This document shows, piece by piece, positions 1 to 64,000 of a stretch of 64,000 nt of DNA. The stretch is from Myxococcales bacterium. Its GTDB lineage: Bacteria > Myxococcota_A > UBA796 > GCA-2862545. The first letter of the stretch is position 1; the number at the start of each line of letters is the position of its first letter. Under the pieces are notes generated by a model. That model worked only from the letters and a program-made list of their open reading frames with translations, had not been told where the DNA came from and searched no databases. The DNA is taken from positions 1 to 64,000 of the forward strand of contig JAHQVJ010000152.1 in the NCBI GenBank assembly GCA_019634415.1. The letters are read 5' to 3'. A program made the translations under genes and the position numbers.

Positions 1-1
1 G

Positions 2-142
2 TCCATCATGGAGGTCTTGCACGACGGAATGGGCGGAGACAGCAAGTACAGGCCCTGTCCCTTGCTGCGAAAATACGTCGAGGCCGGCTGGCTCGGCAAG
101 AAGTCGGGCCGGGGATTCCACGTCTACGGAGGTGCAGCATGA
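2..142 (+). CDS. 3-hydroxyacyl-CoA dehydrogenase, C-terminal end (partial)
   Basis: Only the last 46 residues are inside the window; the gene begins upstream of base 1. The segment [14 protein letters not shown] matches the usual C-terminus of the 3-hydroxybutyryl/3-hydroxyacyl-CoA dehydrogenase family, which oxidises 3-hydroxyacyl-CoA with NAD(P). The stop codon overlaps the ATG of the following crotonase gene (ATGA), so the two are probably translated together as steps of one acyl-CoA pathway. The family call rests on a short tail plus context. Confidence 0.72.
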
Positions 143-915
143 GCGACGCGGTTCAACGGACTCGAGACGGCTCCATCGAGCGCATCACCATCAACAGGCC
201 CGCCGCCCTCAACGCCATCAACGAGGAAGTGCTGGACGGGTTGGAGGCTGCGGTCGCCGACCTGCGATCGGCAACCGACGTGCGCGCCGTCGTGGTGACG
301 GGAGCGGGCGAGAAGGCCTTCGTGGCTGGAGCCGACATCGGCTTCATGAGCTCGCTGACGCCCGTTCGAGCCGAGCTGTTCGCCGAGCGTGGGCAGGGGA
401 TCCTCGACGGCCTGGCGGCCCTTCCCATGCCGGTGATCGCGGCCGTCTCGGGCTTCGCCCTGGGGGGCGGCTGTGAGATCGCCATGGCCTGCGATCTGAT
501 CATCGCCGACGCGACCGCCCGCTTCGGTCAGCCCGAGGTCAAGCTGGGAGTCATCCCCGGCTTTGGTGGAACCCAGCGTCTGGCGCGCAGGGTGGGGCTG
601 AGCAACGCCCTCGACCTCTGCCTCACGGGGCGCATGGTGGGAGCCGAGGAGGCGCTGCGTATGGGCTTGGCGTCGCAGGTCGTGGAGGGCAAGGCCGCCG
701 ACGCCGCCACCGAGATCGCGCGCGGGATCACGTCGCTTGGTCCCGTGGCGCTGCGCCTGTGCAAGCGAGCCATCCACGAAAACGTCGATGCAGCACTCTC
801 CACTGCGCAAGCTGCGGAGCGCACGCTCTTTGGCATGTGCTTCGCCACCGAGGACCAGAAAGAGGGGATGGCAGCGTTTCTGGAGAAGCGCTCAGCAGCG
901 TTCCAAGGGCGTTGA
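139..915 (+). CDS. enoyl-CoA hydratase / crotonase family protein
   Basis: A 258-residue protein of normal crotonase length. The oxyanion-hole region AFVAGADI is followed by [15 protein letters not shown], which carries the first catalytic Glu. [20 protein letters not shown] carries the second Glu and the glycine-rich loop. With both glutamates present it should hydrate 2-enoyl-CoA to 3-hydroxyacyl-CoA in the cytoplasm. It overlaps the preceding dehydrogenase stop by ATGA, and an acyl-CoA dehydrogenase gene follows after 89 bp. The context suggests fatty-acid, butyrate or branched-chain acyl-CoA oxidation; the exact substrate cannot be read from the sequence. Confidence 0.93.
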
Positions 916-1004
916 GAACTCGCGTGTGACGCATTCTCCCAGCGACTGCCGCTCTGGGTTACGAACTCCGGTCTGTCGTTCTCTTCCACAGACATGGAGC
1001 CCGT

Positions 1005-2141
1005 GTGTTCGAGCTGTCCGAAGACCATCGTGCCATCCGGGAGATGGCGCGAGAGTTCGCCCGCAACGAGATCCTGCCAGGTGCGCAGGAGCGGGACCGC
1101 ACCCACGCCTTCCCCGCCGAGGAGATCAGCAAGCTCGCCGAGCTCGGTCTGCTGGGGGTCTACGTGCCCGAGGACTACGGCGGGGCCGGTCTGGACATGC
1201 TTGCCTATGTGGTGGCGCTGGAGGAGATCTGCTACGCCGACGCCGGTGTCGGGGTCGTCATGAGCGTGCAGAACAGCCTGGCGGGCTGGCCGATCCTGAC
1301 GTTCGGGACCCACGAGCAGAAGCAGCGCTTCCTGACGCCGCTGGCCACCGGCGAGAAGATCGGCTGCTACGCGCTCACGGAGCCGTCTGCGGGCAGTGAC
1401 GCCGGTGCGCTGCGCACGCGCTGCGAGAAGGTGGACGGTGGCTACGTGCTCAACGGCACCAAGATGTGGATCACCAACGGTCCGCAGGCGAACGTCATCG
1501 TGACCTACGCCAACCTCGATCTGGAGTCCGGTCACCGTGGGGTCTGCGCCTTCGTGGTGGAGGCCGACATGGCCGGGTACGCCGTGGGCAAGATCGAGGA
1601 GAAGATGGGGATCGCCTGCTCCTCCACGTCCGAGCTGGTGTTCTCGGACCTTCGGGTGCCCGACTCCCACCTGCTGCACGAAGAGCGTGGAGGGTTTCGC
1701 GTGGCCATGGCCACGCTGGACGGGGGGCGCATCGGCATTGCTGCGCAGGCCCTCGGGATCGCCCAGCGCGCCCTGGATCTCGCCGTGGCCTACGCGAAGG
1801 AGCGATCCACCTTCGGTAAGCCCATCGCCAAGCACCAGGCGATCCAGTGGAAGATCGCCGATATGCGCACACGGATCGAGGCGGCCCGACTGCTCACGTG
1901 GCGAGCCGCGGCCCTCAAGGACAGCGGTGCCAGGGCCAGCACGGAGTGTTCCATGGCCAAGCTATTCGCCTCGGAGACCGCGAATTTCTGCGCCTATGAG
2001 GCGCTGCAGATCTTCGGGGGCTACGGGTACAGCAAGGAGTACGAGGTGGAGCGCCTGTACCGTGACGCTCGCATCACCACGTTGTACGAGGGAACATCCG
2101 AGATCCAACGGCTGGTGATCGCCAAGGGAACGCTATCGTGA
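1005..2141 (+). CDS. acyl-CoA dehydrogenase
   Basis: A 378-residue FAD-dependent acyl-CoA dehydrogenase of the short-chain type. It begins at GTG with GGAG six bases upstream. The mid-domain has YALTEPSAGSDAGAL and KMWITNG, the FAD/substrate motifs, and the C-terminal domain has QIFGGYGY followed by LYEGTSEIQ, whose Glu is the catalytic base. It makes 2-enoyl-CoA and passes electrons to ETF. Its stop overlaps the next start (GTGA). The combination with crotonase and hydroxyacyl-CoA dehydrogenase supports a beta-oxidation-type operon; isobutyryl/isovaleryl or butyryl specificity is not resolved. Confidence 0.94.
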   Translation: MFELSEDHRAIREMAREFARNEILPGAQERDRTHAFPAEEISKLAELGLLGVYVPEDYGGAGLDMLAYVVALEEICYADAGVGVVMSVQNSLAGWPILTFGTHEQKQRFLTPLATGEKIGCYALTEPSAGSDAGALRTRCEKVDGGYVLNGTKMWITNGPQANVIVTYANLDLESGHRGVCAFVVEADMAGYAVGKIEEKMGIACSSTSELVFSDLRVPDSHLLHEERGGFRVAMATLDGGRIGIAAQALGIAQRALDLAVAYAKERSTFGKPIAKHQAIQWKIADMRTRIEAARLLTWRAAALKDSGARASTECSMAKLFASETANFCAYEALQIFGGYGYSKEYEVERLYRDARITTLYEGTSEIQRLVIAKGTLS

Positions 2142-2536
2142 GCAGTCGCATCCGCGTGTTGGTGGCCAAGCCAGGCCTCGACGGCCATGATCGAGGCGCC
2201 AAAGTGGTGGCTCGGGGGCTGCGGGACGCGGGCATGGAGGTGATCTACTCCGGCCTGCACCGCACGCCGGACCAGATCGCGCGGACGGCAGTGGACGAAG
2301 ACGTTCAGGTGGTGGGCCTGTCGATCCTCTCGGGCGCCCACCTGAGGCTGCTTCCCGCCGTGGTGTCGGCGCTGGCGGATCAGGGTCTCGACGACGTGCT
2401 CGTCATCGCAGGTGGCATCATTCCAGACGACGATGCCGCGGCTCTGCGGCAGGCGGGCGTCTCGGAGGTGTTTCCGCCCGGTACGCCCATCGACACCATC
2501 GTGACGTTCATCCAGCAACGCGTTGCAGCGGCCTGA
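2138..2536 (+). CDS. cobalamin-binding subunit of a methylmalonyl-CoA-type mutase
   Basis: A 132-residue stand-alone B12-binding domain. KPGLDGHDRGAKVVARGLRDAG contains the DxHxxG motif whose His ligates cobalt, and later GLSILSGAH and VIAGGIIP match the other conserved loops of the mutase C-terminal domain. Such separate small subunits pair with a large catalytic subunit, which is not in this window. The GTG start overlaps the acyl-CoA dehydrogenase stop. Its presence suggests that this operon or its partner handles branched-chain or propionate-derived CoA esters (methylmalonyl- or isobutyryl-CoA type mutase). Confidence 0.88.
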   Translation: MSSRIRVLVAKPGLDGHDRGAKVVARGLRDAGMEVIYSGLHRTPDQIARTAVDEDVQVVGLSILSGAHLRLLPAVVSALADQGLDDVLVIAGGIIPDDDAAALRQAGVSEVFPPGTPIDTIVTFIQQRVAAA

Positions 2537-2569
2537 GTCCTGTGGCGGAAGGCCCAAAGCGGAGGATCT

Positions 2570-2917
2570 GTGAACACTGAACTTGCGACCCAGATCGCAA
2601 CTCACCCCAACTGGCAGTGGCGCGAAGGGATGAGCGACCACAAGAAGCGTCGGGTGGTGGAGCTGGATCTGTGGGACGGCACGGATGCCATCCCGGATCT
2701 GGGCGACTTCGCTACCGCTGGCGCGATGCTGGCGTTGTTGTTCGAGACGGGACGGCTGACGGACGTGGTCGTCCAGGACGGGGAGTGGATCGTGGCCGTC
2801 GAGGTCCCTGGCGAGGGCGTGCAGGGATGGGCCGCCGACACCTTCGGCGAGGCCGTGGCCTACGGGCTGCTCGTGGCCTGGGGATCCCTCGTGGCGACCG
2901 AGGAGGCCGAGGCGTGA
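2570..2917 (+). CDS. hypothetical protein, 115 aa
   Basis: Not recognised with certainty. It starts at GTG behind a clear GGAGG at 2561. The protein is small and acidic with no signal peptide or membrane segment. The C-terminal half has a pattern of two short strands followed by a helix rich in Ala/Trp (GWAADTFGEAVAYGLLVAW), resembling small alpha-beta sandwich domains annotated as phage-ABA-sandwich-like; that comparison is weak. The next gene starts inside its stop codon (GTGA), so the two are probably co-translated. Confidence 0.7.
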   Translation: MNTELATQIATHPNWQWREGMSDHKKRRVVELDLWDGTDAIPDLGDFATAGAMLALLFETGRLTDVVVQDGEWIVAVEVPGEGVQGWAADTFGEAVAYGLLVAWGSLVATEEAEA

Positions 2918-3927
2918 TTGCGCTGTGGGCGTCGATGGCGTGGGCGGCGGACTGCACCTTCACGGCCGACGGTCAGCCCACCACTCGCCTGGACTGCTCC
3001 GCGCCTGGCGCCTGGCGTGTCCAGTGCACGATTCCGGAGGGAAGCGGAGGCAAGATCCGCACACGCTTCCGGGCACCTGCCCGCAGCCTCGAGGGCGAGG
3101 CACGCGTGCCGCTCGGAGCGGACGGGCTGCTGGATCTCCCAGTGAAGGGCCCGGGAGGTCGGGCGGGTGCATTCATGGTGCGGCGCGCCGGTGCTGGCCT
3201 GCTGGCTGGTCAGGCAGTGGGACCGATGCAGCTGTGCCCTGTGGTGCAGCCGGGTGTTCGCCCGGGATCTCCGCCGGTGGAGCTGGCCGTCGAGGTGTGG
3301 GTGTCCGCGCACACGCAGACGGGATTCGCCTCGGAGGAGATGGACGGCGGCGTGATGAACCGGGTGCCCGTGTACGACGCTGGCCGAGTCGTGGCCAAGG
3401 CACAGGCAGTGATCGTGCAGCTGCCGGTGAAGGACATTCCGATCCTCGAGGGCACGCTACCCATGCTTCGCGACGAGCGGGTCACGGGTGAGCTGCGGCT
3501 GCGAGCGGGGGAGTCCTGGTCCACGCTGACGTGGGCGGGCTCCCTGCGCGACGAGCCCGTGGACAGCGGTGATCTGGTGGTGCTTGTGGTGGACTTCGAG
3601 CCGGGCGCGGTGGAGGCTGCCATGGGGCCTGGCGCTGCCGTCGACCTGCTGGAGGACGACCTCGCGGCGTGGATGGAGGGCGGCTATGACAGCCGCCTCG
3701 GGCTGGCAGCGTGGCGCCGGAGCGAGCTGCGGGTTCCCCCAGCGGCGGGCGTGCCCTCGTTCCAGGACGATCCTCGTGGGGGCGTCCGCTGGCGGCGCGC
3801 GACGCTCGGGAACGCCGATCTGCGAGTGGGCGCTCGCGACGGGAGGGCTCGGGTGGTCATCGCTCGGCGGGCAGCCCCACTGGATGATGCCGCGCTGTCC
3901 GCGATCGATGCCGCATCCACGCGCTGA
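2914..3927 (+). CDS. exported protein of unknown function, 337 aa
   Basis: The chosen GTG overlaps the previous stop and lies behind AGGAGG at 2901. It gives a short hydrophobic leader (VIALWASMAWA) ending before ADC, consistent with a Sec signal peptide. The mature part is rich in Val, Gly and Arg and looks like a beta-rich periplasmic or surface protein without a recognised domain. The long open frame upstream of 2914 overlaps the preceding gene and is not needed. The gene is convergent with the kinase gene, only 21 bp away. Confidence 0.72.
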   Translation: MIALWASMAWAADCTFTADGQPTTRLDCSAPGAWRVQCTIPEGSGGKIRTRFRAPARSLEGEARVPLGADGLLDLPVKGPGGRAGAFMVRRAGAGLLAGQAVGPMQLCPVVQPGVRPGSPPVELAVEVWVSAHTQTGFASEEMDGGVMNRVPVYDAGRVVAKAQAVIVQLPVKDIPILEGTLPMLRDERVTGELRLRAGESWSTLTWAGSLRDEPVDSGDLVVLVVDFEPGAVEAAMGPGAAVDLLEDDLAAWMEGGYDSRLGLAAWRRSELRVPPAAGVPSFQDDPRGGVRWRRATLGNADLRVGARDGRARVVIARRAAPLDDAALSAIDAASTR

Positions 3928-3948
3928 TCGAGGTCTGTGAGAGCTCGG

Positions 3949-5580
3949 TCAGAAGACGCCAGCACAGCCCGCGACGCGTGCGCTGCGCGATGCCTTCACC
4001 TCGTCGAGGGCCTCGGAGATGTCCTCCACGAGGACCATCTCCCGCGACAAGACCTCGTTGGCGTTGACCATGTCCTTGTAGCGGGCAGCCAGGGGTCCAT
4101 CTGCGGCGCCACGCTCCCGCAGCTCGGGAAGCAGGGAGTGCTCCATGAGGCTCTGCACCCGAGTGGCCTCGAACATGAGCTCGTCGGGGTGGGCGGCGCT
4201 GGTCTTGTCGAAGCGTGCGATGAGCTCCATCGCCCGGTCGTGGTACTGCAGGCGGCTCTCGTCGTCCTCGTTGCCGATCTCCTGGAGTGTTCGGTAGATT
4301 CGGCCGTTGAGCTCTTCGCTGAAGATGTGCTCCAGCCGCTCGTGCTGGTTCTGCAGGGCTGCCTCCAGCCGCTGGACCTGGTTCATGCTCATCAGAATGA
4401 CGGCCAACAGAAGCAGGCCCAGTAGCGCTGCGACCGCCAACCCCGGCACGAGGAAGGGCCGCAGGCCGGCGCCGCGGTCGGCGGAGCGTCCGCGCGTGTA
4501 GGGCTGCAGCACGCTCGGGGTGTGGCTCAGGGTGAGGCTGTGCCGCTGCAGCGCGGGATCCGGCATGGGCACACCAGGAGCCGGATCCTCCACTCCGATG
4601 TGGACGGGCATCTCGGGAGTGGGGGAGTAGTCCTGGTGCTGGGCCTCGGTGTCGGGCATGCCCACGAGGTAGGAGGGAACGTCGTCCTTCGGCTGGGACG
4701 GGAAGCTCGGGGGCGTGATGTCGTCGAGGACCGGGATGTCGGAGGACACCAACGGCGGGACGTCGAGCGGATCCGGTGGGATCATCGTGAGCGCCTGATC
4801 CAGCTCCTCGATCATCTGCTCAACGGTGCCGTATCGTGCCTCGCGCCGGTACTCGGCACCCTTGCGGATGATGTTGGCGAGCGGCTCGGGAATACCCTCG
4901 AAGTCCGTCGGCTCGGCCATGAACAGGTGAGTGGCCGCCTCCCCCTTGATCAGGGTGTAGAAGGTGGCCGCGATGGAGTAGACGTCGGCCCGCTCGTCGG
5001 CGTGCTTGGCGCTCTCGTGCTGCTCGGGTGCCATGTACCCGATGGTGCCCATGACCGTGCCGGTCATGGTCATCCGAGTCTCGAGGTCCACGATCTGGGC
5101 GATGCCGAAGTCGGTCACCTTGCAGACGCCGTGGCGGTCCACCAGCAGGTTCTGCGGCTTGATGTCGCGGTGGATGATGCCCTGCTCGTGAGCGGTGGCG
5201 ATGCCCTTGCACAGCTGGAAGATCACCTGGGTGGCCATGCGCGGTGGCATGGGACCGTTGCGCTCTACCCAGTCGATCACCGAGCCCGCCTCGGCGAACT
5301 CCATGACCATGTAGGCGACCTCTTCGTCGACGCCTGCGTCGTAGACGGCGATGATGTGTTCGTCCGACAGCGACTTCATGGTCGCTGCCTCGCGCTCGAA
5401 GCGGTGCCTGAGGGCGGGTCGCTCCGCGAACTCTGGCTGCAGCGTCTTGACGGCTCGCCATGTCTCGGTCCACGTGTCGTAGCCGAGGTGGACGATGGCA
5501 GTGCCGCCCTCAGCGACCTTTCGGACGAGCACATACCTGCCGTCAGCCAGCGTTCGCCCGTTGGATGGCAGCTGCGACAT
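3949..5580 (-). CDS. membrane-anchored Hanks-type Ser/Thr protein kinase
   Basis: A 543-residue eukaryotic-like kinase. The N-terminal lobe has the Gly-rich loop AEGGTAIV and the ATP-binding Lys45 in AVKTL. The catalytic loop HRDIKPQN lies near residue 138, DFG follows, then MAPEQ in the activation segment. A Pro/Asp-rich linker leads to one transmembrane helix near residues 375-398 and a charged, mostly helical extracytoplasmic domain. All core kinase residues are present, so it should be active, signalling from the envelope to cytoplasmic targets. Two PP2C phosphatases encoded at 44.4-46.6 kb could reverse its phosphorylation; that link is inference. Confidence 0.93.
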   Translation of the reverse strand: MSQLPSNGRTLADGRYVLVRKVAEGGTAIVHLGYDTWTETWRAVKTLQPEFAERPALRHRFEREAATMKSLSDEHIIAVYDAGVDEEVAYMVMEFAEAGSVIDWVERNGPMPPRMATQVIFQLCKGIATAHEQGIIHRDIKPQNLLVDRHGVCKVTDFGIAQIVDLETRMTMTGTVMGTIGYMAPEQHESAKHADERADVYSIAATFYTLIKGEAATHLFMAEPTDFEGIPEPLANIIRKGAEYRREARYGTVEQMIEELDQALTMIPPDPLDVPPLVSSDIPVLDDITPPSFPSQPKDDVPSYLVGMPDTEAQHQDYSPTPEMPVHIGVEDPAPGVPMPDPALQRHSLTLSHTPSVLQPYTRGRSADRGAGLRPFLVPGLAVAALLGLLLLAVILMSMNQVQRLEAALQNQHERLEHIFSEELNGRIYRTLQEIGNEDDESRLQYHDRAMELIARFDKTSAAHPDELMFEATRVQSLMEHSLLPELRERGAADGPLAARYKDMVNANEVLSREMVLVEDISEALDEVKASRSARVAGCAGVF

Positions 5581-5648
5581 GGAGAGTTCCAGACTTCACT
5601 CGGGGGCGGCTTAGATGCGCCGAGCACGCATCCTACGATGATCGCAAC

Positions 5649-6599
5649 CTAAGGGGAAGTCGCCGCTGTGTCTCCCGTTGCGGTGTCCGACCCGGTGGAA
5701 CCTCCACCCTTGGGGGTTCCGGTATCGCCGCTACCCACCAAGCCCGTGTGCGGGCCTGGCGAGCCGGTGTCCGCCGTTCCTGCCGATCCCGTGTCGCCGG
5801 TGGGGGTCGGGGTCGCCACGAGGTCCGCCTGGTTGCGCGGCTGCAGCTGGTAGGCCGTGAACACGTAGTCCCAGACTCCGGTGATCTGCTCGAAGCCGTC
5901 GGACACATCCAGGGTCACGTCGTCGAGGTAGGCGTAGCAGCGGTCTCCGACCAACCATGTGGCGTCGTTCCGATCCGTCACCTCGAAGTCTCCCGCGCCG
6001 GCGTCGGGAACCGACACCGTCAGGCCCTCCAGCGTCACGAGCACTCCCTCCCAAGCCTCGGGGTCCTTCGCCAGGGCCGCCACGTCCACCACGGTGGGAG
6101 CAGGCTCGGTGTCCGTACCCAGCACGGCGAAGTCGACGCCGGACTTGCCGGAGGCGTCGATCTGCGTCTGGCCGAAGTACTCCTGATAGGTGCCGAGGAC
6201 CTGCGCTCGGTCCCCCCTCGCGGCGGGTCCCCACGTCAGATCCCAGCCCTTGCCGAGGAACACCCACAGCCCGGAGCGAGGCCCGCCCTGGGGATCCTGC
6301 AGGAACACGCCATCGGCGGCTATCCCGGTGACGACACCCTGTACCTGCACCTCCGTGCCCTCGGCGACCGCGCCGGCCTGGACGTCGAAGATGGTCACGT
6401 CCCCAGAGGTCTGCGCGGTGTCGCCCGTGCCGCCCGTGGAGGTGTCGACGTCGGCATCGGTGTCTGTGTCCGTGTCGGTGTCTGCGTCCACGTCGGTGTC
6501 AGCGGCGGTGTCCGTGAGGGTCGAGGTGCGATCCTTGTCGTCACCGCTGCAGCCGACGGCGCACAGCAACCCGAACGAGACGGCTACGATCTGGTTCAT
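5649..6599 (-). CDS. lipoprotein with Asp/Thr repeat and OB-fold-like region
   Basis: A 316-residue predicted lipoprotein: hydrophobic leader then LLCAVGC (lipobox). A run of alternating Asp and Thr/Ala residues (about residues 30-52) forms a flexible acidic stalk. The central region (VQGVVTGIAADGVFLQDP, later QVLGTYQEYFGQTQI) resembles OB-fold domains of extracellular nuclease-associated lipoproteins, but no catalytic domain is seen. The C-terminus is again Gly/Thr/Ser/Asp rich. The ATG overlaps the stop of the tricorn gene (ATGA), so the lipoprotein is the second gene of that operon. Confidence 0.83.
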   Translation of the reverse strand: MNQIVAVSFGLLCAVGCSGDDKDRTSTLTDTAADTDVDADTDTDTDTDADVDTSTGGTGDTAQTSGDVTIFDVQAGAVAEGTEVQVQGVVTGIAADGVFLQDPQGGPRSGLWVFLGKGWDLTWGPAARGDRAQVLGTYQEYFGQTQIDASGKSGVDFAVLGTDTEPAPTVVDVAALAKDPEAWEGVLVTLEGLTVSVPDAGAGDFEVTDRNDATWLVGDRCYAYLDDVTLDVSDGFEQITGVWDYVFTAYQLQPRNQADLVATPTPTGDTGSAGTADTGSPGPHTGLVGSGDTGTPKGGGSTGSDTATGDTAATSP

Positions 6600-9500
6600 C
6601 AGGCCTCCTCGGAGGAAACGGCAGGCTCGAGGTTCGGGCGCGTGGGAGGAGCGTCGTGCAGCGCGTCGAGGAGCATGGAGATACCCCTGGACAGCTGCGG
6701 ATCCTCTCCAGACTCCCAGGCGTCGGGTGGGAAGTCCACGACCACGTCTGGCGTGGTCCCGTAGTTCTCCAGCCCGTACCCGACGTCCTCGAACCAGGTG
6801 GAGTACTCGGGTTGAGTGGTGATCGAGCGGTCCACGAGCTTGTTGCGTGGGGAGATTCCCACCACACCCCCCCAGGTGCGGGTGCCGATCAGGGGCCCGA
6901 GCTCCATGAGCTTCCAGGCATGGCTGAAGATGTCTCCATCGGAACCCGCCATCTCGTTGGTCAAGCACGCCATGGGGCCCACGACGGAGTAGGCGGGGTA
7001 GGGGTTGGGCTTGCCCCACCGGGGCACCGAGTACCCCAGCCGACGTCGAGCCAGCCGGTCGAGCAGGAGCTGGGAGACGTGTCCTCCGCGGTTGAAGCGT
7101 ACGTCCACCAGCAACGCGTCGCGTGACGCTTCCTGCATGAAGTCTCGGTGGAACTCGGCGAAGCCACCCGGGCCCATGTCGGGCACGTGCACGTACCCGA
7201 TGCGTCCCTGTGAGGCCTCGTGGACCCGAGCGCGCTGCTCGAACACCCAGGAGCGGTAGCGCAGGTCTCGACCGCTGCGCAGGCTTCGCACCACCGTCGT
7301 CTTGGACTGGCCTGCTTCGTCGAGCAACGACAGCTCGACCAGATCCCCGGCTCGGTTGACGAGGTGCACCTCGGGAGGCTCGTCGGGTCGCACCTCGACG
7401 CCTGAGATGGACTGGATGACGTCGCCCTCCGACACGTCCACTCCTGGGGCGAGCAGGGGGCTGGCTCGTCGTGGATCGCCGGGCTCTCCACGCACCACTC
7501 GGGCGATGCGCCACCCCGGCGTCGCTTCGTCCCACTCGAGATCCGCGCCCAGGTCGCCGATGCGATGCAGGGGAGTGGGTCGGTGATCTCCGCCGAGCTC
7601 GTAGGCGTGACTGGTTCGCAGCTCGCCTTGCATCGACCAGATCAGATCCGACAGCTCTCGCCGGGTCGACACCCGCTCCACCAGCTCCGCGTATCGGGTG
7701 CGGATGTCGTCCCAGTCGACGCCTCCCATGGAGGGCAGCCAATAGTGCTCGCGCATCAGCCGCCAGGCCTGATCCACCATCTGGCGCCACTCGGCCGCGG
7801 GATCCACCGACAGACGGATCCGGCTCAGGTCCACCCACATGTGCTTGCGGCCTGCCTTGCCCTCCGTCTTCTTGAGCTCCTCCTTCATGCTGCGATCGGC
7901 GGTGGTCGGGATCACTCGCACGCGGAAGCCCGATCGCAACACGGCGTGCTTGCGGGATCGATCCATCCGCAGCGAGGTGACTCGACCGTTGAGGAGAGAC
8001 AGCTCCTGCTTGTCGAAGTCCCAGCTCAGGAGCTGCTTGTCGGCTTTGGGGGGCCCGGTGTCGCGCCAGCTGCGGTCGAGGGTGCCACGAACGGGTGAGC
8101 GGATCATCCACACCCGACCCTTCCCCATGCCGATGATCCGGTCGTAGCGGCCCTCGCTCACGGGAAAGGGCACGATTCGGTCGGATAGGCCATCCAGGTC
8201 GATCTCCACCTTCGTGGCGTCGGCCTCCGGCGTGGACCTTCCGGATCGGAGCGGCGCTGGCTCGGGTCGGAACGGATGGGGCACGTCCCTGCGCAAGGTG
8301 ATCGCGTAGGGGCGAGTGCCGCGGAAGAAGCCGTACCCGAAGTACTGGGCATCCATGACCGGATCGAACTCCCGAGCGGAGATCATGTACAGGTGATCCC
8401 CGCTGGGGTCGAAGGACGGGGACACGTCTCGGTACAGCCCGTTGGTCACCCGGATCACCTCGCCGGCACCCGCTTCTGCGGAGATCTCCACCATCCGGAT
8501 GCTGGAGCGCTGGCCCCAGCTGGCCTCGGGGTGCGCCCAGGCGAGCCAGCGGCCGTCGCTGGACCAGGTGAGGCCGTGGGGCGTTCCGTAAACGCCCACG
8601 ACGAGCTGTGACGGCTGGGTGCTGCCGTCGAGGCGCACGAGGTGCAGCTCCTGGCGGTGGTTGGTGACGGCGGCCCAGGTGGCGGTGGGGTCGATCTCGA
8701 CCTCGACGGGCGCGCCGAGGCCCTCGGCCCGAAGCGGTGTGACTTCGGCGCCGTCGGCACTCACGACCTCGAAGTGCTCTTCGCCGCCATCGTCGGAGAC
8801 GGCGAGCAATCGCTGCTCGTCGATCCAGCGTCCGAGTCCGTAGCGCACGCCGTCACGCGCTCCCAGCTGGCGCACGGGTCCCGACCAGTTGCCGAGGACG
8901 AAGGGGCGGCCCCGCACGATGGCGCACAGGCTGTGCCCTTCTGGATGCGGATCGATGTCCTCGACGTACGCCGCGGTACGCGGGTAGCGGCGCTGCATGC
9001 GCGCTCGCTGACTGCGCACCTCGATGTCGAGCCTGCGCGGAGCCTCGCCTGGCTCCCACAGCCACAGGTCGCCTCCGTGGGTGTACACGAGGCGGTCGCC
9101 GTGGGCGTCCAGGTAGCGGACGGCCAGCCCCTCGTGGTCGCTGTGACGCTGCACGTCGGAGCCCGTTGCGTCGCAGCTGTACAGCTGAGCATCTCCTTCG
9201 TGGTCCGAGACGAAGGCGAGACGCCCTGCGACCCACTGCGGACAGACCACGTTGCCTGGAAGCGGGAGGCGCTGCCAGGGTGCAGCGGCCTCGGGCCGAA
9301 CCCAGATCGCGCCCGCGCGCCCCCCTCGGTAGCCCTTCCACCAAGCGAGATCGTGCTGGTGGCGACAGATGGCCACGGCGGGTTCGTCGCCAGGTGCAAA
9401 GGCCACGGCCTCGGCGGGGCCCCAGGGGAGACGTCGCGGGAGCCCTCCGCCAGGATCCACGACATGGAGATGAGAATCCCGCGCGAAGGGGCGCCCAGCT

Positions 9501-9808
9501 GCGCTGGTGAACACGATCTCGGACTCGGGGGTCCAGCCCACCACTCGGGCGTCTCGACCCCAGGTGAGGCGGCGGAGCTGCCCTCCGTCGGGATCCACGA
9601 CGTAGACCTCTCGCAGCCCCTCCTCGGTACCAGTGAAGGCCACCGAGGATCCGTCCGGGGACAGGCGTGGGTGACCGCAGTGGCCGAGGCCAGTGGTGAT
9701 GCGACGAGCCAGCCCCCCCCCGACCGACGCGGACCACAGATCGTCTTCGCAGGTGAACACCACTGTGTCGTGGTGCAGGGTGGGAAATCGAATCCAACGA
9801 GCCGTCAC
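6599..9808 (-). CDS. tricorn protease homologue
   Basis: A 1069-residue protein matching the tricorn architecture: an N-terminal beta-propeller with repeats of the type LSPDGSSVAFTGTEEG, a second propeller, a PDZ domain, and C-terminal catalytic subdomains. The expected catalytic residues are visible: Ser-His in TSHAYELGG (near residue 733), the nucleophile Ser in EMAGSDGD (near 954) and Glu in GYGLENYG (near 1012). Tricorn degrades peptides released by larger proteases. No signal peptide was seen, so it is probably cytoplasmic. It overlaps the downstream lipoprotein gene by ATGA. Confidence 0.93.
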   Translation of the reverse strand: MTARWIRFPTLHHDTVVFTCEDDLWSASVGGGLARRITTGLGHCGHPRLSPDGSSVAFTGTEEGLREVYVVDPDGGQLRRLTWGRDARVVGWTPESEIVFTSAAGRPFARDSHLHVVDPGGGLPRRLPWGPAEAVAFAPGDEPAVAICRHQHDLAWWKGYRGGRAGAIWVRPEAAAPWQRLPLPGNVVCPQWVAGRLAFVSDHEGDAQLYSCDATGSDVQRHSDHEGLAVRYLDAHGDRLVYTHGGDLWLWEPGEAPRRLDIEVRSQRARMQRRYPRTAAYVEDIDPHPEGHSLCAIVRGRPFVLGNWSGPVRQLGARDGVRYGLGRWIDEQRLLAVSDDGGEEHFEVVSADGAEVTPLRAEGLGAPVEVEIDPTATWAAVTNHRQELHLVRLDGSTQPSQLVVGVYGTPHGLTWSSDGRWLAWAHPEASWGQRSSIRMVEISAEAGAGEVIRVTNGLYRDVSPSFDPSGDHLYMISAREFDPVMDAQYFGYGFFRGTRPYAITLRRDVPHPFRPEPAPLRSGRSTPEADATKVEIDLDGLSDRIVPFPVSEGRYDRIIGMGKGRVWMIRSPVRGTLDRSWRDTGPPKADKQLLSWDFDKQELSLLNGRVTSLRMDRSRKHAVLRSGFRVRVIPTTADRSMKEELKKTEGKAGRKHMWVDLSRIRLSVDPAAEWRQMVDQAWRLMREHYWLPSMGGVDWDDIRTRYAELVERVSTRRELSDLIWSMQGELRTSHAYELGGDHRPTPLHRIGDLGADLEWDEATPGWRIARVVRGEPGDPRRASPLLAPGVDVSEGDVIQSISGVEVRPDEPPEVHLVNRAGDLVELSLLDEAGQSKTTVVRSLRSGRDLRYRSWVFEQRARVHEASQGRIGYVHVPDMGPGGFAEFHRDFMQEASRDALLVDVRFNRGGHVSQLLLDRLARRRLGYSVPRWGKPNPYPAYSVVGPMACLTNEMAGSDGDIFSHAWKLMELGPLIGTRTWGGVVGISPRNKLVDRSITTQPEYSTWFEDVGYGLENYGTTPDVVVDFPPDAWESGEDPQLSRGISMLLDALHDAPPTRPNLEPAVSSEEA

Positions 9809-9888
9809 CGTCGCTCCAATCCAACTGGGAACGGCTTGTATACCCTCGCGCGGGGGTGGTTCGGATAGGGCGGTTCGGTGGAGGGTGC

Positions 9889-10320
9889 GTGGCGCTCGTG
9901 GAGGCGATGGAGGACCCGGCCAAGCGCGGGGCGATCCTGGCCGGCTGTGAGAAGTTGGTCCAGGACGAGGTGGCGGCCACCACGGGCATGTCCGGTGTGG
10001 CGCTTCGAGCAGGGTTCAAGGCGTTTCGCAGCCTACGGCCCGACATGCTGCGCCGCGCACTGGAGCGGCTCGTGCCGTTGTTCCTTCCCGTGATCCAGCG
10101 GCACTGGGAGGCTGCAGGGGATCGCGGCCCAGGCACCCACTTCGCCAGCCGACGCGACGACATCGCGGACGAGCTGCTGGCCGTGACGGATGGGCTCGCG
10201 GAGCGCGCGTCGAACCGGGTGTTGGTGCGGACGTACCGTACGCTTCGAGGGCGTGCGCGCCACTATGTGGTGGCCGCCGTACCGAAGATCCCCGACGTGG
10301 TGCTCCCGCACCTGTCGTGA
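9889..10320 (+). CDS. hypothetical protein resembling DUF6918-type proteins
   Basis: A helical, Arg/Leu-rich protein of 143 residues. The pattern PAKRGAILAGCEKLVQDEVA, then TGMSGVALRAGFKAFRSLRPD, then a Leu-rich segment ending VIQRHWEAA resembles the small family labelled DUF6918 in other bacteria; function unknown. GTG 9889 was chosen because GGAGGG lies just upstream, though only three bases away. GTG 9856 or ATG 9907 are alternatives. No signal peptide or membrane helix. It is divergent from the tricorn gene. Confidence 0.65.
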   Translation: MALVEAMEDPAKRGAILAGCEKLVQDEVAATTGMSGVALRAGFKAFRSLRPDMLRRALERLVPLFLPVIQRHWEAAGDRGPGTHFASRRDDIADELLAVTDGLAERASNRVLVRTYRTLRGRARHYVVAAVPKIPDVVLPHLS

Positions 10321-10358
10321 CCTCGACGCTGGGGTGTGGTGTGGGCTGTGTGTTCGTG

Positions 10359-10364
10359 TACACT
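10359..10364 (+). promoter_or_regulatory. possible -10 element of a leaderless promoter
   Basis: TACACT ends seven bases before the ATG at 10372, and no Shine-Dalgarno sequence is visible. Transcription from this hexamer would begin at or next to the start codon, giving a leaderless mRNA. No good -35 sequence was found. Similar spacing is seen at 12247 and 32715. Confidence 0.35.
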
Positions 10365-10371
10365 CCGCGCC

Positions 10372-11073
10372 ATGTACGGCATCCTCGAAGGCGAGCCCTT
10401 TCAGGTGTTCGCGCGGCGAAACGTGAACGGGCCGAACCTCGTGATTCGGTTCGAGTGCAAGGAGGGCATGGGGATCCTCGGGATCCGGAAGTCGGGTCGC
10501 GAGGAGCCTCCCCCATCCTCCGCCTACGAAGAGGAGAACATCGAGCCTTCCTCGCTCCGGGCAGGGCGGTTCGTGCACGTCCTGCAGTCGGGGCAGCGCC
10601 AGAGCTACGCGCTGTCGCGGATCTCGAGCGAGGTGGCGGGACGACTGCCCACGGATTCGTGGGTGGAGCTGAAGCCGCAGACCGAGTTCGGATTTCGGTA
10701 CCTGATCGTCGACGAGGGGGCGCTCGGGGCAGCACCGCGCACCACCTCCGCCGCCGACGAGCCCACGCGCCCTCCCGATGCTGGTGCGCCGCGTCCTCCA
10801 CGTCCCACGGCAGCGCCGTCGACCGCCTCTGCCCCGTCGGCCCCGCCCCCGGCGAGCGCAGCGGCTCAGCCTGTGCCGGCACAGCCACAGCTCACCGAAG
10901 CCGCCATCGCGCGACTGACCAAGGAACAGGCTGTCGACCACCTCCGAACCGAGCTGGCGCGTGTGCGCACCCTGGAGCAGCGCTTGAAGGATCTGCAGAG
11001 CGTCGTCCAGCGCAGCAAGCAGCGGGAGCGCGACCTGCTGGAGCTGCTCGGCAAGTGGCAGGGAGGCGAGTGA
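10372..11073 (+). CDS. hypothetical protein with Pro/Ala linker and coiled-coil C-terminus
   Basis: A 233-residue protein without recognised family. Residues 1-120 are a beta-rich globular domain (MYGILEGEPFQVFARRNVNG onward). Then come about 50 residues of Pro/Ala/Thr linker and a C-terminal coiled coil with heptad Leu spacing (RVRTLEQRLKDLQSVVQRSK). No signal peptide or membrane helix. The coiled coil suggests a dimer or scaffold. ATG 10372 is preferred over an upstream GTG at 10336 because a -10-like TACACT ends seven bases before it. Confidence 0.7.
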   Translation: MYGILEGEPFQVFARRNVNGPNLVIRFECKEGMGILGIRKSGREEPPPSSAYEEENIEPSSLRAGRFVHVLQSGQRQSYALSRISSEVAGRLPTDSWVELKPQTEFGFRYLIVDEGALGAAPRTTSAADEPTRPPDAGAPRPPRPTAAPSTASAPSAPPPASAAAQPVPAQPQLTEAAIARLTKEQAVDHLRTELARVRTLEQRLKDLQSVVQRSKQRERDLLELLGKWQGGE

Positions 11074-11166
11074 GAGCACTTTCGCTTGGTGACAACCCGA
11101 TACACGCTCAGGCCGGCGTTCTGACCTACGATGGATCCGTAGGCCTCTAGCAGCCGGAGCCGATGG

Positions 11167-11823
11167 ATGGCGACTCGCCTGGACCGAGTGACGAGCACTT
11201 CCAGCAAACTCGAAGGGGAGCTCGATCTCGCTCCCACCGCCCTGACGCATCGTCGGGGTCAAGAAGCTCGGTCGTCGTCCTCGCGGAGTGGTTTCGAGAC
11301 GGTCGCCCTCGCGGGTGCCGACACCGAGGGCCGCCACGCGGTGCCGGAGCGCGCGCTGGGCGGCGCGATGGCTGCTTGGCTCGGGCTGACCTTCGGCATC
11401 TGCTACGTGGTGTTGCCTGCACTGATGGCCATCCTGGGATGGAACACACGGGTGATCAGTGGCTTGTGGTTCCACCTGCCCGCCTTCGCCATGGCTTCCT
11501 TCGTGGCCATCGTGGGGACCTTGGTGGCAGCCCCCCGGGTGCGGCTGTCGCTCCGTGATGCCCGCGACCCAGTGGTGGCAGCGACTCTGGGTGGCTTCGG
11601 TGTCTGGGCCGTCGTCCACAACATGTCCGGCTTGCTCATGCCCTTCACGGCGCTGAGCGCCGTGGAGCTGGCCACCCTCGTGGGCATCAACGTCGTGGAG
11701 ATGGGGATGCTGGGCATGATGTTCGCCTCGTTCACGAAGCGAGCCAGCGTGGCGCTGGCACTCGGCGGCAGCTTTCAGATCGCCATGCTCGGGTTGGCCC
11801 TGACGCTGATGGCGCTGGTCTGA
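11167..11823 (+). CDS. hypothetical integral membrane protein, 218 aa
   Basis: Start ATG with GGAG seven bases upstream. The first 65 residues are charged and cytoplasmic in character. About five hydrophobic segments follow, beginning near AMAAWLGLTFGICYVVLP and ending at the C-terminus (QIAMLGLALTLMALV). Met/Gly/Val-rich helices without charged transport motifs give no clue to substrate. Convergent with the next small membrane gene, 25 bp away. Confidence 0.72.
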   Translation: MATRLDRVTSTSSKLEGELDLAPTALTHRRGQEARSSSSRSGFETVALAGADTEGRHAVPERALGGAMAAWLGLTFGICYVVLPALMAILGWNTRVISGLWFHLPAFAMASFVAIVGTLVAAPRVRLSLRDARDPVVAATLGGFGVWAVVHNMSGLLMPFTALSAVELATLVGINVVEMGMLGMMFASFTKRASVALALGGSFQIAMLGLALTLMALV

Positions 11824-11848
11824 ACGCCGAAGGGAAGGGCCAGGGCAG

Positions 11849-12169
11849 CTAGATGGCAGCGCCCTTGGTCTCCAGCCATCCCTTCACTTCGTCTTCCTGC
11901 ACCTGCAGGAGCGCGTAGATGCTGCCCGCCAGCGGCAGGGGATTGCAGCTGAGGACCCCGGCAGCGATGCCTGCGAAGGCTGCGTTGCGTGCATGAGGCG
12001 TGGCCTCGTCCTGGTACATCTGCCAGCCGACGTAGGCTTGGAAGGCTGCGGCTGCACCGGGGACGATGCCCCAGCAGACGGTGAGCAACATGAGCGACAC
12101 GAAGAGGCTCAAGCCCGCGGACACCAGGTTGACGATGGCAGCCGTTTTGTACGCCTGGGGAACTTCCAC
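11849..12169 (-). CDS. small membrane protein, 106 aa
   Basis: A short protein with hydrophobic segments at AAIVNLVSAGLSLFVSLMLL, VCWGIVPGAAAAF and AAFAGIAAGVLSC, then a charged tail (QVQEDEVKGWLETKG). The layout resembles small DUF4870/TM2-like membrane proteins, but no firm match can be made. The minus strand has a TTGACA at 12228-12223 upstream, without a convincing -10 at the right distance. Confidence 0.66.
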   Translation of the reverse strand: MEVPQAYKTAAIVNLVSAGLSLFVSLMLLTVCWGIVPGAAAAFQAYVGWQMYQDEATPHARNAAFAGIAAGVLSCNPLPLAGSIYALLQVQEDEVKGWLETKGAAI

Positions 12170-12246
12170 GTGGACCTCGCGTCTCTGATCGACCCGCCCA
12201 CCAGAACGCGATGGTGGCCTAGTGTCAACTCGAAGGGCAGGGCGTG

Positions 12247-12252
12247 TACCAT
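12247..12252 (+). promoter_or_regulatory. possible -10 element of a leaderless promoter
   Basis: TACCAT ends six bases before ATG 12259, and there is no Shine-Dalgarno sequence in between. If used, the transcript would start at the initiation codon. The -35 region is weak. Confidence 0.3.
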
Positions 12253-12258
12253 GGGGTC

Positions 12259-13191
12259 ATGAGACGTTCCGTGGATCGGTCGTGGTCCGCCCTTCGGGCG
12301 GACCGAGCCTTGTTCGCACCGCTTAGCGGCATCCTGCTGCTGGCTGTGTCGTATGGCCTGTGGCAGGGGGTGGCTGGCGTCGGACTCATCGTGATGGCCT
12401 TTCGCGACATCGACGAGGCCATGGCCGTGTGGGCCATGGGCGGCTTGGTGGTCGGGCTTCCCTTCTCGGTGGTGCTGGCCGTGCTCGGGATGCGGATGGA
12501 GCGCGCGGTGCGCGGTGGGCCGGTGCCCTCGCGTTGGCTGTGGCTGCCGCTGTCGTGGGGGCTGGTGATGGTGGGCCACTGGCTGGTGATGTGGTTGTGG
12601 CCGTTCGCGCTGTGGGGCTCGGCCATGGCAGGAGGCGGTGGCCGGGCCGTGGAGCTCTCGGTGTACGGCCTATGGGCGGTGGCCGCGGTGCTCGTGGGCG
12701 TGGTCGCCACGGTGGCCAGCACCCGCGCCCTGCAACGACGGGCCCCGGGGATGGCGGTGGAGGAGAGCGAGCTGTCGCGACGCCGCTGGCTGCCCACCTC
12801 GTTGCTGCTCTCCGTGGGAGCGCTGTTCGCGTGTGCGATCCCGTCGCTGATGTGGGTGGCCTGGATGGCGGAAGACGGATGGGCCCGTGGAACGGGGGCC
12901 CTCGCCGTGGGCGCCTGGACGCTCGCTGCCGCAGGGGCCTCGGTGGCGGCAGCGGGGGCTACGCGAGCCTGGATGACTCGTGCTGGCCGCCCGGTGGACC
13001 GGCACCTGGAGGTCGCCGGCGGTGTGCTCGTGGCGCACTGGGCCCCGATGTTCCTGCTGGCGCTGCTCCCCGTGGTCCGGATCCAGGACATGCGCTGGAG
13101 CCTCATCGGCGCTGCGTTCCTGGCGATCCTGATCGGAACCGCCCTGTGGTCGCAGGGGCGAGCCAGCCCGCCGCTGGCCGCTCAGGGCTGA
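12259..13191 (+). CDS. hypothetical polytopic membrane protein, 310 aa
   Basis: About eight hydrophobic helices rich in Trp, Ala, Val and Leu, separated by short Arg-containing loops; unrecognised. The first helix is LFAPLSGILLLAVSYGLW, and the last segment, WSLIGAAFLAILIGTALW, lies near the C-terminus. ATG 12259 was chosen over GTG 12244, five codons upstream. The last 10 bp overlap the 3' end of the convergent sulfatase-like gene. Confidence 0.7.
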   Translation: MRRSVDRSWSALRADRALFAPLSGILLLAVSYGLWQGVAGVGLIVMAFRDIDEAMAVWAMGGLVVGLPFSVVLAVLGMRMERAVRGGPVPSRWLWLPLSWGLVMVGHWLVMWLWPFALWGSAMAGGGGRAVELSVYGLWAVAAVLVGVVATVASTRALQRRAPGMAVEESELSRRRWLPTSLLLSVGALFACAIPSLMWVAWMAEDGWARGTGALAVGAWTLAAAGASVAAAGATRAWMTRAGRPVDRHLEVAGGVLVAHWAPMFLLALLPVVRIQDMRWSLIGAAFLAILIGTALWSQGRASPPLAAQG

Positions 13192-15785
13192 GGGGCGTCG
13201 CCCTTCGAGCCCGCCGGCGCTTCCGGCTCCTCTTCGGTGTCGTCCTCGATGTAGCCAAGCTTGATCAGCTCTTGCAGATTCGATCCGGCGGCCTCGGTGT
13301 CTCCCTGCAGTACCCGGATCCGCTGCGCCTCCGACGGAGGAGGCACGAGCACGGTGCCGGGTTCGATCCGCAATCGGTCGTTGCCCGAGCGCCAGGTCGC
13401 GTTGCCACCAGAAGCCAGCACCACCTGCCCCTCGCCCTGGCGGGTCACCGAGATCAACGCTGGGTCCACGTCGGTGTGGAACAGCACGTACACGGTGCCG
13501 TTGACCGCTCCGGAGGCGGCAGGGGTGAACGTGAGGGTGGTTCCGTCCTCCGATAGCGCCACCGTGCCGATGTCCTCGGGAGTGACCTTGGGAGACTCGC
13601 CCCAGGCCTGGTTGGCGGGGGAGGCCGTGGCCGCCTCGGGATCGACGACGCCGGCCGCAGATGCGCGCGAGGGCAGGCTCATCTCGAAGGGACGGCGATC
13701 CGGGCTGCGGATCAGCCAGCGCATCCGCCAGCCACGCCCCACGGGCATGTCGTGGGCCTCGGACAGGGCGGCTCTCCACGGAGTCAGGTCCGTGGTCGCG
13801 GTCAGGTCGTTCTGCTCGCTCGGATCGGCGCCCAGGTCGTACAGCTCCTCTTGACCGCTGTCGGTGTGCAGCACGTACTTCTTGTTGCGAAACACCACGC
13901 CCCAGCGCTCGAACCCGTAGCGGAGGTGGGCCACTCCGATGGGGCGCTCGGACCACTCGGGGGTGTCGGGATCGTCGGGAGACAGCAGCAGCCGTGACAG
14001 GTCGCGGCCGTCGGTGGGGGGGAGGTCGTCGAATCCCGCGAACGCGTAGAGCGTGGGGGCGATGTCGGCCAGGGTCACGGGTACCGGCAGGCGCCGACCC
14101 TCGCGCTGCCCAGCGCCGGAGCGGAAGGCGAGGATGGCACGCGTCACGTCGTCGTACAGCGTGTGGTTGTGCTCGAAGCCTCCATGCTCCCAGAACTCCT
14201 CGCCGTGGTCGTTGTGGATCACCACCAGGGTGCGCCCGTCCATGCGGTCGAGCTGGTCGTACAGGCGCCCGAGCTGCTCGCTCATGCCGCGCAGCTCAGC
14301 GTCGTACAGGTCTCGGATGTGCTGCTTGCGACGTTCGTCCAGCTCGCCGTTGCGCTCCCACTGGTAGACCTGCCACCGGTTGAAGCTGGCTGGGAGCGTG
14401 GGATCCGCCTGGCGCACGAACTCCCGCTCGAAGCGGCGCTCGGGTCGGTACAGCAGGTGGGGATCCATGATGTGGAGGAACACGTAGGCGTCGCGGTCTG
14501 GGTACCTCGACAGGAAGTCCAGGGCGCGATCCACCTGCTTGCCGGCATCTGCCTGGCCGTCGAACCACCAGTCGTCGAAGCCGTGGTTGAAGTCGAAGCG
14601 GGGTTGCAGGTGCACGTTGGCCACGATGCCGGCGGTGGCGAAGCCGTTCTCCTGGAACACCTCACCGATGTTCTTCGCGCCCACGGCGTCGAGCGGGGAT
14701 CGGCCCGTGGTCGCCGAGCGGAACGAGGGGCGCGTCCGGGGCGCGGGGGTCCAGGCATGGTCGAACACGGTGGAGGTCGACAGCACCTGGTCGAGCTCGG
14801 GGGTGGTGGGGCGGTCGTAGCCGAAGAAGCCGAAGTGGTCCGGACGCGTGGTGTCGAGCCCGATCACGACCACGCGGCGGGGCCGGTCCGAGCGATCCCC
14901 CCAGACGGCCGGAGAGCCCACGAAGACGGCGTCGAAGTCCCGCGTGCCGTAGACCTCGGTCTCGAGGATCAGATCCACCGTGCGGCCGCTCCACGCCGAC
15001 AGATCCACCCGCCAGGGCTCGAAGCGGGCGGCGCCCTTCAGGAACCGCTCGCCCGCCACGGCACGCTCGCCCTCGCTCACGATCACCAACCGCACCGTGG
15101 CACCGTCGGAGGACAGGCTCCGGATGGGGACGGGCGCGATGCTGGGCCAGCCCTCGAACCGCGCTCCCTCGGGAAGCGTGACCTGCCACTGCGCGGTGGT
15201 GGGAGCGGGGAGCAGCAGGCCCGCGCGCGTGCGGCGATCCACCGTGATCTCGTACTGGACGAACTCGGAGGCCTCTCCCTCGAAGGCGCTGGGCTCTCGT
15301 CGCTTCAGGGTGTCGGCCGCGGCGGCGTACTCCACCGTGACTCGCGGCACCGTGTCCTCGGGCCACGCCACCACCAGGCGCTCCCCGTCGATGCGCCAGG
15401 TGCGAGACCCCAAGTTGTTGGAGAAACGGAGCTTCTCGTCGCCCACGTACACCGACATACCGGGTGGCGGACCCACCCGGCCGCGGATGTTCTCGGAGAA
15501 CGGAGACACGCCCTGCCAGAAGTGAGAGGCCTTTCGCTTTCGTCCTGCGCGCCGCGTCATCTGCACGGGAAAGCGTGACTGGTGCGTGAACCCTTCCGGG
15601 AGCGTGGTATCGGGAAGTGTGTATCGACCAGCCGTTCGCCAGAGCTGCACAACCGGAGAAGCGCCCGTCTGGGACAGCTCCGGATCAGCAAAGGTGACCG
15701 ACTGCGTTCCAACGGACCCGTCGAACGGGCCCGAGTTGCTCGTGCACGCCACCATGGCCACGAACCACCACATCAACCCCGGCAT
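13182..15785 (-). CDS. sulfatase-like alkaline-phosphatase-superfamily lipoprotein
   Basis: An 867-residue predicted lipoprotein (leader ending MVACTS). ATG 15785 follows GGGAG; an in-frame extension further upstream is rejected because it overlaps a divergent gene. The first 300 residues are a beta-rich domain of unknown type. The catalytic domain begins VVVIGLDTTRPDHFGFFGYD (metal ligands). DNDHGEEFWEHGGF-type metal residues and LGYIE near the end are typical of the fold. In the sulfatase active-site block, the usual Cys/Ser is Thr351 (TRPSFRSATTGR), so formylglycine cannot form. It may be a phosphatase or phosphotransferase rather than a sulfatase. Confidence 0.84.
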   Translation of the reverse strand: MPGLMWWFVAMVACTSNSGPFDGSVGTQSVTFADPELSQTGASPVVQLWRTAGRYTLPDTTLPEGFTHQSRFPVQMTRRAGRKRKASHFWQGVSPFSENIRGRVGPPPGMSVYVGDEKLRFSNNLGSRTWRIDGERLVVAWPEDTVPRVTVEYAAAADTLKRREPSAFEGEASEFVQYEITVDRRTRAGLLLPAPTTAQWQVTLPEGARFEGWPSIAPVPIRSLSSDGATVRLVIVSEGERAVAGERFLKGAARFEPWRVDLSAWSGRTVDLILETEVYGTRDFDAVFVGSPAVWGDRSDRPRRVVVIGLDTTRPDHFGFFGYDRPTTPELDQVLSTSTVFDHAWTPAPRTRPSFRSATTGRSPLDAVGAKNIGEVFQENGFATAGIVANVHLQPRFDFNHGFDDWWFDGQADAGKQVDRALDFLSRYPDRDAYVFLHIMDPHLLYRPERRFEREFVRQADPTLPASFNRWQVYQWERNGELDERRKQHIRDLYDAELRGMSEQLGRLYDQLDRMDGRTLVVIHNDHGEEFWEHGGFEHNHTLYDDVTRAILAFRSGAGQREGRRLPVPVTLADIAPTLYAFAGFDDLPPTDGRDLSRLLLSPDDPDTPEWSERPIGVAHLRYGFERWGVVFRNKKYVLHTDSGQEELYDLGADPSEQNDLTATTDLTPWRAALSEAHDMPVGRGWRMRWLIRSPDRRPFEMSLPSRASAAGVVDPEAATASPANQAWGESPKVTPEDIGTVALSEDGTTLTFTPAASGAVNGTVYVLFHTDVDPALISVTRQGEGQVVLASGGNATWRSGNDRLRIEPGTVLVPPPSEAQRIRVLQGDTEAAGSNLQELIKLGYIEDDTEEEPEAPAGSKGDAPQP

Positions 15786-15815
15786 CCTGTTGCTCCCTTC
15801 GCTCCGGAGGACCTG

Positions 15816-16346
15816 ATGAACCCCACGGCAGAGGACTATGACCACGTGCCGTACACCGTCGCCACCTGGGCCTTCACGCTGCACGTGGCGGGAGTGTATG
15901 CGGCCGACGAAGAGGTGCGCCAGCATTGTCAGCGTGTGCTCGAAGCGACCGATCCCGACGAGGGCAACGCCGCAGGGGAGGGATTGGTCCGGCGCGTCCG
16001 TGATCTCCTGCCCGGGGAGGATCCCGAGTCCGTCGCCAGCGCTGCGGCACAGCTGTACGGAGAACGGGTGCACCGAGACCTCGGCACGGGCGATCGCATG
16101 ATCCGCACGGCGCGGATCCGGAAGTACCAGTTCACCGCCCAGCTGCCGTGGCTCGCCCGGATCTGGGAGCGGCATGGCGAGGAGGTGCGACCCAGCTGGT
16201 TGCTGGTGGAGCGCGTGACCGATCAGGTGACGGCCGCGGATCCGAATCCGTGGAACGACATCGACGAGGAGCGTCGCCTGCCCGTGTCGGACTTCCACGT
16301 GCTGTGGGAGCTGGACGACTGCTCCAGTCTGTACCTGACTCGCTGA
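15816..16346 (+). CDS. hypothetical protein, 176 aa
   Basis: Soluble, Asp/Glu- and aromatic-rich protein without a recognised domain. The start ATG follows CCGGAGG at 15804-15810. The C-terminal part (WLLVERVTDQVTAADPNPW) looks like a mixed alpha-beta fold. Its stop overlaps the next ATG by one base (TGATG), so it is almost certainly co-translated with the radical-SAM-like gene and may act with it. Confidence 0.7.
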   Translation: MNPTAEDYDHVPYTVATWAFTLHVAGVYAADEEVRQHCQRVLEATDPDEGNAAGEGLVRRVRDLLPGEDPESVASAAAQLYGERVHRDLGTGDRMIRTARIRKYQFTAQLPWLARIWERHGEEVRPSWLLVERVTDQVTAADPNPWNDIDEERRLPVSDFHVLWELDDCSSLYLTR

Positions 16347-17299
16347 TGTCGGGCGGCGAGTCCCTCGTGTCGCCGCCGCACTCGACCGCCGCTCTCCGGT
16401 TCACGGCGCGCGGGGTCGTCGCGGCGCCCGAGACGCTCCAGATCCGGGTGGGTGCGCAGTTCGAGGGCCGCGTGGCCTTCGGGGCTCCCAGCCCGAGCCG
16501 CGACATGACGCCCGCCGAGGTGGTGCACAACGTTCGTGCATTCCGGGCGCCAGGACCTCGCATGCGTGCTGTGCGGGGACTCGCGCTCTCGGCGATCCCG
16601 GTGAGCTGGTCGGCGGCAACGCTGCACGACACGACGGAAGCGTGTCGAGCTGCCGGCATCGAGCGCGTGGTGCTCCATCGCCCCGTGTCTGCCTGTCACG
16701 ATGCCGTGCCCGAGGGGGTCGCGGTGGCCACCGCCGTGCGCGTCCCGGACGAGGCGGAGCAGGTGGCTGCGAAGCGCCCGTCGCACTCGCTGTCGGTGAC
16801 GATCCCGCTGGAGGCCCGGGTGCTGCCCCTCCTGGGGGAGGTCGCGGCCCGTCTCGCGCCCACCACCCGGCTGACCTTGCTCTGGCCTCTGCCAGGGGGC
16901 TCCGAGGCGGCGCCCCCCGCCGACGCCGTGGTGGAGGCCATGGAGCGTGCGCTGCCGCAGCTGGCTTCGCGGGACTGGGGCGTGAAGGGGTTGCCCTTGT
17001 GTGCGCTGCAGTCGTTGCTGCCGCAGGTGCCCGACCTGCCCCGGCGCGTGTGGAAGTCGGCGAACCGCCACTACGTGGACGCCGATCATCAGGGGCCTGG
17101 TGCGCTGCTGCTCCAGCCCGATCTGCAGCGCCTCGAGAAGCGGGATGGTTGTCGCTTCTGTGCCTTCGACTCACGCTGTGAGGGCGTGGCGAGCCCCTGG
17201 CTCGCGGCCGGTCTGGCGGGAGCTGTGACCCCGATCTCGTCTAGTCCCACGTTGCTCGCCAGCGGGGTACACTTCCGGGGCGACGGCACCGCGGGCTAG
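16346..17299 (+). CDS. radical-SAM-like protein lacking the N-terminal cluster cysteines
   Basis: A 317-residue protein. From residue 80 on the layout (segments such as TLHDTTEACRAAGIERVVLH, RLTLLWPLPGG, and a final CX2CX5C at Cys269/272/278 in DGCRFCAFDSRCEGV) resembles radical-SAM/SPASM-like proteins. Where CX3CX2C is expected, the sequence is VGAQFEGRVAFG, with Ala37, Gly41 and Ala44 at the three Cys positions. No other cysteine lies nearby, so it should not bind the catalytic 4Fe-4S cluster in the normal way. The family assignment is by pattern and remains uncertain; it overlaps the 176-aa gene upstream. Confidence 0.66.
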   Translation: MSGGESLVSPPHSTAALRFTARGVVAAPETLQIRVGAQFEGRVAFGAPSPSRDMTPAEVVHNVRAFRAPGPRMRAVRGLALSAIPVSWSAATLHDTTEACRAAGIERVVLHRPVSACHDAVPEGVAVATAVRVPDEAEQVAAKRPSHSLSVTIPLEARVLPLLGEVAARLAPTTRLTLLWPLPGGSEAAPPADAVVEAMERALPQLASRDWGVKGLPLCALQSLLPQVPDLPRRVWKSANRHYVDADHQGPGALLLQPDLQRLEKRDGCRFCAFDSRCEGVASPWLAAGLAGAVTPISSSPTLLASGVHFRGDGTAG

Positions 17300-17353
17300 G
17301 ACGACTCGGCTCGGCCGGGGCTATCGCAGGAGGGAGCAATACTGTCCGACGTC

Positions 17354-18775
17354 GTGCCCAAAGTGCTCCTCCTCGACGATGTCGTCGGCTGGCGTAAGGC
17401 CTGGCGACGAAAGATCGAGGCCCGGGGCTATGAAGTGCTCGAGGCAAGCACTCCGCTGGAAGCCGTCGAGCTCCTCGAGACTCATGACATCCATGTTGCC
17501 GTGGTGGATATCTGTCTGCCCACGGAGGCCTTGGGGCTGGAGGTGCTTCGAAAGGCACGGGAGGTGGCCCGATTCACCGAGTGCATCGCCGTCACCGGAG
17601 CGGGCGACGTGCAGCTGGCGAACCAGTGCCTCGCGGCTGGGGCGGGGGACTACCTGGAGAAGGCGCCCGAGGGGGAGCAGCGGTTCACCCAGGTGGTCGA
17701 GCGTGCGATGGAGATCTCCGTCCTTCGCCGTGCCAACGACGTGCGTCGCGACGAGCCCGCACAGGAGCTGTTCGGAAGCTGCGCCGAGATGGTCACCGTG
17801 CGTGAGCACCTCAGGCGGTTCGCCGAGAGCGACGTGCCTGTGCTGGTGCACGGCGAGAGTGGAACCGGCAAGGAGCTGGCTGCGCGCGCCCTGCACGAGA
17901 GCGCCGGAAAGACCGGGCGCTTCGTGCCCGTGAACTGCGGGTCTCCGTCCGATCTTCGTGAGGCGAGGTTCTTCGGCTACAAGAAGGGTTCCTTCACCGG
18001 GGCTGATCGCGACCACGAGGGGTACCTGTCGCAGGCGCGCGATGGCACCTTGTTCCTCGACGAGATCGGCGACATGCCCATGGAGCTGCAGCGCATGCTG
18101 CTCCGGGTGCTGGAGACCGGTGACTACCAGCCCCTGGGTGCGAACGCTCCCATCGCATTGCGCGCTCGGGTGGTGGCGGCCACCCACAAGGATCTGGAAC
18201 AGCTCGTCCAAGAGAACAAGTTTCGCGCCGATCTGCTGTTTCGACTGCGCGGCGGCGTGGTGAGGCTGCCTCCGTTGCGCGACCGTGGCGCGGATCTGCG
18301 GCTGCTGGTGTTCAAGTTCATCCAGGACTTCAACGTCATCGAGAAGCGGTCGGTGAACCAGGTGGACCCTGCGGCCATGGAGTTCATCGAGCGCTGTGAG
18401 TGGCCAGGCAACGTGCGGGAGCTCCGCTACGCCATCTGGCGGGGCGTGCTGTTCGCCCCTGGGTCCGAGCTCCGACTGGCGGATCTGCCCGACGAGCTCA
18501 CGAGCAAGCCCGAGGCGAGCCCCGCGCCGACACCGCCTCCCGTCGTGCCCGTGTCTCCACCCGCCTTCGACCTGCCCTACAAGGACGCCAAGGAGGCCTA
18601 CGTCGCGGAGTTCACCCGCCAGTATCTGGAGCATCATCTGGAGCGAAACGAGCGGGTGATCAAGCGGGCGGCACAGAGCGCAGGCATGCTTCCGCCGAAC
18701 TTCAGCCGACTGCTCAAGCGATACGGCGCCGGTCCCCATCGACCGGAGGGCCGTGCCGAGGGCGACGGCGGTTAA
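17354..18775 (+). CDS. sigma-54-dependent response regulator (NtrC family)
   Basis: Receiver domain first (LLLDD, phospho-acceptor Asp in VVDIC, Thr in AVTGAGD, Lys in YLEKAP). Then an AAA+ domain with Walker A GESGTGKE, a sigma-54 contact loop GSFTGA instead of GAFTGA, and Walker B LFLDEIGD. A Pro-rich linker and a Fis-type helix-turn-helix end the protein. GTG 17354 gives 473 residues, but the strong AGGAGGGAG at 17328 is 17 bases away. CTG 17342, four codons upstream in frame, has ideal spacing and may be the true start. No partner kinase gene lies alongside; targets are unknown. Confidence 0.9.
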   Translation: MPKVLLLDDVVGWRKAWRRKIEARGYEVLEASTPLEAVELLETHDIHVAVVDICLPTEALGLEVLRKAREVARFTECIAVTGAGDVQLANQCLAAGAGDYLEKAPEGEQRFTQVVERAMEISVLRRANDVRRDEPAQELFGSCAEMVTVREHLRRFAESDVPVLVHGESGTGKELAARALHESAGKTGRFVPVNCGSPSDLREARFFGYKKGSFTGADRDHEGYLSQARDGTLFLDEIGDMPMELQRMLLRVLETGDYQPLGANAPIALRARVVAATHKDLEQLVQENKFRADLLFRLRGGVVRLPPLRDRGADLRLLVFKFIQDFNVIEKRSVNQVDPAAMEFIERCEWPGNVRELRYAIWRGVLFAPGSELRLADLPDELTSKPEASPAPTPPPVVPVSPPAFDLPYKDAKEAYVAEFTRQYLEHHLERNERVIKRAAQSAGMLPPNFSRLLKRYGAGPHRPEGRAEGDGG

Positions 18776-18802
18776 GGGGGCCACACGCTCGAGGGGAAGA
18801 GG

Positions 18803-19867
18803 ATGGACCCGTTCGGAGAGATGACGGATCTCGGTCACGAACAAGTCATCCTGTGTCGCAACGAGCGGGTGGGGCTGCGCGCCATCATCGCCATCCACGA
18901 CACCACCCTCGGGCCCGCCCTCGGTGGATGCCGCCTGTTTCGCTACGCCAGCGACGCCGATGCGCTGCACGACGTGCTGCGGCTGTCTCGTGGCATGACC
19001 TACAAGGCTGCGGTGGCAGGCCTCGACATCGGCGGTGGCAAGGCGGTGATCATCGGCAACCCGGCGACCAAGGGAGAGGCGCTGTTTCGTGCCTTCGGGC
19101 GCCACGTGGACTCCCTCGGCGGGCGCTACATCACCGCCGAAGACATGAACACCAACGTGCAGGACATGAACTACATCCGCCGCGAGACCCGGTGGGTGAC
19201 GGGTGCCAGCAAGCAGCTCGGGGGGAGTGGTGATCCCTCTCCGGTCACGGCATGGGGCGTGTACCACGGGATCCGCGCGTGCCTCGAGGTGGTGCACGGA
19301 AGCGCCGACGTCGCCGGGCGAACCATCGCCATCCAGGGGGTGGGCAACGTGGGCTACCACTTGGCTTCCTACCTGCACGACAACGGCGCCCGGCTGGTGT
19401 ACTCCGACATCAACCACCGCAACGTGAAGCGCGCGATGGACGCCTTCGGCGGTGAGGTCGTGGAGGGCGACGAATACTACGCCGTCGAGTGCGACGTGCT
19501 CGCGCCGTGTGCCATCGGCGGCATCATCAACGCCCACACCGTGCCCACCATCCGTGCTCCGATCATCGCTGGTGGGGCCAACAACGTGTTGGCCAACGAG
19601 GTCGCGGACTGCGCCCGGCTGGCCGAGCGCGGGATCGTGTACGCTCCCGACTACGTGGTCAACGCCGGGGGCTTGATGAGCGTGTACGCCGAGCTTCGCT
19701 CGTTCCCTGCCGAGAAAGCCATGTCCGACGCCGAGCAGGTGTTCAACACCGTGAAGCGCGTCCTGCGCAAGGCCGAGGACGAGGGCGTCTCCACCATCAC
19801 GGCTTCGAACCGCTTGGCGGAAGAGCGGATCGAGGCCGTGGCCCACCTTCAACGACTCCGGGTGTGA
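18803..19867 (+). CDS. Glu/Leu/Phe/Val dehydrogenase, leucine dehydrogenase type
   Basis: A 354-residue amino-acid dehydrogenase, the length of leucine/valine dehydrogenases. The dimer-type N-terminal domain has GPALGGCR and MTYKAAVAGLDIGGGKAVI, with catalytic and substrate Lys residues. The NAD domain has the Rossmann loop IQGVGNVG, and NNVLANEVAD matches leucine dehydrogenase. It would interconvert branched-chain amino acids and 2-oxo acids, feeding acyl-CoA pathways such as the one encoded at 0-2.5 kb. A universal stress protein gene follows after one base. Confidence 0.92.
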   Translation: MDPFGEMTDLGHEQVILCRNERVGLRAIIAIHDTTLGPALGGCRLFRYASDADALHDVLRLSRGMTYKAAVAGLDIGGGKAVIIGNPATKGEALFRAFGRHVDSLGGRYITAEDMNTNVQDMNYIRRETRWVTGASKQLGGSGDPSPVTAWGVYHGIRACLEVVHGSADVAGRTIAIQGVGNVGYHLASYLHDNGARLVYSDINHRNVKRAMDAFGGEVVEGDEYYAVECDVLAPCAIGGIINAHTVPTIRAPIIAGGANNVLANEVADCARLAERGIVYAPDYVVNAGGLMSVYAELRSFPAEKAMSDAEQVFNTVKRVLRKAEDEGVSTITASNRLAEERIEAVAHLQRLRV

Positions 19868-19868
19868 T

Positions 19869-20696
19869 GTGGCGGTCCATGTCTTGGTGGCTCTAGATGA
19901 TTCCCACTTCGCCGAGGCGGCGGGCGAGGTCGCCATGCAGGTGGCTGCGGCTCAGCCGTCGCGGCTCACGGCGCTGCGGGTCGTGAACGTGCGCTCTCGG
20001 AGCGGGAACTTCCTGCGCGATCTGCTCGGTCGCATCGGCTTCGAGCCCGCCGTGGTGTCGCGTGGGGCGGCGAAGGCGTCTCACGACGAAGCCACGGCCT
20101 TCGTGGTCGACTGGGCTCAGGCCGCTCGTGCGAAGGGACTGGAGGCCAACGGCATCGTGGAGGTGGGGGCGGTGGGAACCTCCCTCCTCAAGCATGCGTC
20201 CTCCGCCGATCTACTGGTGATGGGCCTGCGGGGCGACACCGAGGAGCGGCACACCGGCCAAGGCGGCGCGATGAGCGGGTGGCTTCCTCCCAAGGTGGAC
20301 GTCTCCATCCTCTTCACCATTCCCGACGGCGCTCCGCTGACGGCGCTGGCACTCGGCTACGACGGCTCGGAGGGGGCTCGGCACGCCGTGAGGGAGGTGC
20401 GTCGGTGGCTCGGTCCGCTAGGCCTCCCCGTGCACGCCATCTACGTCTCCTCCGACGGAACGGGTGGCGAGGTGCTCGAGGAGCTCGCCGACCTCATGCC
20501 CGACGACGATGTACACACGCACGTGGTCGAGGGCGAGGACCCCCACGTGGCCTTGGTGGCCAAGGCGAAGGAGCTGGGCGCAGAGCTGCTGGCGGTCGGT
20601 CAGCAGGGGAAGAACGCCGTGATGGACCGGCTGTTCGGCACCTCCACCGAGCGCATCCTGCTCGACGGAGAGATCGACGTGCTGGTGGCACAATAG
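19869..20696 (+). CDS. tandem universal stress protein
   Basis: A 275-residue protein with two UspA-like folds. The first begins VHVLVALDDS, and the second begins LALGYDGSEGARHAV and ends GAELLAVGQQGKNAVMDRLFGTSTERILL. The second copy keeps the Gly-rich nucleotide-binding pattern G-x2-G-x9-G-S/T; the first is less conserved. Likely a cytoplasmic ATP/AMP-binding stress protein. GTG 19869 starts one base after the dehydrogenase stop. The stop codon lies a few bases before the probable scpA start, suggesting coupling. Confidence 0.88.
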   Translation: MAVHVLVALDDSHFAEAAGEVAMQVAAAQPSRLTALRVVNVRSRSGNFLRDLLGRIGFEPAVVSRGAAKASHDEATAFVVDWAQAARAKGLEANGIVEVGAVGTSLLKHASSADLLVMGLRGDTEERHTGQGGAMSGWLPPKVDVSILFTIPDGAPLTALALGYDGSEGARHAVREVRRWLGPLGLPVHAIYVSSDGTGGEVLEELADLMPDDDVHTHVVEGEDPHVALVAKAKELGAELLAVGQQGKNAVMDRLFGTSTERILLDGEIDVLVAQ

Positions 20697-20707
20697 GGAC
20701 GATTCCG

Positions 20708-21583
20708 CTGCCCCTCGCTGAGACCGGCCTCGATCCGGATGCGCCCTTCACCGTTCGAACCGATGTGTTCGAGGGGCCTCTGGATCTCCTGCTCTACCTG
20801 GTGAAGCGCGACGGCGTGGACCTGATGGACCTGGAGATCTGCAGCATCGCGGATGCCTACGTCGCCTACCTCGAGCAGATGCGGGCCCTCGATCTGTCGC
20901 TCGCAGCGGATTGGCTGGTGATGGCCGCGACGCTGGTGCACCTCAAGAGCCTCGAGCTGCTGCCGCGCAAGCCCACGATGGTGGTGGAAGACGAGGTGGA
21001 TCCGCGCGAGCGCCTCCGGGTGCAGCTGCAGGACTACGAGCGAGTGAAGGCCACGGCGTCGGCGCTGGACGATCGGCAGCGCCTGGGGCGCGACAGCTTC
21101 TCGCGGGCTGCACAGCAGGTGAAGGGAAACGCGCGACCCGTGGTCGCCTCCGTGGATGCCTTCGGGTTGCTCGAGACGTATTTCGAGTTGCTCGCCCGCC
21201 GAGACCGGCCCGAGCCAGTGGTGGAGCTGAAGACCAGCGGGCCCGACGTGGGGGCTTGCTGCCGGCGTGTGCTGTCCTCGCTGGGTGGGGTGGGGGGGAC
21301 TCGGGATCTTCGGGTCTTGCTGCAGCCGCTGCAGAGTCCGGCGGAGCGCGTGGTCACCTTCGTGGGCGTTCTGGAGATGACCCGGCTGCGGTGGCTGGAC
21401 GTGGTGCAGGAGGTTCACCTCGGCCCTGCCTCCGTGAAGCAGCTCCTCGAGCTCGAACAGATGGATCTGGCCTTGGTGCTGGGCGAGGAGGATCCGCAGG
21501 GCTCGCTGCCGCTGGAGATGAAGACTCCGAAGCCACTGCCGGTGGTGGACGTGCGCTCCGAGGGGGCCGTCGATGGACCCTGA
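20708..21583 (+). CDS. scpA: segregation and condensation protein A
   Basis: Kleisin partner of SMC. The N-terminal signature FEGPLDLLLYLVKRDGVDLMDL and the following SIADAYVAYLEQM segment are clear, and the C-terminal winged helix includes VTFVGVLEMTRLRW. Homologues have about 10-25 residues before FEGPLDLL. Here no ATG, GTG or TTG is available in that stretch; the nearest upstream GTG would overlap the stress-protein gene by some 280 bases. CTG 20708, with AGGGA eight bases upstream, gives 291 residues and is preferred. ATT 20702 or an N-terminally short GTG 20764 are alternatives. It overlaps scpB by 11 bp. Confidence 0.9.
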   Translation: MPLAETGLDPDAPFTVRTDVFEGPLDLLLYLVKRDGVDLMDLEICSIADAYVAYLEQMRALDLSLAADWLVMAATLVHLKSLELLPRKPTMVVEDEVDPRERLRVQLQDYERVKATASALDDRQRLGRDSFSRAAQQVKGNARPVVASVDAFGLLETYFELLARRDRPEPVVELKTSGPDVGACCRRVLSSLGGVGGTRDLRVLLQPLQSPAERVVTFVGVLEMTRLRWLDVVQEVHLGPASVKQLLELEQMDLALVLGEEDPQGSLPLEMKTPKPLPVVDVRSEGAVDGP

Positions 21584-22130
21584 GGGGCCTTCGGAGCTGG
21601 TGGCGGCGCTGCATGCCTGCCTGTTCGCCGCAGGGGAGCCCATCACCGTGAAGGCCCTGTGCGAGGCGGTGCAGCAGGAGGCGCCGGACGTGCGTGCGGC
21701 CTTGCGCGAGCTGCAGGAGCGCACCCGCCGCAGCGGAGTGGTGCTGGAGCAGATCGCGGGCGGGTGGCAGCTGCGAACCGACACGCGCTTCCAGATCCCC
21801 GTGCAGCGGCTACTGGGGGCACGTCCCATGCGGCTGTCGCGAGCCGCGCTGGAGGTGTTGGCGGTGGTGGCCTACCGGCAGCCCGTCACGCGCATGGAGA
21901 TCGAGGGCATGCGCGGCGTCGACTCCGGTGGCGTGCTGAAGACGCTGCTGGATCGGCGCCTGGTGCGTTCCGCTGGACGCTCCGACGATCCGGGGCGGCC
22001 CTTGCTGTACCGCACGACGGCCACCTTCCTGCAGCTGTTCTCACTGCCCGATCTGCGCGGCCTACCCACGATGGAGGAGAGGCATTCGCTGGTGCGGGCG
22101 CAGTCCGTGCACACCCACGCCGAAGAGTGA
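21573..22130 (+). CDS. scpB: segregation and condensation protein B
   Basis: A 185-residue tandem winged-helix protein: LHACLFAAGEPITVKAL at the N-terminus, then LEQIAGGWQLRTD, and LEVLAVVAYRQPVTRMEIEGMRGV, all standard ScpB signatures. It binds ScpA and SMC in the condensin complex that compacts and separates chromosomes. Start ATG 21573 lies inside scpA, with coupled translation likely. Confidence 0.95.
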   Translation: MDPEGPSELVAALHACLFAAGEPITVKALCEAVQQEAPDVRAALRELQERTRRSGVVLEQIAGGWQLRTDTRFQIPVQRLLGARPMRLSRAALEVLAVVAYRQPVTRMEIEGMRGVDSGGVLKTLLDRRLVRSAGRSDDPGRPLLYRTTATFLQLFSLPDLRGLPTMEERHSLVRAQSVHTHAEE

Positions 22131-22173
22131 GGGCTTCGTGCGAGCTGCATCCCCCTCGGACGTGCGCCGATCA

Positions 22174-22188
22174 GGGTTCGAAGAACCC
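22174..22188. terminator. hairpin after scpB
   Basis: GGGTTC, loop GAA, GAACCC form a perfect 6-bp stem 44 bases after the scpB stop. It lacks a T-run, so it may be a weak or factor-dependent terminator or mRNA 3' stabiliser. Confidence 0.35.
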
Positions 22189-22312
22189 CGGTGTGCGTTT
22201 CGGGGGGGTTGCGGGGCGCAGAGACGAAGCCCGTCGATAGGTGTGGGGTTTGCCTGGACAAGATCAGGTGCGCCGCATTAGCGAACCGTGATCGAGATTC
22301 CCTGGTCGTCCG

Positions 22313-23146
22313 ATGGAACAACGAGAAGGTGCCGTGCGCCTCGCCAAGCTCCTCGCCCAGCGTGGCGTGGCCTCGCGGCGGGAAGCGGAGCGGCGAATTG
22401 CAGCGGGTGAGGTCACCGTCAATGGACAGGTGGCGGACGGCTCGGTGCCCGTGGATCCCACGGTGGACGAGGTGCGGGTGGGCGGGCGGCCGCTGCCACC
22501 TCCTCCGCCGATGGTCTACTACCTGATGTACAAGCCGCGGGGCCGCATCACCGGTCGAGACGATCCCGAGGGGCGTCCCAGCGTCTTCGACGATCTGGGG
22601 CGGATTCCACACCGGGTGGAGCCCGTGGGTCGGCTGGACTTCGACACCGAAGGTGCGTTGCTGCTCACCAACGACGGCACGCTCGCACACGCGCTCACAC
22701 ATCCGGGCAAGCAGGTCCCCAAGCGCTACCTCGCCAAGGTGTACCGCACCCCCGACGAGCGAGATCTGCAGGCCATCGAGCGAGGGGTCACCCTCGAAGA
22801 CGGTCGCACCGCGCCAGCGAAGGCCCGTGTGGTGGAGACCACGGACCGCACCAACGCTTGGGTCGAGGTCACCGTCACCGAGGGCCGGAATCGCCTGATC
22901 CGGCGGATGATGGCGGCGCTCGGGCATCCCGTGGCGAAGCTGCGGCGGGAGAGCTTCGCCACCTTGAGCATCCGAGGGATGGAGCGAGGGCAGGTCCGCG
23001 CGCTGACGGGCGAGGAGCTGGTTCGCATTCGTCAGATCGCCGCGGGCACCCGGCCGTCGCGGGCCGGTCACCGGCGTCGGAAGGGGTTTGCGAAGGCCAA
23101 GCCGAAGCGCGTGAGGCCGAACCATCGCAAGAAGAAGAGCCGCTGA
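22313..23146 (+). CDS. rRNA pseudouridine synthase (RluB/RsuA family)
   Basis: A 277-residue protein. An N-terminal S4 RNA-binding domain (VRLAKLLAQRGVASRREAERRI) is followed by the RluB/E/F-type catalytic domain with GRLDFDTEGALLLTND, whose first Asp is the catalytic residue. The C-terminal tail is very basic (KPKRVRPNHRKKKSR). It should isomerise uridine in 23S or 16S rRNA. The scpA-scpB-rluB order is common in bacteria, although here 182 bp separate scpB from this gene. Confidence 0.93.
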   Translation: MEQREGAVRLAKLLAQRGVASRREAERRIAAGEVTVNGQVADGSVPVDPTVDEVRVGGRPLPPPPPMVYYLMYKPRGRITGRDDPEGRPSVFDDLGRIPHRVEPVGRLDFDTEGALLLTNDGTLAHALTHPGKQVPKRYLAKVYRTPDERDLQAIERGVTLEDGRTAPAKARVVETTDRTNAWVEVTVTEGRNRLIRRMMAALGHPVAKLRRESFATLSIRGMERGQVRALTGEELVRIRQIAAGTRPSRAGHRRRKGFAKAKPKRVRPNHRKKKSR

Positions 23147-23189
23147 CAGACCAACTGTTCGTGGGGCGAACGAATTTTCTTCAACCGCC

Positions 23190-23217
23190 TTGCCGGTGGG
23201 TCGAGCCGGGTTACTCG
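23190..23217 (+). promoter_or_regulatory. probable promoter of initiator tRNA
   Basis: TTGCCG at 23190, a 16-base spacer and TACTCG at 23212 place the transcription start near 23224, four bases before the tRNA. An AT-rich stretch (23169-23184) in otherwise GC-rich DNA lies directly upstream, like an UP element. Confidence 0.45.
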
Positions 23218-23227
23218 TACGGACCGT

Positions 23228-23304
<77 letters not shown>

Positions 23305-23310
23305 TCTACG

Positions 23311-23340
23311 AACCCCGACTCTCCTAGGAGAGTCGGGGTT
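23311..23340. terminator. perfect 30-nt palindromic terminator after tRNA-fMet
   Basis: The whole 30 bases form a perfect palindrome: AACCCCGACTCTCCT followed by its reverse complement. It folds as a 13-bp stem with a CTAG loop, six bases after the tRNA CCA, followed by a pyrimidine-rich TTCGTCTTT. Being symmetrical, it could stop transcription in both directions. Confidence 0.88.
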
Positions 23341-23452
23341 TCGTCTTTGGCCCGTCCTCACCAAGGGCGTTGCGTACCTGCGCCCGACGCTGTACGCGCA
23401 GGTCCAACAGACCGTCGCTCCCCGACTGGAATCACGCGCGACTGCGTCGCAC

Positions 23453-23458
23453 TACAAT
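23453..23458 (+). promoter_or_regulatory. possible -10 element upstream of ppa
   Basis: TACAAT is a near-consensus -10 hexamer 49 bases before the ppa start. No clear -35 is visible at the right distance. Confidence 0.4.
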
Positions 23459-23507
23459 CCCCTTTGGGCCCCCGCCTTCGGCTGCGGGCCTACCGGAGGC
23501 ATCGCTG

Positions 23508-24056
23508 GTGGCACACCCTTGGCACGATCTGCCCAACAACCCCGACACCGCCCACGATTGGTTCAACGTGGTCATCGAGATCCCCCGTGGCTCCAAGGTC
23601 AAGTACGAGCTCGACAAGCCCACGGGGCTACTGCGCGTGGACCGCGTGCTCTACAGCGCCGTCTTCTACCCGTGCAACTACGGCTTCTTGCCTCGGTCCT
23701 ACTGCGACGACGGGGACCCCTTGGACGTGCTGGTGCTCGGCCACGAGCCCGTGATCCCCGGAGCCATCCTGCAGGCACGCGCCATCGGTGTCATGCGCAT
23801 GCTCGACCAAGGCAAGGGCGACGACAAGATCATCGCGGTGCACGTCAACGATCCGGCCGTGGCTGGGTTCCGGGACATCTCGGAGCTGCAGGAGCACACG
23901 CTGACCGAGATCCAGCGCTTCTTCGAAGACTACAAGGCGCTGGAGGACAAGACCGTCGAGGTGGAGAAGATCCTGGGCTCGAAGGCGGCGTTGACGAGTG
24001 TGATCGAGTCCTTCCAGCTGTACCGGAGCGAGGAGAACCGCCTGCGGGGCTGGTGA
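23508..24056 (+). CDS. ppa: inorganic pyrophosphatase (family I)
   Basis: GTG 23508 behind CCGGAGG gives 182 residues, the normal family I length. PRGSKVKYELDKPTG holds substrate-binding Lys/Arg/Glu residues, and CDDGDPLDVLVL contains the family signature DxDPxD with Mg-binding aspartates. It hydrolyses pyrophosphate to phosphate in the cytoplasm and drives biosynthesis. Own transcription unit after the tRNA terminator. Confidence 0.96.
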   Translation: MAHPWHDLPNNPDTAHDWFNVVIEIPRGSKVKYELDKPTGLLRVDRVLYSAVFYPCNYGFLPRSYCDDGDPLDVLVLGHEPVIPGAILQARAIGVMRMLDQGKGDDKIIAVHVNDPAVAGFRDISELQEHTLTEIQRFFEDYKALEDKTVEVEKILGSKAALTSVIESFQLYRSEENRLRGW

Positions 24057-24057
24057 T

Positions 24058-25341
24058 CTAGCGGCGTCTACGCCTGTGCCACAGCAGGCCCCACCCCAAG
24101 GCCAGCCATCCTGGCGCGCCACTGCTGGTGGTGCAGCCCTTCTGGGCCGCGGGCTCCTGCGTCGCACGGATCGTGCAGGTGGCGTCGAGGGGAGCATCGG
24201 TTCCCACCACCACAGCGCGCGCCCGATCGCCGGTGCGGAACGTCAGCGGGGCAGGGGTGTCGGATTGCTCGAGCTGCACGCCTGCGGGACCCAGACGCAA
24301 CCAGGCGGCGCGCACCCCCTCGCCCTCACAGACCAGCTCGTGATCGCCTTCGGGCATCGCGTCGATCTCGGCGTAGTGAGCGGTGAAGGGCGACTGGACG
24401 TGGGTGACGTCGAAGGGAACGTCGAGCTGGGCCGCTTCGATGGGCACCACCGTGTCCACCAGGCAGGGGATGGGATCGTCGAGGTAGTGCTGCCCGTCAG
24501 CGCCTCCACAGGCGAACCCGTTCCAGGTGGCGTAGCGCAGGTACAGCTCGGCGAAGGGGGCTCCGAACTCCCGCGTGGCGGCAGCGTCGAGGCCCTCCCG
24601 CCAGCGCTCCTCGATCGCCAGGTCCTCCCACAGCGCCGGTAGCCGATCGATCTGCGCGCCCTCGGCGGCGAACTCGGTCCAGAACTTCATGAGGAGGAAG
24701 GCGGCGTAGGGGTCTCGATCTCGCGTGCTGCCCAGACGTCGCTCCGGCGACGACAGCTCGGCGTCGAAGAGCACCCCCACGGCCACGTCGAGCACGGGGC
24801 TCGTCACGTGGGAGTACTGCTCGTAGGTGGCAGCAGACTCGTACAGCCAGCCCGGCAGATCCACGCGGTAGCGATACTGCACGCAGTGATGCAGCTCGTG
24901 TAGTGCCACCGACTGGGCCACGTCGCCCAGTAGCTGCAGGTCGGAGTCGACGGTGACGAAGCAGGACGCGCCCTGCTCACCGTCGGCGGCTGGCTCCACG
25001 TAGGCGGTTCCGAACTGGTCGAGGGGCGTGAAGTACACGTCGATGTCGGCGCTGCCGCCCCGGCCGTCGTCGCCCATCAGCGGGCGCCATCCCTCGGCCT
25101 CGAACTGGCTCGCCCCCAGCTGCAGCCCCTCGACCACGGCATCCACCACGTCGGGGAGGCCGTTGCCTTCGCTGTCGCGATCCGACACGGCGTCTTGCCC
25201 GCTGCGGGTGAAGTGCACCCGGAACGGGGGGCTCTCCACCCTCTCGGGGGTGCCCGACAGCTGCGGGCGGGGAGCCCGCCCTCGGTGCAGGTGAGGCGTG
25301 GCAGCAGCGAGGGAGGGGAGCAGGATCCACATGGGACCCAT
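24058..25341 (-). CDS. secreted HExxH metalloprotease candidate with MYXO-CTERM tail
   Basis: A 427-residue protein with an N-terminal signal (MWILLPSLAAA). The zinc motif HELHH lies at residues 148-152. The last 26 residues, starting GCTTSSGAPG at about residue 402, form a Cys / hydrophobic / RRRRR tail of the MYXO-CTERM type, processed by myxosortase for anchoring at the outer membrane surface. The middle resembles MXAN_6640-type putative metalloproteases of myxobacteria, from memory. The start lies 16 bp after the last AIM24 stop, so it is probably in the same operon. The protease activity is inferred from the motif. Confidence 0.83.
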   Translation of the reverse strand: MGPMWILLPSLAAATPHLHRGRAPRPQLSGTPERVESPPFRVHFTRSGQDAVSDRDSEGNGLPDVVDAVVEGLQLGASQFEAEGWRPLMGDDGRGGSADIDVYFTPLDQFGTAYVEPAADGEQGASCFVTVDSDLQLLGDVAQSVALHELHHCVQYRYRVDLPGWLYESAATYEQYSHVTSPVLDVAVGVLFDAELSSPERRLGSTRDRDPYAAFLLMKFWTEFAAEGAQIDRLPALWEDLAIEERWREGLDAAATREFGAPFAELYLRYATWNGFACGGADGQHYLDDPIPCLVDTVVPIEAAQLDVPFDVTHVQSPFTAHYAEIDAMPEGDHELVCEGEGVRAAWLRLGPAGVQLEQSDTPAPLTFRTGDRARAVVVGTDAPLDATCTIRATQEPAAQKGCTTSSGAPGWLALGWGLLWHRRRRR

Positions 25342-25357
25342 CGTACCTGCTCCGACG

Positions 25358-26092
25358 TCAGCCCGTGCGCTTCGGGCCTCCGAAGGGCCACCACCAGAAC
25401 AGGTTGAAGCTACAGCAGCGATGCCACCACCACCGGCGCTTGCGGAAGGGGTGGAGGAACTCGGCCATGCCGATGGAGTCGCGGGTCTGGATCCACACTC
25501 GGCCGTTGCCCGAGAACTGCATCACCAGTCCCTCTCCGCTGCGAAGCAGGGAGTTCACGTTGCCCACGGGCTTGGGGAACCACGACAGCGACTCGTCGAA
25601 GGCCACGATGTGCCCGGTGTCCACGATGCAGGTGCCGGCCACCTGCACCTCTTGGATGGCACCGTAGGCCGACAGCCACAGATCACCGGTGCCCTGACAG
25701 CGCATCATCACGGCCCCCTCGCCGGAGACGTAGCCGCGCAGCCCACCCCACTTGGCAGAGATGTGCACGTCCTGCGTGGAGGCGATGTAGGCCCCCTGCT
25801 GGGTGATGACGGCGTTGCCGTGCAGCGGGATGTGCACGATGTCGCCGGGCTGAGGGGGCGCGATGTCGATGCGCTGACCCGTGCCCGAGGCGGTGTAGGT
25901 GTTGAGGAACAGCGACTCCCCGGACAGCCACCGCATGAACGCGCCCCACGGGCCGCCCGTCATGCTCGTGCTCATGTCCAGGCCCGTGCTCATGGCCATC
26001 ATCGCGCCAGCTTCGGTGCGCACCGAGTCTCCAGGCTTCATGGAGACGTGCAGCGACGCGTAGTTCGGCCGGTTGTGGATCTCGAACTCCAC
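25358..26092 (-). CDS. AIM24 / TIGR00266 family protein, copy 1, with Trp-rich tail
   Basis: GTG 26092 follows GGAGGAGG and gives 244 residues. The family pattern is clear: an N-terminal PNYASLHVSMKPGDSV then EAGAMMAM, a central SGESLFLNTYTA, and late AFDESLSWF and GEGLVMQFSGNGRVWIQTR. This copy carries an additional C-terminal tail with WWW, CC and WWW in about 20 residues (after HPFRKRR), absent from the other two. AIM24 proteins are beta-rich trimeric proteins of unknown bacterial function; the mitochondrial homologue affects inner-membrane architecture. Membrane association of the tail is inference. Confidence 0.9.
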   Translation of the reverse strand: MEFEIHNRPNYASLHVSMKPGDSVRTEAGAMMAMSTGLDMSTSMTGGPWGAFMRWLSGESLFLNTYTASGTGQRIDIAPPQPGDIVHIPLHGNAVITQQGAYIASTQDVHISAKWGGLRGYVSGEGAVMMRCQGTGDLWLSAYGAIQEVQVAGTCIVDTGHIVAFDESLSWFPKPVGNVNSLLRSGEGLVMQFSGNGRVWIQTRDSIGMAEFLHPFRKRRWWWHRCCSFNLFWWWPFGGPKRTG

Positions 26093-26093
26093 G

Positions 26094-26807
26094 CTACCTC
26101 CTCCGCTTGGGCAGAAGCGGGGCCAAGGTCTGGCCGAAGGACTTCGGATTGCGGCTCTGGATCCAGACGCGTCCTTGGCCGCTGAACTCACAGACGAGCG
26201 CCTCCCCGCCGAAGATGGCCTTGATCAGGCCGCGGGAGAAGGGTCGCACGTCGTAGTCGAGGGAGTCCTCGAACGCCACGATGTGACCGCTGTCGACCAC
26301 GTAGTGGTCCTCGATCTGCATCTCCTGGATGGCGCCGAAGCTGTTGAAGGCCACGAGGCCTTCGCCAGATGCGCGCAGCATGTACAGCCCTTCGCCTGCC
26401 AGGAAGGCCTTGGCGCCTCCGAAGTTGGCGTCGACGCCCACGGTCTCGGCACTGCACAGGAAGGCCGCGGACTGCATGATCAGGCCACACTGCTCGCCCA
26501 GCTCGTAGACCTCGATGTCTCCGGCGGTCTTCGGCGCGAAGGTGACGGCGCCCGCGCTGCCCGTGGCCACGAAGCGGTTCTGGTAGAAGGACTCCCCGCC
26601 AAGCATGCGTCGGAAGCCTCCGAAGATGGCTCCCAGGCATCCACGCCTCCGAGCCGCGGGCTCTCGAGAGGCCACCTTGTGGGTGGAGATGGTGACAGCC
26701 GTGTCCATGGAGACCATGGCGCCGCCCTCGGCCACCACCGCCTCTCCGGGCTCGAGGAGCGCCGTGGCCAGAGCGTAGGCCGGGCGATGACTGACCTCGA
26801 TCCTCAT
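26094..26807 (-). CDS. AIM24 / TIGR00266 family protein, copy 2
   Basis: A 237-residue paralogue. VAEGGAMVSMD, GGESFYQNRFVA, AFEDSLDYD and GQGRVWIQSRN correspond to the same family blocks as copy 1. It has a short basic insert (REPAARRRG) before the central block and a basic end (LLPKRRR). ATG 26807 has GGAGG seven bases upstream. Its stop falls one base before the copy 1 GTG, implying co-translation. Function unknown. Confidence 0.9.
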   Translation of the reverse strand: MRIEVSHRPAYALATALLEPGEAVVAEGGAMVSMDTAVTISTHKVASREPAARRRGCLGAIFGGFRRMLGGESFYQNRFVATGSAGAVTFAPKTAGDIEVYELGEQCGLIMQSAAFLCSAETVGVDANFGGAKAFLAGEGLYMLRASGEGLVAFNSFGAIQEMQIEDHYVVDSGHIVAFEDSLDYDVRPFSRGLIKAIFGGEALVCEFSGQGRVWIQSRNPKSFGQTLAPLLPKRRR

Positions 26808-26820
26808 CGGAGTTCCTCCG

Positions 26821-27516
26821 TCACTTCGGCAGGTACGGCTTGACCCAGTCGATCAATGCCGGCAGGTCCCGAGTTTGCATCCACACGGTGCCACGCCCTT
26901 CGAAGCGGAGCACCCATCCCTCGCCGGAGAACATCGTGGAGAACATGTTCCCAGCGGGCTCGAGCATGTAGGTCAGGTCGCCGCTCCACGCCACGACGTG
27001 CCCGTTGTCGATGATGTAGCTGCCGTTGACCTCCACCTTCTCGATGGCGCCGTAGGCATTGATCAACAGGTCGCCGGTGCCGCCGCAGGACAGGAAGAAC
27101 GCTCCCTCGCCCCCGAGCCACATCGACAGCCCACCCCAGCGCACGCTGACGAAGACGTCCTCGGTGCTGGCCAGGTAGTACTCGGCCTGCACGTAGACGC
27201 GGTGCTCCCCGTCGAGGGTGAGCCGCTCCACGTCGCCCACCATGACCGGGGCGAGCAACACGTTGCCCGAGCGCGTGGTGGCCTGGAACGTGTTGACGAA
27301 CAAGCTCTCACCCGCCAAGAACCGGCGCATGATCCCGACGAACGCTGCCCACATCCAGCGCATGATCCCGCGGCGACCCCCCATGAAGCCGGTGTGGACG
27401 TGCAGGTCGTGGCTCATGGCCACCATCGCTCCCGCCTCGGCCGAGATGCTGTCTCCCGGATCGAGCTGAACCACGGCCAGTCCGAAGGACGGACGACCCT
27501 GGATGTCGATCTGCAT
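26821..27516 (-). CDS. AIM24 / TIGR00266 family protein, copy 3
   Basis: A 231-residue paralogue and first of the three in transcription order. SAEAGAMVAMS, AGESLFVNTFQA, LAPVMVGDVERL and GRGTVWMQTRD match the family. ATG 27516 follows AGGGGG. Copy 2 begins 13 bp after its stop. It lacks both the Trp tail of copy 1 and the Arg insert of copy 2. The three copies diverge strongly outside the shared motifs, so the duplication is not recent. Confidence 0.9.
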   Translation of the reverse strand: MQIDIQGRPSFGLAVVQLDPGDSISAEAGAMVAMSHDLHVHTGFMGGRRGIMRWMWAAFVGIMRRFLAGESLFVNTFQATTRSGNVLLAPVMVGDVERLTLDGEHRVYVQAEYYLASTEDVFVSVRWGGLSMWLGGEGAFFLSCGGTGDLLINAYGAIEKVEVNGSYIIDNGHVVAWSGDLTYMLEPAGNMFSTMFSGEGWVLRFEGRGTVWMQTRDLPALIDWVKPYLPK

Positions 27517-27615
27517 GCAGCCCCCTGTCGAGCCGAGATTGGTTACCAGCCCCAGCGCGTGGCGCCAAGGTCCGAGGCGCCGAAACGTGGTGAACGGTCG
27601 CGGTGGAGCGGAGGG

Positions 27616-28506
27616 CTAGCGGCCGGTGGCCCAGGGACCACCGGGCTCCGGGGCGAACGCGGTACCGTCGTGGACGAATCGCTCGTACCCTACCGAGCCG
27701 TCCGGTCGAAGCTCGTAGACGGCCATGGCCGCGGCGCGCCGACGATCCGGCTGGTGGGCCTGACCGGAGGACCCACAGTTGCAGACGGGGATGCTCGTGC
27801 CGTCGGACAAGCGCAGCTCGCTGCGAAACCCGTGGTGCACGTGACCGCAGGCGATGAGCTGGGGGCGATGGGGACTGTCCTCGAGCACGGAGACCAGCTC
27901 CGAGGCATTCAGCAGGCCGTGGGCCGCGTTGTCGTAGAGGGTGCCGCGGCGGTCCACCACCGGGTAGTGCAGCGCCAGCACCACGGCTTGGTCCGCCAGC
28001 TCCGGATCGTGAAGCGTCTTCGACAGAGCGGACAGCTGCGCACTGGGAATGCGCCCCGAGGCGGCGAGCCAGGTCGCGCGGTTCGGATCGAGCCCCAGCA
28101 GGGTCAGACGCCCGACGTCGATCCGCGCGAGCCCCGAGTCCTGCAGTCCCATCCACGGCTCGAACCACTGCTGCATGGCGCGTTGCCGCTGTGTGGCGGC
28201 GGTGTAGACGTCGTGGTTGCCGGGGACGACGAACGTGGGGAGCGCATCGAGCATGGGCTTCAGATCGTCGCGTGCCATCTCGAACTCGGCCGGCAGCGCT
28301 TGCGCGGTCAGATCCCCCGTGATCATCACGGCGTCGGGAGCGATGGCGCGGATGTGCTGCACGAGCTGTCGCTGCACGCTGCGAGAGAAGCTGTGGCGCC
28401 GGCCTCGCAGGTACAGGTTTGCCGTTCCCAGCACGCGCTTGAAGGCCAGCTGGCCTAGGCGAGGGCGGGCGAACCAGTGGATGTCGGTGGCATGAGCGAG
28501 TCGCAT
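27616..28506 (-). CDS. metallophosphoesterase
   Basis: A 296-residue calcineurin-like phosphoesterase with all metal motifs in order: ATDIHW (DxH), ITGDLTAQ (GD), VPGNHDVY (GNHD), then LALHYPV and CGHVHHGF (GHxH). Such enzymes hydrolyse phosphomono- or diesters (cAMP, UDP-diacylglucosamine and others) with two metals. The substrate is unknown. It sits eight bases after the small membrane gene and 99 bp before the AIM24 cluster on the same strand. Confidence 0.9.
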   Translation of the reverse strand: MRLAHATDIHWFARPRLGQLAFKRVLGTANLYLRGRRHSFSRSVQRQLVQHIRAIAPDAVMITGDLTAQALPAEFEMARDDLKPMLDALPTFVVPGNHDVYTAATQRQRAMQQWFEPWMGLQDSGLARIDVGRLTLLGLDPNRATWLAASGRIPSAQLSALSKTLHDPELADQAVVLALHYPVVDRRGTLYDNAAHGLLNASELVSVLEDSPHRPQLIACGHVHHGFRSELRLSDGTSIPVCNCGSSGQAHQPDRRRAAAMAVYELRPDGSVGYERFVHDGTAFAPEPGGPWATGR

Positions 28507-28514
28507 TCCGTGGA

Positions 28515-28883
28515 CTATGCTCGACGTAGTCCGTGGCCAAGCGCCACGATCCCCGCCAGGGCGCAGAGCACCAGCAGCAAGACGGTTCCCAGCGGCGCGC
28601 GTGCCCATGCCACGCGGACCTCCAGGGGCTCCTGCCCGGCACGTACCTCGGCGCGCCCAGGTACGGCGGGCGTCCAGCGCACGCGCCCCCGCCCGTCCGT
28701 GATGCCGATGGCTTGCTCCTGCTCGCCGCTCAGGCCGGGCCGATGCACCACCCGCACGGTCTCGCCAGCGCGTGGGCGACCGTCGTCGTCGGCCACCACC
28801 ACCACCGTGGGGGCACCGTGCAGGGGCGGGGACTCGAACGTGATCCCCGCCATGGCGAGGTGGCTCAACCACAAGACGGTCAT
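28515..28883 (-). CDS. small exported protein with C-terminal membrane anchor
   Basis: A 122-residue protein of unknown function. A short hydrophobic leader (LWLSHLAMAG), a beta-rich middle resembling carboxypeptidase-regulatory or Ig-like domains (GRPRAGETVRVVHRP), and one terminal helix (LGTVLLLVLCALAGIVALG). ATG 28883 overlaps the stop of the upstream membrane gene (ATGA). A longer open frame reaching 29939 is rejected as a shadow of that gene. Confidence 0.66.
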   Translation of the reverse strand: MTVLWLSHLAMAGITFESPPLHGAPTVVVVADDDGRPRAGETVRVVHRPGLSGEQEQAIGITDGRGRVRWTPAVPGRAEVRAGQEPLEVRVAWARAPLGTVLLLVLCALAGIVALGHGLRRA

Positions 28884-30106
28884 GCACGCCTCCAAGCCAC
28901 CGCGGTCCGAGTGGCCACGAGCCAGAAGGCTGCTGCCAGGACGAGCGCAGCCACGGCAGCGTCTGCCATCCCCCGTGGGGGGCCGCTGGCGTTGAGGACG
29001 AGTGCGGTCCACGCCATCAACATGGCGGCATGCAGCGGTGCCGACAGCACCAACAGCGCCAGGGTCGAGCCGAGGGTGGCGGTGCAAGCCACGCCGAGAA
29101 CGACGGGCTCCGACCACTGAAGGCCCGTGGCACCCCACCACACCGTGACTCCGACCACGGCAGCGGCGACGGCAGCGAGTCGGGTCGGCAGATCGCGGGT
29201 GGAGCCCTTGGCCACCAGCATCATCGACCCGACCATGCCCATGGGCAGCGCCGTGTTCGCAGCGAACTCCCAGCTCGGCAGGGCGGGGCCTGCGGCCAAC
29301 ACCGTGAGGACCATGCCACCGAGGACTCGCCAGCGGACCACGGAGGCTCCGTCGTGCGTGCCGGGATCTCGCCGTCGGGCCAGCACCGTGGCACCCGCCG
29401 ACACCGCCACGAGCGCCATCACCGTGCCCACGACGCCGCGCGGCCAGGAGGTGCCACCTTCGTGGCCGGACGCGACGAGGATCTCGACGGCCACCACCAA
29501 GAGGATGGCGGCGCCCGCTCCTGCCCAGGGAGATCCGTCTCGCCCGGGGCGCCGATGGTCGCCCATGGAGAGCTGACCCGTTCCCGCACCGCCCAGCCAC
29601 AGGCCAGCCAGCAACGCGGGGCCGAGCCACGACTGTACGGCGGACCAGGACCAAGCAGGGGTGAGCAACGTGAACGGCATGGGGCCCGTGATCAGCGCCA
29701 CCACCGCAGCGCACCAAGCCAGCACCACGGCCGCCACCATCACCGAGGCGCGAAGCAACGGTGCGCTGCGTAGCGCCCAGGCCATGGCCCAGCCCGCCAC
29801 GGCGAGGGCCCATCCCAGCGGACCGGCCTCGACGACCCAGGGGGCCACGGCCAGTGCGATGGCACCGAGAGCCACGAGATCTGCGACGGTGGCCACCGCC
29901 GCACGCCAAGAGGGATCCTCGCTGCCGGGATGACGCCACTCGGCCACGGCGGCAGGGATTCCCACCACCAAGCCCACCGCTACAGCGGTGGCCACGGGTG
30001 CGAGACCTCCTTGCGTGGTGGCCGGGACCAACAAGGCCACGGGGACCACGGCGCTCATGCCCAGGGCGCCGACACCCTGGGCCCAGGCTGCAGCGGGCAC
30101 GGACAT
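28880..30106 (-). CDS. polytopic membrane protein of unknown function, 408 aa
   Basis: At least ten hydrophobic segments, very rich in Ala, Val, Gly and Trp, with few charged residues (VALLVPATTQGGLAP, LAGLWLGGAGTGQLSMG and others). No transporter or enzyme motif was recognised. Basic loops such as DHRRPGRDG break the helices. It is translationally coupled to the small anchored protein downstream. ATG 30106 is the chosen start; the ribosome site is weak. Confidence 0.7.
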   Translation of the reverse strand: MSVPAAAWAQGVGALGMSAVVPVALLVPATTQGGLAPVATAVAVGLVVGIPAAVAEWRHPGSEDPSWRAAVATVADLVALGAIALAVAPWVVEAGPLGWALAVAGWAMAWALRSAPLLRASVMVAAVVLAWCAAVVALITGPMPFTLLTPAWSWSAVQSWLGPALLAGLWLGGAGTGQLSMGDHRRPGRDGSPWAGAGAAILLVVAVEILVASGHEGGTSWPRGVVGTVMALVAVSAGATVLARRRDPGTHDGASVVRWRVLGGMVLTVLAAGPALPSWEFAANTALPMGMVGSMMLVAKGSTRDLPTRLAAVAAAVVGVTVWWGATGLQWSEPVVLGVACTATLGSTLALLVLSAPLHAAMLMAWTALVLNASGPPRGMADAAVAALVLAAAFWLVATRTAVAWRRA

Positions 30107-30134
30107 GAGGCCCTCGGTATCCTCCCGCGGGCCG

Positions 30135-30416
30135 CTATGCGCGTGCCGTGACTCGCCTCACTGGAATGGTGGAGTGCAGCACCACGCTGGCGCGCAGCCG
30201 GTTGAGCTTGAACTCCACGTCGTCGACGTTGTCGATCTCGCAGTACTTTGCGATCACGCCGATGATCTCTTCCTTCATCCGATCGAGCTGTGCGGCGGAC
30301 AGGTCCACCTGGTCGTGGATCAAGAGGAGCTTGAGGCGTTGCTTGGCTTCATCCTTGCTCGGCGTCTGCTGTTGGCCTCCGCCCAGCGCGCCCTGGAGCT
30401 TGGCGAACAGACCCAT
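30135..30416 (-). CDS. minE: cell division topological specificity factor MinE
   Basis: A 93-residue MinE. The amphipathic membrane-binding N-terminus (MGLFAKLQGALGG) and the anti-MinCD motif RLKLLLIHDQ are followed by the dimerisation domain (MKEEIIGVIAKYCEID). MinE stimulates MinD ATPase and confines MinCD to the poles. Its ATG overlaps the minD stop (TGATG). Confidence 0.96.
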   Translation of the reverse strand: MGLFAKLQGALGGGQQQTPSKDEAKQRLKLLLIHDQVDLSAAQLDRMKEEIIGVIAKYCEIDNVDDVEFKLNRLRASVVLHSTIPVRRVTARA

Positions 30417-31228
30417 CAGACAGCCTCCCGCACTGGGCTCATCCCCATCCAGCGCTTGAACAGTGCCCACACCCCAGCGCTCGCGTCCATGGGTGGAATG
30501 TCCACGTGCAGGCCCATCACCCGGTCGGTGATCCGGCGGAACGCCTGGCCCGGCGGAGACTTCTCTTCGAACACCGCGGGAACTCCCCGGTTGGTGCTCA
30601 CGATGATGTCGGCGTGCTCGGGCACGATCCCGATCAGGGGAATCGCCAGGATCTCGAGGATGTCCTGACGGTTCATCATGTCGCCACGCTCGACCATTCC
30701 TGGCTCGTAGCGATTGATGATGAGGTTGGGCTCGGGCAGCTCGTGGGCCTCCACCAGGCCGATGATGCGGTCCGCGTCGCGGATGGCGCTCACCTCGGGG
30801 GTGGTCACGATGATGGCCCGATCAGCGCCGGCGACGGAGTTCTTGAAGCCCTGCTCGATCCCGGCGGGGCAGTCGATGATGACGTAGTCGTGGAGTTCCT
30901 TGAGGTCGGCCACCACCCGTCGCATGTCCTCGGGAGACACGCTCTGCTTGTCGCGGGTCTGGGCAGCGGGGAGCAGGAACAGCCCGTCGACTCGCTTGTC
31001 GCGGATGAGCGCCTGCTTGATGCGGCACTCGCCCTCCACCACCTGGACCAAGTCGTAGACGATGCGGTTCTCGAGGCCGAGGACGACGTCGAGGTTGCGC
31101 AGGCCGATGTCGGCGTCCACCACTGCACAGGTCTTGCCGGCCAGCGCGATGCCGGCGGCCAGGTTCGCAGCCGTTGTGGTCTTGCCGACGCCACCCTTGC
31201 CGGATGTCACGACGATGCACTCTGCCAT
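30416..31228 (-). CDS. minD: septum site-determining ATPase MinD
   Basis: A 270-residue deviant-Walker ATPase: SGKGGVGKTTTAANLA at residues 9-24, then DADIGLRNLDVVLGLE and DYVIIDCPAGIE. The C-terminal LFKRWMG is the amphipathic membrane-targeting helix. MinD recruits MinC and oscillates with MinE to block polar division. Middle gene of minC-minD-minE. Confidence 0.97.
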   Translation of the reverse strand: MAECIVVTSGKGGVGKTTTAANLAAGIALAGKTCAVVDADIGLRNLDVVLGLENRIVYDLVQVVEGECRIKQALIRDKRVDGLFLLPAAQTRDKQSVSPEDMRRVVADLKELHDYVIIDCPAGIEQGFKNSVAGADRAIIVTTPEVSAIRDADRIIGLVEAHELPEPNLIINRYEPGMVERGDMMNRQDILEILAIPLIGIVPEHADIIVSTNRGVPAVFEEKSPPGQAFRRITDRVMGLHVDIPPMDASAGVWALFKRWMGMSPVREAV

Positions 31229-31256
31229 GGGTCACTCCAAAGGGGTCGGCCGCTTG

Positions 31257-32054
31257 CTAGTTGAAGGGGGATCGGCCCGTGAAGGGTTGGATTCGGACCT
31301 GCTCCTCGGCCACCACGGCCACCTCTGGACGGATCCCGTTGGGGGCGGTTCGGAGGGGCGGAATGGCGATGTTGCGCGCGATCCGCAGCTGGGTGGGCCG
31401 CATGTCGAAGGCGAGGATGAAGGACTGCTCGTCTCCGTGCGCTCCCGCGTGTGCCACGCCCTTCAGGGCGCCGAACACCAGGATGCTGCCGGTGGCCACG
31501 ACGTGGGCGCCGGGGTTCACGTCGCCGTAGACGTGCACGTCGCCGTCGAACCGCACCTGGGATCCCGACCGCAGCGTGCGATGCACCGGAAGCGTGCGCA
31601 CGGAGCCGTCGTCGTGGGAGGGGGCGGGGATGGCCGTGTAGTCATCGGAGTCGGGCGGGCTCGGGATGGGAGCGCTCGCGTCGGTCTCCTGGGCGTCGGA
31701 CGTGGCGGATGCGAACAGCTTCAGCTTGAGCTCACGCTCGGCGAAGCTGTGGATGGCCTCCGCAGGCACGTACAGTCCGGTGATCTCGACGCCGAACTCC
31801 TGGCGGAGGAAGCCCACCAAGCGGCGGAGATCGAACAAGACGATGGGCCGCGACCCGAGATCGAGGCGCGTGGTTCGGCCTCCGATGGCCGCCATCTGAG
31901 CGGGCAGCGAGGCGCGGAGCAGCTCACGCAGGCCTTCGAAGGGGATGTGCTCGGGAAGCACCAAGACCGGGACGGGTCCATCGAAACGAACTCGAATCCC
32001 GGCATCTGTCGTGGACGCGCTCGACCGGGCCCCGGTCGTCGCATGGCTGGACAT
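31257..32054 (-). CDS. minC: septum site-determining protein MinC
   Basis: A 265-residue MinC. The N-terminal FtsZ-inhibiting domain is divergent. The C-terminal beta-helix is typical: RSGSQVRFDGDVHVYGDVNPGA, then GSILVFGALKGVAHAG and ILAFDMRPTQLRIA. An acidic Ser/Pro/Asp linker joins the domains. First gene of the Min operon, with 28 bp to minD. Confidence 0.95.
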   Translation of the reverse strand: MSSHATTGARSSASTTDAGIRVRFDGPVPVLVLPEHIPFEGLRELLRASLPAQMAAIGGRTTRLDLGSRPIVLFDLRRLVGFLRQEFGVEITGLYVPAEAIHSFAERELKLKLFASATSDAQETDASAPIPSPPDSDDYTAIPAPSHDDGSVRTLPVHRTLRSGSQVRFDGDVHVYGDVNPGAHVVATGSILVFGALKGVAHAGAHGDEQSFILAFDMRPTQLRIARNIAIPPLRTAPNGIRPEVAVVAEEQVRIQPFTGRSPFN

Positions 32055-32168
32055 GTGGGCTCAGGGGGGGTGGGGGAGGTTGGGGAGTGGCAGGCGCCGT
32101 GAGGAGGGAGAGCAGAATCACTCCATCCTGTTCGTACCACGGTCCAATCCCAGCGGGCAACCTCGATC

Positions 32169-32186
32169 CCCCGGTTTCCCCCGGGG
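32169..32186. terminator. GC-rich hairpin between the acidic lipoprotein gene and minC
   Basis: CCCCGG, six-base loop, CCGGGG lies 44 bases after the minus-strand lipoprotein stop and upstream of minC. There is no T-run, so terminator function is only suggested. Confidence 0.3.
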
Positions 32187-32229
32187 AGGTCGGGATACGA
32201 GCAATTGCGCGAAACCCGACTCGAACGGC

Positions 32230-32667
32230 TCAGTAGGTGTCGGCCCACACCGTGATGAAGTCGAAGTCGTCGTAGCTGTCGTAGGCGACGATGTCGACGG
32301 TGTAGCCGGCGTAGAAGGGGTCGAGGAACGTGGTGCTGCCGTACCAGTCAGACACCCAGAAGTAGGGGTCGTCGGTGGGGAACAGCTCGAAGCTCTCCAC
32401 GAGCACGCCACCCGCGTACTCGTCGTAGACGTCGGCCCACACACCCACCACGTCGAGCACGCCGTCGGGGTCGTCCACCACCGCCTCGAAGGTCCAGACG
32501 TCGTCGCCGTAGTAGCCGTCGTAGAGCACGCCGGCGTAGCCGTCGGACACGATGGGGGCGTAGTTGGTGATCACGACGGGGGCGTCCGGCGGGGGAACGC
32601 GGTCCACGTCGTTGGAGTAGACGTAGCAACCGGGGGCGAGCAGCAGCAGGGCGAGTGCGTTCTTCAT
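32230..32667 (-). CDS. small, extremely acidic lipoprotein
   Basis: A 145-residue predicted lipoprotein: KNALALLLLAPGC lipobox, then a mature part with about 27 Asp/Glu and a single Arg, and many Tyr/Trp. Segments such as DDPDGVLDVVGVWADVYD suggest an Ig-like beta sandwich with possible calcium-binding DxDG loops. Function unknown. ATG 32667 follows AGGA. Divergent from the methyltransferase gene. Confidence 0.73.
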   Translation of the reverse strand: MKNALALLLLAPGCYVYSNDVDRVPPPDAPVVITNYAPIVSDGYAGVLYDGYYGDDVWTFEAVVDDPDGVLDVVGVWADVYDEYAGGVLVESFELFPTDDPYFWVSDWYGSTTFLDPFYAGYTVDIVAYDSYDDFDFITVWADTY

Positions 32668-32679
32668 GGTTCCTGTCTC

Positions 32680-32699
32680 CGTCCGATGCCCCTCGGACG
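32680..32699. promoter_or_regulatory. inverted repeat in a 59-bp divergent intergenic region
   Basis: CGTCCGA and TCGGACG are separated by six bases between the divergent lipoprotein and methyltransferase genes. It could be an operator shared by both genes, or a hairpin. A TATTCA hexamer at 32715, six bases before ATG 32727, is a possible leaderless -10 for the plus-strand gene. Confidence 0.35.
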
Positions 32700-32726
32700 C
32701 AGCGTGCGGTGGGGTATTCAAGCGAC

Positions 32727-33875
32727 ATGAAAAAAGGTGTGCGGTTCTTGGTCAGCGATGGTGCAGCAGCCTCCGTCGACGCAGGTCATCCCTGGGTCTT
32801 CTCGGAGTCCCATGCTGCTCCAGAGGCCGGATCCGTGGTGTCGCTGCACACCCGGAGCGGGCGCTGCTGTGGCTGGGGGCTGGCGGACCGAGGTCCGATT
32901 GCGGTGCGAGTCCTCGGTCGCACAGCTCCGCTCGAGCTGCGTCAGGTGGTGTCCGAGCGCATCGTGCGTGCGGATCGCGTACGCACGCGCCTGATCCCAC
33001 CCGAGACGAACGCCTATCGAGTGCTGGCGGGTCCAGGGGACGGGCTGCCGGGCCTGGTGGTGGATCGCTACGGTGACCTCGCGGTGCTCCGGATCTACGC
33101 GGCCGCATGGGAGCCCCACCTCGAGTGGGTGGTGCCGGTGATCGCAGGGCTCGGCTGGGTGCGCACCGTGCTGCGCCGTTTCGGCGTGACGCGCGTGGAC
33201 GGCCGAGATGGAGGGGAGGTGCTGGCGGGGCCCGAGGTGGCGGAGTCCCTGGTGGTCCAGGAGAACGGGATGGCGATGTTGGTGCGCCCCCTCCAGGGGC
33301 AGAAGACGGGCCTGTTCCTGGATCAGCGAGCGCATCGGGCGCTGGTGCGTCGCTGGTCGGCGGGTCGCACCACCGTGAACCTGTTCGCCTACACGGGCGG
33401 CTTCTCGGTGGCAGCGGCGCTGGGGGGAGCTGCCCACGTCACCACCGTGGACATCGCGCCCGACGCCGTCGACGACGCACGCGAGAACTTCGTGCTCAAC
33501 GGGCTCGACCCGGCGGAGCACGCCTTCGAGGTGGCAGACGCCTTCGCCTTCGAGCCGCAGGGGCGCCCCGACCTACTGGTGGTGGATCCCCCCTCGCTGG
33601 CCCGAGGGAAGCGATCCGCGGGTGCTGCGCGTTCGGCCTATCGCAAGCTGCACAAGCGGCTTGGCCGCTTCGTGCCTCGCGACGGGCTGCTGGCCACCAG
33701 CAGCTGTACTGCGCGGCTGAACCACGCCGACTGGGCGAGGGCGGTGAGCGAGGGGCTGCAGCGGGACGGGGACTGGTCTTGGCACTGGTCGAGCAGCGAG
33801 CCGCCGGATCACCCGGTGTCGGTGGGGCACCTCGAAGGGCCCTACCTCAAATTCGCACTGCTGCGTCGTCGCTGA
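32727..33875 (+). CDS. RlmI-type rRNA large-subunit methyltransferase
   Basis: A 382-residue class I SAM methyltransferase with the RlmI/RlmK layout: a PUA-like N-terminal domain (AGHPWVFSESH), LPGLVVDRYGD, then FLDQRAHRALV, the SAM motif FAYTGGFSVAAALGGA, and catalytic VVDPPSLARGK. The expected SCS loop reads SSCTAR. It probably makes m5C in 23S rRNA. ATG 32727 was chosen; its 3' end overlaps recD2 (convergent) by 29 bp. Confidence 0.88.
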   Translation: MKKGVRFLVSDGAAASVDAGHPWVFSESHAAPEAGSVVSLHTRSGRCCGWGLADRGPIAVRVLGRTAPLELRQVVSERIVRADRVRTRLIPPETNAYRVLAGPGDGLPGLVVDRYGDLAVLRIYAAAWEPHLEWVVPVIAGLGWVRTVLRRFGVTRVDGRDGGEVLAGPEVAESLVVQENGMAMLVRPLQGQKTGLFLDQRAHRALVRRWSAGRTTVNLFAYTGGFSVAAALGGAAHVTTVDIAPDAVDDARENFVLNGLDPAEHAFEVADAFAFEPQGRPDLLVVDPPSLARGKRSAGAARSAYRKLHKRLGRFVPRDGLLATSSCTARLNHADWARAVSEGLQRDGDWSWHWSSSEPPDHPVSVGHLEGPYLKFALLRRR

Positions 33876-36063
33876 GGGGCTGGCCGAGTCGCTCCCGAAG
33901 GCCGGTGTTGCGATCGTCGCCGCCCACCGTGCGCACAGCGCGCAGCCAGGCCTTCGGGGCGCCCACCACGCACAGGAACCGCTTGGCCCGGGTGACGGCG
34001 GTGTAGAACAGGTTCCGGCGCAGCATGATGGCGTGGCTCGTGTGCAGCGCAATCACCACCGCCGGGTACTCGCTGCCCTGGCTCTTGTGCACCGTCATGG
34101 CGTAGGCGAGATCCAGCATGCCCAGATCGTCTCGCTCCCAGGGCACCACGCGCCCCTCGAAGTCGATCTCCAGCGTGCCGCCGGTCAGGTCGCGGATCCG
34201 CCCGACGTCCCCGTTGAACACCTCCACGTCATAGCGATTGCGGGTGCACAGCACCCGATCGCCCACCCGGAACGTGCGACCGCCTCGCTCCAGTGCCACG
34301 CCGTCGGGATTGAGCCGCTCCTGGAGCATGCGGTTCAAGGTCTCGGTGCCCAGCGGGCCTCGCCGCGTGGGGGCGAGCACTTGCACGTCGCGCAGCGTGT
34401 CGTAGCCCAGCGCCGGCAGCCGCTCGGCGACCACGCGCTGCAGTGTTCGACGGGCCGCCTCTGGCTCGTCGCGCCCCAGCAGGAACACATCCTTGGCGCC
34501 CGTGGCCTCTCCCGATGCCGGCACGCGCCCTTCGTGGATGGCTGCAGCCGCCTGCAGGATCCCGGAGTCCGACGCCTGGCGGTGCACGGTCTGCAGCCGC
34601 GCCACGGGGATGGCCTCGCTCTGCACCACGTCTCGGAGGATCTGTCCGGGGCCCACGCTGGGCAGCTGATCGGCATCGCCCACGAGCACCAGCCCGAACC
34701 CCTCTCGATGCAGCGGGCACGCCTCCAGCAGCGAGGCCATCAGCGGCAGATCCACCATGGAGGCCTCGTCCACCACCACCACGTCCACCTCGAGGGGGTT
34801 GGTGATGGTGCGCTGGAAACCGCCCTCGCCGGGGTTGAACTCGAGCAGTCGGTGCAGCGTGCTGGCGGGCAGGCCCGTGGCCTCCTCGAGGCGCCGTGCC
34901 GCACGTCCGGTGGGCGAGGCCAGCCCGACCTCGGCCCCTCGCTCGCGGAGCACCCGCAGCAGCACGCGCAGCAGGGTGGTCTTGCCCGTGCCGGGCCCGC
35001 CCGTGACCACCACCGCGCCGCCCGCCAGCGCCAGCTGCACCGCTCGGCGCTGCGATTCGTCCAGCGTGACCTCCTCCCAGCGCTCGGCGGCAGCGATGTC
35101 GGGCGCGTCGTCGTTGTGGGCGGTGGAGGCCATGCTCACGAGGTCCCGGGCCACCTGGGACTCGTTTCCGTACAGGTCGGCTCGCCAGACGCGATCCTCG
35201 CCAGGCTCGTCCAGGCGCTCCACCACCGCTCGACCCGCGGCGACGGCCGCCTCCACGGCGTCGTCGAGGCCGACGGTGGGCACGCCTACGCCCTTCACCC
35301 GCTCCTCGAGCTGGCTGTGGGTCAGAAAGCAGTGCCCTCGCTGATCCGCCGCTTGATCCAGGACGTGGAGCACGGCGGCGCGCACCCGGCCGGGATCGTC
35401 GGCGGGGAGTCCCTGGCGGCGCGCGATCTGATCGGCGGTGCGAAAGCCGATCCCGCCGATCTCCTCTGCGAGGATGAAGGGCTGCGTCTTCACCACGTGG
35501 GCAGCTTGCTCGCCGTAGCGGGCGCGAATGCGGTCCGCGAGACGCTGCGACAGCCCCAGGCCTCGCAGCAGCAGTGTGAGCGCGCGTCCGTCTTCCTCCG
35601 CGGCCCAGGCGTCGCGCATGGCGTGTGCGCGGGTGGGGCCGATCCCGTCCACCTCCGTCAGTCGCGCTGGCTCCTCGCGCAGCACGCGAGGGAGCTCGTG
35701 GCCGAAGTGATCCACCACTCGCTCCGCCGTGCTCGGTCCGACCCCCTTCACCCCCGCCGACGCCAGCCAGACCTTCATGCCCGCCAGCGTGTGGGGGGTG
35801 GTCTCGAGCAGGCCCAGCGCGCGGAACTGCCGTCCGTGGACCGGGTGGTGCTCGAAGCGTCCCTCGAAGGAGACGAAGGCGCCCTCTGGCTGGTCCGCGA
35901 GGGAGGCCAGCGTTCCCACCACCACCAGGTCGGTGTTGAAGGCCGTGTGCACGCGGACCACGGCGTAGCCGGTGCGCTCGGACACGTAGAGCACCCGGGA
36001 GAGTCGCCCCTCGACCCACTCCACGGGTCCCTTGTTGCCTGCGGAGGCGGAGGGGTCGCTCAC
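33847..36063 (-). CDS. recD2: RecD2-type DNA helicase
   Basis: A 738-residue SF1B helicase. The N-terminal OB and helix-hairpin-helix region (ASAGVKGVGPSTAERVVDHFG, EVDGIGPTRAHAM) marks RecD2 rather than RecBCD-RecD. The motor has Walker A TGGPGTGKTT, motif II VVDEASMVD, LVGDADQLPSVGPG, and motif VI region AMTVHKSQGSEY...YTAVTRAK. A 5'-3' helicase in repair. GTG 36063 overlaps the rng stop (GTGA); a longer reading upstream would overlap rng. Confidence 0.94.
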   Translation of the reverse strand: MSDPSASAGNKGPVEWVEGRLSRVLYVSERTGYAVVRVHTAFNTDLVVVGTLASLADQPEGAFVSFEGRFEHHPVHGRQFRALGLLETTPHTLAGMKVWLASAGVKGVGPSTAERVVDHFGHELPRVLREEPARLTEVDGIGPTRAHAMRDAWAAEEDGRALTLLLRGLGLSQRLADRIRARYGEQAAHVVKTQPFILAEEIGGIGFRTADQIARRQGLPADDPGRVRAAVLHVLDQAADQRGHCFLTHSQLEERVKGVGVPTVGLDDAVEAAVAAGRAVVERLDEPGEDRVWRADLYGNESQVARDLVSMASTAHNDDAPDIAAAERWEEVTLDESQRRAVQLALAGGAVVVTGGPGTGKTTLLRVLLRVLRERGAEVGLASPTGRAARRLEEATGLPASTLHRLLEFNPGEGGFQRTITNPLEVDVVVVDEASMVDLPLMASLLEACPLHREGFGLVLVGDADQLPSVGPGQILRDVVQSEAIPVARLQTVHRQASDSGILQAAAAIHEGRVPASGEATGAKDVFLLGRDEPEAARRTLQRVVAERLPALGYDTLRDVQVLAPTRRGPLGTETLNRMLQERLNPDGVALERGGRTFRVGDRVLCTRNRYDVEVFNGDVGRIRDLTGGTLEIDFEGRVVPWERDDLGMLDLAYAMTVHKSQGSEYPAVVIALHTSHAIMLRRNLFYTAVTRAKRFLCVVGAPKAWLRAVRTVGGDDRNTGLRERLGQPLSDDAAVRI

Positions 36064-37583
36064 GGGCGGGAGTAGACCTCGAAGTGCTCGGGGTGGAAGT
36101 GGCCCAGCGCCCGCACCACGATGCGCCGGCCGATCTGCCCCTCCACTTGCTCGAGATCGGGGAACTGTTCGCCGTACAGCAGGTCCGCCACCCCAGGGGT
36201 GGTGTTGACGTAGACTGCACCGCCGCCGGCAGAGCGGCCGGCCTCGCGCCGCACCTCGCGCAGGATCTCGTAGGCGAGCGTCGTCTTGGAGCGCACCACG
36301 CCCGTCCCCGAGCAGGTGGGGCAGCCGTCGGTCAGGTAGCGGTCCAGGCCCTCCTGCACCCGCTTGCGGGTCATCTCCACCAGACCCAGATCGCTGATGC
36401 GCAGCACGTTGGTGCGCGCTCGATCCGCCTTGAGCGCCTCGTCCAAGGCGCGGAACACCTTGTCGCGGTTCTGCTCTCGATCCATGTCGATGAAGTCGAT
36501 GATGATGAGCCCGCCGATGTTGCGCAGCCGGAGCTGAGCGACCACCTCCTCCACGGCCTCCAGGTTGATCCGCAGGGTGGTGTCCTCCAGCGAGGAACTG
36601 CCCACGAACTTCCCGGAGTTGACGTCGATGGCCATCAACGCCTCGGTCTGATCGATCACCAGGTAGCCGCCCGACTTCAGCCACACCTTGCGCCCCATGG
36701 AGCGGGCGATCTCCGCCTCCACGCCGTAGGTGTCGAACACGGGCTCAGAGCCGCGGTACAGGTGCACGCGGTCCTTCGCGCGCGGCATGAAGTCGTGCAC
36801 GAAGGTCTTCACCGCTTGGTGGATGCCGCCCTCGTCCACCACCATGCGCTCGACGTCCTCGTCGAACAGGTCTCGCACCGCACGCAGCACCAGCCCGTAC
36901 TCGGTGTGCAGCCGCGCGGGCGCCTTGTCGCGGGTGCAGGCCTCCTGGATGCGCTCCCAGCTCCGCTCCAGGAAGGCCATGTCTGCCTTCAGGGCCTCGG
37001 TGGGAGCGCCCTCGCATACAGTACGCACGATGTAGCCCATGCCCTTCTGCCGGTGGCGCTCCACGAAGTCCCGCAGGCGTCGGCGCTCCTTCTCTCGCTC
37101 GATGCGGCGGGAGATCCCCACGTGCTCCACGGTGGGCATGAACACGAGGTACCGCCCCGGCAGGGCGAGGTGGGTGGTGAGGCGCGCTCCCTTGGTGCCG
37201 ATGGGGTCCTTGGCCACCTGCACCACGATCTCCTGGCCTTCCTTGAGGAGGTCCTGGATGGCGGGCTGACCCGCCTTGGCGTTGGCTCGAGGCCGGTCGT
37301 CCGGGGCCTGCGGGCGACCCTCGGCGTCGCCTTGAGACTCCTGCAGCTTGAGCATGTCGGGGTAGATGTCGCCCACGTAGAGGAACGCAGCGCGCTCGAG
37401 GCCGATGTCGACGAAGGCAGCCTGCATGCCCGGTAGGACTCGGACGACGCGACCCAGGTAGACGTTACCGACGAATCCGCGCTCGTCGCCCCGATCGATC
37501 TGGAGCTCGGCCAGACGACCGTTCTCCATCAGCGCGACGCGTACCTCCCGTCCGGTGGTGGAGCAGATGATCTCGGAGGGCAC
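36060..37583 (-). CDS. rng: ribonuclease E/G family endoribonuclease
   Basis: A 507-residue RNase G-like enzyme without the long RNase E C-terminal scaffold. S1 domain (RGFVGNVYLGRVVRVLPGMQ), 5' sensor region, DNase-I-like catalytic domain with AIDVNSGKF and IIDFIDMD (the two catalytic Asp), and the zinc-link CPTCSGTG near the end. It cleaves single-stranded RNA for rRNA maturation and mRNA decay. GTG start with GGAG six bases upstream; the stop overlaps recD2. Confidence 0.95.
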   Translation of the reverse strand: MPSEIICSTTGREVRVALMENGRLAELQIDRGDERGFVGNVYLGRVVRVLPGMQAAFVDIGLERAAFLYVGDIYPDMLKLQESQGDAEGRPQAPDDRPRANAKAGQPAIQDLLKEGQEIVVQVAKDPIGTKGARLTTHLALPGRYLVFMPTVEHVGISRRIEREKERRRLRDFVERHRQKGMGYIVRTVCEGAPTEALKADMAFLERSWERIQEACTRDKAPARLHTEYGLVLRAVRDLFDEDVERMVVDEGGIHQAVKTFVHDFMPRAKDRVHLYRGSEPVFDTYGVEAEIARSMGRKVWLKSGGYLVIDQTEALMAIDVNSGKFVGSSSLEDTTLRINLEAVEEVVAQLRLRNIGGLIIIDFIDMDREQNRDKVFRALDEALKADRARTNVLRISDLGLVEMTRKRVQEGLDRYLTDGCPTCSGTGVVRSKTTLAYEILREVRREAGRSAGGGAVYVNTTPGVADLLYGEQFPDLEQVEGQIGRRIVVRALGHFHPEHFEVYSRP

Positions 37584-37904
37584 TTCAATCTCCAGTGACC
37601 CCGGCGATGCGCGGCGGGAACGCTGTGGCGTTCGACCAGCCGCACCGCAGGGTCCGGTTGACGTTGAATCGAAGGGCGCTGCCCCCCCGGCGCCCGAAGC
37701 GACCCCGACCCCGAAGGCCTACGGGAACGGTGCTGGGCTTGCAGGGACGGGTCAGCGGATGGAGGAGAGATCGGCTCGGCGGTAGCGCGACGGAGTCGCG
37801 CGGGATTCCGGCGTCCTGCTAGGGGCTCCACGGGGCAGACGTGGATTGGATGTTGCACGTCGCCTGTCCCCCCGCACGCTCGAGCCAAACACGGATGTCG
37901 GCGA
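37584..37904. other. 321-bp intergenic region with a perfect hairpin
   Basis: No convincing gene in any frame. A perfect hairpin GCGCGAC / GGA / GTCGCGC lies at 37786-37802, between the thioesterase 3' end and the rng 5' end, both on the minus strand. The rng promoter must be in the lower part, but no strong -10/-35 pair was identified. A TTGACG at about 37657 points the wrong way for rng. Confidence 0.5.
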
Positions 37905-38336
37905 TCAAGGCTGGCGAAAGCCAAAACGGCTCACCAGCTCCGCAACGTCGCGCCCGTGACCATCGAGCACTTTAACCACCACATCCGTGGTGGCCATGCC
38001 CGACGCTGCTGCTTCGCGGATCGCCGCCACCTGCTCGTCGCTGAGGGTGGCGTGCGCCGTGACGTCCTGCTGGCTCAGTAGGTAGTACTTGATCTTCGTG
38101 CTCTTCTGGAGGTGCACCAGCTCCGACAGGGCCGGATGCATGCCCAGCACCACCGAGGCCGCGAGCTCGCCCACCGTGAAGATGGCCGACGAGTGGATGG
38201 CGCCCGCGTGGTTCGCCACGCTCTCCCCCACGGGTAGGCGCAAGACGATCCGCCCTTCTCCGACTTCCTCGGTCCGGATCCCCATCGACGAGAAGAGGGG
38301 TACCGTTCGCAGGGTCTGGTCCAGCTGTGGAATCAT
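37905..38336 (-). CDS. hotdog-fold thioesterase (DUF4442/PaaI-like)
   Basis: A 143-residue hotdog protein. IPQLDQTLRTVPLFSSMGI and the core NHAGAIHSSAIFTVGELAAS follow the PaaI/DUF4442 pattern, with the NHxGxxH motif for acyl-CoA thioester hydrolysis. ATG 38336 was chosen; the frame is open further upstream but would overlap rlmN. Substrate unknown; divergent from rlmN with 68 bp between. Confidence 0.87.
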   Translation of the reverse strand: MIPQLDQTLRTVPLFSSMGIRTEEVGEGRIVLRLPVGESVANHAGAIHSSAIFTVGELAASVVLGMHPALSELVHLQKSTKIKYYLLSQQDVTAHATLSDEQVAAIREAAASGMATTDVVVKVLDGHGRDVAELVSRFGFRQP

Positions 38337-38404
38337 GACCTCTGAGTATCCGAGCTTCGTGGGTGGGGACGGCGCCGAGGCTCCCGAGCGGATACCCACC
38401 CGGC

Positions 38405-39505
38405 ATGTCCGGCCGACCGACCCACCATCGTGACGCGCGCGGGCGCGTAGACCTGCGCTGCCTCGATCGGGAATCGATGGAGCGATTCGTCGCGGACCAG
38501 CTCGAGGAAGGGCCCGGCACCGCGCTGCGGATCTACAAGGAGATCTGGCAGCAGGGGGCGACCTCGGTGGCCGAGATGGGGACCGTTCGTAGGGAGCTGC
38601 GGGAGCGCCTCGACGAGGTGTCCACCATCGCCACACTGGAGCTGGCGCGTCGCCTGGACTCGACGGACGGCAGCATCAAGTTCCTGTGGCGGCTGCGCGA
38701 CGGAGCCATCGTGGAGAGCGTGCTCATCCCGGACGGGCAGCGCGTCACGCTGTGCATGTCGTCGCAGGTGGGGTGCGCCATGGCCTGCACCTTCTGCCTC
38801 ACCGGAGACCTCGGGCTGAAGCGCCATCTGGATCCTGCGGAGATCGCGTCTCAGCCACTGCAGGTGCAGCGCTTGCTGCCCTCCGACATGCGGATCACGA
38901 ACCTGGTGCTGATGGGGATGGGGGAGCCGCTGCACAACCTGCGCAACCTGATCCCGGCGCTGCGCATCTGCCTGGACGACCACGCCCTCAACTACTCCCA
39001 TCGGCGCATCACCGTGTCGACGGTGGGGCTGGTGCCGCAGCTCGCCGAGCTCGCCATGGCGCTGCCCGTCAACCTGGCCGTTTCGCTGAACGCCAGCACC
39101 GATGCGCAGCGCGCGGCCATGATGCCCGTCAATCGGCGCTACCCCATCGCGGCGCTGCTGGACGGCTGCCGCCGGCTGCCGCTGCCGTCCGGTAAGCGCA
39201 TCGCCTTCGAGTACGTGATGTTCGCCGGCATCAACGACTCCCTCGACGATGCCCAGCGTCTGCTGGAGCTCCTCGAGGACGTACCCGCGAAGGTCAACCT
39301 CATCCCCTACAACGAGAACCCGGATCGGCCCGTGCTGCGCCGGCCCAGCGACGAGGTGGTCAAGGGCTTCCAGCACTTCCTGATCAACCGCGGCATGGGC
39401 TGCACGGTGCGGACCACCCGCGGTCTCGACATCTCGGCCGCGTGTGGTCAGCTCGGGAAGGCTGAGGCGGCGGCCATGCAAGCCGTACCGGGGCCCGCCC
39501 GTTAG
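38405..39505 (+). CDS. rlmN: 23S rRNA (adenine-2503-C2)-methyltransferase RlmN
   Basis: A radical-SAM RNA methyltransferase, 366 residues from ATG 38405 (GTG 38363 would add 14). CAMACTFC is the CX3CX2C cluster motif; GMGEPLHN and AVSLNAS are typical RlmN motifs. The late RGLDISAACGQL contains the Cys that resolves the covalent RNA intermediate. It methylates A2503 of 23S rRNA and some tRNAs. No clear ribosome-binding site. Confidence 0.96.
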   Translation: MSGRPTHHRDARGRVDLRCLDRESMERFVADQLEEGPGTALRIYKEIWQQGATSVAEMGTVRRELRERLDEVSTIATLELARRLDSTDGSIKFLWRLRDGAIVESVLIPDGQRVTLCMSSQVGCAMACTFCLTGDLGLKRHLDPAEIASQPLQVQRLLPSDMRITNLVLMGMGEPLHNLRNLIPALRICLDDHALNYSHRRITVSTVGLVPQLAELAMALPVNLAVSLNASTDAQRAAMMPVNRRYPIAALLDGCRRLPLPSGKRIAFEYVMFAGINDSLDDAQRLLELLEDVPAKVNLIPYNENPDRPVLRRPSDEVVKGFQHFLINRGMGCTVRTTRGLDISAACGQLGKAEAAAMQAVPGPAR

Positions 39506-39543
39506 GGTTCGCGCCCCGGGCAACGCCTGAAGATGGAGGGTCC

Positions 39544-40407
39544 ATGGGGGCTGCGATCGGAATCGTCGGAGGGTCTGGCCTGTACGACCTCGAGGGTCTC
39601 GAGGACATGCGCGAGGCGCACTACGACACGCCTTGGGGCCCCCCGAGCGACGCGCTGGTCCACGGCCGCCTCGGCGACGCCGAGCTCGTGTTCCTGCCTC
39701 GACATGGTCGTGGGCATCGTCTGCTTCCCTCCGAGGTGCCCTACCGTGCCAACGTGCACGCCCTGAAGCAGGCAGGCGTGGGCTGGCTGATCTCCGTGAG
39801 TGCGGTGGGGTCGCTGCAGGAGCCCATCGTGCCTGGTCATGCGGTGTTGGTGGACCAATACATCGACCGGACGCGGGGGCGGCCCAACACCTTCTTCGGC
39901 TCGGGCGTCGTGGCGCACATCGGCTTCGGCGACCCCACCTGCGACGTGCTGCGTGGCTACGTGGCCGAGTCTTGTCGGGCCAGCGGTCTGGTCCTGCACG
40001 AAGGCGGAACGTACGTCTGTATGGAGGGCCCTGCCTTCTCCACGCGAGCAGAGTCCGAGCTGTACCGATCCTGGGGAGCTTCGGTCATCGGCATGACAGC
40101 GCTGCCGGAGGCCAAGCTCGCCCGTGAGGCGTCGATGTCGTATGCCACGCTCGCCCTCGCCACGGACTACGACTGCTGGCACGACGGCCACGACGATGTC
40201 ACGGTGGAGCAGGTGGTGGCGGTGCTCACCGCGAACGTGCAGCAGGCGAAGCGCGTGATCGCCGATGTGGTGCCCCGCATCCACGCGCACGACGGGCCGC
40301 CACCGCATCATCGCGCGCTGGACGGTGCGATCTTCACCCCCATCGATGCCATCGACGAGGCGGCACGGGCCCGCCTGGGACCGATCCTCGGCCCCTACCT
40401 GGAGTGA
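39544..40407 (+). CDS. mtnP: S-methyl-5'-thioadenosine phosphorylase
   Basis: A 287-residue purine nucleoside phosphorylase-2 family enzyme. GIVGGSGLYDLEGLED, PRHGRGHRLLPSEVPYRAN and GMTALPEAKLAREA are diagnostic; the last block contacts the thiomethyl ribose. It converts methylthioadenosine to adenine and methylthioribose-1-phosphate in methionine salvage and polyamine metabolism. ATG follows GGAGGG. Starts a run of tightly packed genes (mtnP, HTH gene, mgtE, recO). Confidence 0.94.
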   Translation: MGAAIGIVGGSGLYDLEGLEDMREAHYDTPWGPPSDALVHGRLGDAELVFLPRHGRGHRLLPSEVPYRANVHALKQAGVGWLISVSAVGSLQEPIVPGHAVLVDQYIDRTRGRPNTFFGSGVVAHIGFGDPTCDVLRGYVAESCRASGLVLHEGGTYVCMEGPAFSTRAESELYRSWGASVIGMTALPEAKLAREASMSYATLALATDYDCWHDGHDDVTVEQVVAVLTANVQQAKRVIADVVPRIHAHDGPPPHHRALDGAIFTPIDAIDEAARARLGPILGPYLE

Positions 40408-40410
40408 GGC

Positions 40411-41046
40411 ATGGCCACGCCCACCGACGCAGGACTGGCTCGCGGAACGGCGTTGCGACAGCGACGGCTGGCGTTGGGGAAGAGCCTGGAGGAGGTGGCC
40501 GCGGCCACCCGCATCCCCTTGGCTCACCTGGCTGCCTTGGAGGAGGGCCGACTCGATGCCCTTCCCGACGGGCCCTACTCCGACATGTACCACCGAGAGG
40601 TGAGCAGCTACCTGGGTGATCCCGACGGCGCCCTGTCGTCCCCGCGGATCCGGGCAGATGGCGGTTCCGGCGCACCGCTGGGCGTGGTGCGTGGCCTGGC
40701 GGTGATCAGCATCTTGGGGTTGGTGGCGGTGCTGGCGCTGGCCGCCTGGCCTGTGGTGTCGGAGCGCATCGAGGTGCCCAGTGCCGAGACCACGGAGCAG
40801 GAGCTGGTGATCGTGGTGCGGGAGCCAACGCAGCTGCACGTCGTGGTCGACGGTGTTCCTCGCTTGGACGGCGCCGTCTCCCGCGGAGAGGAGCTCCGCT
40901 ACGTGGGGAGCCATCGCATCGAGGTGGAGGTCGTCGCCCTCGAGCACGTACGGCTGATCTGGAATCGTCAGCGGGTGGTTCCGCAGGGCCTGCAGGACGC
41001 TCCCCGCCGCCTGGTGTTCGAGCAGGATGTCGGGGGGGCGCCGTGA
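40411..41046 (+). CDS. RodZ-like HTH membrane protein
   Basis: A 211-residue protein: an N-terminal helix-turn-helix (LRQRRLALGKSLEEVAAATRI) with the RodZ-type continuation LAALEEGRLDALPDGPYSDMY, one transmembrane helix (LAVISILGLVAVLALAAWPVV), and a C-terminal beta domain like DUF4115. RodZ links MreB to the membrane and helps rod shape; no mreB gene is in the window. The stop overlaps the mgtE GTG. Confidence 0.84.
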   Translation: MATPTDAGLARGTALRQRRLALGKSLEEVAAATRIPLAHLAALEEGRLDALPDGPYSDMYHREVSSYLGDPDGALSSPRIRADGGSGAPLGVVRGLAVISILGLVAVLALAAWPVVSERIEVPSAETTEQELVIVVREPTQLHVVVDGVPRLDGAVSRGEELRYVGSHRIEVEVVALEHVRLIWNRQRVVPQGLQDAPRRLVFEQDVGGAP

Positions 41047-42407
41047 GCGCCGAACTCCACGTCCGCACGGCCCGCACCGAGGCCTTGCTGCGTCGGCTGG
41101 TGCGGCGCGATGCGGATGCGGCCGTACGGAAGCTCGTGAGCGGCACGCCACCGGCAGACATCGCAGCAGCCATGGAGCACCTCACCGCCGGAGAGCAGCA
41201 GCGGCTCTACCGCTGCCTCGACGATCGCGACTACGCCGCTGAGGTCCTCGCTCATCTGTCAGTCGTGGCCACCCGCGAGGTCACCAAGAACATGAGCGAG
41301 GACGCGGTGGTCGAGCTCCTCGCACGCATGGACCCCGACGACGCCACCGACATCGTGGGTGCGCTCCACGACGAGCTGCGGATCCGCGTGCTCGCGGAGC
41401 TGTCCGACGACGAGACGGGGGAGGAGGTCCGCAGCCTGTTGGCATGGCCGCCCGAGACCGCCGGCGGCATCATGAGTCCCCAGGTGTTCGTGATGCCCGA
41501 CGACGCCAGCTGCGGACAGGCCATCGCCGCACTCCAGGCCAAGCACGAGGACCTGGAGAACATCTACTACATCTACCTCACCGACGACCACGGGCGGCTT
41601 CTCGGGGTCACGAGTCTGAGGTCTCTGCTCACGCACCCGCCCAAGACCAAGCTGACCGCCATCATGGTGCCCGATCCCATCTCGGTGGGCCCGTCGCAGG
41701 ATCAGGAGGAGGTCGCTCGCATCGTGGCTCGCTACGACCTGCTGGCCGTGCCCGTGGTGGACTCGGAGCGGCGGATCCTGGGGATCGTCACGGTCGACGA
41801 CGTGGTGGACGTGATCCGCGCCGAGGCCGTCGAGGACATGATGCTCATGGCGGGGGTGAGCCGTCCCCAGCAGGAGCAGTCCGTGCTGCGCCAGGCGGCG
41901 TTTCGTGCGGGGTGGCTGTTCGCCACGATCGGCGGCGGGATCCTCGCCGCCGAGATCATCGGACTGTACGAGGCCACGCTCGCGTCCATGGCTGTGCTGG
42001 CCGGCTTCATCCCCGTGATCATGGGCATGGGCGGCAACGTCGGCATCCAGTCCGCCACCCTCGCTGTGCGAGGGCTGGCCACGGGCCAGGTGCAGATCGG
42101 AGGCGTCGGGCCCTTCCTGTGGCAGGAGGCGAGGGTGGGGGCTCTACTGGGTCTCGGGTTCGCACTGCTCCTCGGGCTGTACGGGGTCGCGCGGTTTCCC
42201 GGGCAGCCTCTGCTCGGCGTCTCGCTGGCCGCGAGCATCCTGCTGGCCATTGCGTCGGCGGGCATCATCGGAGCCATCCTGCCCGTGGCGTTCCAGCGTG
42301 CCGGTGCTGATCCGGCCATCGCGACGGGCCCCTTCGTCACCACCCTGGTGGATCTGCTGGGCATCGTCATCTACTTCAACGTGGCCCGCCTGCTCCTCGG
42401 GTTGTGA
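41043..42407 (+). CDS. mgtE: magnesium transporter MgtE
   Basis: A 454-residue MgtE. The N-terminal helical domain (AEVLAHLSVVATREVTKNMSED) is followed by two CBS domains, which sense Mg (TSLRSLLTHPPKTKL, VTVDDVVDVIRAEAVEDMML), and five membrane helices, including AGFIPVIMGMGGNVGIQSATLAVRG with the conserved pore motif. It imports Mg2+ across the inner membrane with CBS gating. GTG overlaps the previous stop; recO follows with overlap. Confidence 0.96.
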   Translation: MSAELHVRTARTEALLRRLVRRDADAAVRKLVSGTPPADIAAAMEHLTAGEQQRLYRCLDDRDYAAEVLAHLSVVATREVTKNMSEDAVVELLARMDPDDATDIVGALHDELRIRVLAELSDDETGEEVRSLLAWPPETAGGIMSPQVFVMPDDASCGQAIAALQAKHEDLENIYYIYLTDDHGRLLGVTSLRSLLTHPPKTKLTAIMVPDPISVGPSQDQEEVARIVARYDLLAVPVVDSERRILGIVTVDDVVDVIRAEAVEDMMLMAGVSRPQQEQSVLRQAAFRAGWLFATIGGGILAAEIIGLYEATLASMAVLAGFIPVIMGMGGNVGIQSATLAVRGLATGQVQIGGVGPFLWQEARVGALLGLGFALLLGLYGVARFPGQPLLGVSLAASILLAIASAGIIGAILPVAFQRAGADPAIATGPFVTTLVDLLGIVIYFNVARLLLGL

Positions 42408-43132
42408 CGATGTCGGACGCGCTGGACGGCATCGTGGTGGGCACTCTGGACGTCGGGGAGGCCGATCGGATCGTCCGGTTGCTCACGGCCTCCCTCGGCC
42501 GCCACTCGGTACTTGCACTGCGCGCCCGAGCGTCGAAGAAGCGGTTCGGTGGCTTGCTGGATCCCGGCACACAGCTCCGGCTTCAGCGAGGGCGTCGCCG
42601 GAGCGGGCTCGAGGTGGTGCAGTCGGCGGACCGCATCTCGGGCCCCGACGTCGCTCGCACCGATCTGATGCGGATCACCCTGGTGGCGTACGGCTGCGAG
42701 CTGTGCGCGGGGCTCGCCCCCGAGGCCACCCCCGCCCCAAAGCTGTACCGGCTGCTGCAGGTGTGGCTCGAGCTGTTGGAAGGGGAGACCCCGCCCACGG
42801 AGGCCAGCCGCCTGGCGCTGGAGGCCAAGGCGCTCACGTTCGCCGGGTTGACCCCAGCACTCGTGCGCTGTGCGGTCTGCAGCGAAGATCTCGACGACCC
42901 AGCCGTCTTCGATCCCGAGGCGGGGGGCGCGCTGCACGCTCGCTGTGGAGGTGGGGGCCACATCCTCGCAGCCACGGCCATCGAGCTGGAGGCCCTGCGC
43001 CGCACCCCGCTGGCGGACACCCCGCACCACCAAGTGACGTCGTCGTCCCCCTGGGTGCTGTCGGACTTCGTGCAGCACCACCTGGGGCGGGGCCTTAACA
43101 GTCGGGGCATGCTGGAGACCTTGTCAGGTTAG
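42404..43132 (+). CDS. recO: DNA repair protein RecO
   Basis: A 242-residue RecO. An N-terminal OB fold (GIVVGTLDVGEADRIVRLLT) and the basic ASKKRFGGLLDPGT loop precede a helical domain with the zinc-type CAVC and HARC pairs. RecO loads RecA with RecR. GTG 42404 overlaps the mgtE stop (GTGA); ATG 42410 is an equally possible start. Confidence 0.92.
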   Translation: MTMSDALDGIVVGTLDVGEADRIVRLLTASLGRHSVLALRARASKKRFGGLLDPGTQLRLQRGRRRSGLEVVQSADRISGPDVARTDLMRITLVAYGCELCAGLAPEATPAPKLYRLLQVWLELLEGETPPTEASRLALEAKALTFAGLTPALVRCAVCSEDLDDPAVFDPEAGGALHARCGGGGHILAATAIELEALRRTPLADTPHHQVTSSSPWVLSDFVQHHLGRGLNSRGMLETLSG

Positions 43133-43161
43133 GGCGACGACGTCGGAGCCGAGGAGGGACG

Positions 43162-43908
43162 ATGCGCCGCGGGATCGGGATCGGCTTGATGCTGTGTGGA
43201 GGGTGCGCCAGCTCGGTGCAGCTCCAGGGAACCGTCTACGAGTCGCGCGCGCGCGATGCCGGCCCGCTGGCGGGTGCGGAGGTCACGATCGTGGATCGGA
43301 CCAACGGGAACAGGCTCGCCCAGACGCAGACCGATGACGCTGGGTTCTTCTTCGTGGAGGTGCCCGAGCTCAAGGAGATCGCGGCGGAGATCCGCGGCCC
43401 CGGCTTGGCCACCACCACCTTCACGGGCACATCGGGTGCCTTGCAGGTCGTCGAGCTCGAGGAGCGAACCCTGTTCGGAGTGTCGCTCGAGGAGGTCCAG
43501 GCCGAGCGGGAGCTCTTCGCGGGGTGTCCCGGCGCCGACGGAACGGGGGCAGTGGTGTTCGGCGAGATGCGGGTCGAGGGGATCGTGGATCCGTACTCGG
43601 GGGAGAGTCCCACCACCAATGCCGGACGGGTGGATCTCCGCCGACTCCTCGAGGACGCCACCGAGGTCGTGGCCGAGGGCTGCTACCTCGACGACGAGGG
43701 GGTCGGCTACGATCCCAGCGCGTCGTTCACGGGAGCCACGGCACGCTTCGCCGTGTTCGGGCCCGCTCCTGGCGAGTATCAGCTCGAGGCCCGCTACCAG
43801 CCGTTTCCCAACGAGTGGCTCGGCAGCGTGTTCGCGATCTGGGTGCCAGAGGGAGACGAGCAGGTGGCCACCGCACTCTGGCCAGCATGGGTCCCGCTGT
43901 TCCTGTGA
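43162..43908 (+). CDS. lipoprotein with carboxypeptidase-regulatory-like domain
   Basis: A 248-residue predicted lipoprotein (IGLMLCGGC). The start of the mature chain, VQLQGTVYESRARDAGPLAGAEVTIVD, followed by TDDAGFFFVEVPE, fits a carboxypeptidase-regulatory-like/transthyretin beta sandwich, common in surface proteins. The C-terminal half is unknown. ATG follows GAGGAGG. Confidence 0.76.
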   Translation: MRRGIGIGLMLCGGCASSVQLQGTVYESRARDAGPLAGAEVTIVDRTNGNRLAQTQTDDAGFFFVEVPELKEIAAEIRGPGLATTTFTGTSGALQVVELEERTLFGVSLEEVQAERELFAGCPGADGTGAVVFGEMRVEGIVDPYSGESPTTNAGRVDLRRLLEDATEVVAEGCYLDDEGVGYDPSASFTGATARFAVFGPAPGEYQLEARYQPFPNEWLGSVFAIWVPEGDEQVATALWPAWVPLFL

Positions 43909-43962
43909 CGTGACTTGGCTCCCATCTGGGCTAAGGGCCCTTCGTGCACCAGGAGATCCCCC

Positions 43963-44256
43963 ATGGGCGAGATGATCACGAAGCCGGACGCCAACCCCTT
44001 CCTGCTCGCCATCCTGAACCTGATCCCGTGTGGTGTTCCCGTCGGCTACTTCCTGATGGGCCAGCAGAAGAAGGCGATCTTCGGGCTCATCTACGTGTGG
44101 GTTCCCAACGTCCTGTGCTTCGGGCTGGGAACGCTCTTCGCCGTCATGATGGCGTACGATGCGTATCTTTTGGGTCAAAAGCTCGCATCCGGCGAAAGTA
44201 TCGGCGAATTGGAGAATGGCCTCGACTTCCTCGATTCTGTTCCTGGGTTCAAATAG
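43963..44256 (+). CDS. small membrane protein, 97 aa
   Basis: ATG 43963 follows AGGAG by seven bases. Three hydrophobic segments: FLLAILNLIPCGVPVGYFL, AIFGLIYVWVPNVLCFGL and TLFAVMMAYDAYLLG; TM2-like but not assigned. The last 100 bases (44155-44256) are richer in A/T than their surroundings. Function unknown. Confidence 0.74.
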   Translation: MGEMITKPDANPFLLAILNLIPCGVPVGYFLMGQQKKAIFGLIYVWVPNVLCFGLGTLFAVMMAYDAYLLGQKLASGESIGELENGLDFLDSVPGFK

Positions 44257-44289
44257 CCGCCGAACCTAGGATGTCAGCAGAATGGCAGC

Positions 44290-44304
44290 TCGGGGCCGCC
44301 CCGA
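44290..44304. terminator. short GC hairpin before the PP2C gene
   Basis: TCGGGG, loop CCG, CCCCGA: a 6-bp stem 34 bases after the small membrane gene. No T-run; weak terminator at most. Confidence 0.3.
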
Positions 44305-44334
44305 AGGGCGTGGCGTCGGTGGCGAGGGGCGCGG

Positions 44335-44340
44335 TACAGT
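44335..44340 (+). promoter_or_regulatory. possible -10 element of the PP2C gene
   Basis: TACAGT, 45 bases before the TTG start at 44386, leaves room for a normal leader with GAGG. No clear -35 hexamer. Confidence 0.33.
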
Positions 44341-44385
44341 CATGTTGCGTGTGTTCAGCCCTCCGCCAGCGCAGGTGAGGTCCGG

Positions 44386-45582
44386 TTGACCGACGATCTG
44401 CGAACGAGCTTCGACCTGCCTCTGCGGGTGTCGATCCAGTCCGATGTGGGCAAGGTCCGAAGCAACAACGAGGACTCCGCGGGTCATGCTTGGCTGGACG
44501 ATGGCGCGCTGTTCGTGATCGTCGCCGACGGCATGGGGGGGCACGAGGCGGGCGAGGTGGCCAGTGGCCTGGCCGTGCGCGTGCTCGAGGAGGTGGTGGC
44601 CCGAGACGCCGACGTCGATCCGCGCGAGCGCCTCTACAAGGGGCTCCTCGAAGCCAACGACGCCATCCTGGAGGAGGGTAAGGCCTCCGGAACGCGCGGC
44701 ATGGGCACCACCGCCATCGCGGCGATCCTGAAGGGCTCCGAGGTGCACGTGGGGCTGGTGGGCGACTCTCGCCTGTACCACGTGCGCAAGGGGCAGCTCG
44801 TCTGGCGCACCCTCGATCACACCCGCGTGCAGGTGCTGATCGACAACGGTGAGATCGACGAGGAGGAGGCGCGTGAGCACCCCGAGTCGGGGATGCTCAC
44901 GCGCGCGCTGGGCCACAGTCGGATGGCCGACGGGCGACCGCTGGCCCCCGACGTGCTGGCCGAGCCCCTCTCCATCGAGGCCGACGACGTGCTGATCATG
45001 TGCTCCGATGGTCTGCACGATCTGGTGGAGGACTGGGAGATCAGCAAGATGGTGGCGGGGCGCGAGCCCTCCGTCGCCGCAGCAGAGCTGGTTCAGGTGG
45101 CTCGGGATCGGGGCGGGCACGACAACATCACCGTGGCCGTGATCACCGCTGGCTCTCGCTCGGCCGACTACGATCCGGAGTTCGTGCCGGTGTCGGCGGC
45201 GGATGCGACGCAGGAGACCCTCGAGATCGCCGATGATGTGGTGGACGAGTCGGCCGAGTCTGGCGAGGGCCTCAGCGCCGATCTCGACGAGCTTGCCGCT
45301 GAAGTGCAGGTGGAGGAGACCCGCGAGGGTGTCGTGCCTCCCGAGGTGGCCAAGGCGGCCAAGCGGGTGCTCGACGCCACCGAGAGCCCCCCTGGGAGCC
45401 CGGCCAGCTCCACTGGCAAGGCAGCGCAGAGCCCTGCACAGGCCGGTGCGGAGCCCGAGGCGGAGCCCAAGCGTCAGCGGCTGTTGGTCGGCATCGCCGC
45501 CTTCAGCTTGTTCGCCGTGATCGGAGTGGCCGCTGTACTCGTGGTGCTGGCCGTGGTCGCGACCTGGTTCGTGTCTAGCTGA
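44386..45582 (+). CDS. membrane-anchored PP2C Ser/Thr phosphatase, copy A
   Basis: A 398-residue PP2C. Starts at TTG with GAGG five bases upstream. Metal-binding motifs: GKVRSNNEDSA, VADGMGGHEAG, GDSRLY, SDGLHDLV, GGHDNITV. An acidic Ala/Pro linker (about residues 265-360) leads to a single C-terminal transmembrane helix (FSLFAVIGVAAVLVVLAVVA). It probably dephosphorylates targets of Ser/Thr kinases such as the one encoded at 3.9-5.6 kb. Its 3' end overlaps the convergent copy B by 8 bp. Confidence 0.93.
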   Translation: MTDDLRTSFDLPLRVSIQSDVGKVRSNNEDSAGHAWLDDGALFVIVADGMGGHEAGEVASGLAVRVLEEVVARDADVDPRERLYKGLLEANDAILEEGKASGTRGMGTTAIAAILKGSEVHVGLVGDSRLYHVRKGQLVWRTLDHTRVQVLIDNGEIDEEEAREHPESGMLTRALGHSRMADGRPLAPDVLAEPLSIEADDVLIMCSDGLHDLVEDWEISKMVAGREPSVAAAELVQVARDRGGHDNITVAVITAGSRSADYDPEFVPVSAADATQETLEIADDVVDESAESGEGLSADLDELAAEVQVEETREGVVPPEVAKAAKRVLDATESPPGSPASSTGKAAQSPAQAGAEPEAEPKRQRLLVGIAAFSLFAVIGVAAVLVVLAVVATWFVSS

Positions 45583-46594
45583 CCAAGGCGAGGATCGCGC
45601 AGATCAAGGCGATCACCAGCAACGCCGCTGCCACGGACCACCAGCCCCATTGACCCCGGGCTCGGTCCATCCACTCCTGCTCGGTGGGGATCGGCCCTGG
45701 CGACGGGGAAGCGGCCATCGGCGGCTTCGCATCGGCTGGGTCGTCCTCTGGGGTGAGCTCGAGATCGAGCTCGTCGGTGTGGTCCGGAGGAGGACGCAGG
45801 GCCGTCTGGGTGGAGGGATCGGGCGGCGGGCCGTCCCAGCTCGGGCCGTCCCAGTGGGCCAGGATGCAGGTGATGTTGTCGTGGCCACCGCGCTCGTTCG
45901 CCAGATCCACGAGCCGCTGGGTGATGTCGTCGATCTTCCCGTCTCGGGAGAGTGTCGCGAGCTCGTCGTCGTCGACCAGATCCGACAGCCCGTCGCTGCA
46001 GACCAGGATCCGATCCCCCGTCATCAGCTTCCACGACGCGGGCATGTGGTCGGGCTCCACCGGGTCTTCCTTGGGTGGCTTGCCCCCCAGGGCGCGCGTG
46101 ACCACGTGGGACAGCGAGGAGTGCTTGGCCTCGTGGGGCGTCATCTGGCCCGAGTCCACCAGATCCTCGACGAGCTTGTGGTCTCGGGTGCGTCCGACCA
46201 TGTGACCGTCGCGGAACAGGTAGGCGCGACTGTCGCCGGCCCAGCAGACGTGGGCTGCGCCGTCCATCACGTAGACCAGCACGGCGGTGGCGCCGGGCTG
46301 AGCCACCACGGCGGGATCGCACAGCTCCTCGCGCACGCGTGCATCCGCCGCTTGGATCGCAGCGCCGAGGCGCTCGTCCGGCGGGGGCTCGGCGCCTGGC
46401 TGCAGCAGCGCCTTCAGCGCGTCCACCGCGAGGCGGCTGGCTTCGTCGCCTCGTCCCATGCCGCCCATGCCATCGCACACGATCAGCAGCCGACCGCCTT
46501 CCTCGGTGTCCACCACCTCGAACGCGTCTTCGTTGCGCTCGTGGACCATTCCTTGGTCGGAACGGGCGGAGGTGCGGAGCTGATTCTGCTGCAT
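45575..46594 (-). CDS. membrane-anchored PP2C Ser/Thr phosphatase, copy B
   Basis: A 339-residue PP2C with the same layout as copy A: MVHERNEDAFEV, VCDGMGGMGRG, AGDSRAYLF, CSDGLSDLV and GGHDNITC metal motifs, a Pro/Asp linker and a terminal helix (SVAAALLVIALICAILALV). ATG 46594 was chosen; the frame is open further upstream. The two phosphatases are encoded tail to tail and probably arose by duplication. Confidence 0.92.
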   Translation of the reverse strand: MQQNQLRTSARSDQGMVHERNEDAFEVVDTEEGGRLLIVCDGMGGMGRGDEASRLAVDALKALLQPGAEPPPDERLGAAIQAADARVREELCDPAVVAQPGATAVLVYVMDGAAHVCWAGDSRAYLFRDGHMVGRTRDHKLVEDLVDSGQMTPHEAKHSSLSHVVTRALGGKPPKEDPVEPDHMPASWKLMTGDRILVCSDGLSDLVDDDELATLSRDGKIDDITQRLVDLANERGGHDNITCILAHWDGPSWDGPPPDPSTQTALRPPPDHTDELDLELTPEDDPADAKPPMAASPSPGPIPTEQEWMDRARGQWGWWSVAAALLVIALICAILALVS

Positions 46595-46660
46595 GGACGG
46601 ATGGTCCCCGAGCCCTGATAGTGCCCGTCTATGTGTCCCGCCACAAGCGAGGTCTCGTGG

Positions 46661-46690
46661 TTGACGGAGTCTGTCCACCCTCGGTACCGT
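46661..46690 (+). promoter_or_regulatory. sigma-70-type promoter of the EF-G-like gene
   Basis: TTGACG at 46661, an 18-base spacer and TACCGT at 46685 place the start near 46697, just ahead of the GGAGGG ribosome-binding site at 46700. Confidence 0.5.
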
Positions 46691-46712
46691 TGAAGGGTGG
46701 GAGGGCCGCAGG

Positions 46713-48851
46713 ATGAGGGCGCGGGGAGCCAGCATCATCGAGCGGATCCACCAGCGCGACACCTGGTGTCCCCGCACCTTCGCCATCCTGGGCCATCGGT
46801 CGGCCGGCAAGACGTCCTTGGGCGACCTGCTGCTCCAGGCCGCACGAGTGACACGTCAGGTGGGATCGGTGGAGGAGGGGACCTCCCTGCTCGATGCGTC
46901 CGCCGAAGCGAGGCGCCACCGGCAGACACTGGCCATCGGATCCGCCTGGCTGGAGCACGATGGCTCGGAGCTGTTGCTGGTCGACACCCCCGGTACCTCG
47001 TCCCTCAGCCACGAGTCGCAGCGAGCCGCTCACGCCACGTCGGCCTGTGTGGTGGCGGTGGACGCCGGCCAAGGCGTGGAGCTGGGGACCGAGCACGCGC
47101 TGCGCTGGGCGGAGGGGCGACCGACGCTGGTGGTGGTCACCAAGCTGGAGCGCTTGGGGGCCCTCGACGAGCTGATCGGTGAGATCGAGCAGGGCCTGGG
47201 CGGGTCGAATGCGGTTCGGGTGGTTCCGCTGCAGCTGCCCCTGTGGGACGACTCGGGTGGTCTGCAAGGCCTCGTGGACGTCGTCTCTGGACAGGTGCTG
47301 CGCTACGCCACCGACGGCAGCGGCGCGATGTCTCCCGAGCCGGTTCCTCGGCCGCTGCGGCCGGCTCTGGCGGCAGCGAGGGAGCGGCTCGCCGAGTCCG
47401 TGGCGCTCACGGACGACGTGCTGCTGGAGCGGTACCTCGAAGACCTGGGCCTGCCCGACGACGTGGTGGACCAGGGGCTGATCTCTGCGGTGCAGGCGGG
47501 GCGGCTCGTCCCCCTCATGCTCACGTCTGCGGGGCGTCGGATCGGAGCGATTCCGTTGCTCGACACGCTCGCACGGCTGGTTCCGTCGGCGTGGGCGCGG
47601 CCCGAGGGGTGTGTGCCTCGGGTGTGCACCGCCGATGGCGAGATCCGGGCGGTGGCTGCATCGGATGGCTTCGTGGGCGAGGTGGTGGCCGTGCAGCGCC
47701 ACGCGCAGGGCGAGTGCTTGAACGTGGTGCGCGTGTGTGCGGGTACGGCCGAGCGTGGTTCCTGGACGGTGCAGTCACCACGCGCTGCGATGGGACCGCG
47801 GCCGGCGACGGTGCGGGTCGACAAGCTCTATCGCATGCGGGGGCCCCGGCGGGCCACGGTGCGCCGGGCCGGGCCCGGGGCGTGGGTGGTGCTGCGCGGG
47901 GAGCAGGGGCTCGCCCCTGGCGACACCCTCACGCGAGGGGCCGCGCTGCAGGTGGTGGCGCCCACACCGCCGACGGGCCAGCTGGTGCGCTGGGTGCGGC
48001 CCGAGCCGGGCGATGCGTCGTGGGAGGACGCCGTGAGGGCCGTCGTGGCGGCCGACGCGGGCCTGCAGCTGCACAGCGATCCGAGCAGCGGCGCGTCGTT
48101 GCTGTCGGCGACCAGCGAGGGTCACCTTCGGCTGGCCCTGGAGCGCGTAGAGGCGTTGGGAGCGCGCCGTCCCACGGTCGCGCTGCCTCCGGTGGCCTAC
48201 CGTGAGATGCCGACTCGGGCCGTGGAGGGGATCGAGGGGGTGCACGAGGCCCGCGGTGACGGAGGGTTGGTCTCGGAGTACGGCCGCTGCGTGCTCGCGC
48301 TGCAGCCCACCTCCCACGAGCAAGCCCCCACCGTGGTGGATCAGCTTCCCGCCGACGACGAGGACCTGCCCCGACGGTTTCGCCCCGCCCTGTCCGAGGG
48401 CGCGCAGGACGCCTTCCAGCACGGTCCGACGGCTGGGTATCCGGTGGTGGGTGTGGAGATCCGGCTCACGGGGGGCGACTACGACATCCTGGAGTCCACC
48501 GACGCCCACTTTCGCCTCGCGGCGCACAAGGCGGTGCGCCTCGCCCTCGAGGCATCGGGCACGCAGCTACTGGAGCCCTGGAAGGAGGTGACGGTGGTGG
48601 TCCCGGAGGACAGCCTGCGCGCGCTGCTCTCCGACGTCGCCAGCCACCGGGGCCGCATCGTCGACATTCGCGTGGACGGGGGCGAGGCAGAGGTGGTGGC
48701 GCACTGTCCCTACCGAGAGCTGCGGACCTTCGGGGGACGGCTGGACGGTCTCACCTCGGGCCGAGGCACGTTCCAGTGCCGAGACAGCCACTACGACGTG
48801 GTGCCGTCGCATCTCGTGGCGGAGGCCATCGAGACATCGCAGCACACTTAG
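46713..48851 (+). CDS. elongation factor G-like protein with altered G motifs
   Basis: A 712-residue protein with the EF-G domain order. The P-loop GHRSAGKT (27-34) is intact, but the switch II motif is DTPGT at 91-95 (His replaced by Thr95), and NKxD is TKLE at 143-146. EF-G His in DTPGH activates hydrolytic water; its loss predicts slow or no GTP hydrolysis, and TKLE weakens guanine specificity. Domains III-V, including YRELRTFGGRLDGLTSGRG, remain recognisable. It is probably a divergent EF-G paralogue with a regulatory role, not the main elongation factor. A predicted promoter lies just upstream. Confidence 0.88.
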   Translation: MRARGASIIERIHQRDTWCPRTFAILGHRSAGKTSLGDLLLQAARVTRQVGSVEEGTSLLDASAEARRHRQTLAIGSAWLEHDGSELLLVDTPGTSSLSHESQRAAHATSACVVAVDAGQGVELGTEHALRWAEGRPTLVVVTKLERLGALDELIGEIEQGLGGSNAVRVVPLQLPLWDDSGGLQGLVDVVSGQVLRYATDGSGAMSPEPVPRPLRPALAAARERLAESVALTDDVLLERYLEDLGLPDDVVDQGLISAVQAGRLVPLMLTSAGRRIGAIPLLDTLARLVPSAWARPEGCVPRVCTADGEIRAVAASDGFVGEVVAVQRHAQGECLNVVRVCAGTAERGSWTVQSPRAAMGPRPATVRVDKLYRMRGPRRATVRRAGPGAWVVLRGEQGLAPGDTLTRGAALQVVAPTPPTGQLVRWVRPEPGDASWEDAVRAVVAADAGLQLHSDPSSGASLLSATSEGHLRLALERVEALGARRPTVALPPVAYREMPTRAVEGIEGVHEARGDGGLVSEYGRCVLALQPTSHEQAPTVVDQLPADDEDLPRRFRPALSEGAQDAFQHGPTAGYPVVGVEIRLTGGDYDILESTDAHFRLAAHKAVRLALEASGTQLLEPWKEVTVVVPEDSLRALLSDVASHRGRIVDIRVDGGEAEVVAHCPYRELRTFGGRLDGLTSGRGTFQCRDSHYDVVPSHLVAEAIETSQHT

Positions 48852-48928
48852 AGGGACCTTCGGGGCCGCGCTCCTGCATGCCGGGGGCGGTGGTGTTAGC
48901 GTGACATCAGGAAAATCAGGGGTGAGGC

Positions 48929-49957
48929 ATCGAGTCTACCGAGTCCGAGACGGAGGCACGGTCCAACGCTCAGCTACTCACGTTCGACGACAACGGTCAT
49001 CTCCGCGAGCTCGTCGGCGAATTCGGTTCCCACCTCAAGCTGATCTCCAGCGCGCTGGGGATCCGGGTGGAGCAGCGGAGCGCTGGCGTGGCCATCGAGG
49101 GAGATCCCGCGGGAGCTGCGGGCGTTGCTGCGCGTGTGCTGAGGGAGTTGTACAACCTGGTCGCGGGGGGGCACACGCTCCATCCGAACGACGTGACCCA
49201 CGCGGTGGGCATCCTGGGGGCCGATCCAGAAGCGGACCTCGCAGCCTACTTCGGCGACACCATCCTCATGACCAACGAGGGTCGACCGATCACGCCACGC
49301 TCCGGTGGGCAGCGCGCCTACGTGGATGCGCTGCGCAACCACGAGGTGGTCTTCGGGGTCGGTCCGGCGGGCACGGGCAAGACCTACCTGGCCATGGCGG
49401 TCGCGGTGGCGGCGCTCAAGCGCGGCAAGGTCCGGCGGCTGATCCTCACGCGTCCTGCGGTCGAAGCCGGTGAGAAGCTGGGCTTCCTGCCCGGTGACCT
49501 GTCGGAGAAGGTGGATCCCTATCTGCGCCCTCTCTTCGACGCGCTGGCCGACATGCTGCCCCACGAGCGGGTCACCCGCATGATGGAGCGACGCGTGATC
49601 GAGGTGGCTCCGCTGGCCTTCATGCGCGGCCGCACCCTCAATCAGGCCTACGTGGTGCTCGACGAAGCGCAGAACACCACGCGGGAGCAGATGAAGATGT
49701 TCCTCACCCGGCTGGGGGAGGGCTCCAGCATGGTCATCACGGGCGACACGACCCAGATCGACCTGCCTCGCAAGGGCGACAGCGGGCTGGTTCACGCCGT
49801 GCGCGTGCTGTCCGACGTGGAGCGGATCGGGATCGTGAAGCTCGGGAGCCGCGACGTGGTGCGGCACACGCTGGTCTCGCAGATCGTCGAGGCCTATGCT
49901 CGAGCGTCCACGGATCAGTCCCGAGACCGCGGCGGATCTGGGGCGAACCGCCGATGA
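48929..49957 (+). CDS. phoH: PhoH-like ATPase
   Basis: A PhoH-family ATPase (GVGPAGTGKTYLAMAVAV, VVLDEAQNTT, ITGDTTQIDLP). Coding clearly begins well before the first GTG (49067): LTFDDNGHLRELVGEFGSHL and a KH-like segment are in frame from 48980 on. No ATG, GTG or TTG exists between the in-frame TGA at 48923 and that point. ATC 48929, six bases after AGGGG, is the best start and gives 342 residues. It is the first gene of the phoH-pgpH-ybeY-prfB block, and its stop overlaps the pgpH start. Confidence 0.9.
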   Translation: MESTESETEARSNAQLLTFDDNGHLRELVGEFGSHLKLISSALGIRVEQRSAGVAIEGDPAGAAGVAARVLRELYNLVAGGHTLHPNDVTHAVGILGADPEADLAAYFGDTILMTNEGRPITPRSGGQRAYVDALRNHEVVFGVGPAGTGKTYLAMAVAVAALKRGKVRRLILTRPAVEAGEKLGFLPGDLSEKVDPYLRPLFDALADMLPHERVTRMMERRVIEVAPLAFMRGRTLNQAYVVLDEAQNTTREQMKMFLTRLGEGSSMVITGDTTQIDLPRKGDSGLVHAVRVLSDVERIGIVKLGSRDVVRHTLVSQIVEAYARASTDQSRDRGGSGANRR

Positions 49958-52404
49958 GGCTGCTGCGCTGGCTGCTGGCACCCGCCAGCGCCCTGGCGCT
50001 TCGCGCAGACGATCTGCGGCGCGCCCTCATCGGGCTGCTGGTGTGCGCGCTGTGTGCCCTGTGCGTGGTGGAGTTCACCCGAGCTCCCGACGACGCGGTG
50101 CACCTCGCGAAGATCGCGCCCCGCACGGTGAAGGCGCCCTTCGAGTTCACCTACGCCAACCACGCCGAGCACGCGCTGGCGAAGCAACGGGCTCGCCAGG
50201 AGAGCCCGCCGATCTACGTGCATCAGGTGGACCTGCTCGCCGATCGCGACCAGCGCGTCGCGGACGCCTTCTCCGCAGGGCGCCAGCGGCTGGCACAGCT
50301 CACCGGCGCCGATCAGCCCGACGCCGTTCCGCAGCTCAACGAAGAGCTGCACCTGCTCGTGCTCCAGAGCTTCCTGGAGCCGCTGCAGGTCTCGCTGCGC
50401 GAGGCCGACCACGATGCGTTGCTCGAGGCCGGTTTCTCGGCCGAGGCCGAGGCGCTGGCACGCGATCTCCTGGATCGCGCCATGCGGGACACCCTCATCG
50501 TGGTGTCCCGGGATCAGCTGCCCCCGACGCGGCGACCGATGGTGGTGATCCGCCTGGAGGAGGGAGCGCGAAGCGAGAGCGTGCTCACGGATCTCGAGTC
50601 CATCCTCGTGCCCGAGCAAGCACGCCAGCGCGTCAGCCTGGGGGTGCTCGAGCGCCGGATGCAGACGGGACCCGAGAAGGACGCGGCGGCGGCCCTGGCC
50701 AGGGCGCTCGTCACCGCGAACCTGTCGTTCGATGCGCTGGAGACCGACAAGCGGCGCGCCGAGGCTGCCGAGGCCGTGCCGCTGCAGCTACAGAAGGTGC
50801 AGCGCGGCCAGACCATCATCCGGGCCGGCGAGATCGTCACCGACGAGCAGCTCGACATGTACCGCGCGCTGCAGGAGCATCAGGCCGACCAAGACGTCCC
50901 GCGCGAGCTGCTGGCCATCGGGCTGTTCCTGTTGCTCTTGCTCGGCAGCTTGTTCCACTTCGCCGCCACCTACCTGCACGGCTTCTCCACCCGGGTTCGC
51001 GACGTGGCGGCCGGCGGCTCGCTGCTGGTGTTCATGGCCGTGATGGCGCGCCTGGTGATGGCCAGCTCCGAGGGCGTGGCGCTCACGCTGGGCTTCGACG
51101 CGGAGGCCGCCTCGGTCTGGTTCCTGGTGCCGGTGGCCGGAGCGGCCATGCTGATCCGACTGCTGCTGGGGGTGTCCTGGGCGGTGGTCTTCTCGGTGGC
51201 GGTGGCCATGGTGTGTGGGCTGGTGATGAACCAGTCCGCCCTGCTGATGGTGTACTTCGTCATCTCGAGCGTGGCCGGGGCGAGTGCGATCGAGCACACG
51301 CGCGAGCGCATCGCCGTGCTGCGCGCAGGGGCCGTGGTGGGAGTGGTCAACGCGGTGGCCGTCCTGCTCATCCACTTCGTTCAGCTGTACGTGGTGGACG
51401 ACGTGTTGTCGGCCGCGTCGGTGATGCGTCCCTACTGGTCGATGGGCTTCGCCTTCCTCGGAGGCGTGTTCGGTGCCTTCCTGGCGCTGGGCCTGGTTCC
51501 GCTCCTGGAGGCGGTGGGCTTCGTCACCGACTACCGACTCATGGAGCTGGCGAACCTCAACCACCCGCTGCTGCGTCAGCTCATGCTGCGTGCGCCAGGC
51601 TCCTACCACCACTCGGTGGTGGTGGGCACCCTGGCCGAGGCGGGCTGCGAGGCCATCGGCGCGAACGCCCTGCTCGCCAAGGTCTCCTCCTACTTCCACG
51701 ACATCGGAAAGGCCGAAAAACCACAGTATTTCGTGGAGAACCAGCGAGAGCAGCGAAGTCGGCACGCGGCGTTGAGCCCGCACGCATCGGCGCAGATCAT
51801 CATCAGCCACGTCGTGGATGGTGGTCGGATGGCGCGCGAGCACAAGCTGCCTCAGCCCATCCTCGACAACATCTTCATGCACCATGGCACGGGGGTCCTG
51901 CACTTCTTCCATGCCAAGGCGCAGGAGATGGCCGACGATCCCGATGAGATCGACGTCGCCAACTTCCGCTACCCAGGACCCAAGCCGAACACCCGTGAGG
52001 CTGGCGTCATCATGCTCGCCGACAAGGTGGAGGCGGCCACCCGCACCTTGAAGCAGCCCGACGAACACCACATCCGGAACATGATCCACCGCATCGTGAA
52101 CTCGGTGATCGCCGACGGCCAGTTCAGCGAGTGTCCCCTGAACCTGCAGGAGATCCAGACCATCACCGACACGTTCACGTCGGTGCTGCTGGGCATCTAC
52201 CACCAGCGAATCGAGTACCCCCAGACCGCCGACATCAGCAAGGCGTCGCCCGCCTCGAGCTCGGGCAGGCCATCGAAGGTGCCACCCACGCCCAAGGCTG
52301 CGACCATCACGCTGGACCTGGTGCCCCGCGAGCCGGCCACCGACTCGAGCAAGAGCGATGACCTCGACTACGAGGCAGTGGACCACCTGCCGAGGGGGGA
52401 GTGA
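49954..52404 (+). CDS. pgpH: 7TM-HD phosphohydrolase, c-di-AMP phosphodiesterase-like
   Basis: An 816-residue PgpH-type protein: an N-terminal helix, an extracytoplasmic 7TMR-HDED domain, a bundle of seven membrane helices (about residues 310-530) and a cytoplasmic HD domain with HHSVVVGTLAEAG, YFHDIGK, HHGTG and ADKVEAATRT. Members hydrolyse c-di-AMP or related nucleotides. The position between phoH and ybeY is the classical one. Starts with an ATGA overlap with phoH. Confidence 0.94.
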   Translation: MRLLRWLLAPASALALRADDLRRALIGLLVCALCALCVVEFTRAPDDAVHLAKIAPRTVKAPFEFTYANHAEHALAKQRARQESPPIYVHQVDLLADRDQRVADAFSAGRQRLAQLTGADQPDAVPQLNEELHLLVLQSFLEPLQVSLREADHDALLEAGFSAEAEALARDLLDRAMRDTLIVVSRDQLPPTRRPMVVIRLEEGARSESVLTDLESILVPEQARQRVSLGVLERRMQTGPEKDAAAALARALVTANLSFDALETDKRRAEAAEAVPLQLQKVQRGQTIIRAGEIVTDEQLDMYRALQEHQADQDVPRELLAIGLFLLLLLGSLFHFAATYLHGFSTRVRDVAAGGSLLVFMAVMARLVMASSEGVALTLGFDAEAASVWFLVPVAGAAMLIRLLLGVSWAVVFSVAVAMVCGLVMNQSALLMVYFVISSVAGASAIEHTRERIAVLRAGAVVGVVNAVAVLLIHFVQLYVVDDVLSAASVMRPYWSMGFAFLGGVFGAFLALGLVPLLEAVGFVTDYRLMELANLNHPLLRQLMLRAPGSYHHSVVVGTLAEAGCEAIGANALLAKVSSYFHDIGKAEKPQYFVENQREQRSRHAALSPHASAQIIISHVVDGGRMAREHKLPQPILDNIFMHHGTGVLHFFHAKAQEMADDPDEIDVANFRYPGPKPNTREAGVIMLADKVEAATRTLKQPDEHHIRNMIHRIVNSVIADGQFSECPLNLQEIQTITDTFTSVLLGIYHQRIEYPQTADISKASPASSSGRPSKVPPTPKAATITLDLVPREPATDSSKSDDLDYEAVDHLPRGE

Positions 52405-52405
52405 G

Positions 52406-52846
52406 GTGGTCTTGCTCCAGCTGGAGCCCGAGGACCTCGCGTCGGAGACGGGCGCTCTTCGGGTCGATGCCCAGCGCATGCTCGAGGTCCTCGAGCGAGG
52501 AGCCCAGGAGCTCTCGGTCGTGCTGTGTGACGACCGCTTCATCCGCGACCTGAACGACCGGTTTCGAGGCAAGGCGGAGCCCACGGACGTGCTGTCGTTC
52601 CCTCAGGGAGACGGGGATCTCCTCGGGGACGTGGTGATCGACGTGGAGCAGGCGGCTCGCCAGGCCGAGCGGGAAGGCCACGACCTCGCCGTCGAGGTGC
52701 GGGTCCTGCTGGCCCACGGCTTGCTGCACCTGCTGGGCCACCGACACGACACCGACGATGCGCTGCAGACGATGGCGGAGGCAGAGGCGGTGCTGCTGGA
52801 CGGCGTGGGCATTCCACAGCGCGGATTGGTGGCCCGCAGTCAGTGA
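52406..52846 (+). CDS. ybeY: endoribonuclease YbeY (16S rRNA maturation)
   Basis: A 146-residue protein. DLNDRFRGKAEPTDVLSFP and HGLLHLLGHRHDTDD match the YbeY family; the three His of the HGxLHLxGxxH motif bind zinc. It trims 16S rRNA and acts in ribosome quality control. GTG 52406 follows a purine-rich Shine-Dalgarno and overlaps nothing essential. Typical partner of phoH. Confidence 0.94.
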   Translation: MVLLQLEPEDLASETGALRVDAQRMLEVLERGAQELSVVLCDDRFIRDLNDRFRGKAEPTDVLSFPQGDGDLLGDVVIDVEQAARQAEREGHDLAVEVRVLLAHGLLHLLGHRHDTDDALQTMAEAEAVLLDGVGIPQRGLVARSQ

Positions 52847-52880
52847 GCAACGTTAGCCCACACCCATCAACGAGTGGGCG

Positions 52881-53988
52881 ATGATCGACGAAGCCAAGGC
52901 AAGGCTCAAGCCGCTATCCGACCGGGTGCAGGCCCTCTGGGGGCACCTTTGACATCGACAGCAAGGTGGCCCGGTGCGAAGACCTCGACCGGCAGGCCGC
53001 GATGCCTGGATTCTGGGACGACAACGACCGTGCACAGGAGGTCTTGAAGGAGAAGGGGCAGTACGAGCGCCTGATCCGTGAGTTCCAGGAGCTCGGCACC
53101 CTGCGCGACGACGTCGCCACCTTGATCGAGCTCGCCGAGGAGATGGAGGACGAGGACTCGGCCCGTGAGGCCTCCGAGCAGCTCGGGGTGCTCGAGTCCA
53201 CGCTCCAGCGCCTGGAGACGCGCCGACTGTTGTCGGCCGAAGAAGACTCGATGGACGCCATCGTGGAGATCAACGCCGGGGCAGGTGGCATCGATGCCGC
53301 CGACTGGGCGGAGATGCTGCTCCGCATGTACAAGCGGTGGGCCGAGGCCCAGGGGTTCGCCACGGAGGTCCTCGACGTCAGCCCGGGTGAGCTCGCCGGG
53401 ATCCGCTCGGCGGCACTGGCCATCCGCGGGCCCTTCGCCTTCGGATACCTCCAGGCGGAGTCCGGCGTGCATCGACTGGTGCGGATCTCGCCCTTCGACA
53501 AGGACGCTCGCAGGCAGACGTCGTTCGCGGCGGTGGCGGCGTATCCCGAGGTGGACGACAGCATCGAGGTGCACCTCAACCCCTCCGACATCGAGATGGA
53601 GACCATGCGGGCGTCGGGAGCGGGCGGTCAGCACGTCAACACCACCGACAGCGCCGTGCGCCTGCGCCACGTGCCCACAGGTCTCGTGGTGTTGTGTCGG
53701 GCCGAGCGCTCTCAGCACAAGAACCGCGAGAAGGCCATGAAGATGCTGCGGGCCAAGCTGTACCAGCTGGAGCTCGAGAAGCGGATGGAAGCCCAGGCCG
53801 AGATCGAGGCCCAGAAGAAGAAGATCGACTTCGGCTCGCAGATCCGGAGCTACGTGATGCAACCCTACCAGCAGGTCAAGGACCTGCGAACGGAGCTTGC
53901 GGTGGGAGACGTTCAGGGAGTGCTCGACGGGGATCTGTCCCGATTCATGGAGGCCTGGCTCGCTGCCCGGGCCGAAGGTGCAGCCTAG
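52881..53988 (+). CDS. prfB: peptide chain release factor 2 with programmed +1 frameshift
   Basis: The first 23 codons from ATG 52881 end in an in-frame TGA at 52950 within CTTTGAC. Shifting +1 there continues GAC ATC GAC into the main frame (52951-53988), giving about 368 residues. RISPFD (SPF anticodon-like motif) and GAGGQHVN (GGQ, peptide release) are present. The frameshift lets RF2 levels control its own synthesis at UGA. The GGGGG just before the CAC CTT codons is the expected Shine-Dalgarno-like stimulator. Confidence 0.96.
52941..52953 (+). promoter_or_regulatory. RF2 +1 frameshift site
   Basis: GGGCACCTTTGAC: the CTT TGA C slippery stop, preceded by a G-run (52939-52943) that acts as an internal Shine-Dalgarno element. 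When RF2 is scarce, the ribosome slips from CTT to TTT and reads GAC. Confidence 0.93.
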
Positions 53989-54879
53989 ATGGCGCACCTT
54001 GGCGGTCCTGTCGAATTGGGGTTACCGGCCCCTATCATGGGCACCAGCACCCTGTCGTGGTACGCCGACCGAGGTTTCGAGCTCACCGCGGAGGTCGCCA
54101 ACAAGGAGGTGGCGCTCCGAATGGACGTCGTGCCCATTCCGGCCGACGGCACGCTCGAGCTGCGGGAAGGCGTCGAGCTGAACAGCCTCGACGTGCTGTT
54201 CAAGGCCAGCGTGACCATCGAAGGGGAGCCCGGTCAGGTCCTCGAGGCGAAGGTCACCTTGGTGGACGAGTCCGGGAAGACACTGCTGCGCATCGACGCA
54301 CAGTGCGAGGACGTCGAGACGGGTGAGCGCGTGCCCTTCAAGGGAGACCTGGAGGTCCAGGTGCCCGAGGAGGCTCCGGAGAAGGACGGGCCGCGGCCCG
54401 AGCCCCTCGACGAGGACGCGCTCGACTGGGACGACGAGACCACCCTCGAGAACCTGGTGGTCTCGGAGAGCGGCACGGCTCCGCAGGCGCCCGCCGAGGA
54501 GAAGGGCTCCCGCGGCCTCAAGGCACTGCTGGAGGCGCTGGCCAGCCTCGACGACGAGGAGGCATCGCCGTCGAGCTCGTCGGCGGAGGCGCCTGCAGCG
54601 CTGCCGGCGGAGCCCGAGCGCTCCGAGGGCGATCAGTCCATGGGGGCAGCGGACGAGGCCAAGGGGCTGCTCGAGCTGCTGCTTCGTGCCGAGAACCTGG
54701 AGCTGGAGGACGGCGCCAACCTCGACGGGTTGGTGGAGGGCACGGTGGCCGTGCTGGCGCTCCAGCTCGGTCCCGAGGCCAAGGCCTCGAAGCTCAGCAG
54801 CTGGTTGCTCGACCAGGACTCGGTGGCGGATCTCTTCATCGGTGACGAGGATCTGGCGGTCATCCTCGAGCAGTGGTAA
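53989..54879 (+). CDS. hypothetical acidic protein between prfB and the lol genes
   Basis: A 296-residue protein, unrecognised. A beta-rich N-terminal domain (STLSWYADRGFELTAEVANK) is followed by an acidic Pro/Ser/Ala linker and a short Leu/Ala/Asp helical end (LVEGTVAVLALQLGPEAKAS). ATG 53989 follows the prfB stop directly; ATG 54037 is possible. Its stop lies inside the next permease gene, suggesting co-translation. Confidence 0.7.
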   Translation: MAHLGGPVELGLPAPIMGTSTLSWYADRGFELTAEVANKEVALRMDVVPIPADGTLELREGVELNSLDVLFKASVTIEGEPGQVLEAKVTLVDESGKTLLRIDAQCEDVETGERVPFKGDLEVQVPEEAPEKDGPRPEPLDEDALDWDDETTLENLVVSESGTAPQAPAEEKGSRGLKALLEALASLDDEEASPSSSSAEAPAALPAEPERSEGDQSMGAADEAKGLLELLLRAENLELEDGANLDGLVEGTVAVLALQLGPEAKASKLSSWLLDQDSVADLFIGDEDLAVILEQW

Positions 54880-56276
54880 CCCCGCCGCCGCTCGATCTGA
54901 CGTTCGACGAGCTGCCACAGGTACGGGGAGGGGGCACCCTGTCGGGGGAGTGGTCGCTCGCCTGGGGGCACCTGCGCTCCCGGCGGTCCGAGGTGCTGCT
55001 GTCGCTCGTCACGCTCCTGTCGATCCTGGGGGTGACGGCCGGCGTGGCCACGCTGAACTGGGTCATCGGGGTGATGACGGGGTTCGAGCTCGAGCTGCGC
55101 GACAAGATCGTGGGGGCGAAGGCACACATCGTGGTGACGCGCACAGATGGTGATCTCGTCGAGGTGGAGGAGGTGCTGAAGCGCGTGGATGGGGTCGGCG
55201 GGGTGGAGGCCAGCGCACCCTACGTGAGGGGGGAGCTGATGGTGCGCAGCGCCTGGGGAGGCAAGGGCGCGGTGGCCAAGGGGGTTCACGCCACTCGCAC
55301 GGCCGACGTGACCCATCTGCTCGGGGATCTGACGGAGGGCTACGATCCGGAGCGGCGAGGCGTGATCGACTACGTCGATGCCGACGAGGCCGTCGGCAGG
55401 GCCTTCCTGGCGTCCCTGACAGAGCCCTTCGGTCCGCTCGCAGCCGACGGCACGGCCGCAGAGGTGACGGCGCAGGACCCACTGCTTCCCGGCATCGTCC
55501 TCGGCGCGCAGCTCGGCGGCCACCTGCACGTGAACGTCGGCGACAAGGTGCAGCTGATCGACCCCATGGGAGCGGTGTCCGGAGCGGCCGGGCGCGCCTC
55601 GCCGAACGTGCTGACGGCTCGGGTGGCTGGCGTGTTCGCGTCTGGGGCGTACGAGTACGACACCAGCTGGGCCTACGCGTCCAACGAAGTGCTACAGCGC
55701 TTCCTCGGGAAGGCGGACGTCGCCGGGATCGAGATCAAGGTGACCGACATCGACGACGTGGCTCGGATCACCCGCGACCTCGATGCCGCATTGGGTCCCC
55801 TCCATCGCTGTCGGCACTGGAAGAGCCTGAACGCCAAGCTCTTCGAGGCCTTGGCCCTCGAGAAGTGGGTGATGGGCCTGCTGCTGTCCATGATCGTGGT
55901 GAACGCCGGCCTGCTCATCGTCAGCACCCTGATCATCGTGGTGATCACCAAGGGACGACAGATCGCGATCCTCAAGGCGATGGGAGCGTCCCCCATCGCG
56001 ATCATGCGGGTGTTCATGATGCAGGGATGTGCCATCGGGACCGTGGGGGCCCTGCTGGGCACGGCCCTCGGTCTGCTGGGCTGCGCCTTCCTGGACCAGT
56101 ACGCCTATCCGCTGGACGTCGAGGTCTACGACCTGCAGACCCTACCCGTGGTGGTGGAGCCGAGCACGGTGGGCTTCATCGCGTCGGGCGCGATGTGCAT
56201 CTGCTTCCTGGCCACGCTCTACCCTGCGTGGCGGGCCGCCAACCTCGACCCCGTCCAGGCTCTTCGGGACCAGTAG
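54873..56276 (+). CDS. lipoprotein-releasing ABC permease, LolC/E family, copy 1
   Basis: A 467-residue permease of the MacB/LolCE type: one N-terminal helix (LVTLLSILGVTAGVATLNWV), a large periplasmic domain, then three membrane helices at the C-terminus (LEKWVMGLLLSMIVVNAGLL, AIGTVGALLGTALGLLGCAFL, VGFIASGAMCICFLATLYP). With LolD it would extract mature lipoproteins from the inner membrane for LolA. The GTG start overlaps the previous gene. Its C-terminal region is nearly identical to copy 2 at the DNA level. Confidence 0.92.
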   Translation: MVTPPPLDLTFDELPQVRGGGTLSGEWSLAWGHLRSRRSEVLLSLVTLLSILGVTAGVATLNWVIGVMTGFELELRDKIVGAKAHIVVTRTDGDLVEVEEVLKRVDGVGGVEASAPYVRGELMVRSAWGGKGAVAKGVHATRTADVTHLLGDLTEGYDPERRGVIDYVDADEAVGRAFLASLTEPFGPLAADGTAAEVTAQDPLLPGIVLGAQLGGHLHVNVGDKVQLIDPMGAVSGAAGRASPNVLTARVAGVFASGAYEYDTSWAYASNEVLQRFLGKADVAGIEIKVTDIDDVARITRDLDAALGPLHRCRHWKSLNAKLFEALALEKWVMGLLLSMIVVNAGLLIVSTLIIVVITKGRQIAILKAMGASPIAIMRVFMMQGCAIGTVGALLGTALGLLGCAFLDQYAYPLDVEVYDLQTLPVVVEPSTVGFIASGAMCICFLATLYPAWRAANLDPVQALRDQ

Positions 56277-56300
56277 AAGCCCGTTCATCGCGGTGTGGGC

Positions 56301-56317
56301 CCGATGTGCAACATCGG
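56301..56317. other. intercistronic hairpin between the two permease genes
   Basis: CCGATGT, loop GCA, ACATCGG: a perfect 7-bp stem in the 99-bp gap. A second hairpin (GGTGGT / ACCACC, loop AGGAC) lies at 56347-56363, just before the copy 2 ribosome-binding site. They may set the ratio of the two permeases. Confidence 0.45.
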
Positions 56318-56375
56318 AGAGCAGGTTCTGGCCGCAGTGGGGGTGTGGTGGTAGGACACCACCGACGGAGAGCGC

Positions 56376-57827
56376 ATGAGTGTGTCCGAGGTGCCGCCCT
56401 TCAGGGACCCTCCCGAGAGTCCGGCGGACACGTCGGGGCGCATGGTGAACTTCGATCAGCTGCCGAAGGTCGACAACCGCGGCACCATCGGCACAGAGTG
56501 GTGGCTCGCCTGGGGGCATCTGCGGTCCAAGAAGTCGGAGGCCTTCCTCTCCATCGTCACGTTGCTGTCGATCCTCGGGGTGACGGCCGGCGTGGCGATG
56601 CTCAACTGGGTCATCAGCGTCATGACCGGGTTCGAGGTGGATCTCCGCGACAAGATCCTCGGAGCCAACGCTCACATCGTGGTGTTCCGTTCCGGCGGCA
56701 ACCTGGTGGACGTCGACGATCTGCTCGAGGACGTGGACGCCGTGGAGGGCATCGAGGCCAGCGCACCCTTCGTGTACACGGAGATGATGGTGCGCAGCCC
56801 CTGGAGCTCCAAGGGCGCCATCATCAAGGGGGTGGACTCCTCGCGTACCGCGGACGTGACCCATCTGTTGGGCGATCTGAAGACCGGCTACGACCCAGAG
56901 CACGGCAGGGCCCTCGAGTACCCCAGCGGTGATCTGACGATGCGGCGCGACTTCCTGTCGTCGTTCGCCGAGCCCTTCGGACCTCTCGAGCTGGACGGGT
57001 CGGCGGCAGAGCCGACGGATCAGGAGCCCCTGCTGCCCGGAATCGTGATCGGTAAGGAGCTGAAGGCCCACCTGCAGGTGGACGTGGGCGACAAGGTCCA
57101 GATGATCAATCCCCTCGGCGGGGGAGCGGGTCCCATGGGTATGCCCACACCGAGCGTGCGCAGCGCGCGTGTGGCCGCGGTCTTCGACTCGGGGATGTAC
57201 GAGTACGACACCACGTGGACCTACGTGCCCAACGCCGTGCTGCAGGAGTTCCTCAAGATCGGCGACACCGCCACGGGCATCGAGGTCAAGGTCGACGACA
57301 TCGACGACGTCGATCGGATCACGGCCGAGATCGACGAGGCGTTGGGCTATCCGCACTACTCGAAGCACTGGAAGAGCCTGAACGCCAAGCTCTTCGAGGC
57401 GCTGACCCTCGAGAAATGGGTGATGGGTCTGCTGCTGCAGATGATCGTGGTGAATGCGGGCCTGCTGATCGTCACCACGCTGATCATGGTGGTGATCACG
57501 AAGGGGCGCGAGATCGCGATCCTCAAGGCCATGGGCGCCAGCAACACCTCCATCATGCGGGTGTTCATGATGGAAGGGGCGGCCATCGGGGTGGTGGGTA
57601 CCTTCCTGGGGACCATCTTCGGTCTGCTGGGCTGTGCCTTCCTCGATCAGTACCAGTACCCCCTGGAGACCGACGTCTACTACCTGGACACGCTGCCCGT
57701 GGTGGTGGACGGAACCACGGTGGCGGTGATCGCCGTGTGTGCACTGGTGATCTGCTTTTTGTGCACGATCTACCCGGCATGGCGGGCTTCCAGCCTCGAC
57801 CCCGTCGACGCGCTTCGGTACGAGTAG
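56376..57827 (+). CDS. lipoprotein-releasing ABC permease, LolC/E family, copy 2
   Basis: A 483-residue paralogue of copy 1 with the same start motif (FDQLPKV, then LAWGHLRSKKSE) and the same membrane helices. An N-terminal Pro-rich stretch (VPPFRDPPESPADTSGRM) is added. Copies 1 and 2 probably form a LolC-LolE-like heterodimer. ATG follows GGAGAG; lolD begins three bases after the stop. Confidence 0.92.
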   Translation: MSVSEVPPFRDPPESPADTSGRMVNFDQLPKVDNRGTIGTEWWLAWGHLRSKKSEAFLSIVTLLSILGVTAGVAMLNWVISVMTGFEVDLRDKILGANAHIVVFRSGGNLVDVDDLLEDVDAVEGIEASAPFVYTEMMVRSPWSSKGAIIKGVDSSRTADVTHLLGDLKTGYDPEHGRALEYPSGDLTMRRDFLSSFAEPFGPLELDGSAAEPTDQEPLLPGIVIGKELKAHLQVDVGDKVQMINPLGGGAGPMGMPTPSVRSARVAAVFDSGMYEYDTTWTYVPNAVLQEFLKIGDTATGIEVKVDDIDDVDRITAEIDEALGYPHYSKHWKSLNAKLFEALTLEKWVMGLLLQMIVVNAGLLIVTTLIMVVITKGREIAILKAMGASNTSIMRVFMMEGAAIGVVGTFLGTIFGLLGCAFLDQYQYPLETDVYYLDTLPVVVDGTTVAVIAVCALVICFLCTIYPAWRASSLDPVDALRYE

Positions 57828-57830
57828 ACG

Positions 57831-58502
<672 letters not shown>

Positions 58503-58697
58503 GTCGGATTCGTGGCGCGACTCAACCTACGAGCGCTCGGGCAAACGGCTACAGACACCGCAGAGCGTGACAGCGTCTGCCAAGAATCCCACTTGGCGGT
58601 AACGGATTGTAGGTTCCGGGCGTCCACAGCACCTGAGTGCTATACGTCGACGGTCCCAGCCCATGCCGTGCTGGCCCATGCGGGAGTCTTCCCAACG

Positions 58698-61184
58698 ATG
58701 CATCTGGCAATGTTGATGGCCCTGGCCAGTCTGTGGGCCACCCTGATGGGTTCGCCCGCGTACGCCACACCTCCAGCCGCCGCCGAGGGCAAGGTGGCGC
58801 GGGTGGTGGTGGACGGCAATCGACGCATCGAGGAAGCCGTCGTGCTTGCCGCGGTGGGGCTGCGCCGAGGGGAGTCCCTGAACCAGGAGAAGGTCCGGCG
58901 TGACCTCAAGGCCGTGTATGGCACGGGCTTCTTCGAGGACGTCGTGGTGGAGCTCACCGAGGCCGACGACGGGGTGGAGGTCCGCTTCTTCGTGACCGAG
59001 AAGCCCGCGGTGCGCGAGGTGCGCATCGAGGGCAACAAGAAGATCGACGAGGACGACATTCGCGAGGTCCTCGACGTGCGCGCGTTCACCGTGTTGAATC
59101 AGGCGCGGGTCAACGACAACGTCGCGCGCGTACGGGATCTCTATCTGGAGAAGGGGTTCTACCTGGCGGAGGTCACCCCCGAGTACGTCGCCGTGGGCTC
59201 GGATCAGGTCGACGTGGTCTTCAAGATCGTCGAGAACCGCAAGGTGGTGGTGCAGCGCATCGACTTCAGCGGCAACGACAAGATCCCCGACTCCAAGATC
59301 CGTCGGTACCTGGAGGTCCGCGAGGCAGGCTTCCTGCCGTTCCTCACCGGGTCGGGCACCTTCCGCCGTGAGATGCTCGAGAACGACCAGCAGCGGGTGA
59401 GTGCGGTCTATCTGGAGCAGGGCTACCTCGACGTTCGAGTGCAGCCCCCCAAGGTGTATCTGTCGCCCGACAAGCGCTTCATCTTCGTGTCCTACGACAT
59501 CGAGGAGGGAGAGCAGTACACCATCGGCTCCGTCGACATCCGGGGGGACTTCGACGAAGAGCTGGGGCTCACCCGGGATGCCGCCTTGCGGATCGTGGCT
59601 GGCGAGGCCGTGGCGGACATCCAGGAGGACCAGTGGCGCGCGGCCGAGGAGCGCTCCGACCGCGTGCTCCAGCTGCGAACGCGAGGGCCCAAGCTCGAGC
59701 CTGGTGAGATCTTCACCTTCAGCGTGATGCACGAGGTGCGGGCCAACATCGAGTCGCTGTGGACCGATCAGGGCTACGCTTTCGTCAACGTCATCCCCGA
59801 CGTGCGACCGAATCCCGAGACCCAGACCGCCGACGTGATCTTCGAGATCCAGAGGGGTGAGCAGGTCCGCATCGGCCGGGTGAACGTCGTCGGCAACGAC
59901 CCCACCTTCGACAAGGTGGTGCGCCGCGAGATCCAGGCCGACGAAGGCGACGTCTACCGGGGCTCCCTGGTGCGTGCGAGCCGGGCGCGGCTGCTCCGGT
60001 TGGGCTTCTTCGACGACGTGAACGTCTCCACCCCGCGCGGCGACGGCGACGACGTCCTCGACCTCAACGTGAAGGTCTCGGAGCGCCCGACGGGCTCCAT
60101 CAGCCTGGGGATGGGGTACTCGAACCTCGAGAGCTTCGTGATCACGGGCTCCTTCCAGAAGAACAACTTCCTGGGGCTCGGCTTCCTGGTCAACGCCGCC
60201 ATCAACTGGTCTCGCCTGCGTCGCCAGGGGAACCTGTCGTTCTTCGATCCCTACTTCCTGGACTCCCGCTGGACGCTGTCGGTGGACGGCTTCTACATCT
60301 CGCGGCAGTTTCCGGTCGGGAACGTCCAGAACGACGAGTACCAGCGAGGAGGCTCGCTCGCCGTGGGGCGCTACCTCGACGCCCGCGACGACGTGCAGCT
60401 GCGCATGCAGTACACCATCGAGGACGTCGGCCTGAATCAGATCGATCCGTTCCGACAGCGGCTCCTGGGCGGCGATCTGTACCGAAACGGCATCACCAGC
60501 ACCCTCGGTGTGATCCTCGACATCGACAAGCGCAACGATCGGATCTTTCCCACCTCGGGCTTCAAGGTGCAGCTGAGCACCTCGCTGTCGGGTGGCTTCC
60601 GGGTGGGCCCGGAGCGTGTCTTCCGGCCCCTCGGCGGCGACTTCAACTTCGTGGAGTCGAAGGCCAACTTCCGCTTCTACCAGCCGCTGCTTCCCAACAA
60701 CAACGACACCATCGTGTTTCGGGTGAACACCACCCTCGGCGATCTGCGCTCCACCGATGGTCGTCAGATCCCCTTCATCCATCGCTACCGGGCCGGCGGC
60801 ATCCAGAGCATGCGTGGCTTCCAGTGGTTCAGTCTGGGGCCCACCATCCGGGCTCCCTTCCTGAACAGCGAGGATCCGGTCCGGGGGGACAGCGAGCTCA
60901 TCGTCGGTGGCACCCAGATCTGGGTGAACAACATCGAGGTGGAGTCCATGCTCGTGCGTGCCGCCGGCATCAGCGCGGTGGCCTTCTTCGATGCGGGGAA
61001 CGCCTTCAAGGGTCCCTACGGCGAGGACACGCTGTCGCCGCTGCGGCTTCGTACGGCCGCAGGGGTGGGCGTGCGCTGGCGCTCACCCATCGGCCCCCTG
61101 CGCTTCGAGCTCGGCTTCCCGCTGAATCGCCGGGAGGACGAGCGGGCCAGTGTGTTCGACTTCGGAATCGGGTCCTTCTTCTAG
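58698..61184 (+). CDS. bamA: outer membrane protein assembly factor BamA
   Basis: From ATG 58698, 828 residues with signal (LMALASLWATLMGSPAYA). Five POTRA domains (VARVVVDGNRRIEEA, VREVRIEGNKKIDEDDI, VQRIDFSGNDKIPDS and so on), then a 16-strand barrel with the L6 motif MRGF in place of VRGF, ending in Phe (FGIGSFF). Folds outer membrane proteins. First of the bamA-skp-lpxD-fabZ-lpxA order; the 195-bp gap upstream has a TATACG-like -10 near 58640 but no clear -35. Confidence 0.96.
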   Translation: MHLAMLMALASLWATLMGSPAYATPPAAAEGKVARVVVDGNRRIEEAVVLAAVGLRRGESLNQEKVRRDLKAVYGTGFFEDVVVELTEADDGVEVRFFVTEKPAVREVRIEGNKKIDEDDIREVLDVRAFTVLNQARVNDNVARVRDLYLEKGFYLAEVTPEYVAVGSDQVDVVFKIVENRKVVVQRIDFSGNDKIPDSKIRRYLEVREAGFLPFLTGSGTFRREMLENDQQRVSAVYLEQGYLDVRVQPPKVYLSPDKRFIFVSYDIEEGEQYTIGSVDIRGDFDEELGLTRDAALRIVAGEAVADIQEDQWRAAEERSDRVLQLRTRGPKLEPGEIFTFSVMHEVRANIESLWTDQGYAFVNVIPDVRPNPETQTADVIFEIQRGEQVRIGRVNVVGNDPTFDKVVRREIQADEGDVYRGSLVRASRARLLRLGFFDDVNVSTPRGDGDDVLDLNVKVSERPTGSISLGMGYSNLESFVITGSFQKNNFLGLGFLVNAAINWSRLRRQGNLSFFDPYFLDSRWTLSVDGFYISRQFPVGNVQNDEYQRGGSLAVGRYLDARDDVQLRMQYTIEDVGLNQIDPFRQRLLGGDLYRNGITSTLGVILDIDKRNDRIFPTSGFKVQLSTSLSGGFRVGPERVFRPLGGDFNFVESKANFRFYQPLLPNNNDTIVFRVNTTLGDLRSTDGRQIPFIHRYRAGGIQSMRGFQWFSLGPTIRAPFLNSEDPVRGDSELIVGGTQIWVNNIEVESMLVRAAGISAVAFFDAGNAFKGPYGEDTLSPLRLRTAAGVGVRWRSPIGPLRFELGFPLNRREDERASVFDFGIGSFF

Positions 61185-61269
61185 CTACACGGAATGTCCC
61201 GATGGGCTGGCCCGTTCTGGCCCACGATGAATGAGCCTGCTATCTGCGGGCCATGCGAGGAGATTGCAC

Positions 61270-61779
61270 ATGCATCGTCTGCTGATCTGCGCAGCAGCAC
61301 TCGTCGGGCTGGCAAGCCCCGCGTACGCCAACAAGATCTGCATCGTGGACTTCCAGACCGCCGTGACCTCCACGAAGGAGGGTCAGTCGGCCCAGTCGAA
61401 GATCGACAAGATGTACTCCTCCCGCAAGGGCGAGCTCGAGCGCATGCAGCAAGAGCTCGAGAAGGCCATCGCCGACTTCCAGAGTCGAGCCATGATCCTG
61501 TCGGCCGACGCGCGGGCCGAGGAGGAGCAGAAGCTCGCACAGCGTCAGGCTGCGTTCCAGCAGACCTACATGCAGGCCCAGACCGAGATGCAGGAGACCT
61601 ACATGAACCTGCTCGGCGACCTCGACAAGAAGATGCGGAAGACGGCGAGCGAGGTGGGTCAGAGCTCGGGCTGCACGGTGGTGCTCGACAAGGCTGTGGT
61701 GGTGTACCAGAGCAGTGACGTGCGGGACATCTCCACCACGCTCGTGCAGCGCTACAACCAACAGCACCCCGGGCAGTGA
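61270..61779 (+). CDS. skp: periplasmic chaperone Skp/OmpH
   Basis: A 169-residue protein with a signal (LLICAAALVGLASPAYA) then a long charged coiled coil (DKMYSSRKGELERMQQELEKAI) and the OmpH C-terminal VVLDKAVVVYQSSDVRDIS. Holds unfolded outer membrane proteins for BamA. ATG 61270 follows AGGAG; the stop overlaps lpxD (GTGA). Confidence 0.93.
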   Translation: MHRLLICAAALVGLASPAYANKICIVDFQTAVTSTKEGQSAQSKIDKMYSSRKGELERMQQELEKAIADFQSRAMILSADARAEEEQKLAQRQAAFQQTYMQAQTEMQETYMNLLGDLDKKMRKTASEVGQSSGCTVVLDKAVVVYQSSDVRDISTTLVQRYNQQHPGQ

Positions 61780-62828
61780 GCTCACACCCGAGCCGGCCCA
61801 CGGTCGAGCTGTCCACGGGGCAGCTCGCCGAGCTGGTGGGTGGTGTGTGCGAGGGTCCCCGCGACCGAGTGCTGAGCGGGGTGGCGGCCCTCGACGAGGC
61901 GGGCCCCTCCGAGCTGTCGTTCTGCAGCGGTGGGCGGTGGGCGAAGCGTCTGCCCGGTACCCGCGCGGGTGCGGTGTTGGTGAGCGACTTGCCGGTTCCC
62001 GACGGCGTGGTGGCTGTTCGCCACCCGAACCCTCGCTATGCCTATGCGCTGGCGGCAGCGGTCCTGGTGCCCCTCGAGTGGCCGGAGCCCAGCGTGCACG
62101 AGCGCGCTTGGGTGGCGCAGGACGCCACGGTGCAGGGCGCGACCGTGGATGCCTTCGCCGTGGTGGAGTCGGGCGCCACCGTGGCGGCTGGCGCCTGGAT
62201 CCAGGCCCATGCCTACGTGGGGCGTGGGGCCCGGGTCGGTGGCCGGAGCCGGCTGATGCCGGGCTGCGTGGTGATGGAGGGCTGCACCGTTGGAGAGCGC
62301 GTCTGGATCCAGCCCGGCGCGGTGGTGGGGGCGGATGGGTTCGGCCACGTCGTCGGTCCCGATGGGCCCCTGCGGGTGCCGCAGCTCGGCACGGTGGTGC
62401 TGGAGGACGACGTGGAGATCGGGGCCAACGCGTGTGTGGACCGAGCGGCCCTGCACGAGACCCGGGTGGGACGGGGCAGCCGGCTCGACAACCTGGTTCA
62501 GGTGGCCCATGGTGTGCGGATCGGCGCGGAGTGCCTGCTGGCCGCCTTCGCGGGCGTGGCGGGGGGAGCTCGCCTGGGAGACCGCGTGGTGATGGCTGGC
62601 CGTACCGCCGTGACGGATGGGGTGGAGGTGGGTGCAGGCGCCGTGTTCGCGGGCCTCGCCTCCGCCAGCCGGAGGGTGCCGCCGGGTCGCAAGATCGGTG
62701 GCTCGCCCGCCCGCGGCTACCGAAAGTGGTTACGCGAGGTCGCCGCGCTGCGGCAGCTGCCGCAGCTGCTCAAAGAGGTGGCACGCCTCGAGCAACGCGT
62801 GGTGCGCCTGGAGGAGGACGAGTCGTGA
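61776..62828 (+). CDS. lpxD: UDP-3-O-acylglucosamine N-acyltransferase LpxD
   Basis: A 350-residue acyltransferase. The N-terminal uridine-binding domain is followed by left-handed beta-helix repeats (e.g. GATVAAGAWIQAHAYVGRGA) and catalytic NLVQVAHGVRIG with the His base. A C-terminal coiled coil (LLKEVARLEQRVVRLEEDE) ends it. Third step of lipid A synthesis. GTG overlaps skp; the stop overlaps fabZ. Confidence 0.95.
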   Translation: MSSHPSRPTVELSTGQLAELVGGVCEGPRDRVLSGVAALDEAGPSELSFCSGGRWAKRLPGTRAGAVLVSDLPVPDGVVAVRHPNPRYAYALAAAVLVPLEWPEPSVHERAWVAQDATVQGATVDAFAVVESGATVAAGAWIQAHAYVGRGARVGGRSRLMPGCVVMEGCTVGERVWIQPGAVVGADGFGHVVGPDGPLRVPQLGTVVLEDDVEIGANACVDRAALHETRVGRGSRLDNLVQVAHGVRIGAECLLAAFAGVAGGARLGDRVVMAGRTAVTDGVEVGAGAVFAGLASASRRVPPGRKIGGSPARGYRKWLREVAALRQLPQLLKEVARLEQRVVRLEEDES

Positions 62829-63253
62829 TGGAGCGGGACGAGATCGAGGCGCTGCTGCCTCACCGCCACCCGTTCCTGATGGTGGACCGGATCCTCGAGG
62901 TGGAGCCTGGCCAGCGAGCCGTGGGGCAGAAGTTCGTGAGCGAGGACGAGCCGTGGGCCCAGGGGCACTTCCCTGGCAATCCCGTGTTCCCCGGTGTGCT
63001 CATCACCGAGTCCCTCGCCCAGGTGGCGGCCATCGCCTACCTGGCGCAGGAGGGAGCTGCCGGCGCCATGGTGTATCTGGTGGGGCTCGATGGGCTGCGC
63101 TTCCGCAGGATCGTGCGGCCGGGGGACGTGCTGCGATTGGAGGCCACGGTCACGCGCAAGCGCCGGGGTCTGTGGTTCTTCGAGGGTCGGGCCACCGTGG
63201 GCGACGAAGAGCGCGTGGCCGACGGCAGCTTCATGGCCAAGGTGGACGCGTAG
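62828..63253 (+). CDS. fabZ: 3-hydroxyacyl-ACP dehydratase FabZ
   Basis: A 141-residue hotdog dehydratase. LLPHRHPFLMVDRILEV then the helix GHFPGNPVFPGVLITESLAQ, with catalytic His and Glu. It supplies unsaturated acyl-ACP and balances hydroxyacyl chains for lipid A. ATG 62828 overlaps the lpxD stop (TGATG); GTG 62825 is an alternative. Confidence 0.96.
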   Translation: MERDEIEALLPHRHPFLMVDRILEVEPGQRAVGQKFVSEDEPWAQGHFPGNPVFPGVLITESLAQVAAIAYLAQEGAAGAMVYLVGLDGLRFRRIVRPGDVLRLEATVTRKRRGLWFFEGRATVGDEERVADGSFMAKVDA

Positions 63254-63279
63254 GCGTCGTGCTCTCTGGGGGAGGAATC

Positions 63280-64000
63280 GTGGGGATCCATCCGACTGCG
63301 GTGATCGACGAAGGGGCGGTGCTTGGCGAGGTGACCGTGGGTCCCTACGCCGTGATCGGCGCGGGTGTCGAGCTCGCGGATGGCGTGAGGGTGGGGCCAC
63401 ATGCCGTGATCGAGGGCCACACCCGCGTGGGAGAGGGCACCGAGATCGGGCCTCATGTGGTGCTCGGCGGCCTGCCGCAGGACGTCAAGCACGATCGAGG
63501 GGCCGACACTTCCCTGGTGATCGGGGCTCGCTGTGTGTTTCGCGAGTTCACCACGGCCCATCGTGGCTCCTCCGGCGGCCGAGGCGTGACGGAGATCGGC
63601 GACGACAACTACTTCATGGCCAACAGCCACGTGGCTCACGACTGTGTGGTGGGGAACCACACCATGTTCGCCAACTCTGCGGCCATCGGTGGTCACGTGC
63701 AGGTGGGTGACGGCGCCGTGTTGGGTGGTCTGTGTGCCGTGCACCAGGAATGTCGCGTGGGTCGGCTGGCCATGGTGGGAGGCGGCGCGATGTGTGCTCA
63801 GGACGTGCCTCCCTTCAGCATCGCGCAAGGGGATCGGGCTCGGTTGTTCGGTCTCAACATCCTGGGGCTGCGGCGTGCAGGGCTGTCGGACTCGGCCACC
63901 ATGGCAGCCCTCAAGGATGCGTGGCGCACGCTGTTCGTGGGCGACTTGCCGCGGGCGATGGCCTTGAGCCGCGCGCTGGAGTCCCACGCCGAGGTCGACG
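63280..64000 (+). CDS. lpxA: UDP-GlcNAc acyltransferase LpxA (partial)
   Basis: The first 240 residues; the gene runs past the window end. Hexapeptide repeats (IHPTAVIDEGAVLGEVTVGP), QDVKHDRGADTSLVIG, and NSHVAHDCVVGNHT with the catalytic His. It acylates UDP-GlcNAc, the first lipid A step. GTG 63280 follows GGAGG. Confidence 0.95.
   Translation, partial: MGIHPTAVIDEGAVLGEVTVGPYAVIGAGVELADGVRVGPHAVIEGHTRVGEGTEIGPHVVLGGLPQDVKHDRGADTSLVIGARCVFREFTTAHRGSSGGRGVTEIGDDNYFMANSHVAHDCVVGNHTMFANSAAIGGHVQVGDGAVLGGLCAVHQECRVGRLAMVGGGAMCAQDVPPFSIAQGDRARLFGLNILGLRRAGLSDSATMAALKDAWRTLFVGDLPRAMALSRALESHAEVD

Follow-up and report, generated by a model that had tools for sequence, protein, structure and literature searches.

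An ordered triad of AIM24 paralogues in Myxococcota and other bacteria, and the proteases encoded beside it

In a myxobacterial contig, three consecutive genes of the AIM24 family are closely followed by the gene of a metalloprotease candidate, which raises the question of what makes up the functional unit at this locus: all four genes, the three AIM24 genes by themselves, or these together with a partner encoded elsewhere. We address it for a window of 64,000 nucleotides, the whole stretch analysed, which covers positions 1 to 64,000 of contig JAHQVJ010000152.1 from a Myxococcales bacterium (assembly GCA_019634415.1). A preliminary description of this window had suggested that the AIM24 trio forms a hetero-oligomer at a membrane and acts with the neighbouring protein as a surface protease. 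In yeast, Aim24 is connected with MICOS (PMC3975624), and in other fungi AIM24 has been linked to cell fusion and MAP-kinase signalling (PMC6162560, PMC13075794). The literature that we searched, outside which many subscription journals lie, yielded no report of the triad described here or of a link between AIM24 and M48 peptidases.

Three AIM24 genes and a metalloprotease candidate

The four genes, with the AIM24 paralogues named A1 to A3 in their order, are listed in Table 1. The open reading frames and profile scores agree with the preliminary description of three AIM24/TIGR00266 genes on one strand: A1 and A2 are separated by 13 bp, A2 and A3 by 1 bp, and all three products lie well above the cut-offs of both Pfam PF01987 (196-206 bits against 25.7) and NCBIfam TIGR00266 (191-202 bits against 96.6). 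They are nevertheless diverged from one another, with A2 and A3 sharing 37% and 43% identity with A1.

Table 1. The AIM24 genes and their downstream neighbour, in window positions
Feature	Position	Strand	Properties
A1, first AIM24 paralogue	26821-27516	-	231 aa; PF01987 196 bits, TIGR00266 191 bits; position-1 tree group
A2, second AIM24 paralogue	26094-26807	-	237 aa; PF01987 201 bits; position-2 clade, support 98/99; C-terminal LP-x-R class
A3, third AIM24 paralogue	25358-26092	-	244 aa, GTG start; PF01987 206 bits; position-3 group; C-terminal HPFR motif
MXAN_6640-like HExxH metalloprotease candidate, MYXO-CTERM tail	24058-25341	-	427 aa; NF045524 95.7 bits, TIGR03901 20.9 bits; unlinked in relatives

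The fourth gene begins 16 bp past A3. Its translation contains the HExxH motif within the stretch ALHELHHCVQ, and its product looks secreted on reading the sequence. It matches the MXAN_6640_HExxH family (NF045524) with an E-value of 3.9e-27, yet stays below the curated cut-off of 140 bits, and the Pfam profile search gave no M48 match for it. The MYXO-CTERM-type tail that had been noted for this protein is borne out by TIGR03901 at residues 402-427, if marginally, with a score just above the cut-off of 20.

Several further features of the locus and its genome may be recorded here. The C-terminal tail of A3 (positions 25358-25430) is aromatic and basic (KRRWWWHRCCSFNLFWWWPFGGPKRTG); it is present in the congener and absent from the other A3 tails that we printed. 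Upstream of the triad and on the same strand lie minE, minD and minC (30135-32054), with two genes in between, one for a phosphoesterase and one of unknown kind, and the congener keeps minE and minD as well as the two genes nearest to the triad. A fourth AIM24 gene of this genome stands singly on another contig (C172; L001/L049) and groups with actinobacterial and planctomycete singles, outside the triad groups. Scans of the region for promoters and terminators found none, which is uninformative, as only 0.3 and 1.0 were expected.

A conserved set of three paralogues

Triads of this kind are widespread. In the window's own family, most members with AIM24 genes have a contiguous triad in the same order, and among 284 Myxococcota genomes, 110 have an AIM24 match: 73 with at least three copies, 35 with one and just two with two. 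Planctomycetota show the same split, so that genomes positive for AIM24 mostly carry either one copy or at least three, and seldom two. A scan of named genome contigs found further triads in planctomycete metagenome-assembled genomes (MAGs) and in others labelled as Proteobacteria or Bacillota. Across 94 triads, the order is fixed and the two gaps have medians of 11 and 9 bp. The genes beyond the triad, by comparison, are oriented nearly at random (in the set of 103 triads, the first downstream gene is on the same strand in 54 cases and on the opposite strand in 46, the first upstream gene in 45 and 50), which argues that the trio generally stands as a unit by itself.

The three genes also have separate histories. 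We built a tree of 231 AIM24 domains that takes in 53 triads, drawn from Myxococcota, Planctomycetota and other MAGs; in it, the triad genes cluster in three groups according to their position and not according to genome. In a second, more careful tree of 91 rows, the position label changes four times, against a minimum of three and a mean of 50 after shuffling; support is high for position 2 (98/99) and lower for position 1 (68/90), where the deep branches are moderately supported. Each position further carries its own C-terminal signature: the motif [HYWQ]P[FY]R is found in 76 of 94 A3 proteins and in no A1 or A2, and W[ILVT][TISV]P is limited to A1, where 63 of 94 have it. The three groups resemble one another in their internal branching (at each position, for example, L045 joins L163 and L166), and pairwise distances between positions correlate across triads with r of 0.83-0.90. 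Both interaction and inheritance as a set could produce such parallel divergence, and inheritance may account for all of it.

A few sequences fit this scheme less clearly. A long-branch group of single AIM24 genes falls within position 3, a placement that we treat as unsure. Large Actinomycetota genomes (L156, L157, L160) contain two more tandem sets of AIM24 genes, which are strongly diverged; these were left out of the position labels, and long branches blur their placement in the tree. The A3 matches of three planctomycete genomes are interrupted, each falling into two parts of a single open frame (L172, 6776-7504; L211, 5596-6324; L212, 5362-6090), which suggests an insert near profile position 150. 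We also looked for single open reading frames with several full-length AIM24 domains, which would be direct evidence of a complex, and found none; the frames with multiple hits were either pieces of a single split domain or actinobacterial hits of poor resolution.

Judging from gene order and phylogeny, the AIM24 trio is an old, ordered module that spans several phyla. Given three specialised paralogues in one conserved module, a hetero-oligomer is the natural reading, and the sequences make it probable that A1, A2 and A3 are distinct subunits of a single complex. The paralogues might instead be redundant or condition-specific homo-oligomers that were merely left in tandem. Single AIM24 genes are common elsewhere and must function alone, and we found no heteromeric AIM24 structure, both of which suit such an arrangement; but the fixed order, the retention of all three lineages across phyla and the scarcity of genomes with two copies speak against redundancy, and we regard separate homo-oligomers as a possible but rather doubtful explanation.

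Two different proteases beside AIM24 genes

If the trio is a unit, does the adjacent HExxH protein belong to it? The common strand, the gap of 16 bp and the general synteny retained in the congener G001 would suit an operon of four genes that encodes one functional unit at the cell surface. We searched 38 relatives for orthologues of the protease, and a conserved linkage between AIM24 genes and a MYXO-CTERM HExxH gene, expected if the two act together, was not found among them. In G001 itself, the orthologue (52% identity) lies about 2.7 kb from the triad, and a sulfatase gene and an open reading frame on the opposite strand intervene. In six relatives that have both (G008, G010, G011, G013, G014 and G020), the triad is on one contig and the orthologue (37-44% identity) on another, and two genomes of the same order (G024 and G033) have the protease and no AIM24 match. 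Furthermore, A1 to A3 show no signal peptide on reading their sequences, whereas the protease looks secreted. A joint operon and surface unit is thus highly improbable, and we dropped the partnership. As far as gene neighbourhoods can tell, the HExxH gene encodes a separate, apparently secreted protein, and its adjacency to the triad is a genus-level, incidental feature. What stands of the module put forward in the preliminary description is therefore the set of three specialised paralogues, with its position groups, fixed order and C-terminal motifs.

A different protease recurs beside AIM24 genes in other genomes. We clustered the genes around 56 triads, and then around 103. One gene alone, a Pfam M48 peptidase next to A1, kept the same position in different lineages; the other recurrent clusters of the 103-triad set were scattered in position or limited to a few loci. 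Of the 94 triads for which 600 bp or more of upstream sequence are available, 18 have the M48 gene adjoining A1 (12 on the same strand, 6 divergent), although several of the 18 are closely related, so that the number of independent cases is smaller, perhaps ten. The chance expectation is about 0.1, taking 5 M48 genes per 5000 genes; the genomes have 2-10 M48 matches each. The same clustering bears on a proposal in which the module is a component of a TerD-type stress response, with TerD proteins rather than an M48 protease as partners. It derives from a published survey, cited in PMC5822837, in which AIM24 genes lie beside TerD genes. M48 was alone in being fixed in position around the 103 triads, and no TerD-type family occurs among the ten genes that we scanned around the triads of the window and its congener (seven of them neighbours in the window), which leaves a TerD partnership unlikely for this module.

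The linked M48 protein consists of a PH-like N-terminal domain, a transmembrane helix and a BepA-type M48 domain (hereafter PH-TM-M48). Its structural model is of modest confidence (mean pLDDT 70.7) and has 3c37 and BepA as top Foldseek matches (E-values of 6e-10 to 6e-6). The N-terminal domain, which has no Pfam match, is modelled with seven strands and one helix and brings up numerous PH domains, all of them weak matches (E-values of 0.003-0.08). In some divergent myxobacterial copies, a proline-rich stretch takes its place. Several members have a basic stretch ahead of the long helix, from which we predict that the PH-like domain is cytoplasmic and the protease domain periplasmic.

The association extends to single AIM24 genes. 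On ten contigs (L056-L062, L067, L068 and L114), of which eight are titled Melainabacteria, Obscuribacterales or Cyanobacteria and two carry no phylum name, a PH-TM-M48 gene lies 21-45 bp downstream of a single AIM24 gene, and its N-terminal domain is homologous to that of the triad-linked form (hhalign, 97%). Co-occurrence points in the same direction: 24 of the 284 Myxococcota genomes match the linked M48 subtype with at least 234 bits, and 23 of these carry at least three AIM24 genes. As the profile was built partly from linked genes, only genomes with a non-adjacent M48 gene provide an unbiased test; nine of these ten have at least three AIM24 genes (Fisher p = 3e-5, relatedness ignored), including in the count of ten one genome, G218, whose M48 gene lies about 2.9 kb away.

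The link is not universal, as M48 genes stand beside a minority of triads. No PH-TM-M48 gene adjoins the triad of the window, whose genome has two matches to a linked M48, both on other contigs, and among the 284 Myxococcota genomes, those of the window's family have no high-scoring match to the linked subtype. In this lineage, the triad thus does not depend on the M48 link.

A putative membrane-face complex and its known relatives

Where might an AIM24 module act? Lacking a signal peptide, A1 to A3 are placed in the cytoplasm. Yeast Aim24 faces the mitochondrial matrix and withstands alkaline extraction from the inner membrane, although no transmembrane segment is predicted for it (PMC3975624). 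From these two points we infer that the bacterial module is found at the cytoplasmic face of the membrane. The AlphaFold2 model of A1 (mean pLDDT 87.5) has a short hydrophobic, amphipathic helix in an inter-strand loop (residues 55-66), where model confidence is low (about 55). The loop is longer in myxobacterial A1 proteins, and in the window's A1 it is rich in tryptophan.

We therefore tend, by a modest margin of belief, towards a stand-alone, ancient A1-A2-A3 module that forms a hetero-oligomer at the membrane face, is paired with an M48 protease in some lineages and has the HExxH gene of the window as an incidental neighbour. The three subunits would assemble as one complex, most simply with one copy of each, and the hydrophobic loop helix of each could seat it at the inner membrane, on the cytoplasmic side, where it may serve as a scaffold or as a sensor of membrane state. 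In lineages with PH-TM-M48, AIM24, whether as this complex or as a single protein, might localise or gate the protease through the PH-like domain. A more tentative proposal, which we hold to be a good deal less probable, takes this last role as the general one: AIM24, single or three-subunit, would be the cytoplasmic regulator of the PH-TM-M48 protease in several phyla, with this OMA1-like, membrane-anchored protease as its effector, and as such the bacterial counterpart of mitochondrial Aim24, acting on the equivalent side of the membrane.

The triad and its recurrent M48 neighbour offer two handles in bacteria, since the putative complex could be purified and the protease assayed. Should the M48 link be functional, it would also provide a simple system for asking how mitochondrial Aim24 acts at the inner membrane.

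Among known proteases, the linked M48 protein shares the M48 domain and its HExxH motif with BepA and LoiP, the nearest solved sequences being 3c37 and BepA, but it differs from them in its additional N-terminal PH-like domain and transmembrane helix and scores far below both cut-offs. It presumably resembles OMA1. The HExxH protein of the window is closest to the MXAN_6640 family, though short of full membership, and only marginally of the MYXO-CTERM type. For AIM24 itself, the solved structures 1pg6 and 1yox have both the family and the predicted fold in common with A1: Foldseek confirms the AIM24 fold of the A1 model (E-values of 3.1e-18 and 4.1e-13, respectively), and phmmer gives 5e-24 and 1e-19. 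These are single proteins, whereas the window encodes three diverged, position-specific paralogues in one conserved module. Likewise, yeast mitochondrial Aim24 belongs to the same domain family as A1 to A3, and its membrane-bound, matrix-facing state without a transmembrane helix fits a role at the cytoplasmic face (PMC3975624); unlike the bacterial trio, it is one protein, tied to MICOS and cardiolipin.
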